This document shows, piece after piece, positions 1 to 64,000 of a stretch of DNA of 64,000 bases. The position numbers and the translations under genes are program-made. Location of the stretch: positions 124,001 to 188,000 of the forward strand of contig NZ_CP126159.1 in NCBI RefSeq assembly GCF_030127145.1, written 5' to 3'. Source of the stretch: Halobaculum halobium (lineage in GTDB: Archaea; Halobacteriota; Halobacteria; Halobacteriales; Haloferacaceae). The notes under the pieces are model-generated. The model was not told the origin of the DNA. It saw nothing but the letters and a program-made list of their open reading frames with translations, and made no database searches. Within the stretch, counting starts at the first letter, position 1. Every line of letters begins with the position of its first letter.

Positions 1-1
1 G

Positions 2-1306
2 ATGGACTCACCATCGGGTTCCACACACGGGGACGAACCGACAGAGTCGACTGATGCCGCCGAGCCTGAATCCGCCTTGGGGATAGCCCGACGACAGCTA
101 CAGCATGCCGCGGATCACCTCGACATCGATCCTAACATCGTCGAGCGGCTCAGCCATCCCAAGAAGGTACACGAAGTCACCGTCCCAGTCAAGCGAGACG
201 ACGGCACCGTCGAGGTGTTTACCGGCTATCGAGCTCAACACGATAGCGTTCGTGGCCCGTACAAGGGCGGCCTTCGGTATCACCCAGAGGTCACGCGAGA
301 CGAGTGTGTCGGGCTCGGGATGTGGATGACCTGGAAGTGTGCCGTGATGGACCTCCCCTTTGGTGGAGCCAAAGGCGGTGTAGCAGTCAACCCGAAAGCA
401 TTGAGCGCCGAGGAAAAAGAGCGGCTTACCCGCCGATTTGCCGAGGAAATTCGGGGAGTGATCGGCCCGACTGTCGACATTCCTGCGCCCGACATGGGGA
501 CTGACCCACAGACGATGGCGTGGTTGATGGACGCCTACTCGATGCAGGAAGGCGAAACCGTTCCCGGCGTCGTCACCGGGAAGCCACCCGTCGTTGGAGG
601 GAGTGAGGGTCGCGATGAAGCTCCGGGACGGAGCGTCGCCATTATCGCCCGCGAAGCGATCGAGTACTACGAAAACGAGATCGAAGAAACGACAGTTGCT
701 ATCCAAGGCTACGGGAGTGTCGGTGCAAACGCCGCTCGATTGCTCGACGAGTGGGGGGCAACTGTCGTCGCAGTCAGCGACGTCAACGGCGGCATCTACG
801 ACGCCGACGGCCTCGATACCCACTCGATTCCATCCCACGATCAACAGCCCGAAGCCGTGATGCAGCATGACGCTCCAGGCGCCGTGACAAACGCGGAGCT
901 CCTGGAACTCGACGTCGACGTCCTCATCCCGGCCGCGCTGGGGAACGTACTCACGGCCGAGAACGCCGACGACGTGCGGGCAGCCATCATCATCGAGGGT
1001 GCGAACGGGCCGACGACGAGCGCGGCCAGTCAGATCTTCGCAGAACGAGAGATTCCGGTCATCCCGGACATTCTGGCGAATGCGGGCGGCGTCACGGTGA
1101 GTTACTTCGAGTGGTTACAGGATATCAACCGCCGTGCTTGGTCGTTGGAGCGTGTGCACGACGAGCTCGAAGCGGAAATGTTGACGGCGTGGAAAGTCGT
1201 CAAAGACGAGTTCGCCACCCGCGATGTGACGTGGCGGGATGCTGCCTACATCGTCGCGCTCTCCCGGATCGCCGAGGCGCACGAGGCACGTGGCCTCTGG
1301 CCCTGA
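2..1306 (+). CDS. gdh: Glu/Leu/Phe/Val dehydrogenase family (NAD(P)-glutamate dehydrogenase)
   Basis: Catalyses reversible oxidative deamination of glutamate to 2-oxoglutarate and ammonium in the cytoplasm, linking nitrogen and carbon metabolism. The 434-residue protein has the family length. The substrate domain carries [11 protein letters not shown] near residues 86-95 and the catalytic-lysine motif GGAKGG (Lys124). The Rossmann domain has GYGSVG at 236-241, and EGANGP follows later, as in haloarchaeal GDHs. The ATG lies at base 2, so the promoter is outside the window and a start further upstream cannot be excluded, although the acidic N-terminal tail before the conserved part is already long enough. 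Family assignment is firm; cofactor choice (NAD or NADP) and whether this is the main or an accessory paralogue cannot be read. Confidence 0.93.
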
Positions 1307-1475
1307 ATCCTTCGCGACACAGCTAACCCAAAATCTCACTATTCCCGGCGCTACACGCGACCCGATTCTCAAGCCAACGCTCGTCGGGTCATTCGCTGAA
1401 GGCGTTGGGGGACAACTTCCAGTTCGGTCAGGTTGACGCGGAAAGCCGAAGACACCTGATGAGACACAGGAGCGC

Positions 1476-1910
1476 TTAGTGATCAGTACTGTTGACCACT
1501 AAAACGGGCACCTGATCGGCCCGTAAAATCGCCTCAGTTGTGCTCCCGAGTAGTACAGTCTGGAACGCGGAGCGTCCTTTCGCACCCACAACGACAAGAT
1601 CAACCCCCTGATCTTCGGCGTACGAGAGAAGCTCTTCGTGCGGAACACCTTCCCGAATCGAGGTGATGACGGAACCGTCGGGCTCCCCCTCCGTCCTGAC
1701 GGAGGCCAGCGCTTCTTCACCATCCGCTCGAAGGTTCTGCCGTACGGTATCAGGATCGACGATCGCGTTATCGTACTCCGTTCTCGTCTCTATGACATAG
1801 ACCGCGTGGAGTTCGGCCCCGTACTGCCGAGCCAAATCGAGAGCTCGGCGTGTCGCCCGCTGCGCATTGTCACTCCCATCTGTGGCGACAAGAATCCGGT
1901 CGTACATCAC
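1476..1910 (-). CDS. Universal stress protein, UspA family
   Basis: A single UspA domain of 144 residues beginning YDRILVATDGSDNA, with the ATP-binding-type GAKGRSAFQTVLLGSTTE segment near the C-terminus (G-x2-G-x9-G-S/T pattern). Proteins of this class bind ATP or act as dimeric stress adaptors; no substrate can be predicted. The start is either GTG at 1910 or the ATG directly after it (1907); the two differ by one residue. It lies between glutamate dehydrogenase and the metal ATPase, transcribed like the ATPase and 93 bp downstream of that gene's stop, so co-transcription is possible. It is one of four stand-alone Usp genes in the first 16 kb. Confidence 0.88.
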   Translation of the reverse strand: MMYDRILVATDGSDNAQRATRRALDLARQYGAELHAVYVIETRTEYDNAIVDPDTVRQNLRADGEEALASVRTEGEPDGSVITSIREGVPHEELLSYAEDQGVDLVVVGAKGRSAFQTVLLGSTTEAILRADQVPVLVVNSTDH

Positions 1911-2003
1911 ACTTCACGACGTGTTGAGGAGTAAAGAAACGAGGGTTCAATCAGGTTATCAGCGACACCGTCGCCCACAATTCGATTGCGGTCTTCGACA
2001 CCC

Positions 2004-4217
2004 TCACTCGCGAAATCCGAGCAACCGGAGGCCGTTCAGGGAGACGAGTACCGTCGACCCCTCGTGACCGACAACGGCCAGCGGCAAGGGGATACCCCGT
2101 ACAAGAATCGTTCCGACCATCAACGCGATCGCACCGAAGGCGATCGTGAGGTTAACCGTCAGTGTCCGACGTGTCCTGCGTCCGAGTCCGAGCACGTACG
2201 GTATCTTCCCGAGGTCGTCTCCCATCAACACGACGTCCGCCGTCTCAAGGGCGACGTCAGTCCCAGCGCCACCCATCGCGATCCCGAGCGTCGCCGTCGC
2301 CAGCGCGGGGGCGTCGTTCACCCCGTCGCCGACCATCGCCACGTTCTCGTGTCGGTCGACCAGCGCCTCGATGGTCGACACCTTCTCTTCGGGCAGCAGT
2401 TCCGCCTGGACTTCGTCGATGCCGACCTCGTCGGCGATCTGCTGTGCGACGCGTTCGTTGTCCCCGGTCAGCATGACGATATGCTGCACTCCGAGCGCAC
2501 GGAGGTCGGCGATCATCTCGGCTGCGCCAGGGCGGACCGTATCAGTGTACGCCAGCCATCCCAGTACTGTGACCTCGTCGTCGCGCTCGCGGGCGACGAG
2601 AACGCTCGTCTTCCCCTCCGACTCCAATGTCTGGAGCCGATCGAGACCCGATTCGAGCCCCTCGATAACGGCGTCTTCGAGGACCGTCTCGACGTAGCTT
2701 CGATTCCCGATGTGGACGGTCCCGTCGTCGACGTCGGCGCGGACGCCTTTGCCGGCCTCTGACTGAAACCGCTGCGCGTCGGGGACGTCGAGTGATCGCG
2801 CTTCGGCTTCCGAGCCGGTCGCACGAGCGAGGTGATGCTCCGAGCGGGCCTGCACGGCGGCCGCGAGCGAGAGCAGTTCGTCGGGCGTCAGTGACTCGTC
2901 CACGAGGTCGTCGCGGACGAACACGTCCGTCAATTGGGTCTCTCCCTGCGTGAGCGTGCCCGTCTTGTCGAACGCGACCGCGTCGATGTTCGCTGCAGCC
3001 TCGACGTGTTCGCCACCCTTGAACAGGACGCCCTGCCTACCTCCGGAGGCGATCGCCGAGAGGACCGCCGCAGGCGTGGAGATGATCACTGCACACGGCG
3101 AGGCAGCAACCATGAGCGTCATGGCGCGGTAGAACGTACTGGTGAATTCACTTCCGAGTGCGAGCGGGATACCGATCGCTGCGATCGTGAGCCCAAACAC
3201 GCCAAGGACGTACGGCTGTTCGAGGCGATCGATGAGCCGCTGTGTCGGCGCTTTCTCGCTTTGAGCGCGCTCGACCATGTGAATGAGGCGACTGATCGCC
3301 GATTCGTGGGCCTGTCGGGTAACTTCGATTTCGAGGCTGCCGCTCTCGTTGATCGTCCCGCCGAAGACCTCGTCGCCGGGTTCCTTCGGCACAGGAACGG
3401 ATTCCCCGGTGAGCGACGCCTGGTCGACCGTGCCCTCGCCCGACGCGACAACGCCGTCGAGGGGAATCTTGTCGCCGGGACGGACGACGAACACGTCACC
3501 GACGTCAACGTCATCGATTGGTACGGTGACCTCATCGCCATCGCGGAGGACCTGCGCCTCGTCCGGCCGCATCTCGACGAGGGACCTGATCGCCCGGCGC
3601 GAACGTCCGATCGCGTAATGCTGGAGCGTGTTCGACAGCGAAAACAAAAAGAGGAGCATCGCACCCTCGAACGGGGCGCCGATCGAGAGGGCTCCGAGCG
3701 CGGCAACGATCATCAGGAGATCGATATCCACCGCCCGATGACGGAGCGTCTCGATCGCGCCTTTGAGCCCGTACCAGCCGCCGAAGACGTACGCGACGGC
3801 GTAGCCCGTCCACGCGAGCAACTGTGGACCACCGAGCCATCCCGTCGCCAGGCCGGTCACCATCCCGAGCAGCGTCAGGCCGACGAACACGGCCTCCCGC
3901 TTGAGTTCCGACCGAGTGCTCACCTCATCCGTTTCCCCCTCAGATTCGTCTTGGATCGACACATTCCGGTCACGGACGGCGTCTCGGATCGATTCTTCCG
4001 AGGTAACGCTCCCGTCGTAGGTGATCCGAGCACTCCCCGTCCGAAACGAGACGTCGACGTCGTAGACGCCGGATAGACGCTTGAGCTGCCGTTCGAATGC
4101 TCGCGCCCCCGCGTCACCACGACCACCTCGTCGTTCAATTCGGACAGAACACGTCGAGAGAGACTGTGAATCGGTGACCCCCACGTTCTCGGTATCCATG
4201 GTCGGTGAGGAGTTCAC
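2004..4217 (-). CDS. Heavy-metal P-type ATPase, P1B-4-like
   Basis: Membrane pump that exports a transition-metal ion at the cost of ATP. Visible in order: an N-terminal HMA-like fold (about residues 20-90) without a CxxC pair, transmembrane helices, TGES (270-273) in the actuator domain, SPC (373-375) in the metal-binding helix, the phosphorylation site DKTGT (Asp417), a GDGVNDAP hinge motif and HEGST (718-722) in the last helix. SPC plus HEGG/HEGS is the signature of P1B-4 pumps (Co, Zn, Fe or Cd), not the CPC of copper pumps. The length of 737 residues is normal. Met7 is an alternative start. The neighbouring Usp gene is on the same strand. The metal itself is an inference only. Confidence 0.9.
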   Translation of the reverse strand: MNSSPTMDTENVGVTDSQSLSTCSVRIERRGGRGDAGARAFERQLKRLSGVYDVDVSFRTGSARITYDGSVTSEESIRDAVRDRNVSIQDESEGETDEVSTRSELKREAVFVGLTLLGMVTGLATGWLGGPQLLAWTGYAVAYVFGGWYGLKGAIETLRHRAVDIDLLMIVAALGALSIGAPFEGAMLLFLFSLSNTLQHYAIGRSRRAIRSLVEMRPDEAQVLRDGDEVTVPIDDVDVGDVFVVRPGDKIPLDGVVASGEGTVDQASLTGESVPVPKEPGDEVFGGTINESGSLEIEVTRQAHESAISRLIHMVERAQSEKAPTQRLIDRLEQPYVLGVFGLTIAAIGIPLALGSEFTSTFYRAMTLMVAASPCAVIISTPAAVLSAIASGGRQGVLFKGGEHVEAAANIDAVAFDKTGTLTQGETQLTDVFVRDDLVDESLTPDELLSLAAAVQARSEHHLARATGSEAEARSLDVPDAQRFQSEAGKGVRADVDDGTVHIGNRSYVETVLEDAVIEGLESGLDRLQTLESEGKTSVLVARERDDEVTVLGWLAYTDTVRPGAAEMIADLRALGVQHIVMLTGDNERVAQQIADEVGIDEVQAELLPEEKVSTIEALVDRHENVAMVGDGVNDAPALATATLGIAMGGAGTDVALETADVVLMGDDLGKIPYVLGLGRRTRRTLTVNLTIAFGAIALMVGTILVRGIPLPLAVVGHEGSTVLVSLNGLRLLGFRE

Positions 4218-4314
4218 GTTTTAGCGGCTCCAACGGATACTCGTTCGACTGCATACGGAGTCGTCTGTCGTGTCCTCGGAGATTCCCGTAGTACCAGTAC
4301 CTTTGGTGAAGCGA

Positions 4315-4743
4315 TCATCCAACGACCGTCACCGGAATCCGTGCCCGGCGGGTGACTGTCTCGGCGACGCTTCCGAGCAACGTCCGGTCGATCCCCGAAC
4401 GGCCGTGGCTACCCATAACGATCTGATCGATGCCATAGTCGTCAACGCATTCGAGAATTGCCCGTGCCGGTTTCCCAACTTCCGTGACGGTATTGAGGGT
4501 GACACCGTGGTCTGCGGCCCGATCCGTCGCGTTTGTGTGAATCTCTGTGGCACGGTCTTGGGCATCATCATACCAGTCCTTTGCGACTGGCAACCCGCCC
4601 GCTTCCACATCGATCACCGAGTCGATCGGGTTGATGACATAAATCGCGGTGATGGCAGCGTCCGGAAAGGTCTCAAGTGCGTACGCGAGCGCACGCTCGG
4701 CAAGTGGGGAGCCGTCGAAAGCGACGAGCACATTATCAGGCAT
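4315..4743 (-). CDS. Universal stress protein, UspA family
   Basis: A 142-residue single-domain UspA protein. It begins MPDNVLVAFDGSPLAERAL and has the nucleotide-binding pattern GSHGRSGIDRTLLGSVAE close to the C-terminus. The open frame extends 16 codons further upstream, but the internal ATG at 4743 matches the family start and is preferred. It lies upstream of the metal ATPase on the same strand (98 bp gap) and divergent from the CPBP protease gene at 4836. Its role is presumably stress-linked; no partner can be named from sequence. Confidence 0.88.
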   Translation of the reverse strand: MPDNVLVAFDGSPLAERALAYALETFPDAAITAIYVINPIDSVIDVEAGGLPVAKDWYDDAQDRATEIHTNATDRAADHGVTLNTVTEVGKPARAILECVDDYGIDQIVMGSHGRSGIDRTLLGSVAETVTRRARIPVTVVG

Positions 4744-4835
4744 ACAACAGGGTTCGAGACGACTCGGAAAGAGTGTACTGCCGAAACCCACTCAGCTGGG
4801 GTATCGTTAACTACGATGTGGTCACAATCCGGGGT

Positions 4836-5714
4836 ATGTCCAGTATCCGTACGTGGATCGATCGACATCGGTTACTGAGCTTCGTCGCGATAGCGTACGC
4901 GTTCACCTGGACGGTCCAAGGGGCACTCGCGTATTCGGGCATGGAAGCCTCTTGGACGCATTCGATCCTGATCGGGTTCGGCGGGTTCGGTCCGCCGATC
5001 GGCGCAGCGGTCGTCATCTGGGCCTCAGGTGGCAGTCTCCGCAGGTGGGTCGGCCAGCTGTTCAAGTGGCGGATTGGTGCGAAGTGGTGGGTGTTCGCGA
5101 TCAGCCTGCCGTTCGTTATCCTCTCTATGGGCGTCCTGCTATTCGTGCTGGCCGGTGGTCCGATCGACCTTACCGGATTCGAGTCGCCCTTCATCTACCT
5201 GTTTGCGATGGCGTGGGGAACTGTCTGGGGTGGCGGCCAAGAGGACCTCGGGTGGCGTGGCTTCATGCTGCCCATCCTTCAGGACTCGTACAGTGCGTTG
5301 GGTTCAAGTATCATCGTGGGCGTCACGTGGGCGACATGGCACCTCCCGCTGTTCTTGAACGCCACGACCACCCACGGCGGCTGGCCGCTCTCCCAGCAAC
5401 TTCTCTGGATGGTCTCCATCCTTGCGGGCTCGATCCTCTGGACGTGGATGTACAACAGTACTGGCGGGAGCGTACTCGCCGTCGCCGTGTTTCATGCCGG
5501 CATCAATGCGATGGGGATCTTCCATCCCGCCGACCAGGACGCGCTCATCCCCAACGGTGTGCCGGACCCGTGGCTGAACGTGCTCGCTGAAGTCACGGGC
5601 GCTATTCCGCTTGTGTTAGTCGCCGTTGTGTTGGTGGTCATCTACGGGAGGAACAACCTCGCGAATCGCGAGCCGCCAACCCCCCAAGACGCTGGGCTCC
5701 CACCAGAATCCTGA
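4836..5714 (+). CDS. CPBP family intramembrane glutamic endopeptidase
   Basis: Polytopic membrane protein of 292 residues in the CAAX-protease/bacteriocin-processing (Abi, CPBP) family. Several hydrophobic helices are visible. Motif 1 reads QEDLGWRGFMLP (the E-D/E-x3-R variant common in the EELGWRG subgroup) and motif 2 reads TWHLPLFLN; these carry the catalytic Glu and His. Substrates of archaeal members are unknown. The frame is open much further upstream, but ATG 4836 (MSSIRTWIDRHRLLS) gives a normal N-terminus leading directly into the first helix. A second CPBP gene is found 1.3 kb away on the opposite strand. Confidence 0.85.
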   Translation: MSSIRTWIDRHRLLSFVAIAYAFTWTVQGALAYSGMEASWTHSILIGFGGFGPPIGAAVVIWASGGSLRRWVGQLFKWRIGAKWWVFAISLPFVILSMGVLLFVLAGGPIDLTGFESPFIYLFAMAWGTVWGGGQEDLGWRGFMLPILQDSYSALGSSIIVGVTWATWHLPLFLNATTTHGGWPLSQQLLWMVSILAGSILWTWMYNSTGGSVLAVAVFHAGINAMGIFHPADQDALIPNGVPDPWLNVLAEVTGAIPLVLVAVVLVVIYGRNNLANREPPTPQDAGLPPES

Positions 5715-5733
5715 TTTGGTCGAACTCTTGGTG

Positions 5734-6030
5734 ATGCGTATGGAGGTACTTCCTCGGATGGTGTTTCGTGAGCCGGACGGACGACGGAAGGGGCTCTTTT
5801 TCTCTTCGTTGTCGTTTATTTGCCTCGTTAAGTGGGTGGTTACCGGAGTCGTACTCAGTAGCTCTCATTTCTTCCTCTTTCTGGGGATCGCGCTCGGACT
5901 TTCGGGGGTCGCCGAATCGCTGTCGTCGGACCAACGACGATCGGCAGGAATACTTCGAGTGATAGCCGTTGCTACTCTCGTTGTCTTTCTCGGCTTTCTC
6001 GCATCTGTCCCAGCATTACTATTGAACTAG
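5734..6030 (+). CDS. Small membrane protein of unknown function
   Basis: A 98-residue protein beginning MRMEVLPRMVFREPDGRRKG, followed by three hydrophobic stretches (about residues 20-40, 45-60 and 75-95), so probably an integral membrane protein with a cytoplasmic basic N-terminus. I do not recognise the family. It starts 20 bp after the CPBP gene stop on the same strand, which suggests co-transcription. Codon usage has lower GC than the neighbours (many TTT, TCT, GTT codons), hinting at separate origin. The second Met (5740) is an equally good start. Confidence 0.55.
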   Translation: MRMEVLPRMVFREPDGRRKGLFFSSLSFICLVKWVVTGVVLSSSHFFLFLGIALGLSGVAESLSSDQRRSAGILRVIAVATLVVFLGFLASVPALLLN

Positions 6031-6104
6031 GAGTGATTGTTCGAGGGTGCCAGAGGTTCAAACCGCTGAAAGCGCGACGTAGCTAATTCCGAGCAGGATG
6101 GTGT

Positions 6105-6776
6105 TTAGATCGCGTGGACCAGAATCGGCACCATCAGATTCCCCGTCCAGTCATACAGTATTCCGAAGACGCTCCCAACAATGGCGATCATGAGCGCCCC
6201 AGCCACGATTGCGACAGGGTTCCCAGAGTAATTCGCCAAGTGCAACGAGCCGAAGAGGAGACTGGCTCCAGCGATGCCGGGGACTGGACCGAACCGGTCA
6301 CGAAGCCGACCCTGAATAACACCTCGGAACACAAATTCTTCGACCGGCGCAACGACAACGATCGAGAGGGCAGCGAGCCCAAGGAGGAACGTCGGGTTCG
6401 TCGTCGCAGTCTCTCCAATGACCGAAGAGGGGACGAGATCGAGGGCGGTGAGGACGATCGAGACCACGACCGCTGTACCGATGGCGGTGACTACCCCGCC
6501 GGCGACGTAGCCCAATTCGCGGAGCGATGGAAGGGCTGCAGACAGGGAGATATCCCGGGAGCGGTAGTAGATGTACGCGACAGCGAACATCGAGAGTTGC
6601 CCGGCGGCGGTGGCTCCGACGAGGATCGGTGTACTCTCGATGGTATACCCGAGCGCGATCAGCGGCGCGATGAAGACGACGCCCGCAACGAGCGAAATAC
6701 CGAAGATGAGGACAGTGAGTGCGACCGTCTCGAGTACTGTTCGCAGTCCGGACTGAGACTGGTGAGTTGCGTCCAT
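6105..6776 (-). CDS. CPBP family intramembrane glutamic endopeptidase
   Basis: A 223-residue polytopic protein with the complete CPBP signature: EEFVFRG (the EExxxR motif) and FGSLHLAN (the FxxxH motif), followed by a final helix containing GILYDWTGNLMVPILVHAI. The active site would lie inside the membrane. ATG 6776 (MDATHQSQSG) is chosen because upstream codons in this frame are Ser/Arg-rich and overlap the start side of the neighbouring SDR gene's 3' end. It is convergent with the small membrane gene ending at 6030. Function is unknown beyond the family. Confidence 0.85.
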   Translation of the reverse strand: MDATHQSQSGLRTVLETVALTVLIFGISLVAGVVFIAPLIALGYTIESTPILVGATAAGQLSMFAVAYIYYRSRDISLSAALPSLRELGYVAGGVVTAIGTAVVVSIVLTALDLVPSSVIGETATTNPTFLLGLAALSIVVVAPVEEFVFRGVIQGRLRDRFGPVPGIAGASLLFGSLHLANYSGNPVAIVAGALMIAIVGSVFGILYDWTGNLMVPILVHAI

Positions 6777-6816
6777 ACTACAGAGGTGGTCTCGAAAACA
6801 TGTAAATGAGAGTAAA

Positions 6817-7689
6817 CTACGGCCAGTGGGGATCAACGTCGACCAAGTCGGCGCTGAGATTCCAAAGTCGCTCTCGATTTTCTGGATCGATTGCATCGCT
6901 CGACGGAGCTGTGATTCCTTCGCCGGTGACGTACGTTCCGGTTCGCTCACTGAACTCCGGAGCCGTGACGAGGTCACAGAGTCGCTGTGCGCCTTCCTGT
7001 TGCGTGGTTCCGACACCGGGAACGATGGCCGCCGCCCGAATCATCGCTCGTGTCCAGATAGCGGCGTCACGGAACAGGTTTGTCGAGGGGATGAAGCCCG
7101 GGTGAAAGCAGTTCGCCGTGATCTCGGTCTCTTCGAGTCGATCAGCAAGTTCGCGCGTGAACGCGATGGTAGCGAGTTTCGATCGAGCATATGCTTGAAG
7201 CGAGTCATACTCGTTACTGAATTGAAGGTCGTCGAAATCGAATGTCGCGCGACGGTGAATGTCCGAGGCGGTGACGACGACTCTGCTCGGGGCTGAGGCT
7301 CGAAGTCGATCCAGTAGTTGCCGCGTCAGAAGGTATGGAGCAAGGTGGTTAACAGCGAACGTGAGTTCGATTCCCTCCTCCGTTTCTGTGCGATGGCGTG
7401 AAGAGAGCCCTGCGTTGTGAACGAGCGCATCGATCCGGTCATACGTATCGAGGAGCTCCGCGGCGAGGGAACGAACGGTGGCTTGCGTTGCTAGGTCCGC
7501 CTGGTGAAACCGGATATCGCCGTCAAGCGGAGCCGCGTTGCCGACAAGTGTGTCACCGCGCGCTTGGTTTCGCCCAACAACCGCAACAGTCGCCCCCTGA
7601 CCAGCAAGGGCTGTCGCGGCGATACGACCGATGCCACTCGTTCCGCCCGTCAGTACCACGACCTGCTGGGAGTCCGGGCTAGCAGTCAC
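6817..7689 (-). CDS. Short-chain dehydrogenase/reductase (SDR), retinol-dehydrogenase-like
   Basis: NAD(P)-dependent oxidoreductase of 290 residues. Key elements: cofactor loop TGGTSGIG (14-21), NAG (92-94), catalytic Ser142, and Tyr167/Lys171 in YARSK. The stretch CFHPGFIPSTN resembles the HPG.V.T segment of WW-domain-oxidoreductase/retinol-dehydrogenase-like SDRs. An Arg at position 40 (VVGRN) suggests NADP preference. The substrate cannot be predicted. It lies upstream of the CPBP gene on the same strand with a 40-bp gap. Confidence 0.88.
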   Translation of the reverse strand: MTASPDSQQVVVLTGGTSGIGRIAATALAGQGATVAVVGRNQARGDTLVGNAAPLDGDIRFHQADLATQATVRSLAAELLDTYDRIDALVHNAGLSSRHRTETEEGIELTFAVNHLAPYLLTRQLLDRLRASAPSRVVVTASDIHRRATFDFDDLQFSNEYDSLQAYARSKLATIAFTRELADRLEETEITANCFHPGFIPSTNLFRDAAIWTRAMIRAAAIVPGVGTTQQEGAQRLCDLVTAPEFSERTGTYVTGEGITAPSSDAIDPENRERLWNLSADLVDVDPHWP

Positions 7690-7869
7690 GTGTGGTTGTC
7701 CGATTTAAACGGTGGCCTCGTAATTATGTTTGATCTTCTGAAATGCGGTTTCACCCAAGCGGTGTTTGGACCAGCTGAGGTGTGACCACTCCCAACGCAA
7801 TCGCTCTATGCCATATTCATGCCCTGGATCGTGCACGGACAGCGAATCCTCCTGCCAGACTGGTGAACC

Positions 7870-7892
7870 GCCTCGGGGTCAAGCCCCGAGGC
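7870..7892. other. Perfect 9-bp hairpin (IS605-end-like or terminator)
   Basis: The arms GCCTCGGGG and CCCCGAGGC pair perfectly around a 5-nt loop, in the gap between the SDR gene and the gene ending at 7927. Very GC-rich hairpins of this type occur at the ends of haloarchaeal IS200/IS605 (TnpB) elements, but no transposase remnant is visible beside it. It could equally be a transcription terminator for the upstream minus-strand gene. Confidence 0.45.
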
Positions 7893-7926
7893 ACTCGCCT
7901 TGCTTATCTGTAGAACATTCGGTCGT

Positions 7927-9114
7927 TCAGAGACTCAGCCCGGTACTGTATTCCAACGTTCCGAATCCGGTACCCATTGACTCGGCGTCGATCGGCGTGT
8001 CGCTGACGCGTCCGGCGAGTCCGGCCATCCGGAACATGAACTCGTTGTAACTCCAGTGAGACGTGAACTGACCCCCGAGTCTCGGACGGTCGAGCCAGTT
8101 TCGCGCACGGCCATAGGTCCGCGCAACGAACCGCACGTAATCGCCCTCCTCGTTCTCGACGCGGACGTCGAAGTCGGGCTGTTCGCCAGTACCCAGCAAC
8201 GGCTCGACAGAGATCGTATCGAACTCGACATGTCCATCTTTCGAGCCCCAGTTCCAGAACGCGGACTGTCGAAGGGGTATCGTCAGCCGTTCGAGTCTGT
8301 TTGAGGAGAAGAACTTGTAGCCCCGCCGGAACAGTTGAGGCCCGAGAAACGGAATCAACACGGAAAACGAGGTTCCGTCCGGGAAGATCGCCCAGATCCA
8401 CTTCCAAGGCATCAGCGGCATGTCGAAACACACGCGCTGGAAGTAACATGACCCAGACAGTGTCTCGGGACCGTCCGGGAGATCGAAGTCCCCCTCGAAC
8501 TCCATCTGGCGCCACGCAACGACCTCGGCGCCACCAAGCGGTGTGTCAATATTCAGTGAGCGGTGTGGCGAGGTCATCTTCGAGTCGAGGGCACCCCACG
8601 CTTCGAACTCCGCCTCGGCGTCGTCGCCGATGACGTGGGCTTTCAGTCCGAGGGGCCGGTCCGAGAGCGCTGCCATCTCGCTTCCGCGTTTGGTGTCGTC
8701 CTCGCGGTCTGCCCAGGCTTCGAGACGCTGGTCCTCGCGAGAGAGCACCGCTTCGGCTGATTGCCTGACGACGTGGTCGTGGACCACTTCGTCGTCGCCG
8801 GCCCAGCCGACCGTTGTCGCGTTGAATCTGTCCACACCGTCAACGACGGGACGGTCAGCGTCCATGTCCTGGGGCGGGAGGTCGTTCACACGGCACTGCT
8901 CACCCACACAGGCAGCGATCGAGAACATTAGCTGTCTCGGACCGTAGCCTTCCTCGCCATCCGGAAACAAGAGAAAGAACCACCAAGATGAGGAAGTCCC
9001 GTTCTGTCGCTCGGGGTTTTGCCACCATATCTTCTCGAAAACACGCCGGTGCTCAGCGAGGGTCCTATCTGCGAACGCGTCAGTCACTGGGTTACCTTCC
9101 GCTGGGCTGCTCAA
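7927..9114 (-). CDS. Unknown protein, possibly lipocalin-like (AttH/CrtC type)
   Basis: A soluble 395-residue acidic protein without a signal peptide or membrane segment. It is rich in Trp and aromatic residues arranged in beta-like strands (for example WWFFLLFPDGEEGYG near residue 45, PWKWIWAIFPDGTSF near 240, QFTSHWSYNEFMFR near 355). This pattern loosely recalls the two-barrel lipocalin-like AttH/hydroxyneurosporene-hydratase (CrtC) proteins, but no signature motif could be verified, so the assignment is weak. It stands alone: 237 bp separate it from the downstream SDR gene and the upstream side is non-coding. Codon use is normal. Confidence 0.6.
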   Translation of the reverse strand: MSSPAEGNPVTDAFADRTLAEHRRVFEKIWWQNPERQNGTSSSWWFFLLFPDGEEGYGPRQLMFSIAACVGEQCRVNDLPPQDMDADRPVVDGVDRFNATTVGWAGDDEVVHDHVVRQSAEAVLSREDQRLEAWADREDDTKRGSEMAALSDRPLGLKAHVIGDDAEAEFEAWGALDSKMTSPHRSLNIDTPLGGAEVVAWRQMEFEGDFDLPDGPETLSGSCYFQRVCFDMPLMPWKWIWAIFPDGTSFSVLIPFLGPQLFRRGYKFFSSNRLERLTIPLRQSAFWNWGSKDGHVEFDTISVEPLLGTGEQPDFDVRVENEEGDYVRFVARTYGRARNWLDRPRLGGQFTSHWSYNEFMFRMAGLAGRVSDTPIDAESMGTGFGTLEYSTGLSL

Positions 9115-9430
9115 GTAAGGCTCGAATCGGTTGCTGGGCCTTCATCAGCTACCCTACAACGCCGCAGTTCCGGTCCTCGTTGGTACCAGTGCTCGCTTGA
9201 CACCGGTACCTCGAGTTCTGACAGTATCGACGTGACCGAATGAGGCACTCATCAGTACCCAAGCATCGCTGTTCATCCGTTTTCCCGGCTGATAGCTCAT
9301 AGAAGGGCGATCTGAACATATCGATCGAACAGTTCTGCCTACGTCGGGTCGGTCATAGCTACCGGACTACCGATCGGGCCATTCCACAAGGGATATAATT
9401 CTGTTTTCATAACACCTAGGTAGATTCACC
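9115..9430. other. Intergenic, no gene recognised
   Basis: About 315 bp between the lipocalin-like gene and the tiny ORF at 9431. Only short, low-quality frames are present. The last 35 bases contain an AT-rich stretch (around 9395-9415) that could hold the promoter of the small gene that follows. Confidence 0.5.
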
Positions 9431-9529
9431 ATGTCACGGTCCAAACTTATCGCGGGTATCGCAGTCATCAGTATCGTCGCAATCGCGCTCCGCCGTCGGG
9501 GCGAGGACGAACCGGAATCCGACGACTGA
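9431..9529 (+). CDS. Very small single-span membrane protein (32 aa)
   Basis: ATG at 9431 opens a 32-residue frame: a basic start (MSRSK), a hydrophobic segment of about 14 residues (IAGIAVISIVAIAL), an Arg triplet and an acidic tail ending in ESDD. This layout (one short helix, positive-inside flank, acidic end) and the GC-rich third positions fit a real haloarchaeal micro-protein. An AT-rich promoter-like stretch lies upstream. The function is unknown and detection rests on composition only. Confidence 0.45.
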   Translation: MSRSKLIAGIAVISIVAIALRRRGEDEPESDD

Positions 9530-10145
9530 ATCCGCCGTAGCTGCTACTGTCGTCGGTGCATCACCTCGGGGATGATGTCCCCGCAGTCCGCCCGGATTTT
9601 GTTGTAGCCAATGTTCGGATTGAGTGGACAGATGAGCGAGAGCGACGATCCGGCGTCGTCCGCTGATGCAACCACCTTCGTCGTTGGCGGATTCGGAGAG
9701 AAACAGCAGGTCGACAAGGGACCGTTCTCGTCGTTGGAGCGCACTATCTCAAAACTGCGTTGGAGCTGCTCGGACCGGGGTTTCAGACAACTCCCCACGG
9801 CAGTTGAACTGCTATGTAGACATGTACCGTCTATTGTAAAAGTAAACACCGTTGTTTCTACGTACGCTCACCAAAGGTGAGCCATCGACGGCAGAATCGT
9901 GGCTCCAACCTCCTCTCGTGGCCGGAGGGAGACTCGCGCTCCTTGTCTTGCACCGTACTTCGAACAGTACCTAAGAGTGGTTGGGGTCTCAGTGGTCGGT
10001 ACGTAGCACCTTCCGATCAGTCAATTCAGTCGCTCGTCAGTGAAATGAGCGGCAGTCAGCTGCTGAATACACCCGCTAGGTTCACCACGCTACTCCCGTC
10101 ACAGTTTGCAGCGTTCAACAGCGTCCAGTTACCGTATCGGTGGGC
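9530..10145. other. Non-coding or decayed stretch
   Basis: No confident gene. Two overlapping frames (minus 9544-9849 and plus 9611-9880) have mixed composition, and neither shows a start signal or a known motif. The end of the minus frame has a protein-like stretch (GYNKIRADCGDIIPEVMHRR), which may be the tail of a decayed gene. Nothing else is recognised. Confidence 0.4.
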
Positions 10146-10526
10146 CTACAATTCTCGCTCCCGGACGGTCTCGACATCAGAGAGTGCAGTTTCATAGATC
10201 TCCTGGAGCGCCGCCTCCAACATCGCCGCCAGTTCCGCTGGGTCCTCTGTCGGCACATCTTCGACAGTGACGTACTTGTCACCCTCACTGCTGAGCTTGA
10301 GTTCGTGGTCTTCGATGAAATCGACTGCTGTTGCTTTTTGTACTGACGAGAGCCCTGCGAAATTCAAGATCCCCCATTGGTACTGAACAAGCGGTTCCGG
10401 TGCCCCTGTCTCAGCGAAGACGAGTTCGACGAAGTGGTTTGATTCAGGCCGTTCTCCGCTGTCCATCCGGTCAAGATGGGTCGTGACCAGATCCGCTAGG
10501 GTCTCCTGGGTTGACTTAGCTGGCAC
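10146..10526 (-). CDS. Hypothetical acidic protein
   Basis: A 126-residue soluble, acidic protein beginning MPAKSTQETLADLVTTHLDRM and ending in a charged helix (VETVREREL). Mostly alpha-helical by eye, with no membrane segment, Cys cluster or recognisable motif. GC-rich third codon positions and acidic composition support it as a real gene. It is divergent from the Tat lipoprotein gene at 10778, with about 250 bp between them. I do not recognise the family. Confidence 0.6.
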   Translation of the reverse strand: MPAKSTQETLADLVTTHLDRMDSGERPESNHFVELVFAETGAPEPLVQYQWGILNFAGLSSVQKATAVDFIEDHELKLSSEGDKYVTVEDVPTEDPAELAAMLEAALQEIYETALSDVETVREREL

Positions 10527-10743
10527 TACTCCGGTTCAAGTGAATGCCGCCGAAAAGGATGTCGCCAGCGGTGGACGGTAGTCGCATCACAACTGGAAAG
10601 GGCGACAATCGGACCGAGTAGCGAACAACTACTCCTCCGAAATCTCAACTGGTGAATGGGCGAAACTCCCCCGCCGTCGCCAGTAGTGGCCCTCTCGGCG
10701 GGAATCGAGGATACGCACAGAGAATCCGCGCGAGAGGAGAGGC

Positions 10744-10750
10744 TTATATA
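10744..10750 (+). promoter_or_regulatory. TATA box for the lipoprotein gene
   Basis: TTATATA lies with its centre about 31 bp before ATG 10778, the spacing expected for a leaderless or nearly leaderless haloarchaeal transcript. This decides for ATG 10778 over the ATGs at 10754/10757, which would lie upstream of the predicted transcription start. Confidence 0.65.
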
Positions 10751-10777
10751 AGCATGATGCGACTATCGCTCAGACAA

Positions 10778-11506
10778 ATGGCCGAACAATACAGTAATCC
10801 GACGCGAAGGAGGTTTTTGAGCGGCATCGGGGCCTCCACGGCAGTTGCACTTTCAGGGTGTTCTGGAGGTCCTTCGTCCTCTTCAGACGATGGAAACAGC
10901 GAATCCCAAGCAGCTGACGCGGTCCAATTCCTCAACAACGACATTGAGACCGTTGGAGGGGTCACTCAGTCACAACTGACAATCGAAAATACGGCCGAAG
11001 AAGCGTTGGATTTCACCGTGAGCGTCAACTTACTCATAGGAACTGACGGGATCTACGGCGATCTCACGGATTCAGCAGAAGTGTCAATCCCTGCTGAGGA
11101 ACAGGCAGACACTTCGCTCGATCTCTATGACGGTGATAACCTGAGTCGCCTAGCCATACACGAAATTCAGAACGGCTACTTCTCGCTCGCATACGCTGTT
11201 GATGGAACGGAGGTTTCATTTCAGGAGTTCGGGGAGAAACCTCGCCAGTACGTTTCGTTTAAGATTCGCTACGACGGGGAATGGTCCGGCGCGTTAGGAA
11301 CGGAAGGCGGACAGCGGAGTATCTCAGGTGTCGGTGATAGCCACTTACCCGTCGATAACTCAGCATCAATTGTCTCTGGAAATGCCCAAAAGAGAGATAC
11401 GGGAAGCTCTGCGCTCACCGTTCAGATACTCGTCGATGGTGATGTAGTGGCTGAACAATCGACCACTGCGGAATACGGCGTGGCCCAAGTTTCAGAATCG
11501 ATCTGA
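10778..11506 (+). CDS. Tat-exported lipoprotein of unknown function
   Basis: A 242-residue protein with a textbook haloarchaeal Tat lipoprotein signal: TRRRFLSGIGAS, a hydrophobic run and the lipobox LSGC near residue 28, followed by a Ser/Gly/Asp-rich linker. The mature part looks like one beta-rich domain (VTQSQLTIENTAEEALDF, DFTVSVNLLIG and similar strands), resembling FxLYD-type extracellular domains that mediate or modify surface interactions, but this is only an impression. It is anchored outside the membrane. The start was chosen from the TATA spacing. Confidence 0.75.
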   Translation: MAEQYSNPTRRRFLSGIGASTAVALSGCSGGPSSSSDDGNSESQAADAVQFLNNDIETVGGVTQSQLTIENTAEEALDFTVSVNLLIGTDGIYGDLTDSAEVSIPAEEQADTSLDLYDGDNLSRLAIHEIQNGYFSLAYAVDGTEVSFQEFGEKPRQYVSFKIRYDGEWSGALGTEGGQRSISGVGDSHLPVDNSASIVSGNAQKRDTGSSALTVQILVDGDVVAEQSTTAEYGVAQVSESI

Positions 11507-11575
11507 ATCCACCCTGCATCAACCACAACCCCTGAAAAATGATGCGTAGCGGTCACCTGTGGAGGTTCACTGGGT

Positions 11576-11791
11576 ATGGCCCCACGCGCCAGCGTCGACC
11601 CGATGTTCGCACTCGGACTGGCTGACGACTGTACCCCGAGCAATCCGACACGACTGGCGTTCGCCCGCAGCGTCCATGATGCGCAGGGCTTCGCCGAGAG
11701 CGACGCCGTCGACGGAACGATCGCGATGCAGGAACATCTCCAGCCAGAACGCGAGTTTCGTCCGGCCGGCGGCGTCTCACTCTCAGTTTGA
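11576..11791 (+). CDS. Possible small acidic protein
   Basis: A 71-residue frame preceded by a strong Shine-Dalgarno sequence (GGAGGT, 9 nt before ATG 11576), unusual for this DNA. It has mostly G/C third positions and a plausible composition (Asp, Glu, Ala, Val), whereas the opposite-strand frame here is Arg/Ser-rich. Its last 9 bp overlap the 3' end of the convergent Usp gene. No motif is recognised. It could also be the remnant of a longer gene. Confidence 0.4.
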   Translation: MAPRASVDPMFALGLADDCTPSNPTRLAFARSVHDAQGFAESDAVDGTIAMQEHLQPEREFRPAGGVSLSV

Positions 11792-12517
11792 CTCAGTCTC
11801 TTGCGGCGGTCCGCGCTGTACCACGAAGACAGGGCCGAGAAACCGAGTAGCAACTTTGTCCGCCGGCAGCCCAAACACGAAGGTCGCCAGAGAGGGGTTA
11901 GATTCCCCCATGACGACGGTATCGAACTCCTCGGCCGCCTCGATGATCGCCTCGAAGGCCTCTTCGTTCCGGTCGACACGCGTCTCGATCGCCGACCTGT
12001 CAATCCCCAAGTCCCCCAACCGTTCCGCCAGTCCATCGAGGAGTGTGGCGACGTCCTCGTCCGTTTCATCGGTTTCTGCGGCGTGGTACAGCGTTACCGA
12101 AGCATCTGTTTCCCCGAATACGCCCGCAACGACACGGGCGAGCCGGTCGATCCCCACGGCACCACGGACAGCGACGAGGACATCTTCGACTTGGCCTGTC
12201 GCGTTCGGAACGAGTGCAGCCAGACAGTCGTGTTCGGTCGTCATCCGGTCGATCGTCTTCTGGCCATCGTGGGTGAACACCAGCCGTCGTTCGACGGTCG
12301 CGCCCGACGCTTCGAAGATCGCCTCGTATTCGTCGAGCCGCTCAGTAGCACGATCCTCGAACTGCAACTGCGCTTGTCCCGGCGCCGTTTGCTCCGGGAT
12401 GACGTGATATCCCAAGAGGACGACGTGGGCGTTCGCAAGGAGGTCGGGAACACCCTCTGGGATCGACTCCCCTTCGAGCACGCGAATCGGGACGAGTATG
12501 GATGGACGGTCCGTCAT
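11783..12517 (-). CDS. Tandem universal stress protein (two UspA domains)
   Basis: A 244-residue cytoplasmic protein. The N-terminal half (RPSILVPIRVLEGESIPEG) and the C-terminal half (DVLVAVRGAVGIDRLA, ending GESNPSLATFVFGLPADKVATRFLGPVFVV) each look like a UspA fold, although the ATP loops are degenerate. The ATG at 12517 lies 2 bp beyond the stop of the APC permease gene, so the two genes are surely co-transcribed. In some haloarchaea APC permeases and Usp domains are fused, so this protein probably acts on or with the permease. That role is inferred from context. Confidence 0.8.
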   Translation of the reverse strand: MTDRPSILVPIRVLEGESIPEGVPDLLANAHVVLLGYHVIPEQTAPGQAQLQFEDRATERLDEYEAIFEASGATVERRLVFTHDGQKTIDRMTTEHDCLAALVPNATGQVEDVLVAVRGAVGIDRLARVVAGVFGETDASVTLYHAAETDETDEDVATLLDGLAERLGDLGIDRSAIETRVDRNEEAFEAIIEAAEEFDTVVMGESNPSLATFVFGLPADKVATRFLGPVFVVQRGPPQETESN

Positions 12518-12519
12518 GG

Positions 12520-13950
12520 CTAGATGTCCCCCTTGAGCGTGACATCCCCAGCGTAATAACGGTACCAGAGGTACGAGATGAGCATCACCACGATGCCGAT
12601 GCCGATCGACGCGGGCTGCATGAACGCGATCAGTCCGAAACTGGCGAGGGCGCCGACGGAAGGTAACACCGGATACCATGGGGCCCGATAGCTGGGGGAA
12701 TACCACTCGGGATTCCGCCGTCGCAACACGATCAACGCGACACACATCAGTCCGTACATGATCAGGTGGAGGAACGAGGCGACCTCCGCGAGCAGTTCGA
12801 CCCGACCGGTCGCGACGAGGACGAGAATCGGCCCGCCGGCAGCGAGCAACGCCACGTGTGGCGTGCCGTATCGGAGGTTGATCTCGCTCGCTTTTCTTGG
12901 GAGCAGGGCGTCGCGACTGAGCGCGTACACAGCCCGCGACGCACTGAGAATCGACGCGTTCGCGCTCGAGAACGTTGCAAGCAGTCCAGCGCCCAGGATG
13001 GCGACCGCGCCGGGCAACCCGAGAAAGTCACGGGCGACCTCGACCATGGCGGTTTCGCCGAACTGTCCCAACCGGTCGGCGCCGAACGCGCTGGTCGCAA
13101 CGAAGATCGTCACGACGTAGAAGACTGTGACAACCAGTACTGACCCGACCATCGCCAGCGGAAGGTTCCGTCCCGGTTGTTTGATCTCGCCTGCGACGGT
13201 CGCGACCTGGGCGAACCCCAGATACGACGTGAACACGAGCGCCGCGGTCGTCAACACCGGGAAATAGCCTCGAGAAAAGAACTGCTCTGGAACGGTTCCA
13301 CCACCGAACACACCCACGGCGTCGAGGACACCGTACGAGAGAAAGCCCGTGAGTACCACCAGAAGAATTCCGACCACCACGTTTTGAATCTTCGCGGTGT
13401 TCTCCGTGCCGCCGAGACTCACTGCCGTCAGTGCGGCGCCGAACAGCAGTCCGATCCCGATGACGGGGCTAAACGGGAGCGCGACACCGAGTTCACTGAA
13501 GACGGCGCTCGCGTAGTGACCGAGCCCGACGAGATAGAACGCGGCGGCGAACATTAAGCCAAGCCACAGGCCCAGGCCAACGATCGCGCCGTAAGCGGTT
13601 CCCATCCCGCGGGAGATGAAGTAGTATCCGCCACCGCTGCGAGGCATCGCCGTAGCGAGTTCTGAAGTTGGAAGCGCCACAAGCAACGCGATCAGTCCGC
13701 CGATCGCGAACGAGAGTGTGGCGGCTACCCCCGCGTTGTTTGCAGCCAACCCCGGGAACACGAAGATCCCCGCACCGATCATGGTCCCGATCCCGATCGC
13801 GAGTCCTCCGACCAGCCCGATTGTCCGCTCGAGTTCGACATCGTCATCGTGGACAGTCGCGTCGTCGGTGACTGTCTCTGGCTCCGCAGCGGGTGCCTCA
13901 CCGGCGACGTTTTCGCCCGATAGCTTGACCTCGACGGGCCGTTCGGTCAT
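12520..13950 (-). CDS. APC superfamily amino-acid permease
   Basis: A 476-residue polytopic transporter with about 12 hydrophobic segments after an acidic N-terminal tail of about 40 residues. The first helix carries the APC hallmark [15 protein letters not shown], and [18 protein letters not shown] corresponds to the second/third helix region of amino-acid/polyamine/organocation carriers. It probably imports an amino acid or related cation; the substrate is not readable. A TATA-like GTTTATTCA about 27 bp upstream of the ATG supports the start. It forms a two-gene unit with the downstream tandem Usp. Confidence 0.9.
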
Positions 13951-14224
13951 ACGAGACAGATCGGTTCAGCCGTTGAATAAACCCGGCGGCCAACTGTCCG
14001 CTCAACACGTTACGCGTTTATTTAGAGGACTATGGAGGCAGATTCCGGAATCGCTCTGACCGCCGGTCAGAATGATAGAGTCGCCGGGGAGTGAATCACG
14101 GGATGTGCAAATGAACGGGTCACTATTGCTGAACTCGTGTGTGAGAGGTGACTCAAGACAGTGCGGCCCGGCCGGGGCGCCGCCGGGCGAACATTTAATC
14201 CCTGCCTCTATCGAAGTGGTCGGC
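13951..14224. other. Divergent intergenic region between permease genes
   Basis: Holds the promoter of the APC gene (TATA-like stretch near 13974-13982, read leftward) and of the phosphate permease (ACATTTAATC at 14191-14200, read rightward). No gene is recognised between them. Confidence 0.5.
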
Positions 14225-14257
14225 ATGACTCGCATCCCCGTCCGTGGAGGACTCTGA
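14225..14257 (+). CDS. Possible 10-residue leader peptide before the phosphate permease
   Basis: ATG at 14225 begins the frame MTRIPVRGGL and stops 2 bp before the GTG start of the PiT gene. The TATA-like ACATTTAATC (14191-14200) predicts transcription starting at about 14222, so this mini-ORF would be the first codons of a leaderless mRNA. Its last codons contain the GGAGG that serves as Shine-Dalgarno for the permease. Translation of the leader would therefore cover or couple to the permease start. Inferred from position only. Confidence 0.4.
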   Translation: MTRIPVRGGL

Positions 14258-14259
14258 GC

Positions 14260-15465
14260 GTGGCGGGACTCGTCTTCTGGTCGCTGGTTGTACTGGCAAC
14301 GCTCACCAGCCTCGCCACGGCGTGGGCGCTTGGTGCCAACAGTAACTCGCCGCCGTTCGCTCCGGCGATCGGCGCCAACGCCATCTCGACCATGCGGGCA
14401 GCCTTCATCATCGGGATCCTCGCTGCGCTCGGCGCACTCACTCAGGGTGGAGCGATCTCCGAGACGGTCGGCGCCGGTCTCATCAACGGCGCCCAGATCA
14501 CCTCGCTCGCTGCAACGGCGGGCTTGCTGACTGCGACCGGATTCATGGTGTTCGGCGTCTACACCGGGTATCCGGTTCCGGCAGCGTTCGCGACTACCGG
14601 AGCGATGGTCGGCGTGGGGCTCTCGCTGGGCGGCGACCCCGCTTTCGACACCTACCGGCGAATCGCGCTCTTCTGGGTGCTCGTCCCTCCCGTCTCCGGG
14701 GGACTTGCCTATCTCACCGCGACGCTTCTCCGACGTGATGACATTCCGGAGACCGTTGGTGTCCCGTTGCTCGCAGCTGTTGTCGCCGGCATCGTCGCCA
14801 ATGTCCAACTAGGAGTTATCCCCTCGCCGCCGGAGGCGGCCCAAAGTTCCATCGCCGGGTTCATCGCCCGACAAATCGAGACGCCAACTGTCGCCGGCGT
14901 CGACCCGCTCGCGGTGCTTGTGACGCTAGCAGCCGCCGCAGCGGGATTCCAGCTCATCCGACGCCGGACACAAGCCTCGACCGAGGACGGCATCCGGACG
15001 TTCCTCATTATCCTCGGCAGCGTCGTCGCCTTCTCCAGCGGCGGCAGTCAGGTCGGCCTGGCGACCGGCCCGCTCGAGAACCTCTACAGGACCGAACTCG
15101 GCCTCCCCGGCATCGTTCTGTTGACGCTGGGCGCAACTGGCATCATCGCGGGCGCGTGGATGGGCGCGCCAAAGCTGCTCCAGGCGACTTCTCGGGAGTA
15201 CGCACAGCTGGGGGTGCGGCGCTCTATCGCCGCGTTAGTTCCCGGATTCATCATTGCACAGGTTGCCATCGCGCTGGGGATCCCGATATCGTTCAACAAC
15301 ATCATCATCTCCGGTGTCATCGGAGGTGGGCTCGCCGGGGGTTCCGCCGGCGTCTCGCGCCGAAAAATCGGCGTGACCCTCGCGTTCTGGATCATCACGC
15401 TCGCTGCCTCTACTGCGATCGGGTTCGGACTCTACCAGGGTTTCGCTGCGGTACTCGGCGGGTGA
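14260..15465 (+). CDS. pitA: Inorganic phosphate transporter, PiT family
   Basis: A 401-residue membrane permease of the PHO4/PiT family, which imports phosphate with a cation. The signature repeats are visible: GANSNSPPFAPAIGANAIS near residues 26-45 and the partly conserved second repeat FNNIIISGVIGGGLAGGSAGVSR near the C-terminus. The start is GTG 14260 (VAGLVFWSLV), 9 nt after GGAGG; the frame is open upstream but Pro/Arg-rich and unlike the family. A UspA gene follows convergently. Haloarchaeal PiT genes are often paired with a PhoU/TrkA-C protein; none is present here. Confidence 0.87.
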   Translation: MAGLVFWSLVVLATLTSLATAWALGANSNSPPFAPAIGANAISTMRAAFIIGILAALGALTQGGAISETVGAGLINGAQITSLAATAGLLTATGFMVFGVYTGYPVPAAFATTGAMVGVGLSLGGDPAFDTYRRIALFWVLVPPVSGGLAYLTATLLRRDDIPETVGVPLLAAVVAGIVANVQLGVIPSPPEAAQSSIAGFIARQIETPTVAGVDPLAVLVTLAAAAAGFQLIRRRTQASTEDGIRTFLIILGSVVAFSSGGSQVGLATGPLENLYRTELGLPGIVLLTLGATGIIAGAWMGAPKLLQATSREYAQLGVRRSIAALVPGFIIAQVAIALGIPISFNNIIISGVIGGGLAGGSAGVSRRKIGVTLAFWIITLAASTAIGFGLYQGFAAVLGG

Positions 15466-15476
15466 GACGTGCCAGA

Positions 15477-15908
15477 TCAGCGGACGACGGTCACGGTCAC
15501 GGGAGCGTTCCCGACGACGCTCGTCGCCACGGTTCCGAGCAGCCGGCGAGCGATATCACTTCGTTCGCCGCCGTGTCCCCCCATCACGACGTGATCGATG
15601 TCGTGGGCGTCGACGTAGTCGAGAATAGCCTCGGCCGGATCACCGGTTTCCACCGCTGTCTCGATCGGTCGGTCGATTTCGGTGGCCTGTGCCTTCGCTT
15701 GTTCGACAACCTGATCTGCCCGCTCGCGTGCGCTCTCACGACGCTCCTCGCCGGGTTCGAGAATCCCACCCTCGCTCATTGCCGTGTCGATCGCCGTCAC
15801 TACGTTCAAAACTGTCAGCCGACAGTCGAAAAGCTCGAGCGCCTCGCTAAAGGCCTCGTCAGCTAGCGGCGACCCATCGAGTGGGACGAGAACGTGTGTT
15901 GGAGCCAT
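15477..15908 (-). CDS. Universal stress protein, UspA family
   Basis: A 143-residue protein beginning MAPTHVLVPLDGSPLADEAF and containing the ATP-loop pattern GGHGGERSDIARRLLGTVA, followed by PVTVTVV, the canonical C-terminus. The start at ATG 15908 matches the family; an upstream in-frame Met (15932) is less likely. It is convergent with the phosphate permease, with only 11 bp between stops, so a functional link would need a separate promoter. Confidence 0.88.
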   Translation of the reverse strand: MAPTHVLVPLDGSPLADEAFSEALELFDCRLTVLNVVTAIDTAMSEGGILEPGEERRESARERADQVVEQAKAQATEIDRPIETAVETGDPAEAILDYVDAHDIDHVVMGGHGGERSDIARRLLGTVATSVVGNAPVTVTVVR

Positions 15909-16244
15909 AAAATTGCTTGACCCCGCCTGCACATATTGGCAGTGGTCGGCTTCGTGGGCGGATAGGGATCTCCAACGGACGTGCTGGTGGGACCAGCGTT
16001 ACAACTCTCCTCGCAGCGTTCCTCGCGACTCAGGACGTGCGGACTCGCTTGCTGCAAGACTGACGCCGTACGCGCTCGCCTGTTCGGAGCTCAGTAATAC
16101 ATATTTCCACACACATGTTATCGATCTGAATCAGCCACCAACAGAATCTCAGAATATAGACGGCACTCGATGCGGGATCCACGCGGTGTATACACCACAA
16201 TTAGGCCAGAGTTTGTCACGTAGTATAGATTTCAACAGAGTCGC
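15909..16244. other. Intergenic, no gene recognised
   Basis: About 335 bp, more AT-rich towards its right side (around 16090-16230), with no supportable frame. It presumably carries the promoter of the Usp gene on the left side. Confidence 0.5.
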
Positions 16245-16484
16245 TCACTCCCAATCGCTGGGATAGGTGAGACCGACGCCGAGCGCGAAATACCCCATCA
16301 CGACGATCGAAACGAGCATATTCACCGACGCGAGGATGTATCCGAGCTCCATGAGCGGAACAGTGCTGACCCCTCCGGTGTTTGCCCCCACGATGACGAT
16401 GACACCGTTGGCGATCACGAACGCGAGCCAACCGAGCAGTCGACGGATACGACGGAGCTCCTGTATGGAGGGCGAGTTATGCAT
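16245..16484 (-). CDS. Small two-span membrane protein
   Basis: A 79-residue protein beginning MHNSPSIQELRRIRRLLGWL. A basic amphipathic start is followed by two hydrophobic helices (about 19-35 and 45-70) and a short C-terminal tail ending SDWE. The long upstream extension of this frame is Arg/Ser-rich and is rejected. Family unknown. It is followed upstream, on the same strand, by another tiny membrane protein gene (16646-16831). Confidence 0.6.
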   Translation of the reverse strand: MHNSPSIQELRRIRRLLGWLAFVIANGVIVIVGANTGGVSTVPLMELGYILASVNMLVSIVVMGYFALGVGLTYPSDWE

Positions 16485-16645
16485 TCGATCTGCCGATGCA
16501 CCGGATTGGGCGTAATACTTGTGCGACCGAGAGATGTGGCCGTACTGGATACACAGCACCATCCAGCGGCCGCCGTTACTCGGGATCCCCGTGGTTGAGG
16601 CGATCGTGGACCCCACCCCCGATGATATCGGTGATCGGGCCGGTA

Positions 16646-16831
16646 TTACGGACTGGTGCGGAACTCGCCGTATTTCATCCCGAACAAGAACGCGACGATC
16701 GAGAAGACGATCATCGAGGGCAGAACCATCATGAAGACTGTCGAGGGAGTCATCACGGTCGTGAGCGCGACCGCCGCGACGGCAACGATCACGACGAGTG
16801 GAACCACCGAGCGCGTGAAGTCGAATTCCAT
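16646..16831 (-). CDS. Small conserved-looking membrane protein (61 aa)
   Basis: Begins MEFDFTRSVVPLVVIVAVAA and contains two transmembrane helices (about 10-27 and 32-52), then a short basic/acidic tail (KYGEFRTSP). This resembles a widespread haloarchaeal family of roughly 60-residue two-helix proteins of unknown role, recalled from general knowledge and not checked. The ATG at 16831 is preferred because the upstream extension has no hydrophobic or family-like content. Confidence 0.6.
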   Translation of the reverse strand: MEFDFTRSVVPLVVIVAVAAVALTTVMTPSTVFMMVLPSMIVFSIVAFLFGMKYGEFRTSP

Positions 16832-17028
16832 ACCGACCGTTGTGGCCGGACAGACAAAACCGTTGAGAAAGTTGGCTTCCCGAACCGGTGACTCCTCGGC
16901 TGGAACCGTCGATTCTGCTTCGATGTCCGTGCTCTCGACACCGTCGCCGGAGAGAGCGAGAGACACCTACGCCCAGGCGCTCGCTCGTTGTCGACGAGAG
17001 CCCTCGTCCATCGGTCAGACCCTCCGAA

Positions 17029-17415
17029 TCAGATGGTCTCGCACGGTTCATTTGCACTCCTGACACGTTTCATCGAGCGTGGCGACCGTCGCCAGGACCG
17101 GATGGTCGACCGGGGGATCATGAGACAGATGCGGTTTGAACTCCGGTGGCGGACGCCGGCGTCGACACCGTTATTGGTCGTCTTCTGGAGGAATTCCTGC
17201 CGGTCCCGAGCTCCCCTCCAACAGCAGTCGTAATAGTCGGTAAGCGTTTCGTGGGGCTGTTGTAGCGCGTCGAAGCCGAGGGTGGTCAACGGCGTTTCGT
17301 TGGCGTCGATGATCTTGGGCCCTGCCACATCCAGGTCGGTTACGAAGACACGCCGGTCGACCGGCATAGAGCGACGTTTCTTGATGCGCATCCACTCGCC
17401 GTCCTCGATGACCGA
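17029..17415 (-). pseudogene. Possible remnant of an unidentified gene
   Basis: Reading leftward from the stop codon at 17416-17418, the frame gives a convincing protein stretch of about 80 residues (IEDGEWMRIKKRRSMPVDRR, then VFVTDLDVAGPKIIDANETP, and so on) until about 17165. There the composition changes to Arg/Ser-rich, as in an out-of-frame reading. The only internal Met (17391) lies inside the conserved-looking part and there is no promoter, so this appears to be a gene truncated at both ends or frameshifted. Family not recognised. Confidence 0.35.
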
Positions 17416-17522
17416 CTACAGGATTTCACGTCCGCGTTAGATGTGATTCACTGGGAGAATGAGAGACCGGTATTGCCCGAATGGTCGGCGTAATTGGCAG
17501 AACCCGCAGCTACGAGGTAGTC

Positions 17523-17645
17523 CTACTCAGTCGCGAGTTCGTCGTGAATCTCCGCGTGCTCGTCGAGGTCTTGGCGGCCGATGAACCGGATGAGATACTG
17601 CCGCGCCTCCTTGGCAGACAATTCATCTAGGCTCTCGAGAGTCAC
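17523..17645 (-). CDS. Possible 40-residue protein or gene tail
   Basis: From GTG 17645 the frame reads VTLESLDELSAKEARQYLIR, then a charged helical end (DLDEHAEIHDELATE) and stop. The composition is typical for a haloarchaeal soluble helix pair and unlike chance frames, but the only start is GTG and an in-frame stop lies four codons before it. It may be the C-terminal end of a decayed gene. No family recognised. Confidence 0.35.
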   Translation of the reverse strand: MTLESLDELSAKEARQYLIRFIGRQDLDEHAEIHDELATE

Positions 17646-18001
17646 GTCCAGTGGTCATCCTTACGGTGGACTTGATGCGCTATTCAGTCGATCCAGATAC
17701 TGGATGCCACGCGGTCGAGAAAGCAAATAATTTCTTGAGGAAATTATCTACGGATTGTGGCTGTGTAGTCGGCACTCGTGTCGTCGTGCGGAGCAGAATC
17801 AGGCATAGTGAGCCCCACGAGGACACACTCGACGAATGAGCCGATGGAGAGCTGACTTCTCTTGTTGGGAACCGCCAGTTCGATATCCGCCCACTGCGCT
17901 TCGGTTGATTGCTCTCTCTGTTCCCCACGTGGAACTGTCATTAAATACGGCGTCGTGCAAGTCGAACACACATCGCTGAGTCTTCTCTATGTCTGAACCC
18001 A

Positions 18002-18832
18002 TCATCGTGATGGACCGTCGTATCTCCCCATTCCGGCATGGAGATGGCCATCGAGGTGTGTCCATCCTTGGCGGCCGTCGACGTAGATTGCGGGTGACGT
18101 CGTCGCTTCGAACGTGTTGAAACTGTTCGAGAGCCAGAATCCCCACTCATTCCAAGCTTCGAACCTAATCTCGTCGATGACAACTGTCGCCGGGTTCGGT
18201 GCCTCGTACGTGGCCGCAGCGACGGTAGCGAAATCCCAGCAGGCATCCGAGTCATCCCACCTATACTCGCAGTCGGCAGTGGCCACGTCAGTGATTGGTG
18301 CGAGGAACGACGCGTTCCCGATCGGGTATCGCGTTTCGATGTCATAGTCGACCGAGTGATGCCACGAAATCGAGTACCGTGTCGGGTCGGGTGAGAGTTC
18401 TCTGTTGCTCATGTCCTCGGGGATTTCGTCGGAACCGATCTCTTCTCGGTCTACCACCGAACCGTTGGGAGCGTAGGTCCAGAGGATGTACCGATCCTCA
18501 CCGACGACTCGATCAACGTTGAGACGGAGCATAGGCCCGCGGTCGGTTTGGACGATAGCGGTATCCCAGTCTGTGAGTTCTGTGCCGTTATCATCGTAGA
18601 TCCACAGATCGGATAGGGCGTCAGCCTCTACATCAGCGCCGGCGGGGAACGGGAGATGGACCGTGACGTTCTCGATCGTCGTGTTCGTACTGAGAGAGGT
18701 GGTATAGGAGTACGTCGATGTATGCGAATACGCGAAGTCGGGTGGGAAGATGAGAAAGCCCACTGCTGCGATCGGAACGAGAACGACGATGACGACGACT
18801 CCTAAAACGACGAGCTGTTTTGAAGTAACCAT
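18002..18832 (-). CDS. Membrane-anchored extracellular protein, unknown function
   Basis: A 276-residue protein with an N-terminal signal anchor (VVVIVVLVPIAAVGFLIF, about residues 12-29) and an otherwise hydrophilic, beta-rich exterior part. Many N-x-S/T sequons (for example NTT, NVT, NGT, NGS, NAS) suggest surface N-glycosylation. Two Cys residues (YR-flanked CEYRWDD and ACWDF) may form a disulfide. The start ATG 18832 gives a short MVTSKQL lead into the helix. It stands alone beside the gene-poor par region. Not recognised. Confidence 0.65.
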   Translation of the reverse strand: MVTSKQLVVLGVVVIVVLVPIAAVGFLIFPPDFAYSHTSTYSYTTSLSTNTTIENVTVHLPFPAGADVEADALSDLWIYDDNGTELTDWDTAIVQTDRGPMLRLNVDRVVGEDRYILWTYAPNGSVVDREEIGSDEIPEDMSNRELSPDPTRYSISWHHSVDYDIETRYPIGNASFLAPITDVATADCEYRWDDSDACWDFATVAAATYEAPNPATVVIDEIRFEAWNEWGFWLSNSFNTFEATTSPAIYVDGRQGWTHLDGHLHAGMGRYDGPSR

Positions 18833-19822
18833 ATCGTGAATACGGTCATGTCAATCATAATGTTGCTGAGCCCCCAGATAGCAGGTGACAGTACCCTGTA
18901 CAACCTCGGGGGATAGAATCGATGTGTGCCTTCTTTTCGGTTATATTAGTACAGAACTGGCTGCCCTGTACGTCTGCGTATCGTGCACAATACCGATCCA
19001 GAGATTCGAGAGGTGAATCGGTCAGTCCATCCCCATACGAAACACTGGGTTGCGCATCAGGGCGAACCACATCTGTATATCGATATACGGTATATATCTG
19101 AGCGTGGTTGTCGGTCAGTCTTGGTGTTTGTCTCGCTGTGGTATCGAAGACGCATCTCCGAGACTGTGAGGTCGGCGTGCGGTTCGAATGCAGTCAGACG
19201 CACGACGAATTCTGCCGAAATCACCAAATCGTGGTTGAGCCATCGAAGCCATAGCTGTCTCGCTCACGTTTTCGAGTCAAGTTCGATGCGAATGCCGTAC
19301 TCCTGACAACACGCGCGAGCTATGGTGGGCAGGTTGAACGCCCAAACTATCCCGTGACTTCTCATTCATCCTGGCTGACCGTGTGTCTCCAGCACCTCAA
19401 TCAATTGCCCGCGTACACCGTCGTCACGCTTTCCTCGTCGAACCGTTCATCGAGACAGCATACCAGCGTGTTCTGTGCGTGGTCACGGCGAGTTTCCCGC
19501 TGTCCGTACAACCGTCGGATCCGTTCAACGAAGGGCTACTTTACGGAGTTTCAATTGTAGGTGGAATTAGCCGCCTAGATCGCAAAGCAGCTGCGCAACC
19601 CTCAACGCTAGTACAGATCAGGATGCTACCTTAGAGTAGTTAGCTATGCCAGCTATTGTATCTATTTAACCTATCTCACCGATTGTTGCTGTTTTGAATA
19701 GTATTCGGACGCGTATGTTTGCGAGACTTGTTGACGTGGAGATGGAACAACTTGTGCTCGAACGCGCTTCAGCCTAGTTCGCACCGTTAAAAACCTCAGG
19801 TGCCTATCGTACGAGTATTACT
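18833..19822. other. Long AT-richer non-coding stretch upstream of the par locus
   Basis: About 1 kb with only poor, Ser/Arg-rich frames. GC content is clearly lower than in the flanking genes, particularly from 19640 on, where the motif AGCTA recurs. No gene, tRNA or transposase is recognised. Confidence 0.5.
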
Positions 19823-19885
19823 TGAGATGGCTAGAGTACCTGAGGTAGCTGAGGTAGCTGAGATAGCTGACTAGGATGAGCTATA
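19823..19885. repeat. 9-bp tandem array (candidate parS/operator)
   Basis: Seven consecutive 9-bp units can be aligned: tgagatggc, tagagtacc, tgaggtagc, tgaggtagc, tgagatagc, tgactagga, tgagctata. The middle three are nearly identical. The 10-mer GGTAGCTGAG within it recurs in inverted orientation as CTCAGCTACC at 20071-20080, close to the parA start. Tandem short iterons upstream of parA are typical for partition-protein binding sites and autoregulation in plasmids. Binding is inferred. Confidence 0.55.
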
Positions 19886-20021
19886 TAAGCTATCTTAGAT
19901 TTCTGGCTCAGATGTCTTGCGCACCTTCTTGTATGATGGATCTATATATGAGATCACGAGCAGGCATCCTGAGGGGTCGACTCGAGTCAGGCCACAGGCG
20001 CTAGCGAACCAGTCGGGATCT

Positions 20022-20043
20022 GCACCTATTGTAAAATAGGTGC
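20022..20043. promoter_or_regulatory. Perfect hairpin upstream of parA
   Basis: GCACCTATT and AATAGGTGC form a 9-bp perfect stem with a GTAA loop, about 80 bp before the parA ATG and between the 9-bp array and its inverted copy. It could be a dyad operator, part of the centromere, or a transcription terminator or attenuator. Confidence 0.5.
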
Positions 20044-20070
20044 GGAAGCTGAACGAGGTGTGATACCTTG

Positions 20071-20080
20071 CTCAGCTACC
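20071..20080. promoter_or_regulatory. Inverted copy of the partition repeat next to parA
   Basis: CTCAGCTACC is the exact reverse complement of GGTAGCTGAG from the array at 19841-19860. It lies 43 bp before the parA ATG, where a repressor would overlap the promoter. Confidence 0.45.
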
Positions 20081-20123
20081 TAACTCAAACAGAGACCCCT
20101 TCGAGGCCTGTAACGGTGACACC

Positions 20124-21014
20124 ATGTCCGAAACAGACACACAATCGCGTGCCGTCGCGGTCGGCGTCCTCAAAGGCGGCTTCGCGAAGACGACGACCGC
20201 GATCAACCTCGCCCGCGAGTTGGCACACCGCAACGAGACCGCACTCGTCATCGACCTCGACGACAACGGGCACATGACGCAGAATCTCGGTTTCATCGAA
20301 GAGTACGAGGCCGAGACGAACCATGTCCATGAAGTGCTCCTCGAGGATAGCGATCCGCGCGAGGCGATCGTCTCGGTCGTCGACGGCCTGGATCTTCTCC
20401 CTGCACACCAGGATCTCGAGGACGTCCAGACACAGCTGAAGAACGCGATGGGTGGCTCGACGCGATTGAACACAAGGGTCGTCGAGCCGCTACTCGAAGA
20501 CGAATACGACTATATCGTCGTTGATTGCCCCGCCAATCAGGGGAAACTCAACGAGAACGCACTGTACGCGACGAACAACCTCATCATTCCCGTTCGCCCC
20601 GAAACGGGGTACGACTCAGGGATACACAACACCGTCAATCGACTGGTGAAGGAAGCACGCCAGTACTTTGAGTTAGACATCCTCGCGGTGGTTCCATCGG
20701 GCTTATCCCAGCGTCTCGATCAGGATCGACGCGACCGTGCGCTGTTAGAGGAGATTAACTCGATGGAGATTGCCGACTCTGTCGTTCCGAATTTTTGTCG
20801 GATCTCAGACGACGACTGGGCGGCGATCGACGAGGGAACGTACGACGGTCCACTTCCCGGAATCCGGTATCGGTCAGCGATCGACGACGCCAACGACGCG
20901 GGACTTCCGCTGCGTGATTACGATGACACGTGTGATCAGCTCCCCGCTTACGGGGAATTAGCGGCGATCGTCGAAACTGGCGGTGTTGTCCGCGAACGCG
21001 AGGTGATGGTCTGA
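20124..21014 (+). CDS. parA: ParA-type partition ATPase
   Basis: A 296-residue deviant-Walker ATPase. The P-loop is KGGFAKTT (17-24) with the signature lysine at 17; VIDLDDNGHMTQNLG corresponds to the Walker A' segment and YDYIVVDCPANQG to Walker B. ParA proteins form ATP-dependent gradients on the nucleoid that segregate low-copy replicons. There is no N-terminal HTH, so it is of the short (type Ib or chromosomal-like) kind, and the adjacent small gene probably supplies DNA binding. Upstream lie the 9-bp array, the hairpin and the inverted repeat; downstream the partner gene overlaps it (TGATG). The start at ATG 20124 gives the usual N-terminal length. Confidence 0.9.
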   Translation: MSETDTQSRAVAVGVLKGGFAKTTTAINLARELAHRNETALVIDLDDNGHMTQNLGFIEEYEAETNHVHEVLLEDSDPREAIVSVVDGLDLLPAHQDLEDVQTQLKNAMGGSTRLNTRVVEPLLEDEYDYIVVDCPANQGKLNENALYATNNLIIPVRPETGYDSGIHNTVNRLVKEARQYFELDILAVVPSGLSQRLDQDRRDRALLEEINSMEIADSVVPNFCRISDDDWAAIDEGTYDGPLPGIRYRSAIDDANDAGLPLRDYDDTCDQLPAYGELAAIVETGGVVREREVMV

Positions 21015-21466
21015 TGGCGTTTGACGACTTAGACCAAGCCGAACAAACCGAGGCTGACACAACTGAGACTTCGGATGCTGCGGAGGAACACCGCGAGTCG
21101 GTCGTCGAGGACGATCAGCCGACGGATTCAGATTCTCACGTAGAGGACTACTCCTCGGACGACGACCCGGAGTCATCTGCCGGGGCTGGTGGAGACACGG
21201 TGGCAGGTTCGGAACCGGCGTTCGGGTTCGAGGAAGCGAAACAACGCCCGTTGTACGCACGTCAGCGGGCGTGGGACGCGTTCGAGGACGCACTCGCGAT
21301 CGATGTCGAACCGACGCTGCGCCGCCACGATATCCGGGACGCGTCGAAGCGGGAGCTCCACGACGCGGCGCTTCGGGTGCTCGCAGACCACCCTGAGGAA
21401 GTCGCAGACAAGGTTTTGGCCGCTAGAGGAGTCAGCTCAGATGTTGACGGCGACCCCCATCAATAA
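21014..21466 (+). CDS. Partner protein of ParA (candidate centromere-binding protein)
   Basis: A 150-residue protein whose ATG overlaps the parA stop (TGATG), so translation is coupled. The first 70 residues are an extremely acidic, low-complexity tail (TDSDSHVEDYSSDDDPESS and similar). The folded part starts at about FGFEEAKQRPLYARQRAWDA and continues as three helices to the C-terminus. The position after parA matches small ParB-like adaptor proteins of haloarchaeal plasmids, but no ParB nuclease or HTH motif is visible. Role inferred from context. Confidence 0.75.
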   Translation: MAFDDLDQAEQTEADTTETSDAAEEHRESVVEDDQPTDSDSHVEDYSSDDDPESSAGAGGDTVAGSEPAFGFEEAKQRPLYARQRAWDAFEDALAIDVEPTLRRHDIRDASKRELHDAALRVLADHPEEVADKVLAARGVSSDVDGDPHQ

Positions 21467-21603
21467 ATCACTTAACGCTATACTCAGTTTCGCTGCCCGC
21501 TGTTTCGACACACATCACGGACGAGCAGCGGCGGGAGATGTTTGCAGATCCACTTGCAGTGATTCTCTCGCACGAAGATCGATTTGCCGGGTTATCGCCT
21601 GGT

Positions 21604-22059
21604 TCAAGATGAGTCCCACGCGGGCATGTCGATCCCGCCGTCGGTAGCCACATCTTCAGGTTCTCTGCCCTCGGTGGTCGTTGTGGTCATCATCCGTTCG
21701 ATTGCCGCTTCATCGACAGAGCGGCCGGCAACGATGACCAGCGGTGTGTTGGCGGGTCCGTACACCTTCATCTCCCGGCCGCGCTTGGAGTACCAACGGT
21801 CGACGACCTCGACTACGTCGACCTCCGCTAACTGGTCGAGGTGATAGCTCGCGTTCTGGACCGAAATGTCGAGTGCCTCCGCGAGGTCCGACGCGGGTGC
21901 AGGTGACTCGGTGATCCGTCCGAGAATTGCTCTTGCGGTTTCGCTGGTGAGCGCCTCAACCACCTCGCCCGCGTCGGCCAGTGCAACCGTCTTCGCTGAC
22001 TGATCGACGTCAGTCTGGTTGCGCATCGGGAAGATAGATCGTTGTGACGCCATGCTCAC
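21604..22059 (-). CDS. ArsR-type winged-helix transcription regulator
   Basis: A 151-residue protein with a winged-helix domain at about residues 35-105 (LTSETARAILGRITESPAPA, then DISVQNASYHLDQLAEVDVV with the recognition helix, and the wing WYSKRGREMKVYGP). Such haloarchaeal HTH proteins usually control a neighbouring membrane protein gene. Its GTG start (22059) overlaps the stop of the upstream small membrane gene in a GTGA arrangement; ATG 22053 is an alternative two codons downstream. The C-terminus contains a Thr run (MMTTTTTEG). It is convergent with the par operon. Confidence 0.82.
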   Translation of the reverse strand: MSMASQRSIFPMRNQTDVDQSAKTVALADAGEVVEALTSETARAILGRITESPAPASDLAEALDISVQNASYHLDQLAEVDVVEVVDRWYSKRGREMKVYGPANTPLVIVAGRSVDEAAIERMMTTTTTEGREPEDVATDGGIDMPAWDSS

Positions 22060-22340
22060 TCACCCCCAGCGAGGCGCGGGTGACGCCGGTAGGGAGCGAT
22101 TCGATGGCCAACTCGGTCAATCACTGAAGCGACGCGTTGGGTGATCCGAATGGTGCATCGAACGAGCTGCGAGGAGAGGACGACCGATGTGAAGCCGAGT
22201 GCTACTGTCGGCGCTTCGACCTCAAGGAGCCACACGGACATCACGATGCCGAACCCCGCCCGAGTGAGCACAATCGCTCGCCAGATAGGGTTGCCGCTAG
22301 AACGGGCTATCGCAGACGTCCGTCGGTTGTACCATCTCAT
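22056..22340 (-). CDS. Small membrane protein paired with the HTH regulator
   Basis: A 94-residue protein with a basic N-terminus (MRWYNRRTSAIARSSGNPIW) and two moderately hydrophobic segments (about 22-40 and 45-60), then an Arg-rich tail. Family not recognised. It overlaps the ArsR-type gene by 4 bp, so the pair is translationally coupled. A similar HTH plus small-membrane-protein pair occurs at 55356-56038. Confidence 0.55.
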   Translation of the reverse strand: MRWYNRRTSAIARSSGNPIWRAIVLTRAGFGIVMSVWLLEVEAPTVALGFTSVVLSSQLVRCTIRITQRVASVIDRVGHRIAPYRRHPRLAGGE

Positions 22341-22548
22341 CTGTATCTGTCTCTATCCAACTGTTCACCCAGGAAGGTGATCGCTACAGGTGTTCACACG
22401 ACGGTCATCGGGGGCTATATCTATTGACACCGCCCGTCCGTGAGAGGATTTACCGGGGACTTCGCAGTGAATCTGCGCGTGAGCAACGCACACTCCGGAT
22501 TGTTTGCTTGTTCGAGGGAAATGTTCAACACACTGTCTCCAAAATTCG

Positions 22549-25500
22549 ATGAATGTGTCAGAGGAAGGGATAGAGACGCTCACCGTTTTGGTTGTGGCGA
22601 AGGAGGAGTCATTCGCCTCGGCCGTCGCTGATGGGCTCGAGGCTGCAGGGGCCTCAGTCATCACCAGTCCGGTCCCTCCAGCGGGCGGGGCCGTCGAACG
22701 GGGCGCCCACATCGAGGCTGATGCGCTCGTCGTGAGCGACGGGGTAGACGCACCAGCGATTATGGACCGACTCGGTGTGGGGGCGGAGTTCCCTGCGGTT
22801 CTGCTGGCGGATGCCGATAGCGAGGGAACCATCGCCGCAGCTGTCGAGCGCGGTGCCAGCGACGTGTTCCCACGGACGGCGGCGACAAGCCAGTGTGCAC
22901 TCGTCGCCGATCGACTCGCGAGTATTGCCAACCGCGGGGTCGATCCAGAGAGTAGCCTCCCCTCTGGCGGAGGTTCACCGGACGTGGCTCCGGTGACCGG
23001 CGACCGTGCGTACCGAGCGGTGTTCGAAAACGTCTCCGACGGGGTCGTCATCCACGACCCCGAAACCGGCGAGATAGTCGACGTGAATAAGCGGTACTGT
23101 GAGATAAACGGCTACGAACGGAAAGAACTCGTCGGCGAAGACATCGGTATGGTGACCGTCCCGAGCGAAGAGTATGGCCAGGAGGCGGCCCAGGGAATGA
23201 TCGAGCAGGCTCGAGAGGAGGGCCCCCAACTGTTCGAGTGGCGCAACCAGCACGAGAGCGGCGAGACGTTCCCCGTGGAGGTACATCTAGCCGTCGTGGA
23301 ACTGGACGGTGTCGAGCGGGTGTTGGCGAGCGTGCGGGACATCACCGAGCGAAAACGTCACGAGCGCGAGTTGCGTGCAAGCGAGCGGCGCCTGCGGCTC
23401 ATCGCCGAGCACATCGACGAGGTGATTTACCTGTCGACAGCAGATCTCTCGGAGATCCTCTACATCAACCCTGCATACGAGGATATCTACGGTCGGCCGG
23501 TCGAGGAACTCAAAGCGAACCCGCAGGACATCATTGAGGCGACGCATCCGAACGACCGGGAGCGTTACGAGGCCGACGTCGCCGAGTTGATCGCCGACGT
23601 TGAAGCCAGGGACACCCGGGACGTGTACGACGGGGAGTACCGGGTCGTAGTCGACGACGAGGTTCGTTGGGTCCGAGTCGCTCGCTTTCCCGTCGAGAAT
23701 GACGAGGGCTCGGTCGACCGTATCGTCGGGCGCGCCCGAGACATCACCGAACGCAAGCGTCGCGAGCGGGAGTTCGAGCAGATATTCAACGGCGTCACCG
23801 ACGCCATCGCCATCCAGGACCCCGAGACTGCGGAGCTACTCGACGCCAACCAGACGTTCGTTGAGCGGCTGGACTACGAGAGCATCGAGACAGCCCGCGA
23901 ACAGGGGGTAGAGGGGCTCAGCGCGGCCGATGCTGGGTTCTCCCGGCAGCGGGCTCAGGAGCTGTGTCACCGGGTGATCGAGACCGGAGAGTCCGAGACC
24001 GTCGAGTGGGTTCAGGAAACGAAAGCTGGCGACAGGATCCTGATCGAGGCGACGGTGAGCCCGGCAGTCATCGGCGGTGAGGAGCGGATCGTCTCGATCC
24101 AGCGGGACATCACCGATCACCGCCAACTCGAGCGTCGCTTCCGGAGGATCGCCGAACGGGTCGAGGAGGTCATCTATCTCGCGGACGCGGATCTGACCGA
24201 GGTTAGGTACGTCAACGACGCGTTTGCCGACATCTACGGGCGACCTGTTGAGGAACTGTCCGAGGGCACACAGGCGTTCATGGAGGCAGTCCATCCCGAG
24301 GACCGCGACGACTACGCGGCCGAACTTGAGGCGATGGTCGCTGACATCAGGGCGGGCGACCCCGATGACAACTACGAGTTCGCGTTCCGCATCAAACGCC
24401 CGGACGGAGAAACGCGGTGGCTAGAAGCGACCGGGTATCCCATCCAGGGTGCGGTCCACGAGCCCGACCAGTTCGTCGGTGTGGTCAAAGACGTCACTGA
24501 GCGCCACCAGCGTGAGCAAACACTCGAGACATTCCACGAGGCGACTAGTGAACTCACAGCCGCTGACTCTCGAATTTCGGCCTGCCGACAAGCCGTGCGG
24601 GCCGCTGAAACAGTGCTGGGGTTCCCGCTGGTGTCGACGTATCTCTACGAGGAGGAGACGGGCCGGCTCGAGCCGACCGCGGTGACCGACCGACTCGCGG
24701 AACTCGATGTCGAGCCGTCGTCGTTCGGCCCCGGTGAGTCGTTACCGTGGCAGGTGTACGTCGAGGGAGAGGCGGTCACCAGCTCGGAGCTGCCGGCTGA
24801 CGTGTACGGGCCTGAAGTCCCCAACCCGGAGTTCGTGCTGCCGCTCGGCCCACACGGCGTGATGCTCGTCGGGGCACCCTCGGCAACGTTCGACGCCGAG
24901 GACGTGGAGCTCGTCCAGATCCTGGTGGCGACGTTAGAGGCGGCGCTGAACCACGTCGCCGGCAAACGTGCACTTGACGAGCGGGAGGCAGAGCTCCAAC
25001 GCCAACAGGAACGCGCCAACCGACTCGAGGAGCTCAACACCATCATCAGGGACATCGACCATGCGACGGTCGAGCAGTCCTCACGTGCCAGCATCGAGGA
25101 TGCCGTCTGCGAGCGGCTCATCGATGTCGATCGGTTCGATCTCGTATGGATCGCCGAGGAGTCAATCAAGGGCAATGAGCTTCGCCCCCGTACGAGTGCC
25201 GGCGGCAGTGAGGGCTACGTCGCCGGGTTGACGAGCGTCGTTGATTCGTCTGGTGCCGGCGGTCACCCAGCAGTCGCTGCCGCCCAGACGAACGAGCCAC
25301 GGACAGTCGAGAACGTCGCCACGGAGGCAACGGCAGGATCGTGGCGCAAGCATGCGCTGAGACACGGCATCCAGTCGGTCGTCGCCGTGCCGGTTCGCTA
25401 CGAGACGACGACTCACGGCGTACTCTCGGTGGCATCCAGTGACCCTGGCGCCTTCGACGAGGCGACGCGGGACGTGCTTGCGGAGCTCGGTCGGTCGATC

Positions 25501-26229
25501 GGGTACGCAATCACAGTCACTGAACGCGAGCGTGCGCTCGAGTCTGAGGGAACTACAGAACTAGAGTTTGAGATCGCCGACGAGGGGCTGTTCATGTTTC
25601 GGGCGGCAACCATGGCGGACTGTCGGGTCCGGCTTGAACGCACTATTCGACGGACCGGGGGTTCGTTCTCGATGTTCTACGCCATCAATGGGGCGCCGGT
25701 CGAAGAGGTAGTCGGACTGGCCACCGCCGCCCCGGAAATTGAGGCCGCCCAGGTTGTCAACACCGACGAAGGTACCGACGATAGCCTCATCGAGGTGACA
25801 GCGCCGACGTGGTTCGGGGATGTATTCACCGAGCACGGGGCCGTGGTCCGAGGCGCCACCATCGACGGCAATACCGGGAGGCTCGTAGTGGAAGCGCCTC
25901 GCGGGAGTGACGTACGGACGCTCGTTGAGGGGTTTCAGAACGAATACCCAGAGACCGAATTCGTGGCCCAGCGGCAGCGCGAGCGGACCATCCGGTCGCT
26001 GTTCAAACTGCAGGACGCACTCCGAGAGGAGCTCACCGACCGCCAGTGGGAGTCCTTAGAGACGGCGTACTCAGCAGGGTACTTCGAGTGGCCACGAGAG
26101 GTCAGCGGCGAAGAGGTAGCGGCCCTGATCGGCGTCTCTCAGCCGACGTTCAACAAGCACCTCCGGGTCGCAGAGCGGTCCGCGTTCAGACTGCTGCTCG
26201 ATCACGAGTATCCAGACGGTGACGACTGA
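22549..26229 (+). CDS. Multi-PAS/GAF sensor-regulator, bacterio-opsin activator (BAT) type
   Basis: A 1226-residue cytoplasmic one-component regulator. By eye: a pseudo-receiver domain (1-115; LTVLVVAKEESFASAVADGL), four PAS domains each closed by a DITER/DITDH/DVTER PAC motif (about 140-265, 270-400, 402-515, 520-645), a GAF domain (about 660-800), a coiled coil (about 810-860), a second GAF domain (870-1005), a BAT-specific domain (1020-1155) and a C-terminal HTH_10 domain (1165-1220; DRQWESLETAYSAGYFEWPR). The family senses light, redox or small ligands and activates genes such as bop. PAS 2 and PAS 4 are very similar to each other, indicating internal duplication. ATG 22549 (MNVSEEG) is preferred over the longer frame. 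Target genes unknown. Confidence 0.88.
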   Translation: MNVSEEGIETLTVLVVAKEESFASAVADGLEAAGASVITSPVPPAGGAVERGAHIEADALVVSDGVDAPAIMDRLGVGAEFPAVLLADADSEGTIAAAVERGASDVFPRTAATSQCALVADRLASIANRGVDPESSLPSGGGSPDVAPVTGDRAYRAVFENVSDGVVIHDPETGEIVDVNKRYCEINGYERKELVGEDIGMVTVPSEEYGQEAAQGMIEQAREEGPQLFEWRNQHESGETFPVEVHLAVVELDGVERVLASVRDITERKRHERELRASERRLRLIAEHIDEVIYLSTADLSEILYINPAYEDIYGRPVEELKANPQDIIEATHPNDRERYEADVAELIADVEARDTRDVYDGEYRVVVDDEVRWVRVARFPVENDEGSVDRIVGRARDITERKRREREFEQIFNGVTDAIAIQDPETAELLDANQTFVERLDYESIETAREQGVEGLSAADAGFSRQRAQELCHRVIETGESETVEWVQETKAGDRILIEATVSPAVIGGEERIVSIQRDITDHRQLERRFRRIAERVEEVIYLADADLTEVRYVNDAFADIYGRPVEELSEGTQAFMEAVHPEDRDDYAAELEAMVADIRAGDPDDNYEFAFRIKRPDGETRWLEATGYPIQGAVHEPDQFVGVVKDVTERHQREQTLETFHEATSELTAADSRISACRQAVRAAETVLGFPLVSTYLYEEETGRLEPTAVTDRLAELDVEPSSFGPGESLPWQVYVEGEAVTSSELPADVYGPEVPNPEFVLPLGPHGVMLVGAPSATFDAEDVELVQILVATLEAALNHVAGKRALDEREAELQRQQERANRLEELNTIIRDIDHATVEQSSRASIEDAVCERLIDVDRFDLVWIAEESIKGNELRPRTSAGGSEGYVAGLTSVVDSSGAGGHPAVAAAQTNEPRTVENVATEATAGSWRKHALRHGIQSVVAVPVRYETTTHGVLSVASSDPGAFDEATRDVLAELGRSIGYAITVTERERALESEGTTELEFEIADEGLFMFRAATMADCRVRLERTIRRTGGSFSMFYAINGAPVEEVVGLATAAPEIEAAQVVNTDEGTDDSLIEVTAPTWFGDVFTEHGAVVRGATIDGNTGRLVVEAPRGSDVRTLVEGFQNEYPETEFVAQRQRERTIRSLFKLQDALREELTDRQWESLETAYSAGYFEWPREVSGEEVAALIGVSQPTFNKHLRVAERSAFRLLLDHEYPDGDD

Positions 26230-26570
26230 TCGCCCAGCCGACGGACACTGGATCAAGAATCACCTGAACCACCCGAGTCGCCCAAAAACGATGTGTCGGT
26301 ATCGACGTTAACTCCTTTAACAATGTTCACGAAACCGACAGCACGGCAGTGGAGTCACTCGACTTCTCGGGTGAACGTGACCGCTTGGAGCGCGCGCAAC
26401 GGAAGCCTACACTGAAACAACATATTCGAATGCGAGTGCGAGCGTGAAGAGACGTACTTCGTTGCAGTCACCCCGAGAGGAAGCCCGAGGAATGCGCGGC
26501 ACGTCGCGATGAAATGCAGGGAAACTTCAGGGCAGAGTGACGTGGACTCGAGACTGTGAGCGAGCGGAAC
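26230..26570. other. Intergenic, no gene recognised
   Basis: About 340 bp between the sensor gene and the convergent small gene. No supportable frame and no repeat were seen. Confidence 0.5.
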
Positions 26571-26927
26571 TCATGAATCTTTGAGCGCCCCGATGGCCTG
26601 ATTCATGTCGGGTGCGTCGACGTCGGGCTTGGAGCGCCACTGCCAGTACGCGTACTTGTACCCGTCCTGTGGTTCTTTGATCGAGATGTACGCGCGGTCA
26701 GGAACACCCTCGTAGTCTGCTGGGTTGGCTGAGTAGCCTGCTGCTTCGATACGGCGCTCAAGCACCTCTTGATGATTAGCGTCGCGGTCGGTTGCTGTTT
26801 TGTAGTCGGCCAGCGTGGCCGCCCACGTTGCAATCTCTCGAAGTCGATCCCCCGGCTGCCGTTGAAGTGGATCGACGACGTACGCGGGTGCATCTTCTGG
26901 CGGTGGAGGTGGCGACTCGCCATTCAT
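26571..26927 (-). CDS. Hypothetical protein (118 aa) with Pro-rich start
   Basis: Begins MNGESPPPPPEDAPAYVVDP, then a helical part (LREIATWAATLADY) and a C-terminal stretch with aromatic strands (GYKYAYWQWRSKP). Soluble, without Cys or membrane segments. The YxYWQWR segment resembles small haloarchaeal proteins with a beta-hairpin of the form YYYWQWR, whose function is unknown; I recall these only generally. ATG 26927 is chosen because the upstream extension is Ser/Arg-rich and contains no conserved-looking segment. It is divergent from the exported protein gene at 27097. Confidence 0.65.
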   Translation of the reverse strand: MNGESPPPPPEDAPAYVVDPLQRQPGDRLREIATWAATLADYKTATDRDANHQEVLERRIEAAGYSANPADYEGVPDRAYISIKEPQDGYKYAYWQWRSKPDVDAPDMNQAIGALKDS

Positions 26928-27062
26928 GATTATCCCACGATTTGAACTGTGGGGTATTATGGTATTGGGTGGATTGGCGAGTTCGCGCCCCGAATACCAG
27001 GAACCGGCTATTGGCGTTCGCGCCTTGGTGTTTGACACACAAATGCAAGTTTGAGTCTTGAA

Positions 27063-27069
27063 TATTTAT
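27063..27069 (+). promoter_or_regulatory. TATA box of the exported protein gene
   Basis: TATTTAT is centred about 31 bp before ATG 27097, compatible with a nearly leaderless transcript. It excludes the upstream in-frame ATG at 27058 as the start. Confidence 0.55.
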
Positions 27070-27096
27070 TTACACATATTGCTATTTTGTTCCGCT

Positions 27097-27906
27097 ATGG
27101 ACCGACGCTATTTGATTGTCCTCGTAGTCGGACTCGTAGCAATTGGCATCGGGGTGGTCGCTTTCACGTCTTTATCATCCCCTCAGGCAACTCCACTAGG
27201 TTCCGACCAGAGGTATCCCGCGGGGGCAGGCCCAGATCATATCAACTTTTCAGCGCTCGACACAGACGATCACAACGTTTCGCACACTCCTCGCAAATCC
27301 TGGGATTCGTACGCTATCATCTACACCGGCCCCCCCGAGCGGCGACTTGTAGAGGGTAGTTACTATATCAATTCTAGCACGGGAGAGATCATCGGACAGC
27401 GCTGGCACAATGCCACGGTATACATCAATGGGTCAACATACGCATTTGTTCAACCTGCAAACAGTATCCCGGAGCACCAACGCGATCAGTTTAAATTAGA
27501 CCCACAGTTCGTCTACGAGACCACCACCGACGCGTATTACCGATACGATCCACACTACGGACAGGTTGCTCCCACGAACATCGGTCGACACCCCGACATC
27601 CTCAATGCGTACACGTGGATGGCGATCAATACGACGACCCACCATGGAGTTCCTGTGATCACGTACCGCCTCTCAGACAAACGGCCGGCTGCCACCCACG
27701 TCCCATCGCCTATTACTGGCACACTCCGACTCGGAGTCGAGGATGGAATCGTCTACGCGTTCGATATCAGGCTTGACGCGGACGAGCGCATCTATCAGTA
27801 CAGGTACAGCGTGCGTCCCGCACCCTTCCCAGATCACGGCTGGGTAAACACGGCCCGGGAGGTCGGTTCCGCAAACAGATCCTCGAACGGAAGTTCTGAC
27901 AATTAA
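27097..27906 (+). CDS. Signal-anchored extracellular protein, unknown function
   Basis: A 269-residue protein beginning MDRRYLIVLVVGLVAIGIGV, an N-terminal signal anchor, followed by a hydrophilic exterior domain with several N-x-S/T sequons (NFS, NVS, NSS, NAT, NGS). Strands such as VPVITYRLSDK and GTLRLGVEDGIVYAFDIRL suggest a beta-barrel-like or outer-lipoprotein-like fold similar to LolA/DUF-type haloarchaeal surface proteins; this is only an impression. It has no partner gene: the histidine kinase gene is convergent with it. Confidence 0.65.
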   Translation: MDRRYLIVLVVGLVAIGIGVVAFTSLSSPQATPLGSDQRYPAGAGPDHINFSALDTDDHNVSHTPRKSWDSYAIIYTGPPERRLVEGSYYINSSTGEIIGQRWHNATVYINGSTYAFVQPANSIPEHQRDQFKLDPQFVYETTTDAYYRYDPHYGQVAPTNIGRHPDILNAYTWMAINTTTHHGVPVITYRLSDKRPAATHVPSPITGTLRLGVEDGIVYAFDIRLDADERIYQYRYSVRPAPFPDHGWVNTAREVGSANRSSNGSSDN

Positions 27907-27970
27907 CAACGTCACCGGTCAATAGTAAGACGCCCGGGCAGCCACGGATACAGCTCAAGAGACAGGTGAA

Positions 27971-29401
27971 CTAATTTATTGAGCTCGACATTTCGAACTC
28001 AAACCGTGCTCCACCATCGGTTGAATCGGTCACAGACAAGTCCCAGCCGTGGGCTTCCACGATCCGTTTTATAATAGTCAACCCAAACCCCGTTCCACCA
28101 CGGGCTGACGAATGGCCGGGTTCGAATACGTCTTCACGCCTGTCCGCTGGAATCCCCGGCCCATCGTCTTCGACGTATATCACGTGGTCGCCGTGACATC
28201 CGACACGGACGGTCACGTCAGAGCCACCGTGTTCAACGGCGTTCCGGAACAGGTTCTCGAATACATGCTGTAACCGGTCGAGGTCGCCAGTGAAGGTCAC
28301 CTCGTCGATGATCTCGATGGTTGCGTCGTCCGTGTCTACTGTCGCCCAGCACTTCCCGACGAGGTCAGTCAAACTGATCGACTCTGTATCGCCTAATGTG
28401 TCACCCTGGCGAGCAAGCGTCAACGTGTCCTCAACGATTGCTTCCATCCGGTTGAGCGCTCGGAGGAGTGGATCAAGATGCTCGCTTTCCGCTTGCTCGG
28501 CGAGGAGCGTCGCACGCCCCTGTGCGACGTTGAGCGGGCTGCGCAAATCGTGCGAAATGACACTTGCAAACTCGTCGAGGCGCTCGTTTTGCCGACGCAG
28601 CTGTCGCTCCCGTTCGACGCGTTCAGTCACGTTTCGTGTGATCCCAACGAGGCGAGTTATCTCATCATCGGTGACTACTGGCGCAAGTTTCGTTTGCCAG
28701 AAGCGTGCCCCCTCATCGACCCGTAGTTCTTCTTGATACGAGATTGGCGTACCGGCATTGACACAACGGTGGTAGTTTGTCTCAAGACTTGATCCTTGTT
28801 CATCGCCAAATACGTCTCGCGGTGTCCGTCCTTGCACTTCTTCGGTCGTAATGCCAGTCTGACGCTCATAGGAGGGACTGAGTCGTTCAAATTCAAATCT
28901 AACGTCACCATCCACATCCTCGACATCAACAAGAAAGATAGCGTCCGCTACGTTATTCAGAAGAGCCTCATACTCTTCGGCGAGTTCCCGAGCTTCGACC
29001 TCGTACTCTTTTCGCTCGGTGATATCTCGACTACTGAGGAGAATCCCATCGATGACGTCGTCGTCAAGCCGGTTTCTCATTGTGGCCTCAATCCAGCACC
29101 ACGAACCGTCTGCATGCCGGAAGCGGACTTCGACGGTCGCGGATTCTGAAGGGTTCGATAAGACAGCCTCAACCGCCGCGGCGTTTCGCTCCCGATCGTC
29201 GGGATGGACAAATTCGTAGCCCTCGTGGCCAATCAACTCAGTAGGTTCGTAGCCAAGAATACGTGTGACTGCTGGGCTAACATAGGTAATCGTCCCGTCG
29301 GTATCGACGACTGTTGCAAGGTCGTTTACTTCCTCGACGAGCGTCCGATACCAGCCAGCCACGTCATTTTCATGCTCTTCGGGAGTCACACTGTCTTTCA
29401 T
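27971..29401 (-). CDS. PAS-domain sensor histidine kinase
   Basis: A 476-residue soluble kinase. Two PAS domains (about 15-135 ending SSRDITERKEY, and 140-260 ending GITRNVTERVERE) are followed by a HisKA dimerisation domain with the phospho-acceptor in EFASVISHDLRSPLN and a HATPase domain (N box FRNAVEHGG, G1 DDGPGIP, G2 GTGFGLTI). There are no membrane segments, so it senses an internal signal. No response regulator is adjacent, as is common for haloarchaeal kinases. ATG 29401 fits a TATA-like stretch (TTTATAC near 29420) on the minus strand. Confidence 0.9.
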   Translation of the reverse strand: MKDSVTPEEHENDVAGWYRTLVEEVNDLATVVDTDGTITYVSPAVTRILGYEPTELIGHEGYEFVHPDDRERNAAAVEAVLSNPSESATVEVRFRHADGSWCWIEATMRNRLDDDVIDGILLSSRDITERKEYEVEARELAEEYEALLNNVADAIFLVDVEDVDGDVRFEFERLSPSYERQTGITTEEVQGRTPRDVFGDEQGSSLETNYHRCVNAGTPISYQEELRVDEGARFWQTKLAPVVTDDEITRLVGITRNVTERVERERQLRRQNERLDEFASVISHDLRSPLNVAQGRATLLAEQAESEHLDPLLRALNRMEAIVEDTLTLARQGDTLGDTESISLTDLVGKCWATVDTDDATIEIIDEVTFTGDLDRLQHVFENLFRNAVEHGGSDVTVRVGCHGDHVIYVEDDGPGIPADRREDVFEPGHSSARGGTGFGLTIIKRIVEAHGWDLSVTDSTDGGARFEFEMSSSIN

Positions 29402-29864
29402 CGATTTCACTATGCATAGTTTATACAAAAATGGCGGCTAGATCCGATTTCAGGCGTTCTATTGTAAGTTGCGCGATATCCCATAGATTAGTTTACATAC
29501 TGTGGGTCTAGGCCATCAGTTGTTCTCGCGTGGCGAATATCTCTTCCAGAACCGAACACGTGCGCCGCTTGTTGTGACACACAAGGGTACGTCTCATTTG
29601 CAGGAGCCGGATTGGGTATTTCAACGTATTTGCTCTAGCGAGACTCCCTGTCGTTGATCCATTTTGGCTCAACTGTAGTGAATATAAAATAACAACATCC
29701 TCTGAGATGATGCTCTGGAGCTGATTGTCTCGAAGTAGGTGGTTACACGAACGTAACTGGGTGACGTTGACGCCCGGAAACGGGTAAGTCACTACAAGCC
29801 GTACAATTGTCCGAGAGCATCAAATCCGACCGCTGTCGGAACCCAAATTATAGTTCTCGTTGAC
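29402..29864. other. Intergenic, AT-richer, no convincing gene
   Basis: Contains promoters for the kinase (left) and for the HTH gene (AATTATAG near 29846, right). A 94-codon minus-strand frame (29508-29792) exists but lacks haloarchaeal composition and is not annotated. Confidence 0.5.
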
Positions 29865-30218
29865 ATGACAAGCGCCCATCAGACCCAATCGACAACCGAA
29901 TCGACCGAGAACGACGCGACTCCGGCGGGAGCGACCGATGACGGATCTACTCCGGAGTCCGAATTGTTCGCGGAACTCCCACCCAGTGCGAAACTCGTAC
30001 ATTTTGTACTCGACCGCGACGATGAACGGACCCAGACGCAACTCGTCGAAGAGACCGCACTGTCGGCACGGACCGTCCGAACTGCGCTGGGTCGGCTTGA
30101 AGAGGCTGGACTCGTGAATGAGTCGATCTGTCTGCGCGACGCCCGCAAGCGCGTGTACTCGCTGACTGACGATGGAGCGTCCGCCGGCGACGCCACAGAA
30201 GTCGAAGCGAACGCGTAG
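29865..30218 (+). CDS. MarR-type winged-helix regulator
   Basis: A 117-residue protein: a Ser/Thr/Asp-rich N-terminal tail (about 40 residues), then a winged helix (SAKLVHFVLDRDDERTQTQL, VEETALSARTVRTALGRLEE, AGLVNESICLRDARKRVYSL). This small MarR/TrmB-like form is common in haloarchaea and binds DNA as a dimer. A TATA-like AATTATAG about 18-25 bp upstream suggests a leaderless mRNA. It is convergent with the flavoprotein gene. Target unknown. Confidence 0.8.
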   Translation: MTSAHQTQSTTESTENDATPAGATDDGSTPESELFAELPPSAKLVHFVLDRDDERTQTQLVEETALSARTVRTALGRLEEAGLVNESICLRDARKRVYSLTDDGASAGDATEVEANA

Positions 30219-30316
30219 CCACAGTTCGGCCACGGGACCGTACCTCCGGCAGAGCGTTACGGGGGTCGGGCCGAAAAAGAACGAAGTACGTACCTCCCGA
30301 TGTGGAACGCCTCCGT

Positions 30317-30928
30317 CTACTCCTCAGCAGCCATGCCGCCGAAGACGGCCTCGGCATCGTTTGGCACGTCGAAGTCATGGTAGTGCTCACCTTTCTCTGC
30401 AGAGAGGATGTTCAGTGCAGCGGCAGCGCCGTCACCGGCGGAGATAACGGCTTGCCACTCTTCTGCTCGGACCATTGCACCCGTCGCGTACGCTCCGTCG
30501 ACACTCGTCTCCATCGTCACGTCAGCGTCGACGACATCGCCGTCGAACGCGCAACCGAGCGACTCCGCGAGGTCGCGGTTCGCTCCCGTCGCGAGCACCA
30601 GGTACCGTCCCTCAACAGCGTCGGCGTCAGTGACGACTCGGAATCCATCGTCGGTCTGTTCGACGTCGACCGCTTCTGTGCCTTGAAGCCGCTCAACCCC
30701 GAAGGAGTCGACCTGCTGTCGGAGCGTCTCCATGTACGCGGAACCGTCGATGGAACCGATTCCAGGGTAGTTGAATAGGTGCGCCTTGTGCATCCACGTT
30801 CCGTCGGTGTCGAGAAGCGTCGTACCGAGACCGTTCTTTTCGGCGAACAGTGCCGCAGTCAAGCCGGCGGGACCGCCGCCGACGATTACAACGTCATTCA
30901 CATCGTGAACGTCGGTGCCCACAGTCAT
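30317..30928 (-). CDS. Short FAD-dependent pyridine-nucleotide oxidoreductase (thioredoxin-reductase-like)
   Basis: A 203-residue flavoprotein. The FAD motif GGGPAGLTAALFAEK (about 17-31) and VEGRYLVLATGANRD and DGAYATGAMVRAEEWQAVIS (the second FAD-contact GD segment) match the FAD domain of TrxR-like proteins. However, the NADPH domain and the CxxC redox centre are missing, so it cannot reduce thioredoxin by the usual route. Short versions of this kind are frequent in haloarchaea. It is preceded on the same strand by the small acidic gene at 30961. Confidence 0.8.
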   Translation of the reverse strand: MTVGTDVHDVNDVVIVGGGPAGLTAALFAEKNGLGTTLLDTDGTWMHKAHLFNYPGIGSIDGSAYMETLRQQVDSFGVERLQGTEAVDVEQTDDGFRVVTDADAVEGRYLVLATGANRDLAESLGCAFDGDVVDADVTMETSVDGAYATGAMVRAEEWQAVISAGDGAAAALNILSAEKGEHYHDFDVPNDAEAVFGGMAAEE

Positions 30929-30960
30929 AACAGTAATCTAATCGGAGGATGGTGAGTCTA

Positions 30961-31275
30961 TCACTCAGAATTGTCCTTGGCTGTCGTGGACCGACTTGAC
31001 CCATCTTCCTTAGGGGCTGGAAGTGACTCGCGATGGAGGTGATACCACTCTGCGAGCGTGCCGCGTGTTCCTTTGGTCTCGACTGTGACCGACCCGTCGA
31101 ACCCCCATTCCGCTCGGTCGGCGTCTTCACCGAACGCCAGCGGAACGTCGATTCGGAGGTCCTCGGCTGAGAGTTCGACTCCCCCTTGGCGTTCAATCCC
31201 CTCATCGATAACCAGTTCAAGTAGCCTCAGCCACTGCTCTGGTACCCGCCGAGATCCGATCGTGTCGTCTCCCAT
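30961..31275 (-). CDS. Hypothetical acidic protein next to the origin
   Basis: A 104-residue soluble protein (MGDDTIGSRRVPEQWLRLLE, and later EWGFDGSVTVETKGTRGTLA). One amphipathic helix followed by strands; no known motif. It lies 32 bp upstream of the flavoprotein gene on the same strand and directly left of the origin repeats. Family not recognised. Confidence 0.55.
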   Translation of the reverse strand: MGDDTIGSRRVPEQWLRLLELVIDEGIERQGGVELSAEDLRIDVPLAFGEDADRAEWGFDGSVTVETKGTRGTLAEWYHLHRESLPAPKEDGSSRSTTAKDNSE

Positions 31276-31407
31276 ATCACCCCCTTCGTGCTCCTGCTAC
31301 CTGTTGGTTTCCGTGGACCCGGAGCAGTCGGCGCGAATTTTCCTCCTCGGAGCCTATCCAACCCAGAGCCCAGGTCGACTGATACGAGTCGATTCTGAGA
31401 CCGTCGA

Positions 31408-31793
31408 ACACCACCGTGTCCGCCGTACGATCACACCACAATGTCCGCGGAACAACCCACCGTGGGAACGCCCAAAGTCGAAATGACGAGGCCCCGGAGA
31501 CACACCACTGTGTCCGTTGTTCGGCTTCGATATCGCGCTAACAGCGGACTTGGTGGTGTGGCGTGTTTCGTATCCCAGTTGTGGATTACGCAGCAGAGCA
31601 ACGGAACCGACTGAGAAACAGCGGTCTCACACGAGACAAGTAGTGTTCCCAGACAAGGTGGCCCCGAACAACACCGGTGTGTCCGCAGTTCGAGCGACGA
31701 ATCGACACCAGCATGTCCGCGGTTGTATCGAGACCGCGTAGGATCTCCGGACAGCACTTGGTCGAACGGAGCGACACCACTTCGTCCGCAGTT
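31408..31793. repeat. Origin repeat cluster A (7 copies of a 20-bp element)
   Basis: Copies related to ACACCACTGTGTCCGCAGTT start at 31408, 31433, 31502, 31671, 31705 and 31774 on the plus strand and one inverted copy is at 31540-31559. Most differ from each other by 1-5 bases, always keeping GTCCG. They fill the space downstream of the Orc1/Cdc6 stop. Given the location they are candidate origin recognition boxes or Orc autoregulatory and titration sites. Confidence 0.85.
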
Positions 31794-31811
31794 CTTCGAT
31801 GGACCGTAGTC

Positions 31812-33080
31812 TCAGTTGCCCGAGGCGAAGTCCGTGACTCGGGCGTCGGTCATCTCGTCGCTCGGGTCGTCCACGAGAAACTCTTTTACCGAGCGGTGGA
31901 CGCCGACGTCCTGTACCGTGTCCGACATCGCGTCAAGAACCAGGTCGACGTCCATGTCGAGCGCGTACTCTCGGTAGGTGCCGCCGCGGCGCCCCTCGTT
32001 GCGTTCGGTCACCGAGATGATACCCAACATCGCCAGCTCCGAGAGGTGATCGCGCATGCGACGGGGGACGAGTGGATCGCGGTCGGCCATTTCGGCAAAC
32101 CGAGAGTATCGCGGGCGGACGTCTCGCGACCGCACGGGAGCCTCGTTTTCGAGGTCGAGAGTGAGGAGCGCGTAAAGGACAAGATGGCCGTGCTGGGTCA
32201 ACCCGGTGATCCCCTCCTTGATCCTGCCACGTTCGAGCGCGCGCCGTCCGCGTTCGACGTGCGCTTCGGCGACTCGTTCGGTATCGTCGTCGCGGGCGAG
32301 ATCGCCAGCTTTCATCAGGAGGTCGATCGACTGGCGGGCGTCGCCTGCGTCCTTCGCGCCGTAGGCGGCACACAGTGGAATGACACCAGGGTCGAGGACG
32401 CCCTCGTGGAACGCGACCTCGACGCGTTGTTCGAGGATCTTCTGGAGGTCCGTAGCGTCGTATGCGGGGAAGTGGATCTCCTGTTCACACAGCGAGGATC
32501 GGACCTTGGGGGAGAGATCGTCGCGGAAAGAGAAGTCGTTGGAGATGCCGACGATCCCGACCTTGGCCGTCGAAAGATTCCCGTTCGCGCGAGCGCGCGG
32601 TAACTGGTAGAGGATCGAGTCGTCTTCGACGTGGTCGACCTCGTCGAGGACGATGAGGATAGTCCCGCCACAGATGTCGAGTTCGTCCCAAAGCATCTCG
32701 TAGACGCTTGCTCTCGGATAGCCGGTGGTAGAGATCTGCTCGGTGTCGTCGCGAAACTCGTTGACGAGCCGGGTTGCGACCTGGTACGACGAGGTGAGCC
32801 CGTCGCAGTTGAGCGCGACGACAGTGAGCTCGATATCGTCGTACTGTGCAGCGTCTTCTTGGAGGTGCTCCAAGAGATATCGTGTCGCTGCAGTCTTCCC
32901 CACTCCCGTCTTCCCGTAAAGGAAGACGTTGTTTGGTTGCTCCCCGTTGATCACCGGTTGGAGCGCGGCTCGGTAGGTGTCGAGTTCCTCGTCGCGACCA
33001 ACCAACTGCTCCGGCTGATAATCCTCACGGAGAGCGTCACGGTCGCGGTAGATGTCTGTGTCCCGCTCGAACATCCCCAT
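31812..33080 (-). CDS. orc: Orc1/Cdc6 replication initiator
   Basis: A 422-residue AAA+ initiator. Walker A is YGKTGVGKTAA (GKTGVGKT 56-63), Walker B is VLDEVDH (LDEVD 145-149), sensor 1 is GISNDFSFRDDL, and the lid contains GDARQSIDLL. The winged-helix DNA-binding domain occupies about residues 300-400 (HGHLVLYALLTLDLENEAPV, RRMRDHLSELAMLGIISVTE). It binds origin repeats and loads MCM. Fifteen copies of one repeat type surround the gene, so this protein is the likely binder. ATG 33080 or the Met two codons later could be the start; TATA-like GTTTTATCA lies about 33 bp upstream. Confidence 0.95.
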   Translation of the reverse strand: MGMFERDTDIYRDRDALREDYQPEQLVGRDEELDTYRAALQPVINGEQPNNVFLYGKTGVGKTAATRYLLEHLQEDAAQYDDIELTVVALNCDGLTSSYQVATRLVNEFRDDTEQISTTGYPRASVYEMLWDELDICGGTILIVLDEVDHVEDDSILYQLPRARANGNLSTAKVGIVGISNDFSFRDDLSPKVRSSLCEQEIHFPAYDATDLQKILEQRVEVAFHEGVLDPGVIPLCAAYGAKDAGDARQSIDLLMKAGDLARDDDTERVAEAHVERGRRALERGRIKEGITGLTQHGHLVLYALLTLDLENEAPVRSRDVRPRYSRFAEMADRDPLVPRRMRDHLSELAMLGIISVTERNEGRRGGTYREYALDMDVDLVLDAMSDTVQDVGVHRSVKEFLVDDPSDEMTDARVTDFASGN

Positions 33081-33115
33081 TGGTAGTCATCGGTGGATAC
33101 GTGGGATAGATGATA

Positions 33116-33922
33116 AAACCACCGTGTCCGCAGTGTCCGGAGCGTCCGCTGTTTCCGCCGTTCTTGGATCTCTTATATAATATTTAAATAAAGCACGGAA
33201 CACACTCACCCCACTTTGTCCGCAGTTGTTGTACAACGATACCCACCCACTGCATGTTGGTTATTATATACCGACGGTTTTATACATACATGAACTAATT
33301 AGTCCGCAAACCAGCAAACAAAGATATCAGTATTAGTCGTTATCTGATATCTTACCATCGCTGACTCTTATTTTCGTCGTGCGTCCGTGCCAATTACGCC
33401 TAGATCTATCGGTACCGTTCTCTCACGAGCGAACAGCGGACATAGTGGGGGGAGAGTGTTCACCAACAGCGTCCCGCAGTTGGTCGGACCGATCTTCCAC
33501 AGTGAGCTCGTCTGTCGGCGATTACAACGATTTGTCGGATAGGATCAGCTGAGCCGGCCCCACTATGTCCGCTGTTCTCCTCGTCCCGTGTCAAAGCGAA
33601 CTGCGGACACAGTGGTGTGTCACTCCAGTCTACCGATTACGTTCGGGCGCTACTACCACTTCAGATAGGTTGTCCTCGTGAACAGCCGCTCATTAGCTGC
33701 TGCCGGGAGCGAGACGGACACCACCGCGTCCGCTGTTCTGGGTTGGTTCTCCGGCTAACTCCGCGGGTCCGATTGCTTGAGAGCCGAAGGGTAACGCACT
33801 GACACGCTCCGGGCTGAATGAACAGCGGACACTGTGGTGTGGGTCTGCAGATACTCAACAACTTACTGCGATTGCAACTCCGAGGCGAGTTCTATTCACA
33901 GGTACAGCGGACACAGTGGTGT
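33116..33922. repeat. Origin repeat cluster B (8 copies)
   Basis: Upstream of the initiator gene, plus-orientation copies of the 20-bp element start at 33116, 33208, 33557 and 33718. Inverted copies (AACAGCGGACACAGTGGTGT-like) lie at 33432, 33599, 33821 and 33903. The two left copies face the inverted copy at 33432 across an AT-rich stretch, the classical haloarchaeal origin layout. A half copy follows at 33140-33153. Confidence 0.88.
33165..33431. other. Replication origin: AT-rich unwinding region
   Basis: Contains TATATAATATTTAAATAAA near 33173-33192 and a second AT-rich block at about 33255-33350 (TTATTATATACC, TTTTATACATACATGAAC, GATATCTTACC) in otherwise GC-rich DNA, between direct copies on the left and an inverted copy on the right. 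This fits a DNA unwinding element. No gene is present from 33081 to 34055. Confidence 0.8.
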
Positions 33923-34055
33923 GGAACACCGTGGAGTCGTCCACGAATTGATACACGCCAGCCATTCGATTACTGTCGTTCACGTCGACTGTCCGATCAG
34001 TTTCAGCCCCAGGGACACGTAGGGTTAACATAACTGGGGTGTGAACTGAGACTCA

Positions 34056-34616
34056 ATGGAGATATCAGATGATCTACGCTGTGTATTCAGTGCCGAAGTC
34101 GAAGAGCAGGACGGATCGTACGTCATCGAAGTACCGAAGCGAGAAGTCGATCTAAACGCTCTTCGGCCCGAACAAGTCTACCGGGTAGCCATTCTCGGGC
34201 GGCACACGGGTTCAAGCGAAGGCGCTCTGAGTGAGAATGAATCTGATGCTTCGACCGACGGCGACGCCGACGAAGTGAACGGAGCGGCGACGGCTGCTGG
34301 TTCGGACGACCCCGACGCCGAGGGGTCACCACGAGGGCCTCACGCCGACCGGACAGATGGTCCCAACGATACCAACGGTACTTCCACAAGTACGGCCGAA
34401 CCGGAACCGCCTGTCGACCGGGGCGACGAAGTCACGGTCGACATCGAAGGCATCGGCGATCAGGGTGACGGAATCGCCCGCGTCGACCGCGGCTACGTCA
34501 TTATCGTCCCCGACACGGAGAAAGGTGAACGGGTCCGGATTCAGATAACGAGCGTGAAACAGAACGTCGCGTTTGCCGAGGTCGTCGATCGGATCGAACA
34601 CCACCACTACGAATAG
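34056..34616 (+). CDS. TRAM-domain protein
   Basis: A 186-residue protein. The N-terminal part (MEISDDLRCVFSAEVEEQDG, continuing to REVDLNALRPEQVYRVAIL) is a small beta domain seen in haloarchaeal TRAM proteins. It is followed by an acidic Ser/Asp/Gly linker of about 65 residues and a C-terminal TRAM domain (about 122-180; RGDEVTVDIEGIGDQGDGIA, VPDTEKGERVRIQIT). TRAM domains bind RNA or tRNA and act as archaeal RNA chaperones. The gene borders the origin on its right side. The linker is unusually long. Confidence 0.85.
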   Translation: MEISDDLRCVFSAEVEEQDGSYVIEVPKREVDLNALRPEQVYRVAILGRHTGSSEGALSENESDASTDGDADEVNGAATAAGSDDPDAEGSPRGPHADRTDGPNDTNGTSTSTAEPEPPVDRGDEVTVDIEGIGDQGDGIARVDRGYVIIVPDTEKGERVRIQITSVKQNVAFAEVVDRIEHHHYE

Positions 34617-34722
34617 TATTCGCTTCACGCCCCCACATGGGGCCGGAGGTACCTCCGACGGCTCGATCTCCGAGCACGACAGGGGTTTGTCCTCGGAAGA
34701 CCGCACACTTTACGAATACAGC

Positions 34723-35271
34723 ATGGCCGACCCAGACGCCGTCGCCGACCTCCTCCAACTGGATCACGACCGCTTCGCCGACCGGCTCCCCGATGTGCTC
34801 GACAGCAGCGAGTACGACGGCGAGCGGCTCACTCGCCTGACCGACGAGGCCACCGTGGACTCGATGCTGGAAACCCTGCCGGAGTCCGGGTCGCTCGCCG
34901 ACCACGAGGCCGCGTACGTCCGCCGGATTCGGGTTCTCGACCACGCGTCCGTTGGCATCACCCTCGCCGGACCGGCCTACGCCGACAACCCTGTTGTGTA
35001 CGCGAACGCGACGCTCAGGGACATCACCGGGTACGAGTTGGAGGAACTCCGCGGCGAGAACCTCCGGCTGCTTCAGGGTCCCGAGACCGAATCGGAGGCG
35101 GTCGCGGACCTCCGGGAGGCGCTGTCGACCTGGAGAGCGACGACGGTCACGCTGACCAACTACCGGGCGGACGGGTCACGGTTTCGGAACCGTGTCACGC
35201 TCGCGCCCGTCACTGACTCTGCAGGGACCGTCGTCAACTGGCTCGGCATGCAACAGCCCGTCGACGGCTGA
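34723..35271 (+). CDS. LOV-like PAS domain protein lacking the photoactive Cys
   Basis: A 182-residue protein with a helical N-terminal part and one PAS domain at about residues 70-178. The core GENLRLLQGPETESEAV (111-127) matches the LOV flavin-binding motif GxNCRFLQG, but Leu114 stands where LOV proteins have the adduct-forming Cys. NYRADGSRFRNRVTLAPVTD also fits LOV. The start at ATG 34723 removes a Ser/Thr-rich extension that overlaps the TRAM gene. It lies 106 bp downstream of the TRAM gene on the same strand. No output domain is attached. Confidence 0.82.
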   Translation: MADPDAVADLLQLDHDRFADRLPDVLDSSEYDGERLTRLTDEATVDSMLETLPESGSLADHEAAYVRRIRVLDHASVGITLAGPAYADNPVVYANATLRDITGYELEELRGENLRLLQGPETESEAVADLREALSTWRATTVTLTNYRADGSRFRNRVTLAPVTDSAGTVVNWLGMQQPVDG

Positions 35272-35308
35272 TCGACGCACGAGCGCCCGCCGAGAGCCGA
35301 CCGGAGGG

Positions 35309-36391
35309 TCACCCCTCCATTCCGGAGAAAGAGAGCCCGCCCTCGATATACCGCTGTGCGAATAGGTACACGAGCATGACGGGCGAAGCGAACGTGAGCG
35401 CGAACGCAGAGAAGCGCGCCCACGGGATCGAGTACTCGTCGACCAGTGCGAAGAGCCCGACAGGGAGCGTGAACTTGTCGGCCGACAGCATCGTCTGGGC
35501 GACGACGAACTCCATCCACCCTGTAAGGAACGTGAAGATGGTGACCGTCGCCAGGCCCGCCGCCGACAGCGGGAGGATGACTTCGACCACGACGCGCCAC
35601 GGCGGTGCGCCATCGACGAGGGCCGCCTCCTCGTAGCTGACGGGAATTCCGTCCATGTACGTCTTCAACAGCCACGTGTTGAACGGCACCGCGGTCGCCG
35701 CGTAGTACGCCGCCAGTGCCAGTCGGTTGTTGTTGAGTCCGACCTGCACGAACATGGCGTACAGCGCGATGAGCGCGGCGATCCCGAGGCCGCCACCGAC
35801 CTGCGTGAACAGCACGTAGCCGAACAGCACCTTCCGGCGCATGATGAACTCTCGGCGCGAGAGCGCGTACGCAGCCGGGACGATGACGCACATCGCGAGG
35901 ATGAGCGTCGGCACCGACACGATGACGCTGTTGACGAAGTACTGCTTGAAGTTCGAAGGGTTGTCGACCCCGTGGTCGCTGGCGTCGAGGAACGCGATCT
36001 CGGGCGTATTGAACACCAGCGCGAGGTCGGTGAACGGAACGTTCACCGTAACCGCGAGCGCCGGGACGATCAGGTCCCCGAGCACCCACACGAACGGCTG
36101 AATCGAGGGGTTGTCCGGGAAGAAGCTGAACCCGCCGGCGGCGTACACCGTGCCGCCCGATCCGGAGATCGCGGACATCGCGATCCAGTAGATCGGGAAC
36201 AGGAGCACCGCGACGACCAGGATCGCGAACCCGGTCACGGCGGCGGTCCGACCGAGCTGCGTGGCCGACACGTCGCCGCGTCGGTACGCTTGAACGGTGT
36301 ACCGCGCCTCCAACGCGAGCTCTCGGGGAGTGTTCAGCACGTTCCGGGCGTCGTCGGCGATCTTACTGGCGACACGCGAGAGTAAGCTCAC
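35309..36391 (-). CDS. Sugar ABC transporter permease, MalG-like
   Basis: A 360-residue inner-membrane subunit with six or more helices, an N-terminal cytosolic stretch and the ABC coupling loop VSYEEAALVDGAPPWRVVVE (EAA motif). It is the last gene of the binding-protein/permease/permease unit on the minus strand. The GTG at 36391 overlaps the TGA of the upstream permease gene (GTGA), which indicates translational coupling; the longer frame from ATG 36439 would overlap by 52 bp with Arg-rich residues. A large insert between the first two helices (extracellular) is typical of haloarchaeal MalG proteins. Substrate: probably maltodextrin, from context. Confidence 0.88.
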   Translation of the reverse strand: MSLLSRVASKIADDARNVLNTPRELALEARYTVQAYRRGDVSATQLGRTAAVTGFAILVVAVLLFPIYWIAMSAISGSGGTVYAAGGFSFFPDNPSIQPFVWVLGDLIVPALAVTVNVPFTDLALVFNTPEIAFLDASDHGVDNPSNFKQYFVNSVIVSVPTLILAMCVIVPAAYALSRREFIMRRKVLFGYVLFTQVGGGLGIAALIALYAMFVQVGLNNNRLALAAYYAATAVPFNTWLLKTYMDGIPVSYEEAALVDGAPPWRVVVEVILPLSAAGLATVTIFTFLTGWMEFVVAQTMLSADKFTLPVGLFALVDEYSIPWARFSAFALTFASPVMLVYLFAQRYIEGGLSFSGMEG

Positions 36392-37344
36392 GCTTCGTCC
36401 ACCCCGTCTGCGAGACGGCCTTTCTTCACGTTCAACCACATGAACGCCCCGATGAACACGACCGCGACGAGCATGATGGCGGCGCCCTGCCCGTACTCGG
36501 AGAACTGGAACGCCTCACGGTAGCCGTAGACGATCACGAGCTCGTTGAGGCGTGCGGGACCGCCCCTGTTGAACGCGTACGGGATGAGGAACTGCTGGAA
36601 CGAAGCGGCCGCCGTCAGGATAGACGCGAACAGCACTGGGCGCTTGACGCTCGGCAACGTCACGTGGAAGAAGCGCGAAAAGTAGCCCGCGCCGTCGACC
36701 ATCGCCGCCTCGTGAAGTTCCTTCGGCACGTCCTGAAGCGCGCTCACGGTGATGATCACCATAAACGGATACGCCAGCCACATCTCGGTGATGTTGTACG
36801 CGATGAACGCGGGCCAGCGCTCGTTGAGCCAGGCGACGGTGCCGGCGCCGAGCCACGAGAGGAGTTGGTTCGCCAGACCGAACTGGGCGGACGTGAAGAT
36901 CCCCCGCCAGATGGTGATCGTGAAGATGGCGGGCAGCCCCATCGGGACGATGAGCAACGAGCGCATGAATCGCGCGCCCCGCACACGCTCGTTCGTCACG
37001 ACGAGTGCGACGCCGAGACCGAGCCCGATCTTCAACACGAGACTCGTGGCGACGAACAGCCACGTCGTTCCCAGGGAGTTCCAGAACGTCCCGTCGGTGA
37101 GGACGGCAACGTAGTTCTCCAGACCGACGAACGTCGCCTCGCCGAAGGTGAGAAAACCGCCGCCGGCGAAGAGGTTCGACGGCCGGGCGTTCGTGAACGA
37201 GATCCCGAGCAGGTACAGCATCGGGAAAAACATGAACGCGGCGAACAGGAACAGCCCCGGAAGGACGAGCAGCAGGGAGACGTCCTCCCGTTCGATGGCC
37301 GGGACCTCGGCGACCCGGTCGGCGATTCTGCTGGTGGCGCTCAT
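36388..37344 (-). CDS. Sugar ABC transporter permease, MalF-like
   Basis: A 318-residue membrane subunit with six helices. The EAA loop is visible as VPKELHEAAMVDGAGYFSRF, which docks on MalK. The ATG lies 3 bp after the stop of the binding protein gene, so the three genes form an operon. MalF and MalG form the channel through which the binding-protein-delivered oligosaccharide passes. Substrate from context. Confidence 0.9.
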   Translation of the reverse strand: MSATSRIADRVAEVPAIEREDVSLLLVLPGLFLFAAFMFFPMLYLLGISFTNARPSNLFAGGGFLTFGEATFVGLENYVAVLTDGTFWNSLGTTWLFVATSLVLKIGLGLGVALVVTNERVRGARFMRSLLIVPMGLPAIFTITIWRGIFTSAQFGLANQLLSWLGAGTVAWLNERWPAFIAYNITEMWLAYPFMVIITVSALQDVPKELHEAAMVDGAGYFSRFFHVTLPSVKRPVLFASILTAAASFQQFLIPYAFNRGGPARLNELVIVYGYREAFQFSEYGQGAAIMLVAVVFIGAFMWLNVKKGRLADGVDEA

Positions 37345-37347
37345 GAC

Positions 37348-38643
37348 CTAGTCCCAGTTGCTCCGGATCGTCTCCTCGGCCTCGACCATCGCGTCGTTCA
37401 CGGACATGTTGCCGTCGAGCGCTTTGCCGAACCCGGTCTCGAGCGGGCCCCACACGCTTCCCATCTTCGGGTGCGTCGGCATCGGGACACCCTGCTGGAC
37501 CGCCTGCGAGAACCCCTGGACGGCGGACGGGAGGTTGTCGTCCCCGGCCAGGCTGTCCAACACCGGGATGAATCCGTGGCTCTCGGCGTTGGCCATCAAC
37601 TGCTCCTCGTTGGTGACGTACCACTCCACGAATTCGCGCGCGGCGGCGGCGTCGGATTCGGACTCCTCCATCCCCTTTGCGAAGTACCACAGCTGGATGC
37701 CGGTGTACGGGCTCGGGGAGCTCCCTTCGAGCGACGGAAGCTTCGTGACGCCAACGTCGACTCCCTTCTCTCGGGCGGTGCCGAGGAACCACGGGCCGTT
37801 GATCGCAAACGGTGCGTTCCCCTCGGAGAAGGCAGCCGCCTGCGGGCCGTACTGCGTGTCGTTCGGCATGTACGGGACGAGCGTGTCGAGAATGAACTCG
37901 AAGCCGTCGATCGTTTCGTCGTTCGAGAGGCCGAGCATCTCGTCGGCGTCGGGATCGAAATAATACCCGCCGTACGCCTGCGCGAAGCCGCTCATGAAGT
38001 AGGCGTTAAGCGGGTAGCCAAGCCCGTACATACCGTTCGACGGGTCGTGGTGCTCCTCCATCACGTCGACCATCTCGCTCACCGACTCCGGCGGCGTGTC
38101 GACCAGCTCCTTGTTGTACAGGAGGCTCACCGTCTCAGCGGCGAACGGGAGGCCGACGACAGCGCCGTCGAACTGGGCCGCCTCCGCGGCCGCGTCGGTG
38201 AACGTGTCCATGCTCACCGAGAGCTGACCGCTCTGGTCCGAAAGGAAGTCGCGTTGGTAGTAATCGCCGACCCAGTCGTGGGCCCACTCGAAGATCTGTG
38301 GCCCCTGGTTCGCGGGGATCGCCGACTGCGTCTTCTTCTCGAGGTCCGAGAGGTCCGACCCGTCGACGGTGTGTCGAGACTGGTTGTTGAACTGCTCGAT
38401 CACGGTCTTCAGGGTCTCGCCCTCGGCGGACGAGCGCGCATACCACGTCGTCGCGGTGCCGGGATCGACCGCGGGCTCGGTGGTCTGTGTCGCCGTCGAT
38501 CCGCCACCGCTGTTTTCACTGTCGGACCCGCCTGACCCGCCCGACGTCGGAGTTCCTTGCTCTTCGACGCCGACGCAGCCCGCCAGCGCTGCCGCGGCCG
38601 CCATGCCGCCCATCTTCAGCAGCTTCCTGCGATCAGTTGCCAT
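37348..38643 (-). CDS. Extracellular solute-binding protein (maltodextrin-type), Tat lipoprotein
   Basis: A 431-residue binding protein. The signal is Tat type with lipobox (DRRKLLKMGG, hydrophobic run, LAGC ending at Cys22), followed by a Gly/Ser/Thr linker. The mature part has the family-1 solute-binding fold (NNQSRHTVDGSDLSD near 90, DAVVGLPFAAETVSLLYNKE near 165, FSEGNAPFAINGPW near 280). It captures sugar outside the cell and delivers it to the MalF/MalG-like permeases encoded directly downstream. The TATA-like region TTTAAGG (about 38680) precedes the start. Confidence 0.9.
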   Translation of the reverse strand: MATDRRKLLKMGGMAAAAALAGCVGVEEQGTPTSGGSGGSDSENSGGGSTATQTTEPAVDPGTATTWYARSSAEGETLKTVIEQFNNQSRHTVDGSDLSDLEKKTQSAIPANQGPQIFEWAHDWVGDYYQRDFLSDQSGQLSVSMDTFTDAAAEAAQFDGAVVGLPFAAETVSLLYNKELVDTPPESVSEMVDVMEEHHDPSNGMYGLGYPLNAYFMSGFAQAYGGYYFDPDADEMLGLSNDETIDGFEFILDTLVPYMPNDTQYGPQAAAFSEGNAPFAINGPWFLGTAREKGVDVGVTKLPSLEGSSPSPYTGIQLWYFAKGMEESESDAAAAREFVEWYVTNEEQLMANAESHGFIPVLDSLAGDDNLPSAVQGFSQAVQQGVPMPTHPKMGSVWGPLETGFGKALDGNMSVNDAMVEAEETIRSNWD

Positions 38644-38755
38644 GGTGTGAACACTGGATGAATAAGTAGTTCATACCTTAAACCTTCGGGTACGACCGTG
38701 CAGGATCGGGTCCGACGGACCTCTTTCGGGTTCTTCAGAACCGCTCGGTGCCACC

Positions 38756-41431
38756 TCACTCGACGACAGAAACGTCGACGCGAGCACCGGCGACACCGGC
38801 GCGATCTGCGGATCGGTCGGGATCGCCGGCTGCGACGACAAGCGTGTTTCGTCCCGAAGAAAGCGAAACATCCGCCGTGAACCGACCGTCGTCGACGGAA
38901 ACAAGTCTCGCGTCGCCGTCCACGGCGACCGCGACGGCCTGCGCGTCGGTCTCGCCAGCAATAGTCACGTCGCCGGAGTCGACGGTGTCATCGGGCAAGG
39001 ACACGTCGAGCGTCGGCCGGGGCGGCAACCCGCCGCCGTAGCGATCGCGCACCACTGACGGCGTTCCGATCGGTTCACCGGCGTCGATACCGTTCGCGAC
39101 CCGGACGAAGGCGGCGTGACTCCACGACAGGGGCGTCGCACTCCCGGTTCCGGCGCCGAACGACCACCCGTAGTCGGTCGGTTCGTTTCGGTCCCACACC
39201 TGTTCGGGAAGCATGCGCCCCTCGTTGGCGAACCCGGCGAGCGTCGAGAGGAGGGTCGCGGGCCGGTCCGGTCCGGAGTCGGTACCGGCTGCGAGTTCGT
39301 ACTCGGCGCGTTCCCCGGTGAGCAGGGGCCACAACCGACCGGTGGTGTCCGTCCCCACGGGGAACGGCGCGCCGTTGTCCCCTTCGCCGTAGCCGTCGCC
39401 AGTGTATCGATAGAATCCGGGACCGTGCGGCGTCTCGATGCGGATAGCGTCGTCGACGACGGCAACCGAGTGCTCGACGATCGCATCGTCGGCGGGTAGT
39501 ACGCCCAGTCTGACGAGTTCCAGGAAGCCGGCGTCGATCACGTTCCGCTCGTCGAACGTCCGGCCGCCGTTCGCCAGCGATCGCTCGGTGCCATCATCCG
39601 GATTCCGGTTGCCGTTGACCCTGAAGTAGTACGGCGGTTCGTGGCGGTCAGTCCCGTCCTGCGTCACACACCACTTCTGGACTCCCTCCCGGAAGCGGTC
39701 CGCAGTCGCGAGCCAGACCAGTGCGTCGGCTGCGCTCCCCGTTTCCGCCGCAATATCCGCTGCGGAAACGAGCCCGGCGATCTCCGCGGCGATCGTTGAC
39801 GGCGAAAGGCCTCCTTCCTCTTCCCACCGTTCCTGCCCAGTTCCCGGGCCGTTTCTGAGCACGTAGTCCGCGGAGGCCGCGATGTCCGAGTACGCGAACC
39901 CGAGATCGTCGAGCGCGCGATCCAGTTCGCCGGTGACTCGACGCGCCAGCACGAGTGGGAACGCGATCTCGTCCAGCTGTTCGCCGCCCCATCGCGTTCG
40001 ACCATCGAGATAGGTATTCTGCGGCAAGAAACCGCCGTCGCGCTGTTGGACGCCGAACAGGTACTCGACGGCCGCGACTGCGGCCTCCGATTTTCCCATC
40101 GCTTCCAACGCGGTGAACGACTGGTAGAGATCGCGCGCCCACACGTACTGATAGCCCACGTCGGAGGGCTCGCTCGCGGGAATAACCTCGCCCCACGGGA
40201 CACACGGACTCGCGACGCCGGCGCCGGGAAACGTCGCGTCCTCAGCTGCACGAAGCGTCATCGCGCTCGTCACGTACAACGGTTCGAGCGTCCCGTCGCC
40301 GGCGACGGTCTCGGGTACGTCGACGCCGTCGAGCCACGATCGCCATCCGGCGCGGTACGTCTCCCGGACCTCGTCGAACGGCGCATCGGCACTCTCGCGC
40401 GCGACAGTCACGGCAGCGGTTGGATCGGCTCCCTCAGCGAACCCGAGCGCGATCGTCGCGTCGGTCGACCCGGTCCCGACTCGACCGATCAGCGCGGCGT
40501 TCCCCGTCGCCGTTCGGGAGCGTTCCCCTTCGATACCCCGGCGCAACAGTCTCGCGGTCGCCGGCTCACCGACCGGCGACGCGGTCGCCCACTCGAACCC
40601 GGGGGTCGACGCGAGTGCCATCGACACGTCGTAGTCGTCGCCATCGGCGTCGCGAACAACCCCGCCGTCACTCGTGTCAATCGCAGAAAGGACGGCGTCG
40701 CCGTCGGCGGTCGGTCGGGCGTGACGGTCTCCCGCCGTCCCGGTGGTCACGGCCGGTCGGCAGACGGCGTACAGCGAGAGGCCTTCCCCACCGTCGTCGA
40801 ACGTCAGGTCGGCCACGACGGCGTCGCGGTCGGGATCTGCGACGTACTCCACGCTCAACGTCCAGTCCCGTGAGGTGGACGCGAATTCGTGGCGGTAGCA
40901 GAGCGCGTCGTCGGCACTGGGAACGGTTGTCCGCTCCACGTCGTCCTCGGCCCGTCGATCAAGCTCGGCCGTCCGGACAGCGTACCCTTGGCCGTCGGCG
41001 ATGAGGAAATCCATTCGTCGCGCGTTCAATAGGTCGGCGCGCGGAAAGCGGACCCCGGTGAGTGCGCCGCGAGTCAGCGTGTACCACACTCGGCCGTCTC
41101 TCGCCTCGCCCGCGCGCCCGCTCCCGGTCCCGTCGCCGACTGCCGTTCCGACGCCGACCTTCTCCCCGGTCGTCCAGAACGGCGCGAGCTCGACGGGCTC
41201 CGGATCGGCTCGCGGGGTCGCGGCCGGCTCCGTGTCGGTCGCGCCCGTCGTGGACTCCGTGGCTTCCCCGTCGGGAGCGCTGTCGCCTCCGGACCCACCG
41301 CAGCCCGCTACCGCCGCCAGGCCACCGGCGGCAGCCCCCGTGAGAACGCGCCTTCTCGTCGATCCGCCGGTAGATCTGTGCTCGCGCTCGTCGGTTCCTG
41401 ACCGGTCGTCTCCCGTGTCACGTGTCGGCAT
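38756..41431 (-). CDS. Tat-exported glucoamylase, GH15
   Basis: An 891-residue exported lipoprotein. The Tat/lipobox signal is TRRRVLTGAAAGGLAAVAGC. It is followed by a glucodextranase-N-like beta domain (about residues 70-330) and the (alpha/alpha)6 catalytic barrel of GH15 (about 340-800), with a VWARDLYQSFTALEAMGKSE segment typical of glucoamylases. The acid WEEEGG (general acid Glu) and PEQVWDRNEP (general base Glu) are visible. A C-terminal FN3/Ig-like domain (about 805-890) closes the protein. It would release glucose or short dextrins from starch outside the cell. ATG 41431 is chosen because the upstream extension is not a signal peptide. It is divergent from malK. Confidence 0.87.
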   Translation of the reverse strand: MPTRDTGDDRSGTDEREHRSTGGSTRRRVLTGAAAGGLAAVAGCGGSGGDSAPDGEATESTTGATDTEPAATPRADPEPVELAPFWTTGEKVGVGTAVGDGTGSGRAGEARDGRVWYTLTRGALTGVRFPRADLLNARRMDFLIADGQGYAVRTAELDRRAEDDVERTTVPSADDALCYRHEFASTSRDWTLSVEYVADPDRDAVVADLTFDDGGEGLSLYAVCRPAVTTGTAGDRHARPTADGDAVLSAIDTSDGGVVRDADGDDYDVSMALASTPGFEWATASPVGEPATARLLRRGIEGERSRTATGNAALIGRVGTGSTDATIALGFAEGADPTAAVTVARESADAPFDEVRETYRAGWRSWLDGVDVPETVAGDGTLEPLYVTSAMTLRAAEDATFPGAGVASPCVPWGEVIPASEPSDVGYQYVWARDLYQSFTALEAMGKSEAAVAAVEYLFGVQQRDGGFLPQNTYLDGRTRWGGEQLDEIAFPLVLARRVTGELDRALDDLGFAYSDIAASADYVLRNGPGTGQERWEEEGGLSPSTIAAEIAGLVSAADIAAETGSAADALVWLATADRFREGVQKWCVTQDGTDRHEPPYYFRVNGNRNPDDGTERSLANGGRTFDERNVIDAGFLELVRLGVLPADDAIVEHSVAVVDDAIRIETPHGPGFYRYTGDGYGEGDNGAPFPVGTDTTGRLWPLLTGERAEYELAAGTDSGPDRPATLLSTLAGFANEGRMLPEQVWDRNEPTDYGWSFGAGTGSATPLSWSHAAFVRVANGIDAGEPIGTPSVVRDRYGGGLPPRPTLDVSLPDDTVDSGDVTIAGETDAQAVAVAVDGDARLVSVDDGRFTADVSLSSGRNTLVVAAGDPDRSADRAGVAGARVDVSVVE

Positions 41432-41535
41432 GCCGTGCCGGACTGACGCATCAGATAAAAGAACGACGAAATACCACTTCACAAATCGCCGTTCGAGGGA
41501 AAGAGCTAAACCGTGGTACCCGATCACATCGGACC
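41432..41535. promoter_or_regulatory. Divergent promoter region glucoamylase/malK
   Basis: A 104-bp gap drives the glucoamylase to the left and the ATPase to the right. The AT-richer block (CAGATAAAAGAACGACGAAA, about 41449-41468) is the likely site of TATA elements. It is a natural place for the TrmB-type regulator encoded at 49349 to act, but no clear TrmB palindrome could be identified. Confidence 0.45.
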
Positions 41536-42681
41536 ATGGCTACCGTCCGAATGGAGAACCTGCGGAAGACGTTCGACAGCGGTCGGCTCGTCGCGGTCGA
41601 CGATCTCACGCTGTCGGTCGACGACGGCGAGTTCCTCACCGTCGTCGGACCGTCAGGCTGCGGGAAGTCGACCACGCTGCGGATGATCGCGGGACTGGAG
41701 CGCCCGACGAGTGGGAGCGTCATCATCGGGGACAAAGACGTAACCGACCAGCACGCTCGCAAGCGCGACGTCGCGATGGTGTTCCAGAATTACGCGCTCT
41801 ACCCGCACAAAACCGTCATGGGGAACATGGAATTCGGCCTTCGGATGAGCACCGACCTCTCGAAAGAAGAGCGTCGCGAGCGCGTGCGAGAGACGGCCGA
41901 GATGATGGACATCGAGGGGCTACTCGAAGACAAGCCGAGCGAACTCTCCGGCGGACAGAAACAGCGCGTCGCGCTCGGGCGCGCGATCGTCCGTGAGCCG
42001 GACGTCTTCCTGTTCGACGAACCGCTGTCGAACCTCGACGCGAAGCTGCGCACCACCATGCGTACCGAGATCCAGCGCCTCCAAGACGAACTGGACATCA
42101 CTGCGATCTACGTCACTCACGACCAGGAGGAGGCGATGACGATGGGTGACAAGATCGCGATCCTCGACGACGGCGAACTCCAGCAGACCGGCCGGCCGAC
42201 CGAGGTATACAACGACCCGGCCAACGAGTTCGTCGGCGGGTTCGTCGGCTCGCCGTCGATGAACGTGCTCGACGCCGTCGTCGACACCACCGAGACGGGT
42301 GCGGTCCTCCGTGGGACGAACGCCGACTTCACGTACGACCTCGGGACGCGGGCGTCCGACGCGCTCGAAGGCGTCGAGGAGGTTCGAATGGGCGTCCGCC
42401 CCGAAGACATTCGGGTCGCCGACGACGGCCGGGGGATCACCACGACCGTCGACGTGATGGAACCGATCGGATCGGACAACTACCTGTATCTCGACATCGG
42501 ACCCGAGTTCATCGCTCGAGTCGACAGCGGGATTACGCCGAGCGTGGGCGGGACCATCGATATCACCTTCGACGAATCTGACGTGCACGTCTTCGATACG
42601 CGAACGGGCGAATCGCTCACCCACGGTTCGGCCGTTTCAGGACCGGACGTGCGAGAGACGCCTGAGCCGACAGCAGACTGA
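41536..42681 (+). CDS. malK: ABC transporter ATP-binding protein, MalK/MsmK type
   Basis: A 381-residue ATPase: Walker A GPSGCGKST (38-46), Q loop NYALYPHKTVMGN, signature LSGGQKQRVALGRA, Walker B VFLFDEPLSNLDAKL, and the regulatory/TOBE domains in the last 140 residues (MGVRPEDIRVADDG, IGSDNYLYLDIGPE). It energises the sugar permease encoded on the other side of the glucoamylase gene. Proteins of this class can serve several sugar importers. ATG 41536 starts the canonical MATVRMENLRKTF. Confidence 0.93.
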   Translation: MATVRMENLRKTFDSGRLVAVDDLTLSVDDGEFLTVVGPSGCGKSTTLRMIAGLERPTSGSVIIGDKDVTDQHARKRDVAMVFQNYALYPHKTVMGNMEFGLRMSTDLSKEERRERVRETAEMMDIEGLLEDKPSELSGGQKQRVALGRAIVREPDVFLFDEPLSNLDAKLRTTMRTEIQRLQDELDITAIYVTHDQEEAMTMGDKIAILDDGELQQTGRPTEVYNDPANEFVGGFVGSPSMNVLDAVVDTTETGAVLRGTNADFTYDLGTRASDALEGVEEVRMGVRPEDIRVADDGRGITTTVDVMEPIGSDNYLYLDIGPEFIARVDSGITPSVGGTIDITFDESDVHVFDTRTGESLTHGSAVSGPDVRETPEPTAD

Positions 42682-42890
42682 CGGCACTCGTCGTTTCGAA
42701 CCCGCACGGGTTTCGATATCGGACCTTCCTGTCTCTCTCGATATCTTCGATTGTGCCGAGGACTGCTGATCTGATTTCCGGTCCTGTCCTCGGATCGCCA
42801 CAGGGAGTAACGGTCGTGTAACCTCCTAACATCGGTGTCCGCGAGCGCTTATGCCTGTCTCGCCGCTAGTCGGATGCACAGGACCCAATC
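42682..42890. other. Intergenic
   Basis: No gene in the 208 bp between malK and the LUD gene. It contains AT-richer blocks (for example TCGATATCTTCGATTGT near 42738) that may hold the promoter of the LUD gene. Confidence 0.4.
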
Positions 42891-43547
42891 ATGTCTCAAC
42901 AGAAATCCGACTACGAATCTGACGCCGATATCGACACGACACTCGATGACCTGCCCGACGAGGAGACAGTCCAGGCGACCGCCGAGCGACTCCGAGATAA
43001 CGGCTTCAACGTGATCGTCGTCGACACCGGCGACCAGGCCGTGGACGCCATTCAGTCGCAGATTCCCGCCGGTGCCTCGGTGATGAACGGCCACTCGACG
43101 ACGCTGGAGGAGATCGGGTTCACCGAGTACCTCTCGGACGGGGACCACGAGTGGGAGAGCCTCCCGGACGAGATCTGGGGCATCGACGACGACGCGAAGC
43201 GGCAGGCGGCCCGCCGCGAGTCGCAGACGGCTGAGTACTTCCTCGGTGGGATCAACGCGATCGCAGAAAGCGGCGCGCTCGTTGCCGCCGACCGGTCTGG
43301 CAGCCGGATCGGCGCGTACCCGTTCGCCGCGGGGAACGTCATCATCGTCAGCGGCACCAACAAGATCGTACCGAGCCTCGACGACGCACTCGACCGGCTC
43401 GAGTCCGTGGCGTATCCGCTGGAGAACGAACGCGCCAAGGAGGCGTACGGCGTCGAATCCGCGATCGCCAAGCAACTCATCTTCCGACAGGAACTCGAGG
43501 AGGACCGCACGACGGTGGTCCTCGTCCGTGAGGCGCTGGGGTACTGA
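42891..43547 (+). CDS. LUD-domain protein (lactate utilisation LutC-like)
   Basis: A 218-residue protein with the LUD (DUF162) fold: FNVIVVDTGDQAVDAIQSQI, GASVMNGHSTTLEEIGF, EYFLGGINAIAESGALVAAD and AGNVIIVSGTNKIVPSLDDA. LUD proteins take part in L-lactate oxidation (LutABC), but many haloarchaeal stand-alone copies have no known role, and no lutA/lutB is present here. It sits as an odd member inside the starch island, convergent with the cytoplasmic GH15 gene. Start ATG 42891 fits the family. Confidence 0.85.
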   Translation: MSQQKSDYESDADIDTTLDDLPDEETVQATAERLRDNGFNVIVVDTGDQAVDAIQSQIPAGASVMNGHSTTLEEIGFTEYLSDGDHEWESLPDEIWGIDDDAKRQAARRESQTAEYFLGGINAIAESGALVAADRSGSRIGAYPFAAGNVIIVSGTNKIVPSLDDALDRLESVAYPLENERAKEAYGVESAIAKQLIFRQELEEDRTTVVLVREALGY

Positions 43548-43630
43548 GAGCCGGCCTGCCAGGAAGGCGACGAGACGACTATTTTTGGGGTGTGGATATT
43601 ACGTGATCGAGCGATAGTGTCAGGATCGGC

Positions 43631-45790
43631 TCAGTCGTCGGCGGGGACGGGGTCCTCGTCGGAGTCGCCAAGCGCGCCCCGATCGTCCAGCAACGCCGTC
43701 GTCGCCAACCGGATCGCGTGGGGCCACCCGAGCGGCGTCGCGCTGTCGGGGGACCCGTCGTCGAAGAACTGCTCGGGGAGGAAGCCGCCGGCAATCGAGA
43801 GCGGGCCGTCGGGCGATAGGACGTCGAGTAACTCGCGCGCGCGACGGTCGAACTGTTCGCTCCGGGCGTCGTCTTCAGCCGACAGCAGCGAGGCGAGTTC
43901 ACCGGCCGCGTTGGCTCCCCACGCTGTCGAGACGGTCCAGATCTTTTCGTGGCCTTGGCCGCGCTGGCGCCAGCCGTCCCCCTCGTAGCGGACCAGTCCG
44001 GCGACATCGCTCTCGTCGGGGTCGTGGTACAGCCCGTCGAGGGTGGCGGTCAAGTGCGAGACGAGGCGGTCGCGACGGACCTCGTCGATCTCCCCGATCG
44101 CGGCGTACGCGCGGTGGGCGTCGGCGAGCGCGAACGTCGCCGAGTCGAGCCGGTCATCGAGGCTCCCGTCGGCGCGTTCGCGCACCGCAAACACGCCGCG
44201 ATCGGGCACCCACAGGTCGTCGAGCGCGTCGAACAACAGCGCGGCGCGGTCGGTCGCCTCAACCGCCCGATCGAACCGGTCCGGTCCCAGCGCAGCGACC
44301 GCCGAGAAGGCGTCGAGGAAGCGTGCAGCCGTGTGGGCGAACCGCCCGCTGGCGTCCTCCCAGGCGTTCTGACACGCGACCGGGCGGCCGTCCTCGGCCA
44401 GCGACGCGACCATCCCGTCGAGGCCGTCGTCCACCGCTGCGGCGACATCGTCCGCGAGGGGGTCGCCCGCGGGCAGTCTGGCGAGCAGTCGGGCGAGGAA
44501 CGCGACGACGCTCGCCGTCTGATCGGCCTGGTACTCCACGTCGTCGAGCGCCTCAATGCGGGCGTTGGCCCACCCCGGTGCGAGCGCTCCGTTCCGGGGC
44601 CACACCCGGTGGGGCCAGGTGCCGTCCGGGAGTTGGGTGTCGAGATAGGCGCGCGCGCTCCGACGGTGCCACTCGTCGAGCCCAAGGTCGAACGTCGCGT
44701 CGGCAGCCAGCAGGAATCCGGAAATTTCCGCGTCGTCGCGGAACCAGGTGTACCCGTAGCCGCCGGAGTGGACGTAGTGGGGGTCGAAGTCCGGTCCGGC
44801 GATCCGCATCCCGGTGGGCGCCGACAGCAGTGAGAGCACCCGGAGGTCGTCGACGGCGGCCTCCGACCGCGGGGTCTCGGGCGGGAGCGACACGTCGGCC
44901 TCGCTGTCGGCGGCGAGCTCGGTCACCGCGGCCGCGCTGTCCGCCTCCGCTAAGAGGTCGTCGAGGGCGTCGAGCGCTGTTTCGCGCTCGGTCTCCTCAC
45001 GGTCGGTGAGCAACGTCGCGACCGCTGCGGCGCCGTTCGCGAACCCGACTGAGGCGACGACGTGTCCGCCGAGATGGTCCTCCTCGCGTCGATCGCCGAG
45101 CGCGTCGGCGTCCCGTTCGTGGGGCTCGGCAGCGAGCACGGCGTCGGGACCGGCGGGAAGACCGCCGCCGATCACGTCGAGGCCGCCGGCGCCAGCGAGG
45201 AAGTCGCGCTCGCGGTCGTGGAACACCTCTATCGCGCGTTCGTGGCGGAGCTGCCCGACCCGCGCGTCGCGTCCCTCGGGCGCGAACGTGGACCCGACGA
45301 GCAGCGACGCGTCGGCGTCGAGCGGGCCGTCGGCGTCGTCGAACGCGACGCGCGTCACGTGTGCCTCGCCGGCGCCAGTCTCGACTACGGCGTCGAGGCG
45401 GCGGAAGCGACCGATAGGCGTCTCGTGGACGGTTTCGACGAGCGAAGTCGGATCGTGGTACGACTGGTCCCCGGCGCCGAGATCGATCACCGCACCGCCG
45501 TCGTCGGACTGGCGGACCGCGTCGGCCTCCCAGTCCAGATCGGACGGAGGATCGTCCAGACGGACCGCGAAGCTGGAGTCTGCCAGACCGGAGCGTCCGG
45601 AGAGAGGATAGCCGAAGTCACGCAGCGTGCCGTCGGGCGCGACGTGAAGCAAGCGTCCGCCGGCCCCACAGAACAGGCCGGCGGTGGTGCGCCGCTCGCC
45701 GGGGAACCGAGTCGGGTGATCTCGGTTCCGCTTGTGGTCATCGAGTGCGTCACGAAGTCGCATGTTTCGATCGGAAGGGGCCCGAGACAT
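43631..45790 (-). CDS. Cytoplasmic GH15 glycoside hydrolase (glucoamylase/trehalase-like)
   Basis: A 719-residue protein without signal peptide. The N-terminal beta-sandwich (about 1-300) is followed by the GH15 barrel (about 310-700): HSGGYGYTWFRDDAEISGFL, NAWEDASGRFAHTAARFLDA (general-acid Glu) and LSIAGGFLPEQFFDDGSPDS (general-base Glu). It would hydrolyse imported maltodextrins to glucose. The start is ATG 45790 or ATG 45763 (MRLRDALDD), the second being nearer the usual family start. It is divergent from the GH13 gene. Confidence 0.85.
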   Translation of the reverse strand: MSRAPSDRNMRLRDALDDHKRNRDHPTRFPGERRTTAGLFCGAGGRLLHVAPDGTLRDFGYPLSGRSGLADSSFAVRLDDPPSDLDWEADAVRQSDDGGAVIDLGAGDQSYHDPTSLVETVHETPIGRFRRLDAVVETGAGEAHVTRVAFDDADGPLDADASLLVGSTFAPEGRDARVGQLRHERAIEVFHDRERDFLAGAGGLDVIGGGLPAGPDAVLAAEPHERDADALGDRREEDHLGGHVVASVGFANGAAAVATLLTDREETERETALDALDDLLAEADSAAAVTELAADSEADVSLPPETPRSEAAVDDLRVLSLLSAPTGMRIAGPDFDPHYVHSGGYGYTWFRDDAEISGFLLAADATFDLGLDEWHRRSARAYLDTQLPDGTWPHRVWPRNGALAPGWANARIEALDDVEYQADQTASVVAFLARLLARLPAGDPLADDVAAAVDDGLDGMVASLAEDGRPVACQNAWEDASGRFAHTAARFLDAFSAVAALGPDRFDRAVEATDRAALLFDALDDLWVPDRGVFAVRERADGSLDDRLDSATFALADAHRAYAAIGEIDEVRRDRLVSHLTATLDGLYHDPDESDVAGLVRYEGDGWRQRGQGHEKIWTVSTAWGANAAGELASLLSAEDDARSEQFDRRARELLDVLSPDGPLSIAGGFLPEQFFDDGSPDSATPLGWPHAIRLATTALLDDRGALGDSDEDPVPADD

Positions 45791-45865
45791 AATTCTTGTT
45801 GTAATCGTATTTCATTCGTTCACAGATCCGGAACGCTCAAGAACCGGGCGGAATCGAACTCGCCC

Positions 45866-48295
45866 ATGACCGAATCCGCGGACGCCGATTCTCACGACGG
45901 TACTCGTCCGATGGGGGATCCCGCTGATCCGACGCATCACCCGGGTCCACCGCGCACGACCAGCGTCGGCGAGTCGATCGAACTCGCGCCCCGAAACCTC
46001 GACGACCTCGTCGACGTGGGTCCAGACGGCGCGGCGACCGAGCGCGACGGCCACGGCCTGTTCTCGTGGTCGATCGTCGACGCGCCGGCCGACAGCGAGG
46101 CGTCTCTGGAACACGGTGATGTCCCCGGGCGCGATGCGGGCGCCGACACCGCTGTCGTCCAGTTCGCGCCAGATGTACCAGGTACCTATCAGATCGAGAT
46201 GACCGCCCCCGACAGCGTCCACGAGCAGACGGTTCGCGCGTACCCGGACGAGCGCGAGGATGTGACCCTGCGCGTCGCGAAGGCGGACTTCGACGCGCCG
46301 ACTGCGCGGGTGACGCCCGACCGGGTCTCCGTCGCGGGGCCGTTCAACGACTGGAGCGTCGCCGAGGTTCGGCCGTACGACGACGGCGACTTCCTGGCGT
46401 TGGACGTGCGTCTTCCGCCCGGTGAACACATCTATTCGTTCGCGCTCGACGACCAACTCGGCGAGGGAACGATGGGGGAGCTGAGGGTTTCGGGCCCGGG
46501 TCGCCCTCGCCTCCACCTCGATGCGACCGTCGACGGCGACGAGGTCGTCGTGTCCGTGGACGCAGAGGCGGCGCCGGCGGGTCCCGATCCTGAAACCACG
46601 CCTGCAGGCGCACAACCAAGCGTCGAGTGGCTGTTCGACGGTCGCGACGGTCTCAGCGTCGACCACGAGGCGGTCGCGATCGACGGCGAAACGCTCAGAG
46701 TCGAGCGAACGGCGCTACCTGACGACGGTGTCGCGCGTGTCCACGCGGTTCCCGTCGCCGACCGCTACGGCGTGATGGACACAGTGGAACTGTCGGGTGC
46801 CGGCGATGACGACGCCGGCGATATCAGGGACGGAGTCGACGATACCGAGGACGCTCCGGTCGCGACGCGACCGAATGACCCGCCGGCGTGGGCGGAGTCA
46901 CCGACGATCTACGAGGTGTTCGTCAGGTCGTTCGCGGGGGAAACGCCGCGGACGACGTTCCGAGAGATCGAGCGGCGGGTCCCGTATATCGACTCGTTGC
47001 ACGTCGATGTGCTGTGGCTCACCCCCGTCCTCCAGAGTCCGACGACCCACGGCTACCACATCACTGACTTCACCAGGACCGCGGACGACCTCGGCACGCG
47101 CGAGGAGTTCGAGTCGCTCGTCGAGACGTGCCACGACCACGGTATCCGGGTCGTCTTCGATCTGGTGATCAACCACACCTCGCGGGACCACCCGGCGTTC
47201 CAGCAGCACTCGGCGGGCGTCGACGCGTTCGCAGAGCAGTACCCCCGTCGGCCGCCCGAGGAGAACCCCTCCGACGTGGAGTGGGCCGGCGAGGGGACGC
47301 CGTCGTTCCGCTTCAACTGGGTGCGGATCCCCGACGTGAACTACGACTCGCCGACCGTCCGCGCGTGGATGCTCTCGGTGATCGACGAGTGGGCCGGCGT
47401 TGTCGACGGCTTCCGGTGTGACGTGGCGTGGGGCGTTCCCCACGGCTTCTGGAAGGAGGCGGCTGAGCGGCTCCGCCGCTCGGACCCAGAGTTCCTCCTG
47501 CTCGACGAGACGATCCCGCGGGACCCGTTCATGCACGAGGCCGAGTTCCACATGCACTACGACACGACGCTGTACGACGCGCTCCGCCGCGTCGGCTCGG
47601 GCGACGCTGATGCCGACGCCGTCCTCGACGCCGTCGACGCCTCCGCAGTACAGGGGTTCCCCCGCGCGGCCGTCCAGATGCGGTACGTCGAGAACCACGA
47701 CGAGGACCGCTACCGAGCGGAGTGCGGACCCGAGGCGCTGCGGGCGGCGGCGGCGGCGACGTTCACGCTGCCGGGTGCGCCGATGCTGTACTACGGACAG
47801 GAGCGCGGCATGACCGACTACCGCGGCGAAATGTCGTGGCACGACGGCGACACCGAACTCACCGACTACCACCGCCGACTCGCCGCCGCCCGACGCGAGC
47901 ACGACGCGCTGCGCGACGGCGACGTCATCCGACTCCACTACGAGGTTCGGGGCGAGTCCGGCAGGACAGGAACGGGGAGCGGAGGCGGTCTCGGGATCGT
48001 CGGCGGAGAAGATGACGGAGCGGCCGGTGTCGCCGGCGCGGGCGCGGTCACGGCGTACGTTCGCGAGTCCGCCGACGAGCGACTCGCGGTCGTGTTGAAC
48101 TTCGGCGGCGGCGAAGCGACCGTCGAACTCTCGGAACCGGTCGACACGACGGATCTGCTTACCGGGCACGACGTCGCTGTAGAGATCACCGGCGACGACG
48201 CTGACCTGGGAGCCGAGGAGAGCGCTGCCGACGGTTCGAACAACTCGACCAGCGTGATCTGCGTCGCCGACGCGGTCGTCTGTCGGCTGCAATAG
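45866..48295 (+). CDS. Alpha-amylase family protein, GH13, cytoplasmic
   Basis: An 809-residue glycosidase. N-terminal beta domains (about 35-130, then a CBM48/E-set-like domain at about 145-200 with AGPFNDWSVAEVRPYDDGDF) are followed by the TIM-barrel (about 335-700): LVINHTSRDHP (region I), DGFRCDVAWG (nucleophile Asp519), LLLDETIP (acid/base Glu548) and YVENHDEDRY (transition-state Asp612). A C-terminal Greek-key domain is interrupted by a Gly-rich, low-complexity insert (near residues 700-730). No signal peptide, so it acts on imported dextrins. ATG 45866 was chosen because the longer frame upstream is the shadow of the GH15 gene. Confidence 0.88.
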   Translation: MTESADADSHDGTRPMGDPADPTHHPGPPRTTSVGESIELAPRNLDDLVDVGPDGAATERDGHGLFSWSIVDAPADSEASLEHGDVPGRDAGADTAVVQFAPDVPGTYQIEMTAPDSVHEQTVRAYPDEREDVTLRVAKADFDAPTARVTPDRVSVAGPFNDWSVAEVRPYDDGDFLALDVRLPPGEHIYSFALDDQLGEGTMGELRVSGPGRPRLHLDATVDGDEVVVSVDAEAAPAGPDPETTPAGAQPSVEWLFDGRDGLSVDHEAVAIDGETLRVERTALPDDGVARVHAVPVADRYGVMDTVELSGAGDDDAGDIRDGVDDTEDAPVATRPNDPPAWAESPTIYEVFVRSFAGETPRTTFREIERRVPYIDSLHVDVLWLTPVLQSPTTHGYHITDFTRTADDLGTREEFESLVETCHDHGIRVVFDLVINHTSRDHPAFQQHSAGVDAFAEQYPRRPPEENPSDVEWAGEGTPSFRFNWVRIPDVNYDSPTVRAWMLSVIDEWAGVVDGFRCDVAWGVPHGFWKEAAERLRRSDPEFLLLDETIPRDPFMHEAEFHMHYDTTLYDALRRVGSGDADADAVLDAVDASAVQGFPRAAVQMRYVENHDEDRYRAECGPEALRAAAAATFTLPGAPMLYYGQERGMTDYRGEMSWHDGDTELTDYHRRLAAARREHDALRDGDVIRLHYEVRGESGRTGTGSGGGLGIVGGEDDGAAGVAGAGAVTAYVRESADERLAVVLNFGGGEATVELSEPVDTTDLLTGHDVAVEITGDDADLGAEESAADGSNNSTSVICVADAVVCRLQ

Positions 48296-48638
48296 TCACT
48301 CGGGAATAACCGGTTGGAAACTCGATGGGAGCGGGCTGCTGCACCCCTCCGCCAAGGACGCTGGATACCATAATCGACCCGAATGCCCCGGTATGATCAT
48401 CCTACTGCATCCGTCTGGCCAGCGGATGGCTTGGCCGGGCCGCCTGTTGCTCGCCGACCGCGCGATCCCCTGCGGGGAAGTCTGGGGAAACAACGCGCTG
48501 AGTGTCCTCGAAAGCGCTGTCGGCTAAAGCGTGCGGTCTACGGCGATCTGGCGGTGGACGAGGCGATCACCGGCGGCGAGTGTTCAGGCTCGGTTGGTGA
48601 TCGAACCTGCTTTTCCGTGTCGGACCGAAGCCGACTGC
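48296..48638. other. Intergenic, no gene recognised
   Basis: About 340 bp of GC-rich DNA between the GH13 gene and the coiled-coil gene. No clean frame, no tRNA or other RNA motif identified. Confidence 0.45.
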
Positions 48639-49250
48639 ATGCACGATGCGGAGGACAACGCCCCCGAGCGAGACGCCGGCGACGCCGCCGCTGCCGATCG
48701 AACCGGCGAGGCGGACCAAACGGTCGAGGAACTCGTCGAGTACTGCCGCGTCCAAGCGGGGCTCCTCGCGGGTCGCGTCGAGACGATGGCAGCGGAGGCG
48801 AGCGACCGCATCGACGAGATCGATGAGGGGATCGCCGCTTTGCGCGCCGATCTCGACGCCACCGACGCCCACGAGGAGACGGGCGCGAGCGGCGCCGGCG
48901 ACGATGCCGGTGCCGAGGCGTCGGGAGACGACCCAGAGCGGACGGCCGGAGACGTCGGTGACGAGGTAGCGAACCTCTCGGAGGCGGAGTCCGACCTCCA
49001 GCGCAAACAGGCGATGGTCGAGGCGACCGAGTCGCGGATGCGGCTGTTTCAGGAGCTGGCAACGGCGTACATCGAACTCGCCGACGGCCTGATCGACGAA
49101 CTAGAGTCGGGCGAAGCCGACCCGGACGAGGCGGTCTCGCGCGTCGTCTCGTTCGAGGCCGAACGCGACGCCCCCGCGTACTTCGAGGAGCGCGAGACGC
49201 TCGTCGAGGTGGCCGCCGAGTCGACCGGCGACTCGATCGCCGAGGAGTGA
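48639..49250 (+). CDS. Acidic coiled-coil protein, unknown function
   Basis: A 203-residue, very acidic protein (start MHDAEDNAPERDAGDAAAAD). Long helices with heptad-like repeats (QTVEELVEYCRVQAGLLAGR, ASDRIDEIDEGIAALRADLD, ESDLQRKQAMVEATESRMRL) suggest a coiled coil broken by an Ala/Gly/Asp linker. I do not recognise it. It lies between the GH13 gene and the TrmB gene on the same strand, so co-regulation with the sugar island is possible. Confidence 0.6.
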   Translation: MHDAEDNAPERDAGDAAAADRTGEADQTVEELVEYCRVQAGLLAGRVETMAAEASDRIDEIDEGIAALRADLDATDAHEETGASGAGDDAGAEASGDDPERTAGDVGDEVANLSEAESDLQRKQAMVEATESRMRLFQELATAYIELADGLIDELESGEADPDEAVSRVVSFEAERDAPAYFEERETLVEVAAESTGDSIAEE

Positions 49251-49348
49251 ATGCGGTCGGCGTCGGTGTCGATCCGGGGACGAAACCCATGTCGACGACG
49301 AGGACACAGACCGGGAACTATACGGTCCCCCGCGGGTCTGTGTGAGCC

Positions 49349-50449
49349 ATGACCACGGGCCCCGACGACCTCCCGGACGCCGCCGCGACCGGCGACGTCG
49401 ACGTGGAGGGGCTGTTGAAGCGGTTCGGCCTCTCGGACAAGGAGGTGGACACCTACCTCACCCTCCTCGAACACGGCGAGGCGAAGGCGAGCACCGTCGC
49501 GGAGGCCGCGGGCGTCTCCAAGCGGTACGTGTACAGCGCGAGCGAGGAACTGGAGGCGCGCGGGTTCGTCACCGTCAACGACCACGTCACCCCGACGACG
49601 ATCCGCGCGAACCCTCCCGGCGAGGTCGTCGACCGACTCGCGACCGACGCGCAGTCGATGCGGCCGGCGCTGGAGGCGAGATTCTCGAGGACAGAGTCGG
49701 TGACCGAGCCGTTCGAGGTAGTGAAATCCCGCGTCACAGTCGTCAAGCGGATCCGGCGGGCGATCGGCGAGGCGACCGCGGAGGTGACGCTCTCGTTCCC
49801 GCTGGACCGACTCGACGAGGTCGCCGACGACCTTCGGGCGGCAGCGGACCGAGGCGTGCTCGTCCTGCTGATCGTGACGGGAGTCGACGAGCCGAACGAC
49901 GGACTCTCGCGGGACCTCACGGGCGTCGCCAGCGCGGCGCGCGCGTGGGGCCAGCCGATGCCGTCGATGCTCACTGTGGATAACCGCACTGGCGTCGTCG
50001 CGCCCCCCGAGATGATCGAGCGGTCAAACAGCGGAAAGCAAGGAATCGTCTTCAGTCAGCAACAGCTCGCACCGGTCATCGTCGGCTCGTTCATCGGGAA
50101 CTACTGGCCTGCGGCCGCTGAGATGGTCGTCGCCGACCCGGCGCCGCTGCCGGCGTCGTACACGAACTTCCGGCAGGCCGTGTTTCAGGCGGAACTTCAC
50201 CGACGGTCGGACGACACGGTCCGCGCGCACGTCGACGGCCGACTGATCGACGGCGGCGAGGCGGTCGAGGTGACCGGCGAAGTCATCGACGTGAGCCAGG
50301 GGTTGGTGGCGCCTGCGACCAACGACTTCCCGGTCCAGCACACGCTCACTCTCGACGTCGACGGCGAGCGGGTCACCGTCGGCGGCCCCGGCGCGTTCGT
50401 CGAAGACATCGAGGCCGACGAGGTCGAGCTGTCGACGCCGGCCGAGTGA
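49349..50449 (+). CDS. TrmB-family sugar-responsive transcription regulator
   Basis: A 366-residue regulator. N-terminal winged helix (about 18-90; LLKRFGLSDKEVDTYLTLLE, VSKRYVYSASEELEARGFVT), then a regulator domain of the PLD-like TrmB type (about 105-235) and a C-terminal sugar-sensing beta domain (about 250-355; HVDGRLIDGGEAVEVTGEVI). TrmB proteins control maltose/trehalose or gluconeogenic genes and bind sugars. A TATA-like AACTATACGG is centred 28 bp upstream of ATG 49349 (leaderless). Context makes the starch cluster (38-48 kb) its likely target. Confidence 0.88.
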   Translation: MTTGPDDLPDAAATGDVDVEGLLKRFGLSDKEVDTYLTLLEHGEAKASTVAEAAGVSKRYVYSASEELEARGFVTVNDHVTPTTIRANPPGEVVDRLATDAQSMRPALEARFSRTESVTEPFEVVKSRVTVVKRIRRAIGEATAEVTLSFPLDRLDEVADDLRAAADRGVLVLLIVTGVDEPNDGLSRDLTGVASAARAWGQPMPSMLTVDNRTGVVAPPEMIERSNSGKQGIVFSQQQLAPVIVGSFIGNYWPAAAEMVVADPAPLPASYTNFRQAVFQAELHRRSDDTVRAHVDGRLIDGGEAVEVTGEVIDVSQGLVAPATNDFPVQHTLTLDVDGERVTVGGPGAFVEDIEADEVELSTPAE

Positions 50450-50494
50450 CCTGGGTCAGCCGTCGCCCCCGCTCCGACCGCGGTCGCTGTCGGC

Positions 50495-52060
50495 CTACTG
50501 CACGTGCGGCCACACCAGAACGAACAGCGCGAGCAGGACTCCAGTCACCACGACAGCCAACACCACGTCGAGCACGCTGCCCGCACGAAGCATCCGCGAG
50601 CGGTCCACCCGACCGGTCCCGAAGACGATCGCGTTCGGTGGCGTCGCCACCGGGAGGGCGAACCCGAAGCTGGCGGCGACGCCGCCGGTGACGACCAACA
50701 GCACCGACGCGAGCTCCCCCGAGGTCCCGAGGGCGTCGGCGTACCGCGGCCCCACGTCGATCAACAGCGGCGCGAGAACGGCGGCCATCGCGGTGTTCGA
50801 CGCCAGCTCGCCGACGAGGATCGTCGCGACGACGATCGTGAACACGAGCACGACGATCGGGACGCCGACCAACGGTCCGAGCGCGGTGTCGGCGAGCCAA
50901 GCGACCGCGTCGGTCCGCGCGAGCGCGTCGGCGAGTGACAGCCCGCCGCCAAGCAGGACGAGCGTCCCCCAATCGATCGACTGCACGTCGTCCCATTCCA
51001 CGGCGTCGACGACGAACAGCACGGGGATCGCGATCAGCCCGACGAGTACGTAGTACAGCACTCCTTGATGGCCGAGGCCGAACACGCTCTCTCCCGAGCC
51101 GCCGAACAGGGTCGTGTACCACCGACCGGGCAACAGCGGTTCGAACAGGAAATCGACCCCGCCCAGCAGCCACAGGCCGGCGGTCCCGGCGGCGACCGCA
51201 ACGACCCGCCGTCCGACGGGGCCAACCGGTCCCAGCGACGCCAACTGCTTGCGAGCGTGCTCACGAGCCCCGGTCACGTCGGTGACCTCCGGTGGATACA
51301 GCCTGACTGCGAGCAGGTACCACGCGATCGGCAGGCTCACCGCAACCAGTGGAACCCCGACGAGCATCCACTCGGCGAACCCGACATCGTACCCAAGACG
51401 GGCCGATAGCTGGGAGACGACGATCGCGTTCGGCGGGGACCCGATCAGCGTGCCGACCCCGCCGATGCTCGCGGCGTAGGCGGTCCCCAACAGGGCCGCG
51501 GTTTCGACGTTCGTGGGGGTATCGGCGTTTCCAGCTTGGTCCGCAGGGCCGTCTGGTTGTGCGATCTCTGCCGGCTTCCCCACGGTCGTACGAGCGACGC
51601 CGAGCGCGACTGGGACCATCATCGCTGTCGTTGCAGTATTCGAGATGAGCATCGACAGGCCTGCGGTCGCGACCATCACGGCGAGCACGAGCCGGCGCGG
51701 CGACGTGCCGATCCGCGCGACCAGCCGGTAGGCGATACGCCTGTCGACGTCGTGTTTCGACAACGCGGCCGCCAGCACGAAGCCGGCGAGTAACAGCGCC
51801 AAGACCGGGTCCGCGAACCCGACCAGTGCGCCGCCGAGCGTCGGGTAGACGCCAAACACCGTCAACAGCACCGGGATACACAGCGCTGTTACTGGGAGCG
51901 GGAGCGCCTCAGTCACCCACAGGATCGCCGCGAACACTCCCGTCGCCAGCACGTACCGCCCTGCGGGTGACAGTGACGGCGCTCCCGGTCCGAGCGCCAC
52001 GGTGCCGGCCGCCGCCACCGCGACCGCGACGACCGCGGCGTCGACCCGCCGACCGGTCAT
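50495..52060 (-). CDS. SLC13/DASS-family anion permease
   Basis: A 521-residue polytopic membrane protein with the two SNT motifs of the divalent-anion:sodium symporter family: MLISNTATTAMMVPVA and VGELASNTAMAAVLAPLLID, each followed by a proline motif (IGSPPNAIV and VATPPNAIV). It probably imports sulfate, phosphate or a dicarboxylate with sodium, which fits a high-salt cell. The frame continues upstream to GTG 52141 with an Arg-rich extension; ATG 52060 (MTGRRVDAAVV) gives a normal N-terminus. It is convergent with the TrmB gene, 45 bp apart. Confidence 0.87.
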   Translation of the reverse strand: MTGRRVDAAVVAVAVAAAGTVALGPGAPSLSPAGRYVLATGVFAAILWVTEALPLPVTALCIPVLLTVFGVYPTLGGALVGFADPVLALLLAGFVLAAALSKHDVDRRIAYRLVARIGTSPRRLVLAVMVATAGLSMLISNTATTAMMVPVALGVARTTVGKPAEIAQPDGPADQAGNADTPTNVETAALLGTAYAASIGGVGTLIGSPPNAIVVSQLSARLGYDVGFAEWMLVGVPLVAVSLPIAWYLLAVRLYPPEVTDVTGAREHARKQLASLGPVGPVGRRVVAVAAGTAGLWLLGGVDFLFEPLLPGRWYTTLFGGSGESVFGLGHQGVLYYVLVGLIAIPVLFVVDAVEWDDVQSIDWGTLVLLGGGLSLADALARTDAVAWLADTALGPLVGVPIVVLVFTIVVATILVGELASNTAMAAVLAPLLIDVGPRYADALGTSGELASVLLVVTGGVAASFGFALPVATPPNAIVFGTGRVDRSRMLRAGSVLDVVLAVVVTGVLLALFVLVWPHVQ

Positions 52061-52203
52061 CTGCTCGCTTCTCCGGCGGCGGAGAGCGTTCTGAACTCGT
52101 CGCCACCGAACGCGAATCCGTTCGCCGACATGACGCGCCACGGACGGTACTCGAGCCGCCGCTGCTGGCTATCGGACTCGCCGAGGCGCTTCTGCCGCGT
52201 CGA

Positions 52204-52377
52204 ATGGTCGACTTCTGGACGCGTGTCGCCGCTGCGGGCGATCGAGACGTCGAACTCCGTCAGCCGGTGTACACTCTGGCGCGGATCGAAGGGGTAGCGA
52301 TCGTGGCGTGGGTGGTTTCGGAGTGGCTCCGCGGCGAACTGGGGACCGACGCGACCACCCGGTCCGACGTCGCCTGA
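52204..52377 (+). CDS. Small protein gene with a missing or displaced start
   Basis: From ATG 52204 the frame yields 57 residues (MVDFWTRVAAAGDRDVELRQ, then a hydrophobic helix and TDATTRSDVA). However, the protein-like reading clearly continues upstream (LEPPLLAIGLAEALLPRR) with no ATG, GTG or TTG in frame from 52061 on. The ATG at 52130 is in another frame, so either a frameshift or a sequencing error has split the N-terminus. The complete form would resemble short haloarchaeal one-helix proteins. Function unknown. Confidence 0.5.
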   Translation: MVDFWTRVAAAGDRDVELRQPVYTLARIEGVAIVAWVVSEWLRGELGTDATTRSDVA

Positions 52378-52633
52378 TCCCGTCCCCGATCGTCGCGACC
52401 GCCGGTCGGCACAGTTCACGCCGACTCCCCGCGTGGCGATTCGAGCATCGCTGCGTTCGGATCCGATCGGCCAGTTGATAGTAGTACCGTCGTCCTCGCG
52501 TCGCGTCGGCACGCGACCGCCACGGTGACCGCGGTTAGCCGGATCACGCTTCTCTCGTTCGTCCTGACGTGGCGCCGATGCGAGGAACTGTGATGGCAAC
52601 AACGTATAGCACCCTCCCAACCGAACGTCGCGT
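52378..52633. other. Intergenic
   Basis: No gene recognised. A TATA-like GTATAGC (52603-52609) lies about 28 bp before ATG 52634 and fits a leaderless start for the formate-dehydrogenase-like gene. Confidence 0.45.
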
Positions 52634-54709
52634 ATGGCCGACAGCGACCGGGACGTCGACCCCGCACCGAGTGTTTGTCCGTTCTGCGGCGTCGGCTGCG
52701 GGATCCGATACGACCAGTCGAGCGGCGACGCGCGGGGGTGGAAGGGACCGGTCAACACGCGGGCGGAAGTGTGTCCGAAGGGGGCCGCCGCGTGGGACGT
52801 GGTCGACCACCCCGATCGCCTGACGACGCCGTTGGTGCGAGAGGGAGGGGAGCTCGTCGAGACCACGTGGGAGGAGGCGTTTGACCGCGTCGAACGGGAG
52901 TTCACGGAGATCGTCTCGGCGGATGGGCCGGACGCGCTGTCGTTGTTTGCCTCGTCGAACTGCACGAACGAGGAGAACTACGTGTTCCAGAAGATCGCTC
53001 GACTGCTCGGGACCAACAACGTCGACAACTGCGCGCGGCTGTGCCACTCCTCGACGGTCGCGGCGATGCACGAGCGGCTCGGTGCGGGGGCGATGACGAA
53101 CTCGCTGGACGACCTGGGCGAGGCAGACGCGTTCCTCGTCGTCGGAGCGAACCCGGTAGAGAACCACCCCGTCATCTTCCGCTCGTATCTCCTCCCCGCG
53201 CTCCGCGAGGGAACGACACTGATCGTCGTTGACCCGCGCGAAACGCCGACCGCTCGGGCGGCTGACCGCCACCTGGCAGTTCGGCCAGGGTACGATATCC
53301 CGCTGTTAAACGCGATGGCGGCGACGATCGTCTCTGAGGGCCGAGACGACGGCGAGTTCTGCGACGAGCGCGTCGCCGGCGTCGACGCGTTCGAGGCGTT
53401 CGCCGGCGGCGTCGACGTCGAGGAGTCCGCCGCACTGGCCGGCGTCGGCTCTCAGGACCTCCGGGACGCAGCCCGCGCGTACGCCGAGGCGGATCGCGCA
53501 GCGATCGTCACGGGGATGGGTCTGAGCCAGCATCGATGCGGCACGGCGAACGTCCACGCGCTACTCAACCTCGCGCTACTCACCGGCAACGTCGGCCGCC
53601 GCGGCTCCGGTGTCAACCCGCTTCGAGGCCAGAACAACGTCCAAGGCGCCAGCGACGTGGGCGCGCTCCCTGACATGCTCCCGGGGTCTCGACCGGTTAC
53701 CGACGGCCCGGCCCGTGCGGAACTCGCGGGCGAGTGGGGGATCGACGCGGCCGAACTCCCCGAAGCCCCCGGGCTCACCGAGGTCGAGGCGACCCACGCG
53801 TTCGGCGAGTCCGTCCGTGGCGCGTTCGTCCTCGGGGAGAACCCCGCTGTCACCGAGCCGAACGCCAACCGCGTCGCCGACGCGCTCGACGAACTTGACT
53901 GCCTCGTCGTTCAAGACCTCTTCGTGACCGAGACCGCCGAACACGCCGACGTGGTGCTCCCCGGGAGCGCGTGGGCCGAGCGCGGCGGGACCGTCACGAA
54001 CACCGACCGACAGGTGCTCCGGATGCGACCGAACGTCGCCCCGCCTGGCGACGCCCGCAGGGATCTCGACGTGCTGTGTGAGATCGGGAGCAGACTCACC
54101 GGCTCCCCCGACGCGTTCGCCTACGACGACCCGGCGGCGGTATTCGAGGAACTGACGCGTGTCACCCCGCCGTACGCGGGAATGTCGTACGACGGGATCG
54201 GAACCGGGAGCCAGCGATGGCCGTTTCCCGAGGGCGCCGAGGGCGGGACAGCCGTCCTCCACGAGTCGACGTACGCGAACGGTGAGCGTCGCGCGCAGCT
54301 TCGGGTCGTCGAGCACGTGGACCCGGTCGACGCAGTCGGCGACGACGACCTCGTGTTGACGACCGGCCGCGTCGTCGAACACTTCAACAGCGGTGCGCTC
54401 ACGCGTCGCTCCGATCGGTTAACCCGAATGGCCGGTCCGCAACGGCTGCAGATCCACCCCGACGACGCCGAAGCCCGCGGGATCGCCGAGGGCGATCGCG
54501 TGATCGTCGAAAGCGAACGAGGTTCGGTCCGCGTAGGTGTCGAAGTGACTCCAGCGGTCGGTCGCGGTCGCGTCTTCGCGACGTTCCACACTGCCGAGCC
54601 GCTGGTGAATACTCTCACCGGCGACGCGCTCGACCCCGTCGCAAAGATCCCGGAGTACAAGCACTCGGCGGTCCGGGTCCGAGTCGATTCGGATTTCGAG
54701 AGTCAGTGA
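52634..54709 (+). CDS. Formate dehydrogenase-type molybdopterin oxidoreductase (catalytic subunit)
   Basis: A 691-residue member of the DMSO-reductase superfamily. An N-terminal [4Fe-4S] site is formed by Cys15, Cys18, Cys22 and Cys47 (CPFCGVGC, VCPKG). The metal-ligand region is NCARLCHSST, in which Cys137-His138 align with the Sec/Cys-His pair of formate dehydrogenases. LLTGNVGRRGSGVNPLRGQNNVQG is the classic FdhF motif, and the C-terminal molydopterin-binding domain (about 570-690) is complete. It oxidises formate to CO2 or a related reaction. No Tat signal is seen, so it is cytoplasmic. No FdhB, FdhD or ferredoxin gene adjoins; the formate/nitrite channel lies 4 kb away. Confidence 0.85.
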   Translation: MADSDRDVDPAPSVCPFCGVGCGIRYDQSSGDARGWKGPVNTRAEVCPKGAAAWDVVDHPDRLTTPLVREGGELVETTWEEAFDRVEREFTEIVSADGPDALSLFASSNCTNEENYVFQKIARLLGTNNVDNCARLCHSSTVAAMHERLGAGAMTNSLDDLGEADAFLVVGANPVENHPVIFRSYLLPALREGTTLIVVDPRETPTARAADRHLAVRPGYDIPLLNAMAATIVSEGRDDGEFCDERVAGVDAFEAFAGGVDVEESAALAGVGSQDLRDAARAYAEADRAAIVTGMGLSQHRCGTANVHALLNLALLTGNVGRRGSGVNPLRGQNNVQGASDVGALPDMLPGSRPVTDGPARAELAGEWGIDAAELPEAPGLTEVEATHAFGESVRGAFVLGENPAVTEPNANRVADALDELDCLVVQDLFVTETAEHADVVLPGSAWAERGGTVTNTDRQVLRMRPNVAPPGDARRDLDVLCEIGSRLTGSPDAFAYDDPAAVFEELTRVTPPYAGMSYDGIGTGSQRWPFPEGAEGGTAVLHESTYANGERRAQLRVVEHVDPVDAVGDDDLVLTTGRVVEHFNSGALTRRSDRLTRMAGPQRLQIHPDDAEARGIAEGDRVIVESERGSVRVGVEVTPAVGRGRVFATFHTAEPLVNTLTGDALDPVAKIPEYKHSAVRVRVDSDFESQ

Positions 54710-54830
54710 GAGATCGGTCGTCAGTCCGGCTGCTGCGACGGGTCGCCCGTCCGATCACGTCGATCCGGCCGCGGCGGAATCACCGGCCGATTGATGACCG
54801 AGCCCGTCGAACTGGCGATCGGCGTTCCAG

Positions 54831-55274
54831 ATGGATGTGACTGACCGGGTGTACACGGCGGGAATGACTGACGAGGAGGTAGACGAGCGTCTCGGGGACT
54901 GTGAAACCGGCGTGCTGTCGCTCGCACGGGACGGCGAGGCGTACGCCGTTCCGGTGGCGTTCCACTACGACGGGGAGTCGCTGCGATTTCGACTCGGCGA
55001 CGACGGCGACAGCACGAAACTGGCGTTCGCGGACGCGACAGCGACGGCGAACTTCCTTGCGTACGGTTACGAGACGGCCGACGACTCCTGGAGCGTCATC
55101 GCGAGGGGGCCGCTGCGGCGAGTCCCCGAAGACGCCTGGGAGACGACGGCTGCTGCAGACCTCGACGAGTGGTACGTCCCGCTGAGAGTGTTCGACGAGG
55201 CGATCGAGGAGACAGAACTGGTCGGCTACGAACTGGAGATCGAAGCGATCACGGGGCGGCGAACGGTTCGGTAG
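54831..55274 (+). CDS. Pyridoxamine 5-phosphate oxidase-like (FMN-binding) protein
   Basis: A 147-residue split-barrel flavin-binding protein: LGDCETGVLSLARDGEAYAV, PVAFHYDGESLRFRL, and WSVIARGPLRRVPEDAW match the haloarchaeal pyridoxamine-oxidase family (general stress/nitroreductase-like clan). The substrate is unknown; FMN or F420 are typical ligands. ATG 54831 or ATG 54864 (MTDEEVDERLG) may be the start; both give the conserved part. It follows the oxidoreductase gene on the same strand, 121 bp downstream. Confidence 0.82.
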   Translation: MDVTDRVYTAGMTDEEVDERLGDCETGVLSLARDGEAYAVPVAFHYDGESLRFRLGDDGDSTKLAFADATATANFLAYGYETADDSWSVIARGPLRRVPEDAWETTAAADLDEWYVPLRVFDEAIEETELVGYELEIEAITGRRTVR

Positions 55275-55355
55275 TAACCGCAGCCAACGGATCGGTGACG
55301 CTCAGGCGCGAAACGACCGGTGAACACCTCGGTGCGACGGAACAGCCGGCCGGCC

Positions 55356-55655
55356 TCAGTCTCGATACAGCGAGTACGTGATGAAGCCGAACCCCAGCAT
55401 CGTGAGGGCGCTCTGAACCAACACCCCGTAGAGGATGACCGGCTCGGGCCCGCTGAGGGGGAGCAGGTCCCCCACGAGGTCGATTCCGCCCCCCAGCATG
55501 CTCCCGACAGTGACGATCGCAAACCCCAGCGCGAGCGAGCGGAGTTCGGCCGCGTTCGTCCGGCGGTAGGCGGTCCACGAGAGATACGTGATCGTCGCGC
55601 CGAAGACGAACGTCAGGGTCTTGGTCGCCGCAATTGCGATGGTGAGGTGGCTCAT
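55356..55655 (-). CDS. Small three-span membrane protein paired with an HTH regulator
   Basis: A 99-residue protein beginning MSHLTIAIAATKTLTFVFGA. Three hydrophobic helices (about 5-25, 42-65, 70-92) with the TYLSWTAYRRT loop match a haloarchaeal membrane family that is almost always encoded next to an ArsR-like HTH gene. Its ATG overlaps the stop of that HTH gene by 4 bp (ATGA). The function is unknown; the linkage suggests a sensor or effector controlled by the regulator. Confidence 0.75.
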   Translation of the reverse strand: MSHLTIAIAATKTLTFVFGATITYLSWTAYRRTNAAELRSLALGFAIVTVGSMLGGGIDLVGDLLPLSGPEPVILYGVLVQSALTMLGFGFITYSLYRD

Positions 55656-56038
55656 TGCTCGGCCCCCTTGCGAACCTCGCCCCACATGCTCGCGAGGCGA
55701 TCGGCGGCGTCCTCGGCGGGCCGTTCGATCTCGACGTCGAGCGACCGGTCCTCGGCGAGCGCGACGATCACCTCGTTGAAGTCCGTTCGGTAGCGAGTCG
55801 CGTGGTGGCCGTCCTGTCTGACCTCCACGCTCTCGGCTAGCAACTGTGCCTCAGAGAGCAGGTCCAGCTTTCGGTATGTCGTCGACATTGGGATCTCACA
55901 CTCCTCGGACACCTCCCCTGCGGTCAAGGGCTCCTCCAGGTGCTCGATGATGGTCCGACAGTCCTCGTCGTCGAGTGCGTCGAGAACTGGCTGGAGGCTC
56001 GGCCCGGGATCGGCCCCCGGCCGGGAGTCGCGCACCAT
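55652..56038 (-). CDS. ArsR-type winged-helix regulator
   Basis: A 128-residue protein with a winged helix in the middle (DEDCRTIIEHLEEPLTAGEV, SEECEIPMSTTYRKLDLLSE, then the basic wing HHATRYRT). It is translationally coupled to the membrane protein gene downstream. The TATA-like element 56061-56069 (read leftward) is about 27 bp before the ATG, a leaderless arrangement. It probably regulates its own operon. Confidence 0.82.
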   Translation of the reverse strand: MVRDSRPGADPGPSLQPVLDALDDEDCRTIIEHLEEPLTAGEVSEECEIPMSTTYRKLDLLSEAQLLAESVEVRQDGHHATRYRTDFNEVIVALAEDRSLDVEIERPAEDAADRLASMWGEVRKGAEQ

Positions 56039-56148
56039 ACGGGCAGGTTGCGCGGTCGATGGTATATGTCCCGCGGTTCAGTCCGGTGATCCCGGCGACT
56101 GAGAACCAGTGTGGTCCCTAACCTACTCCCGCACTTCCGTCGAAGTGC

Positions 56149-57300
56149 ATGACGAATATCGGCGCTCCCGGATCCGAGATGAGTCGACGCGAGTTCCTGG
56201 CGGCCACCGGTGCGACCGGCGCGACGGCAGCGCTCGCAGGGTGTAACGCGCCGACAGCGGCGAGCGGCCGGACTGCGGTCGGGACCGATGCGGCGGCTCC
56301 CCAGACCGACTCGTCGCTGCCGACCACTTCGCCTCCGGAGATCGTCAACGTGGACGAGCAGGGCGGATCGGTGACGATGAAGACGCTCCCGGCGCGCCAC
56401 GAGGTCCACCCGGGCGAGGCGATGGGCGGCCCCATCGAGTTCCCGCAGGTGTGGGCGTTCCAAGCCGACGACCGAGACCCCTCGGTTCCGGGGCCGATCC
56501 TCCGAACGACGGAAGGCGAGGACATGACCGTGGTCCTCGACAACACCGACGGGAAACGTCCGCACACGCTCCACTTCCACGGCACCCAGAAGACGTGGGA
56601 GAACGACGGCGTCCCCACGACGACCGGGATCACCGTCGATCCCGGGGAGAAACACGAGTACGAGATCCCCGCGAACGTACCTGGGACGCACGTCTACCAC
56701 TGCCACTACCAGACTCACCGGCACATCGACATGGGGATGTACGGTATCTTCCGGGTCGACCCGGAGGGGTACGAGCCCGCCGACCGGGAGTACTTCATGA
56801 CGGTGAAAGACTGGGATTCGGACCTCAACCGGATGATGGCCGGCGAGGACGTGAGCTACTCGCCGCGGACGCGCTCGCCCGACGTGTTCACCGTCAACGG
56901 GAAGTCGGCGCCTCGGACGCTCCACCCAGAGGACGGCTCGCCGATGATCGTCTCGCAGGGCGATACTGTCCGCGTCCACTACGTCAACGGCGGGTACATG
57001 AACCACCCGCTGCACATCCACAACCACCGGTTCCAACTCGTCGAGAAGGACGGCGGCACCATCCCCGAGGCCGCCCGCCACGAGATGGACATCACCGACA
57101 TCGCGCCCGCCGAGCGCCACACCATCGAGTTCACCGCCGACGCAGACCCGGGGATCTACCTCATGCACTGCCACAAGGTGAACCACGTCATGAACGGCAC
57201 CAGCTACCCCGGCGGGATGCTCACGGGGATCGTCTACGAGGAGGTGATGGACACCGACATCTTCGCGTCGCTGATGGAGTACGCCGGCTACGAGGGCTAA
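56149..57300 (+). CDS. Tat-exported two-domain multicopper oxidase
   Basis: A 383-residue exported protein. The signal is Tat type with lipobox (MSRREFLAATGATGATAALAGC). Two cupredoxin domains: domain 1 (about 90-215) has HTLHFHGTQ and a full type-1 set in YHCHYQTHRHIDMGMYG; domain 2 (about 235-370) has HPLHIHNHRFQ and GIYLMHCHKVNH, giving the His-rich type-2/type-3 cluster between subunits of a trimer. It is thus a two-domain laccase-like oxidase (reduces O2 with electrons from phenols, metals or a cupredoxin) or a distant nitrite-reductase relative. It starts at ATG 56149; ATG 56179 (MSRREF) is the alternative start. It is divergent from the HTH regulator. Confidence 0.87.
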   Translation: MTNIGAPGSEMSRREFLAATGATGATAALAGCNAPTAASGRTAVGTDAAAPQTDSSLPTTSPPEIVNVDEQGGSVTMKTLPARHEVHPGEAMGGPIEFPQVWAFQADDRDPSVPGPILRTTEGEDMTVVLDNTDGKRPHTLHFHGTQKTWENDGVPTTTGITVDPGEKHEYEIPANVPGTHVYHCHYQTHRHIDMGMYGIFRVDPEGYEPADREYFMTVKDWDSDLNRMMAGEDVSYSPRTRSPDVFTVNGKSAPRTLHPEDGSPMIVSQGDTVRVHYVNGGYMNHPLHIHNHRFQLVEKDGGTIPEAARHEMDITDIAPAERHTIEFTADADPGIYLMHCHKVNHVMNGTSYPGGMLTGIVYEEVMDTDIFASLMEYAGYEG

Positions 57301-57433
57301 CGCCTCGTCGCTGTCCCACGGTAGGCGTATCCTCGGTCGGTCGACGGTTCACGCTCGGTTTTCGCCCTCCGTTCGGGTCCCGAATCCGCGTCCCGGCTCC
57401 GTTCTCCGATACTGCGCCGTAGCGTCGGTCGAG

Positions 57434-57441
57434 TAATTAAG
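57434..57441 (+). promoter_or_regulatory. TATA box upstream of the CorC-type gene
   Basis: TAATTAAG centred at about 57437 predicts transcription from about 57463, directly at the ATG of the short upstream ORF (57465) and 64 bp before the ATG of the large gene. Confidence 0.55.
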
Positions 57442-57464
57442 TACCCCGGCGGAGGTATACCTGT

Positions 57465-57533
57465 ATGTCAGTTCGTCGGCCCGTCCTCGCGGGCACGCAC
57501 AGATTCCGACCCCACCGGGGTGGCGAATGGTAG
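57465..57533 (+). CDS. Possible 22-residue leader ORF overlapping the CorC-type gene
   Basis: ATG 57465 opens the frame MSVRRPVLAGTHRFRPHRGG plus two residues and ends in a TAG that overlaps the first codons of the CNNM/CorC gene by 7 bp. With the TATA box at 57434 this would be the first start on a leaderless mRNA, so its translation should influence the downstream start. The composition is Arg/Pro/His-rich, unlike the acidic proteome, as expected for a regulatory leader rather than a functional protein. Confidence 0.42.
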   Translation: MSVRRPVLAGTHRFRPHRGGEW

Positions 57534-58861
57534 ATTTCGTCTTCGCCGCCGGTCGCCTCCTGATCGCGCTGGTGCTCGTGGTGTTGAACGGCTTCTTCGT
57601 CGCCGCGGAGTTCGCCCTCGTCCGCGTCCGATCCACCTCCGTCGACCAGCTCGTCGAGGAGGGACGCCCCGGCTCGGACACGCTTCAGGAGGCGATGGGG
57701 TCGCTCGACGACTACCTCGCGGTGACGCAGCTCGGGATCACCCTCGCCTCGCTCGGGCTCGGATGGGCCGGCGAGCCCGCGGTGGCGTCGCTCGTCGAGC
57801 CGGTGCTCGGGCCGTTGCTTCCGCCCGATATCCTCCACATCGTGACGTTCGGGCTCGCGTTCGGCTTCATCACCTTCCTGCACGTGGTCTTCGGCGAGCT
57901 CGCGCCGAAGACGATCGCGATCGCCCGCGCAGAGCGGATCGCCCTGCTGGTTGCGCCGCCGCTGAAGCTGTTCTACTACGTGTTCTACCCGGGGCTCGTC
58001 TTGTTCAACGGGACGGCCAACGCCTTCACCAGCCTGATCGGCATCCCGCCGGCATCCGAGACCGACGAGACGCTGGAGGAACGCGAGATCCTGATGGTGC
58101 TGTCCCGGGCGGGCGACGAGGGCAACGTCGACGCTCGCGAGGTCGAGATGATAGAACGGGTGTTCGACCTCGACGACACCGTCGTCAGGGAGGTGATGGT
58201 GCCGCGTCCCGACGTGGTCGCCGTCCCCGCCGACGCGACGCTGTCGGCGATCAGATCGACGGCGCTGTCGGCCGAACACACCCGCTATCCCGTCGTCGAC
58301 GCCGACGACGCCGACCAGATCGTGGGGTTCGTCGACCTCAAGGACGTGCTACGCGCCGGAGAGTCGGCGGAGGCGGCCGACACGACCGCCGCCGACATCG
58401 CACGCGACGTGCTCGTCGTCCCGGAGACGATGCCGATCGACGACCTCCTGATGCAGTTCCGTGACGAGCATCAGCAGATGGCGGCGGTCGTCGACGAGTG
58501 GGGGAGTCTCGAGGGGATCGCGACCGTCGAGGACGTCGTCGAGGCGGTCGTCGGCGACATCCGCGACGAGTTCGACGCCGACGATCGCGAGGCGTCGATC
58601 CGGCGCCGCGCCGACGGCGGCTACGAGGTCGACGGCGGCGTCCCCTTGTGGACGCTCAACGACGCACTCGGTACGTCGTTTCAGAGCGACGATTTCGAGA
58701 CGATCGCGGGACTGGTGCTCGGTCGACTCGACAGGGTACCCGAAGTGGGGGACTCGCTTGCCGTGGACGGCCACGTGATCGAGGTCACTGCGATGGACGA
58801 CAGCCGGATCGACGCGCTCTCGATCCGTCCGTCCTCCACCGCTGCCGAGGACGATGCGTAA
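57527..58861 (+). CDS. CNNM/CorC-type membrane protein with CBS pair (hemolysin family)
   Basis: A 444-residue membrane protein. The N-terminal DUF21/CNNM domain (about 5-185; LVVLNGFFVAAEFALVRVRS, FGELAPKTIA) has four helices, followed by two CBS domains (about 210-330; VPRPDVVAVPADATLSAIRS, VVDEWGSLEGIATVEDVVEA) and a CorC_HlyC domain (about 345-435). Such proteins export or regulate Mg2+ or Co2+, the CBS pair binding ATP-Mg. No start codon exists in frame further upstream, and a weak GGTGG precedes the ATG; a leader ORF overlaps it. Confidence 0.88.
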   Translation: MVDFVFAAGRLLIALVLVVLNGFFVAAEFALVRVRSTSVDQLVEEGRPGSDTLQEAMGSLDDYLAVTQLGITLASLGLGWAGEPAVASLVEPVLGPLLPPDILHIVTFGLAFGFITFLHVVFGELAPKTIAIARAERIALLVAPPLKLFYYVFYPGLVLFNGTANAFTSLIGIPPASETDETLEEREILMVLSRAGDEGNVDAREVEMIERVFDLDDTVVREVMVPRPDVVAVPADATLSAIRSTALSAEHTRYPVVDADDADQIVGFVDLKDVLRAGESAEAADTTAADIARDVLVVPETMPIDDLLMQFRDEHQQMAAVVDEWGSLEGIATVEDVVEAVVGDIRDEFDADDREASIRRRADGGYEVDGGVPLWTLNDALGTSFQSDDFETIAGLVLGRLDRVPEVGDSLAVDGHVIEVTAMDDSRIDALSIRPSSTAAEDDA

Positions 58862-58964
58862 CTGAGAGCGTCAGCGCCGACCAGCACAAACGCCACGCTC
58901 CGTGGGGTAGGTCGCCCGTTCGGTGAAACCAAGATTCTTTATCCGGGTGACAGTGGTACGGATA

Positions 58965-60785
58965 ATGGCTGCTCCGCACGACGATCCGCCGCCCGACGAC
59001 GACTCCAATCGCGATCACGCGGAAAACGGCGTTCCACAGTCCGGGTCGGTCATTCCGGATCGCTTCTCCTCGGATGAGGTGTTCCAGCGGATCGTCGCCG
59101 ACGCGGACCACGAGATCACCTCCGGAACACGTGAGTTGTTCTTCGCCGCGCTGGCCGGCGGGTTCGCGATCACGATCACGCTGTTGGTGTACGCCTCGAT
59201 GTACCCACAGACGGACAGCAGTGTCGTCGCGGCGATGCTGTACCCGATCGGCTTCATTTACATCATCATCGGCGGGTACCAGTTGTACACCGAGAACACT
59301 CTCCCACCGGTCGCGTTGACGCTGGAGCGACTGGCGTCGGTGCCGTCGCTGTTGCGCCACTGGACGATCGTCGCGCTCGGGAACTTCACCGGCGGCGCGA
59401 TCGGCGCGATCGTGTTGGCGTACGGCGGCGTATTCTCGCCGGAGGCAGCGGCCGTCGCCGCGGACCTGGCGGCGACGGGCGTCTACGAGACCACGCGGTG
59501 GGAGTTGTTCTTCAAGGGGGCGTTCGCCGGACTGATCGTCGCGGGCGTCGTCTGGATGAACTTCGCCGCACAGGACACGATCTCCCGGCTCGTCGTCGTC
59601 TATCTCGCGTTTCTGACTATCCCGCTCGGGAACCTCTATCACAGCGTCGTCTCGTTCACCGAGGCGGTGTACCTCATGCTCGTCGGCGACTTGGGGTTCC
59701 TGTTGGCGATGACCGACTTCGTGATCCCGGTGTTGGTTGGCAACACCGTCGGCGGGGTGTTACTGGTCACGATCGTCAACTACTACCAGACCACCGAACA
59801 GCGCCTGGAGACGGCCCGATTCGAGAACGTCCGCCGGTTGTCGATCCGCGAGTCTCTGCTGGGGAGTCTCGCCGGTCGATCATACGTTCCCATGTTCGAC
59901 ACGGTCGAGGAGTTCGTCCGCGATCCGGACTCCTTTCGGATCCTCGTCCCGATCACGAATCCCCGGACCGAGTCCCGGCTCGTCCAAATGGCGTGCGCGC
60001 TCGCGTCGACCCGCGAGAAGGGCGTCGTCCACGTGGTTCACGTGGTGCAGATCCCCTCCGGACCCAGCCACGGCGGCCGCCGGACTGACCACGACCGGAT
60101 CTCCGCTGAGTCGAACAAACTCCTCGAAGGCGTGCGCGACATGAACGACCGCTACGAGGCCGAGGTGGAGACGTCGACGCTCGTCACGCACCGCTCGTTC
60201 GAGGACGTGTTCGATCGCGCGAACCGCACCCGCCCCGACCTGGTGATGATGGGCTGGGCCGACGACGGCGTGTGGGCTTCGGCCCGCGCTGAGCGCCCCA
60301 TCGATGAACTGACCAACCGGCTGCCGTGCGATTTCCTCGTGGTCAAGGACCGCGGGCTCGACTGCTCTCGCGTCCTCCTCCCGACGGCGGGCGGTCCCAA
60401 TTCCGTGTTGAGCGCCGACGTGGCTCGCGGACTCCGCGAGGCGCTCGACGCAGAGGTCTCACTGCTCCACGTCGCCGACGGGCCCGCGGACCGCGAGCGC
60501 GGCGAGACGTTCCTCGCGGAGTGGGCCGCCGAAAACGGCCTCGAGGAGGCAGACCGCATCGTCGACGAGTCCGGCGACGTGGAGGACTCGATCGAGCGGG
60601 CGGCCGCGGACAACACCCTCGTCCTCATCGGCGCCACCGAGCAGGGGCTGCTCTCGCGGCTGGTCAGCGACTCGCTCCATATGAACATCGCCGACGACGT
60701 TGACGCTTCGCTGCTGTTGGCCGAGCGACCCACCGACCGAACGCTGTTGAAGCGCCTCATCGGAGCCGGCCGTCGGGAAAAGTAG
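58965..60785 (+). CDS. Formate/nitrite transporter fused to UspA domains
   Basis: A 606-residue fusion. The FNT channel occupies about residues 30-300 (SGTRELFFAALAGGFAITIT, TPLG-like IPLGNLYHSVVSFTEAVYL, VLVGNTVGGVLLVTIVNYYQ), with the usual six helices; the remainder consists of two UspA-type domains (about 315-460 and 465-600; RILVPITNPRTESRLVQMAC, RVLLPTAGGPNSVLSADVAR). FNT proteins conduct formate, nitrite or hydrosulfide. The fused Usp domains probably regulate channel opening with ATP or ADP. TATA-like TTCTTTATC lies about 25 bp upstream of ATG 58965. It lies 4 kb from the formate-dehydrogenase-type gene. Confidence 0.87.
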   Translation: MAAPHDDPPPDDDSNRDHAENGVPQSGSVIPDRFSSDEVFQRIVADADHEITSGTRELFFAALAGGFAITITLLVYASMYPQTDSSVVAAMLYPIGFIYIIIGGYQLYTENTLPPVALTLERLASVPSLLRHWTIVALGNFTGGAIGAIVLAYGGVFSPEAAAVAADLAATGVYETTRWELFFKGAFAGLIVAGVVWMNFAAQDTISRLVVVYLAFLTIPLGNLYHSVVSFTEAVYLMLVGDLGFLLAMTDFVIPVLVGNTVGGVLLVTIVNYYQTTEQRLETARFENVRRLSIRESLLGSLAGRSYVPMFDTVEEFVRDPDSFRILVPITNPRTESRLVQMACALASTREKGVVHVVHVVQIPSGPSHGGRRTDHDRISAESNKLLEGVRDMNDRYEAEVETSTLVTHRSFEDVFDRANRTRPDLVMMGWADDGVWASARAERPIDELTNRLPCDFLVVKDRGLDCSRVLLPTAGGPNSVLSADVARGLREALDAEVSLLHVADGPADRERGETFLAEWAAENGLEEADRIVDESGDVEDSIERAAADNTLVLIGATEQGLLSRLVSDSLHMNIADDVDASLLLAERPTDRTLLKRLIGAGRREK

Positions 60786-60813
60786 TCGGCACGGGTCTGG
60801 CGCCGGCGCCGAC

Positions 60814-61899
60814 TCAGGCGTCGCCCACGCGGTCCGGTACCGCCCCGTCGTAGCCGTTCGGGACGTACGGGCACAGCGGGTCGGACGCGAGCGCGTCGCC
60901 GGTTGACGCATACGCCCGAGAGCGCGAGCCGCCGCAGACGGCGCGGAACTCGCAGGCGCCGCACTTCCCCTTGAGTGAGTCGCGGTCGCGGAGTCGTTTG
61001 AACAGGTCGCCCTCGCGGTAGACCTCCACGAGGTCGTCCTCGCGGACGTTCCCCGCTGGCTTCGGGAGAAACCCCGACGGCGTCACGTCTCCAACGTGGT
61101 TGACGAACGCGAACCCGTCGCCGGCGCGGACGTTCGGCCGCGCCGCGAGCGCCCCGACCCCCGGAGTCAAATCAGCGGGGTCAACGCCGTCCCGTTCGAG
61201 CCCGACACGGGTGTGCTGGGGCGCTTCGGTCGTTTTGATCGCGAACGCGGCCTCGTCGTCGACGCGGTGGAGCCAGTTCATGACCTCGTCCGCCCGCTCA
61301 GGCGAGACGGGGTCGAGCCTCGCTCCCCGGCCGATCCGCACGAGGAAGAACACGCTCCAGCGCACCGCGTCGAGATCGCCGACCAGCTCGCGGACTGCGG
61401 GGAGTTCGTCGACGGTCCGTTCACAGACGGTCGTGTTGATCTGCAGACCGAGGTCGGACTCGCGGATCCACCGCGCCGCCCGCAGCGTTTCCTCGAAGAC
61501 GCCCGGCTCGCCGCGGTAGCCGTCGTGAACCGCGGGGCACCCTGCGTCGATGCTGAGCGCGACTCGCCGGAGACCGGCGTCGGCGAGGCGCTCAATGCGC
61601 TCGCGCGTCAGCGACGCGGTCCCGCTGGGCGTGAGCGCCATCCTGAGACCGATGTCGTCGCCGTGGGCGATCAGCTCCGGGAGATCGTCTCGCTTGAGCG
61701 GGTCTCCCCCCGAGAGGACGACCACCTGCCCGTCGCCGAAGCCGCGGGCCGACTCCAGCAGGTCCTTTCCTTCGGCGGTCGTGAGTTCGTCCGGGTGTCG
61801 CCCGGGCGTCGCTTCCGCCCGGCAGTGGTCACACGCGAGTTCGCACGCGCGGGAGACCTCCCAGACGAGGACGATCGGCCGCTGGCTCGTGTCGAACAT
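60814..61899 (-). CDS. Radical SAM protein with C-terminal SPASM-type cysteines
   Basis: A 361-residue enzyme. The radical SAM cluster motif is CELACDHC (Cys19, Cys23, Cys26) and LSGGDPLKRDDL follows as the GGE-like motif. A C-terminal half-SPASM cluster is present (KCGACEFRAVCGG and DPLCPY). The closest type is the TIGR04053-like group, related to AhbD/NirJ proteins of heme and heme d1 biosynthesis; the true substrate is unknown. It lies 34 bp downstream of the halocyanin gene on the same strand, so the two are likely co-transcribed. Confidence 0.82.
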   Translation of the reverse strand: MFDTSQRPIVLVWEVSRACELACDHCRAEATPGRHPDELTTAEGKDLLESARGFGDGQVVVLSGGDPLKRDDLPELIAHGDDIGLRMALTPSGTASLTRERIERLADAGLRRVALSIDAGCPAVHDGYRGEPGVFEETLRAARWIRESDLGLQINTTVCERTVDELPAVRELVGDLDAVRWSVFFLVRIGRGARLDPVSPERADEVMNWLHRVDDEAAFAIKTTEAPQHTRVGLERDGVDPADLTPGVGALAARPNVRAGDGFAFVNHVGDVTPSGFLPKPAGNVREDDLVEVYREGDLFKRLRDRDSLKGKCGACEFRAVCGGSRSRAYASTGDALASDPLCPYVPNGYDGAVPDRVGDA

Positions 61900-61932
61900 C
61901 TGTCTCGGTGCTGGTGGGGAGTACTCCTCCGA

Positions 61933-62481
61933 TCACTCGACGACGACGACGCCTTTCATACCGAGCGCCTCGTGCGGGACGCAGGCGTACTTGACCGTCC
62001 CCGCCGACTCGAAGGTGTGGCTGAACGTGTGGCCCTCCTCGGCGACCAGTTCTGACTCGAAGGACCCGTCCTCGGCGACGACGTTGTGGCTGGACCCCTG
62101 GCCCGTCCATTCCCAGGTGACGGTCGTTCCGCTGGACACCCTGACTGCGGCGGGGCCGAAGCCGTAGTAGCCGCCGTTGGCTTCCGTCCCGACTTCGACG
62201 GTCACCTCGTCGGCACCCGTCTCGTCGACGACGCCGTCGTAGTTGTCGACGTCGTCGAGCCAGCCGCCGAACGACTCACCGCCGTCAGACCCGCCGGACG
62301 GGGTGTCTGTCGCCGTTTGCGTCGCTGTTTGCGTCGCCGTCTCGGTCGGTGTCTCTTCATCGCCGCCACCTCCGTTCTCGCTTCCGCCAGCGCAGCCGGC
62401 GAGGCCGGCGGCGCCGCCGACAGCAACGAGGGCACTCGCGCGCAGTACGGACCGACGGGTCGACTCGTGGTCGGACATCAC
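61933..62481 (-). CDS. Halocyanin-type blue copper lipoprotein
   Basis: A 182-residue exported cupredoxin. Tat signal with lipobox (STRRSVLRASALVAVGGAAG and LAGC at Cys30), a Gly/Thr linker with repeated TATQ, then the plastocyanin-like domain (about 85-182) with copper ligands His132 (SSHNVV), Cys167, His170 and Met175 (YACVPHEALGMKG). It carries single electrons at the outer membrane face. The GTG at 62481 or the ATG at 62478 is the start. Its partner could be the multicopper oxidase encoded at 56149. Confidence 0.88.
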   Translation of the reverse strand: MMSDHESTRRSVLRASALVAVGGAAGLAGCAGGSENGGGGDEETPTETATQTATQTATDTPSGGSDGGESFGGWLDDVDNYDGVVDETGADEVTVEVGTEANGGYYGFGPAAVRVSSGTTVTWEWTGQGSSHNVVAEDGSFESELVAEEGHTFSHTFESAGTVKYACVPHEALGMKGVVVVE

Positions 62482-62565
62482 TGAGCCGTACGACCGAGGG
62501 AGATAAGCCGCCCCCTTCGGTTCCCAGTCTGTGAGATCCGACGCGACCGTGTTGGGGCCGTCGAC

Positions 62566-62811
62566 TCACGCGAGGCCGCGCCGGACCTGCCCGAGCAGTT
62601 CTTCGACGCCGATGTCGTCCCGTCTCGTCTCCGGGGCGCCCTCATCGCCAGAATCAGTCCTCCACGGTCGCTTCCGCCCGGAAACTGCGGACGCAGTGGT
62701 GTCCGGTGACGCGTCGCTCTCCACGACGGCAGCGACGTCCGGACGGCGGTGGGGGCTGTTTCGCGCCAGTGCACGCCACCGGCGAATGACTGTCTCTCGA
62801 AACGACTCCAT
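62566..62811 (-). CDS. Hypothetical basic/acidic small protein containing an origin-type repeat in its DNA
   Basis: An 81-residue protein (MESFRETVIRRWRALARNSP and a C-terminal RRDDIGVEELLGQVRRGLA). A basic amphipathic N-terminal helix, a disordered Ser/Asp/Thr middle and a C-terminal helix; no known family. A copy of the Orc-associated 20-bp repeat (62683-62702) lies inside the gene. ATG 62811 was chosen because upstream codons overlap the divergent gene at 62842. Confidence 0.5.
   Translation of the reverse strand: MESFRETVIRRWRALARNSPHRRPDVAAVVESDASPDTTASAVSGRKRPWRTDSGDEGAPETRRDDIGVEELLGQVRRGLA
62683..62702. repeat. Isolated copy of the origin 20-bp element
   Basis: AACTGCGGACGCAGTGGTGT differs in one base from the inverted copy at 33599-33618. 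It is about 29 kb from the origin and no second copy is nearby. It lies in the middle, unconserved-looking part of the small gene 62566-62811. Confidence 0.8.
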
Positions 62812-62841
62812 AACTTTCTCCCGGGGTGCAAAGTTGTCGGC

Positions 62842-63045
62842 ATGACCCCACCAGCTCACTCGAGCGACGACACGGACAGCATCACGCGGATCGAAATCTC
62901 GCTCCGTCGGGCGCTCGCGACGACGGACTCGAGCGAGTCGCGGTACCACATTCGGACGGCGCTCCAGCAGCTACAGGTGGTCCGCGAGACCGGCGGGATC
63001 GAGTCCTCGGAGTACGGCGACGCCCGCGATATGAACCACCAGTAG
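62842..63045 (+). CDS. Small helical protein, unknown function
   Basis: A 67-residue protein (MTPPAHSSDDTDSITRIEIS, LRRALATTDSSESRYHIRTA, LQQLQVVRETGG). One or two amphipathic helices with acidic and basic faces; conserved-looking for a haloarchaeal micro-protein but not recognised. It is divergent from the gene at 62811 with a 30-bp gap, so they share a promoter region. Confidence 0.55.
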   Translation: MTPPAHSSDDTDSITRIEISLRRALATTDSSESRYHIRTALQQLQVVRETGGIESSEYGDARDMNHQ

Positions 63046-63059
63046 TCGTGCGTTGAACG

Positions 63060-63371
63060 TCACACTCGACTTTCGAGGTCCACTACCGTGCCGCGGTCGA
63101 CGACCATGAACGCCTCCTCGTGGAGCATGTCCTCCTCGGTCGGCAACACGAGTACCTCCGAGCCGTCACTGGTGGTCGTCGGGATAAAATCGAGCTCGAT
63201 GAGATCGTACTCCAGGTCCTCGGACGGATCGGGATTCGGAGAGACCGTTCGCCACTCCTGCTCTGTCGAGGCCACGATCAGCTCGCCTCCGATGAAGGCC
63301 CGCAAAACCCCGGATAAGGTGTGCTTACCACACGATCTCCGTTGGTACCGACTGTTCGGTTTCCGACGCAT
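63060..63371 (-). CDS. Hypothetical protein (103 aa)
   Basis: Starts MRRKPNSRYQRRSCGKHTLS and continues with beta-rich acidic sequence (GGELIVASTEQEWRTVSPNP, YDLIELDFIPTTTSDGSEVL, VLPTEEDMLHEEAFMVVDRG). Basic start and acidic remainder suggest a soluble protein; no known domain. The frame is open further upstream, but that part is Ser/Tyr/Arg-rich and non-conserved in look. It is convergent with the small gene ending at 63045. Confidence 0.55.
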   Translation of the reverse strand: MRRKPNSRYQRRSCGKHTLSGVLRAFIGGELIVASTEQEWRTVSPNPDPSEDLEYDLIELDFIPTTTSDGSEVLVLPTEEDMLHEEAFMVVDRGTVVDLESRV

Positions 63372-63923
63372 CTCTTGTGTGTACCCCCAGCCCGTTCGAT
63401 AATACGAACCTTCTGACCGGTATGTCGGCCGTACTGACAGGCCGACGTGGTTGACTTGAGTCGCATGACTCGTTAGCAGACAACTACTGTAAAGAAGGCT
63501 CCTACAGGGGCGAGTCGAATACCGTGAAGATAGCCACCAATTACGTTCAGTATCCTTTCTTCTGTCTTGGACTATCGCCAACTCACGGCCCCGTACCTAT
63601 CGGTTCCCCCCGCCTGAGCCGCACGCGCGATAAGATAAACATACTGAGTGTATGACGATCGTACTGGCTCTCCCCGCCCGAGAATCCCTTCGAGCGAGAT
63701 CCTCCTGTTCGGTCAGTTCTGGCCTCAGACCCGTGCGTGTTGACTCGGTCTGGCTGTCGTCCTCTCACGGGTCTCCCGCTCCCGCCGATGACCGGTCGAT
63801 TGGGGTCGGCCGACCGGGTGGACCCATATCTCCCCGCAGTCACCTGGTTTCTGTGGCGACTCCGAGCACTGAATCGCCTTTAGCGGGTCTGTTACGATAG
63901 CTACTGACGGTGAGCGCTTACGC
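63372..63923. other. Intergenic, no gene recognised
   Basis: About 550 bp. Contains AT-richer DNA (63520-63660) and a short dyad CATAC-TGAGT-GTATG (63640-63654). Frames on either strand are Arg/Ser-rich and are not supported. Confidence 0.45.
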
Positions 63924-64000
63924 ATGGCACTAGTTACAAAACACGCCATCGTCGCTGTTGCCGTGCTGACAGTGGTGGGCGGGGTCGGAATGGCGACCAT
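63924..64000 (+). CDS. Start of an exported or membrane protein, cut by the window edge
   Basis: ATG 63924 begins MALVTKHAIVAVAVLTVVGG followed by VGMAT and runs off the end. The basic start and long hydrophobic helix indicate a signal peptide or signal anchor. No further identification is possible with 25 codons. The codon usage is haloarchaeal. Confidence 0.5.
   Translation, partial: MALVTKHAIVAVAVLTVVGGVGMAT

Follow-up and report, generated by a model that had tools for sequence, protein, structure and literature searches.

The 64-kb stretch of Halobaculum halobium DNA analysed here (the window) lies on the second replicon (C2; 463,690 bp) of a 3.46-Mb genome in three contigs. It carries what is, with a probability of roughly 0.77, the partition module of this 464-kb replicon: a parA gene and the gene of a small acidic partner protein, which would bind a tandem 9-bp centromere upstream of parA in a way resembling the delta/omega or SegAB systems. 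The parA gene (20124-21014, + strand) encodes a 296-aa ParA ATPase (AAA_31, E = 3.3e-33 in a Pfam search), with the deviant Walker A motif KGGFAKT at residue 17 and the Walker B motif DCPAN that characterize ParA-type partition ATPases. The protein has no N-terminal HTH extension and its closest solved structures are ParA/Soj-like; across the 44 loci described below, Walker A lies at median residue 17, as in type Ib ATPases, which lack the N-terminal HTH. The partner gene (21014-21466, + strand) overlaps parA by one base, starting on the final base of its stop codon, and encodes an acidic protein of 150 aa with an N-terminal FDDL motif and an acidic tail. It occurs once in the whole genome. 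The first-pass annotation, which was made from the letters of the window, had described parA and an overlapping acidic partner directly after a set of repeats, as well as a partner without a recognisable ParB domain. Both descriptions held: the partner had no match in Pfam or NCBIfam, and thus none to the HTH/CTPase domains of type Ia ParB.

Upstream of parA, three arrays of 9-bp units were delimited with a 9-bp HMM whose training set was eight Halobaculum loci other than that of the window. Array I, the distal one (19614-19694), contains nine units (posterior 0.85-1.0). Array II (19792-19926) contains about 15 units (posterior 0.6-1.0), which are close to SCTNAGST and palindromic, and includes seven tandem units at 19837-19899 (TACCTGAGG, TAGCTGAGG, TAGCTGAGA, TAGCTGACT, AGGATGAGC, TATATAAGC, and TATCTTAGA). 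Array III (20037-20081) contains five units (posterior 0.98-1.0), lies next to parA and ends 42 bp before its start codon. Overall, the arrays comprise about 29 units over 470 bp and were found nowhere else in the 64 kb. The seven units were those initially annotated; they are present, but the extent given was too small, as the repeats start about 200 bp earlier, at 19614. A reverse-complement copy of the unit core, reported at 20071-20080, is also real and is exact over 11 nt (19843-19853 / 20071-20081). However, it is not a separate element: the unit itself is dyad-symmetric, and the copy is therefore counted among the five units of array III, which also contains an inverted repeat (20044-20059 / 20065-20080).

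The period was quantified as the self-match at 9, 18, 27, and 36 bp relative to dinucleotide shuffles, with periods of 5 to 15 bp compared. The best period in the 450 bp before parA was 9 (z = 7.3). This plain statistic was judged insufficient, since all multiples of 3 are raised in coding DNA, and some ordinary chromosomal ParA/MinD upstream regions were also best at 9, 12, or 15; the measure adopted was therefore how far z9 exceeded z6 and z12, which corrects for the inflation of 9 by codon periodicity. The tile at 19576 had by far the largest excess of the 283 window tiles (7.7, versus 3.2 for the next one outside the array region). In the entire 3.46-Mb genome, the array locus is the only place with the pattern CTNAG-N4-CTNAG-N4-CTNAG. 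Moreover, the leave-window-out HMM gave 40 nats at the locus, versus a 99th percentile of -0.9 elsewhere in the window and less than 3 nats in every window tile away from the arrays.

To compare this arrangement with other haloarchaeal replicons, a check that the first-pass annotation had proposed, we collected 20 plasmid records and three genome loci by ParA similarity, ignoring repeats, and 30 loci by partner similarity, several of which coincided with those collected by ParA. The partner family was conserved downstream of parA in these relatives, and the order of the two genes was kept in all 44 loci used. Although the loci were chosen by protein similarity alone, 9 was the best of periods 5-15 upstream of parA in 43 of the 44, so that tandem short repeats before parA, as in type Ib systems, are the rule; the excess over the codon periods was at least 2 in 42 out of 44. 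The period stayed at 9 although the letters of the unit varied by clade (types CTNAG, GATTCGTAC, TCTACTGTG, and others). CTNAG-based, nearly palindromic units were observed in Halobaculum, Halolamina, Haloarcula, Halorussus vallis, and others. The other types were RCGATTCKT in the Haladaptatus group (with GATTCGTAC as the array of Haladaptatus type), RCANWYKGT in Halorussus aquaticus, a CTACTGT-type unit in Halobacterium PHS3, an ACWKT-type unit in Halalkalicoccus and Natronorubrum, and RMAMAKTSY in Haloferax marinum.

The partner was found in 206 of the 391 sampled Halobacteria genomes (56 genera out of 86), mostly beside parA on plasmids. The family looks halophile-specific, since every match in the phylum sample fell in one order, and no close relatives were found in viral contigs. 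In one group of relatives (L051, L052, L058, and L064), the cassette was located on megabase-size contigs (1.1-2.9 Mb), which suggests integration or a chromosomal role and is a point against the plasmid partition reading. Six other loci (L116, L124, L138, L140, L142, and L143) exhibited partner homologues with no ParA reading frame in the stretch examined, and correspond to contig ends or solo partners.

The partner has a conserved C-terminal domain (residues 68-143; 21215-21442, + strand), which is the proposed DNA-binding part and is predicted to consist of a beta-strand, KQRPLYARQ, followed by helices. In alignments, the frame of this domain is conserved (xQxxIYxR, then helices), and the putative strand changes with the clade (KQRPLYARQ, VQAQIYPRK, LRRSIYARE, TQHSIYCLP, TQFPFYVRE, or TAKSIYVRD). 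We compared the letters of the arrays with the partners by Mantel tests on 51 loci with a mutual domain identity below 92%. The distance between motifs was correlated with the distance between strands (r = 0.45, p = 0.0005), also when the rest of the domain was controlled for (partial 0.25, p = 0.0005). With the strand controlled for instead, the rest of the domain gave an equally strong partial (0.23). The strand is therefore a good candidate for the reader of the letters, though not the only one. The gene arrangement, with a small partner downstream of parA, is that of type Ib systems, and the motif-partner correlation suggests that the partner may also bind DNA site-specifically, as expected in such a system.

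When the motif of one locus was scored on the array of another genome whose partner had the same or a similar strand, it reached 30-114 nats, with one weak pair at 8.8. Self-scores are inflated, as motifs were trained on their own arrays: shuffled sequences averaged 17 nats, with a maximum of 23, and loci under about 40 nats are therefore considered weak. Where a genome had two to four copies of the cassette (eight genomes), the motif of a copy usually mismatched the other arrays of that cell (median -1.8 nats); L137 versus L129 was the single clear exception, and their strands are near-identical. Co-resident plasmids thus appear to carry different addresses. The annotated proposal that short repeats before parA act as a centromere or operator, with a partner of unrecognised family as the DNA-binding component, is accordingly the reading favoured by the comparative evidence, namely the shared period and the tie between letters and partner.

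These data also bear on the possibility that the array serves the parA operon solely as an operator, with the partner as the repressor and partition occurring via another site or not at all. The arrays do abut parA, with array III ending close to the start codon, and the small partners in type Ib systems usually control their own expression. Nevertheless, we consider an operator-only role unlikely: some 29 units over 470 bp exceed the need of an operator, the letters of co-resident copies differ, as replicon identity predicts, and the operator and centromere roles are not mutually exclusive.

A distantly related cassette was found in the same genome, on the third replicon (C3). Its ParA differs from that of the window, and so does its acidic partner, again of 150 aa (ATIYVEPEQ...). 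Its parA (L001; 1240-2151 of C3, - strand) is preceded by TGAATCAG-type repeats with an 8-bp spacing, and the best period was 8 in all 19 loci of its close relatives. In a more distant set, mostly with a third partner family (TIYIPDD...), the best period was 9 in 10 loci out of 11. In other haloarchaea (L105-L115), the TIYIPDD-strand partner follows a parA whose product contains a VDIDYHGGL motif, and 9-bp arrays are again present. Profile comparison linked the ATIYVEPEQ and TIYIPDD families at 93%, whereas their link with the partner family of the window was weaker (25%, with 30 column-shuffled controls at 0.9% or below).

The period goes with the partner family (9 in family A, the window type, versus 8 in family B, the C3 type), and the letters follow the partner too. 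Both observations argue against the repeats being replication iterons for an initiator (Orc1/Cdc6 or Rep) to which parA is adjacent by chance. Iterons are often found near par genes on plasmids, and orc1 lies within about 2.5 kb at 4 of the 20 plasmid loci; however, no initiator is annotated within 2.5 kb at the other 16. At the window locus, the nearest Orc1, recognised by the Cdc6_C domain of an Orc1/Cdc6 initiator (31929-32213, - strand; profile match at G000:C2:155929-156213), is on the same replicon but about 11 kb from parA, and we regard the iteron explanation as very improbable. Non-functional tandem repeats arising by slippage in intergenic DNA are hardly credible: the units are degenerate, and recent slippage could have produced the three neighbours that are nearly identical, but exactly 9 bp is kept despite differing letters in 43 of 44 loci, and slippage would neither fix the period across clades nor tie it to a protein family.

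For the partition module, we propose the following mechanism. A dimer of the partner C-terminal domain would bind one 9-bp unit, the letters being read by the short beta-strand, and dimers on adjacent units would together form a helical nucleoprotein array. The N-terminal tail, flexible, acidic and tipped by FDDL, may engage nucleoid-bound ParA-ATP and stimulate ATP hydrolysis; many such tails, presented to ParA-ATP on the 9-bp lattice, would allow sister plasmids to be moved apart. Proximal units would probably repress the operon too. Sites with different letters share one period, which suggests that the spacing is set by dimer-dimer contacts; with packing fixing the spacing, letters could drift together with the strand and thereby confer replicon identity. 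A broader proposal, that haloarchaea possess a superfamily of two-gene cassettes with a new DNA-binding family or RHH branch, a 9- or 8-bp lattice whose spacing is set by the protein family, and orthogonal, strand-read addresses for the several plasmids and minichromosomes of one cell, is put forward tentatively, at somewhat short of even odds.

The identity of the partner domain was addressed by sequence and structure comparisons. Nothing meaningful was obtained for the partner among Pfam, NCBIfam, and PDB sequences. We suspect a strand-helix-helix plan like that of RHH proteins such as omega, as the pattern fits by eye in the alignment. Comparison by hhalign with real haloarchaeal RHH (RHH_1-type) proteins gave 0.1%, in a test where the known RHH protein omega itself reached only 0.2-21%, so that the low value is uninformative as to the fold. 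AlphaFold2, applied with four sequences to the whole partner and to its domain, predicted helices only and no strand, with a mean pLDDT of 55-62, and a Foldseek search with this low-confidence model returned no match. The earlier suggestion that the DNA-binding component may be new thus stands with respect to an unrecognised family; a new kind of domain is less sure, as the pattern resembles ribbon-helix-helix. Three RHH matches with identical scores were observed on the first contig (G000:C1:69583, 2785600, and 2807702), in 73-aa frames; a repeated mobile element is their probable carrier.

Among known systems, ParF/ParG of TP228 has the same gene order, a ParA without HTH and a small partner with a flexible N-terminus. 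The cassette differs from this type Ib system in its centromere repeats, and its partner resembles no named family. The tails of omega and ParG contain a conserved basic residue that stimulates ParA, whereas those of the partners are strongly acidic (median net charge of -18.5 over 44 loci). An FDDL-like motif begins the tail in 44 out of 44 partners; no conserved Lys or Arg was found in the N-terminal tail, and 22 of the 44 tails had neither residue in their first 25 positions. In pSM19035, ParB (omega) binds contiguous 7-bp repeats of mixed orientation in promoter regions, with one RHH dimer on each, and at least four contiguous repeats are needed for full ParA activation (PMC9499535). The cassette shares with delta/omega a short ParA without HTH extension, a small partner, and contiguous short repeats. 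It differs by the period of 9 rather than 7 in the window family (8 in the C3 family), by largely dyad-symmetric units with clade-specific letters, by the acidic tail with FDDL, and by the lack of detectable sequence similarity between partner and omega. Membership of the delta/omega group was rejected on the basis of the repeat period and of the tail without a conserved basic residue.

SegB, an archaeal RHH protein with a flexible N-terminus and a C-terminal RHH, binds sites upstream of segAB in the chromosome partition system of the Sulfolobales (PMC12284271, PMC5120986). The upstream sites are a common feature; those of SegB, compared by description, are dispersed 13-bp chromosomal palindromes and not a 9-bp plasmid lattice. 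The AspA-ParB-ParA system of the Sulfolobus plasmid pNOB8 is likewise an archaeal plasmid ParA system, but it comprises three genes; its centromere is bound by AspA, and its ParB contains a CENP-A-like domain (PMC5120986, PMC9178275). The cassette described here has two genes and another partner. By analogy with these systems, the best reading is that the cassette works like a type Ib ParABS. In the open-access literature searched, SegAB and pNOB8 of Sulfolobus were described, and neither a haloarchaeal plasmid centromere nor the partner family was found. The separation of several large low-copy replicons in haloarchaea is essentially unstudied, and the cassette provides a candidate centromere and binding protein for about half of the sampled haloarchaea, together with a simple rule for finding more, a 9-bp or 8-bp lattice before parA. 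It also suggests, in a form open to testing, why the megaplasmids of one cell are compatible, and would help in building stable haloarchaeal vectors.

Two further elements were observed upstream of parA. The hairpin reported in the first-pass annotation, a perfect 9-bp stem with a 4-nt loop at 20022-20043 (arms 20022-20030 / 20035-20043), is present, and a repeat search extended its stem to 12 nt at 92%. It was not conserved in the relatives compared, and the idea that it forms separate operator elements together with the inverted copy was dropped, the unit being palindromic and the copy a unit of array III. The second element is a 23-bp block, CAGATGTCTTGCGYACCTTCTTG (19909-19931, + strand), which overlaps the end of array II. 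With up to two mismatches, it occurs as one copy each in 9 of the 11 Halobaculum genomes and is absent from the other two; the nine genomes are the same as those with the Halobaculum-type partner. The block is nearly invariant, with a conservation far above that of the rest of the parA upstream region. A leader peptide was considered and judged less likely, its reading frame being conserved, by eye, for only about 11 codons, and the block is likelier to be a DNA or RNA site.
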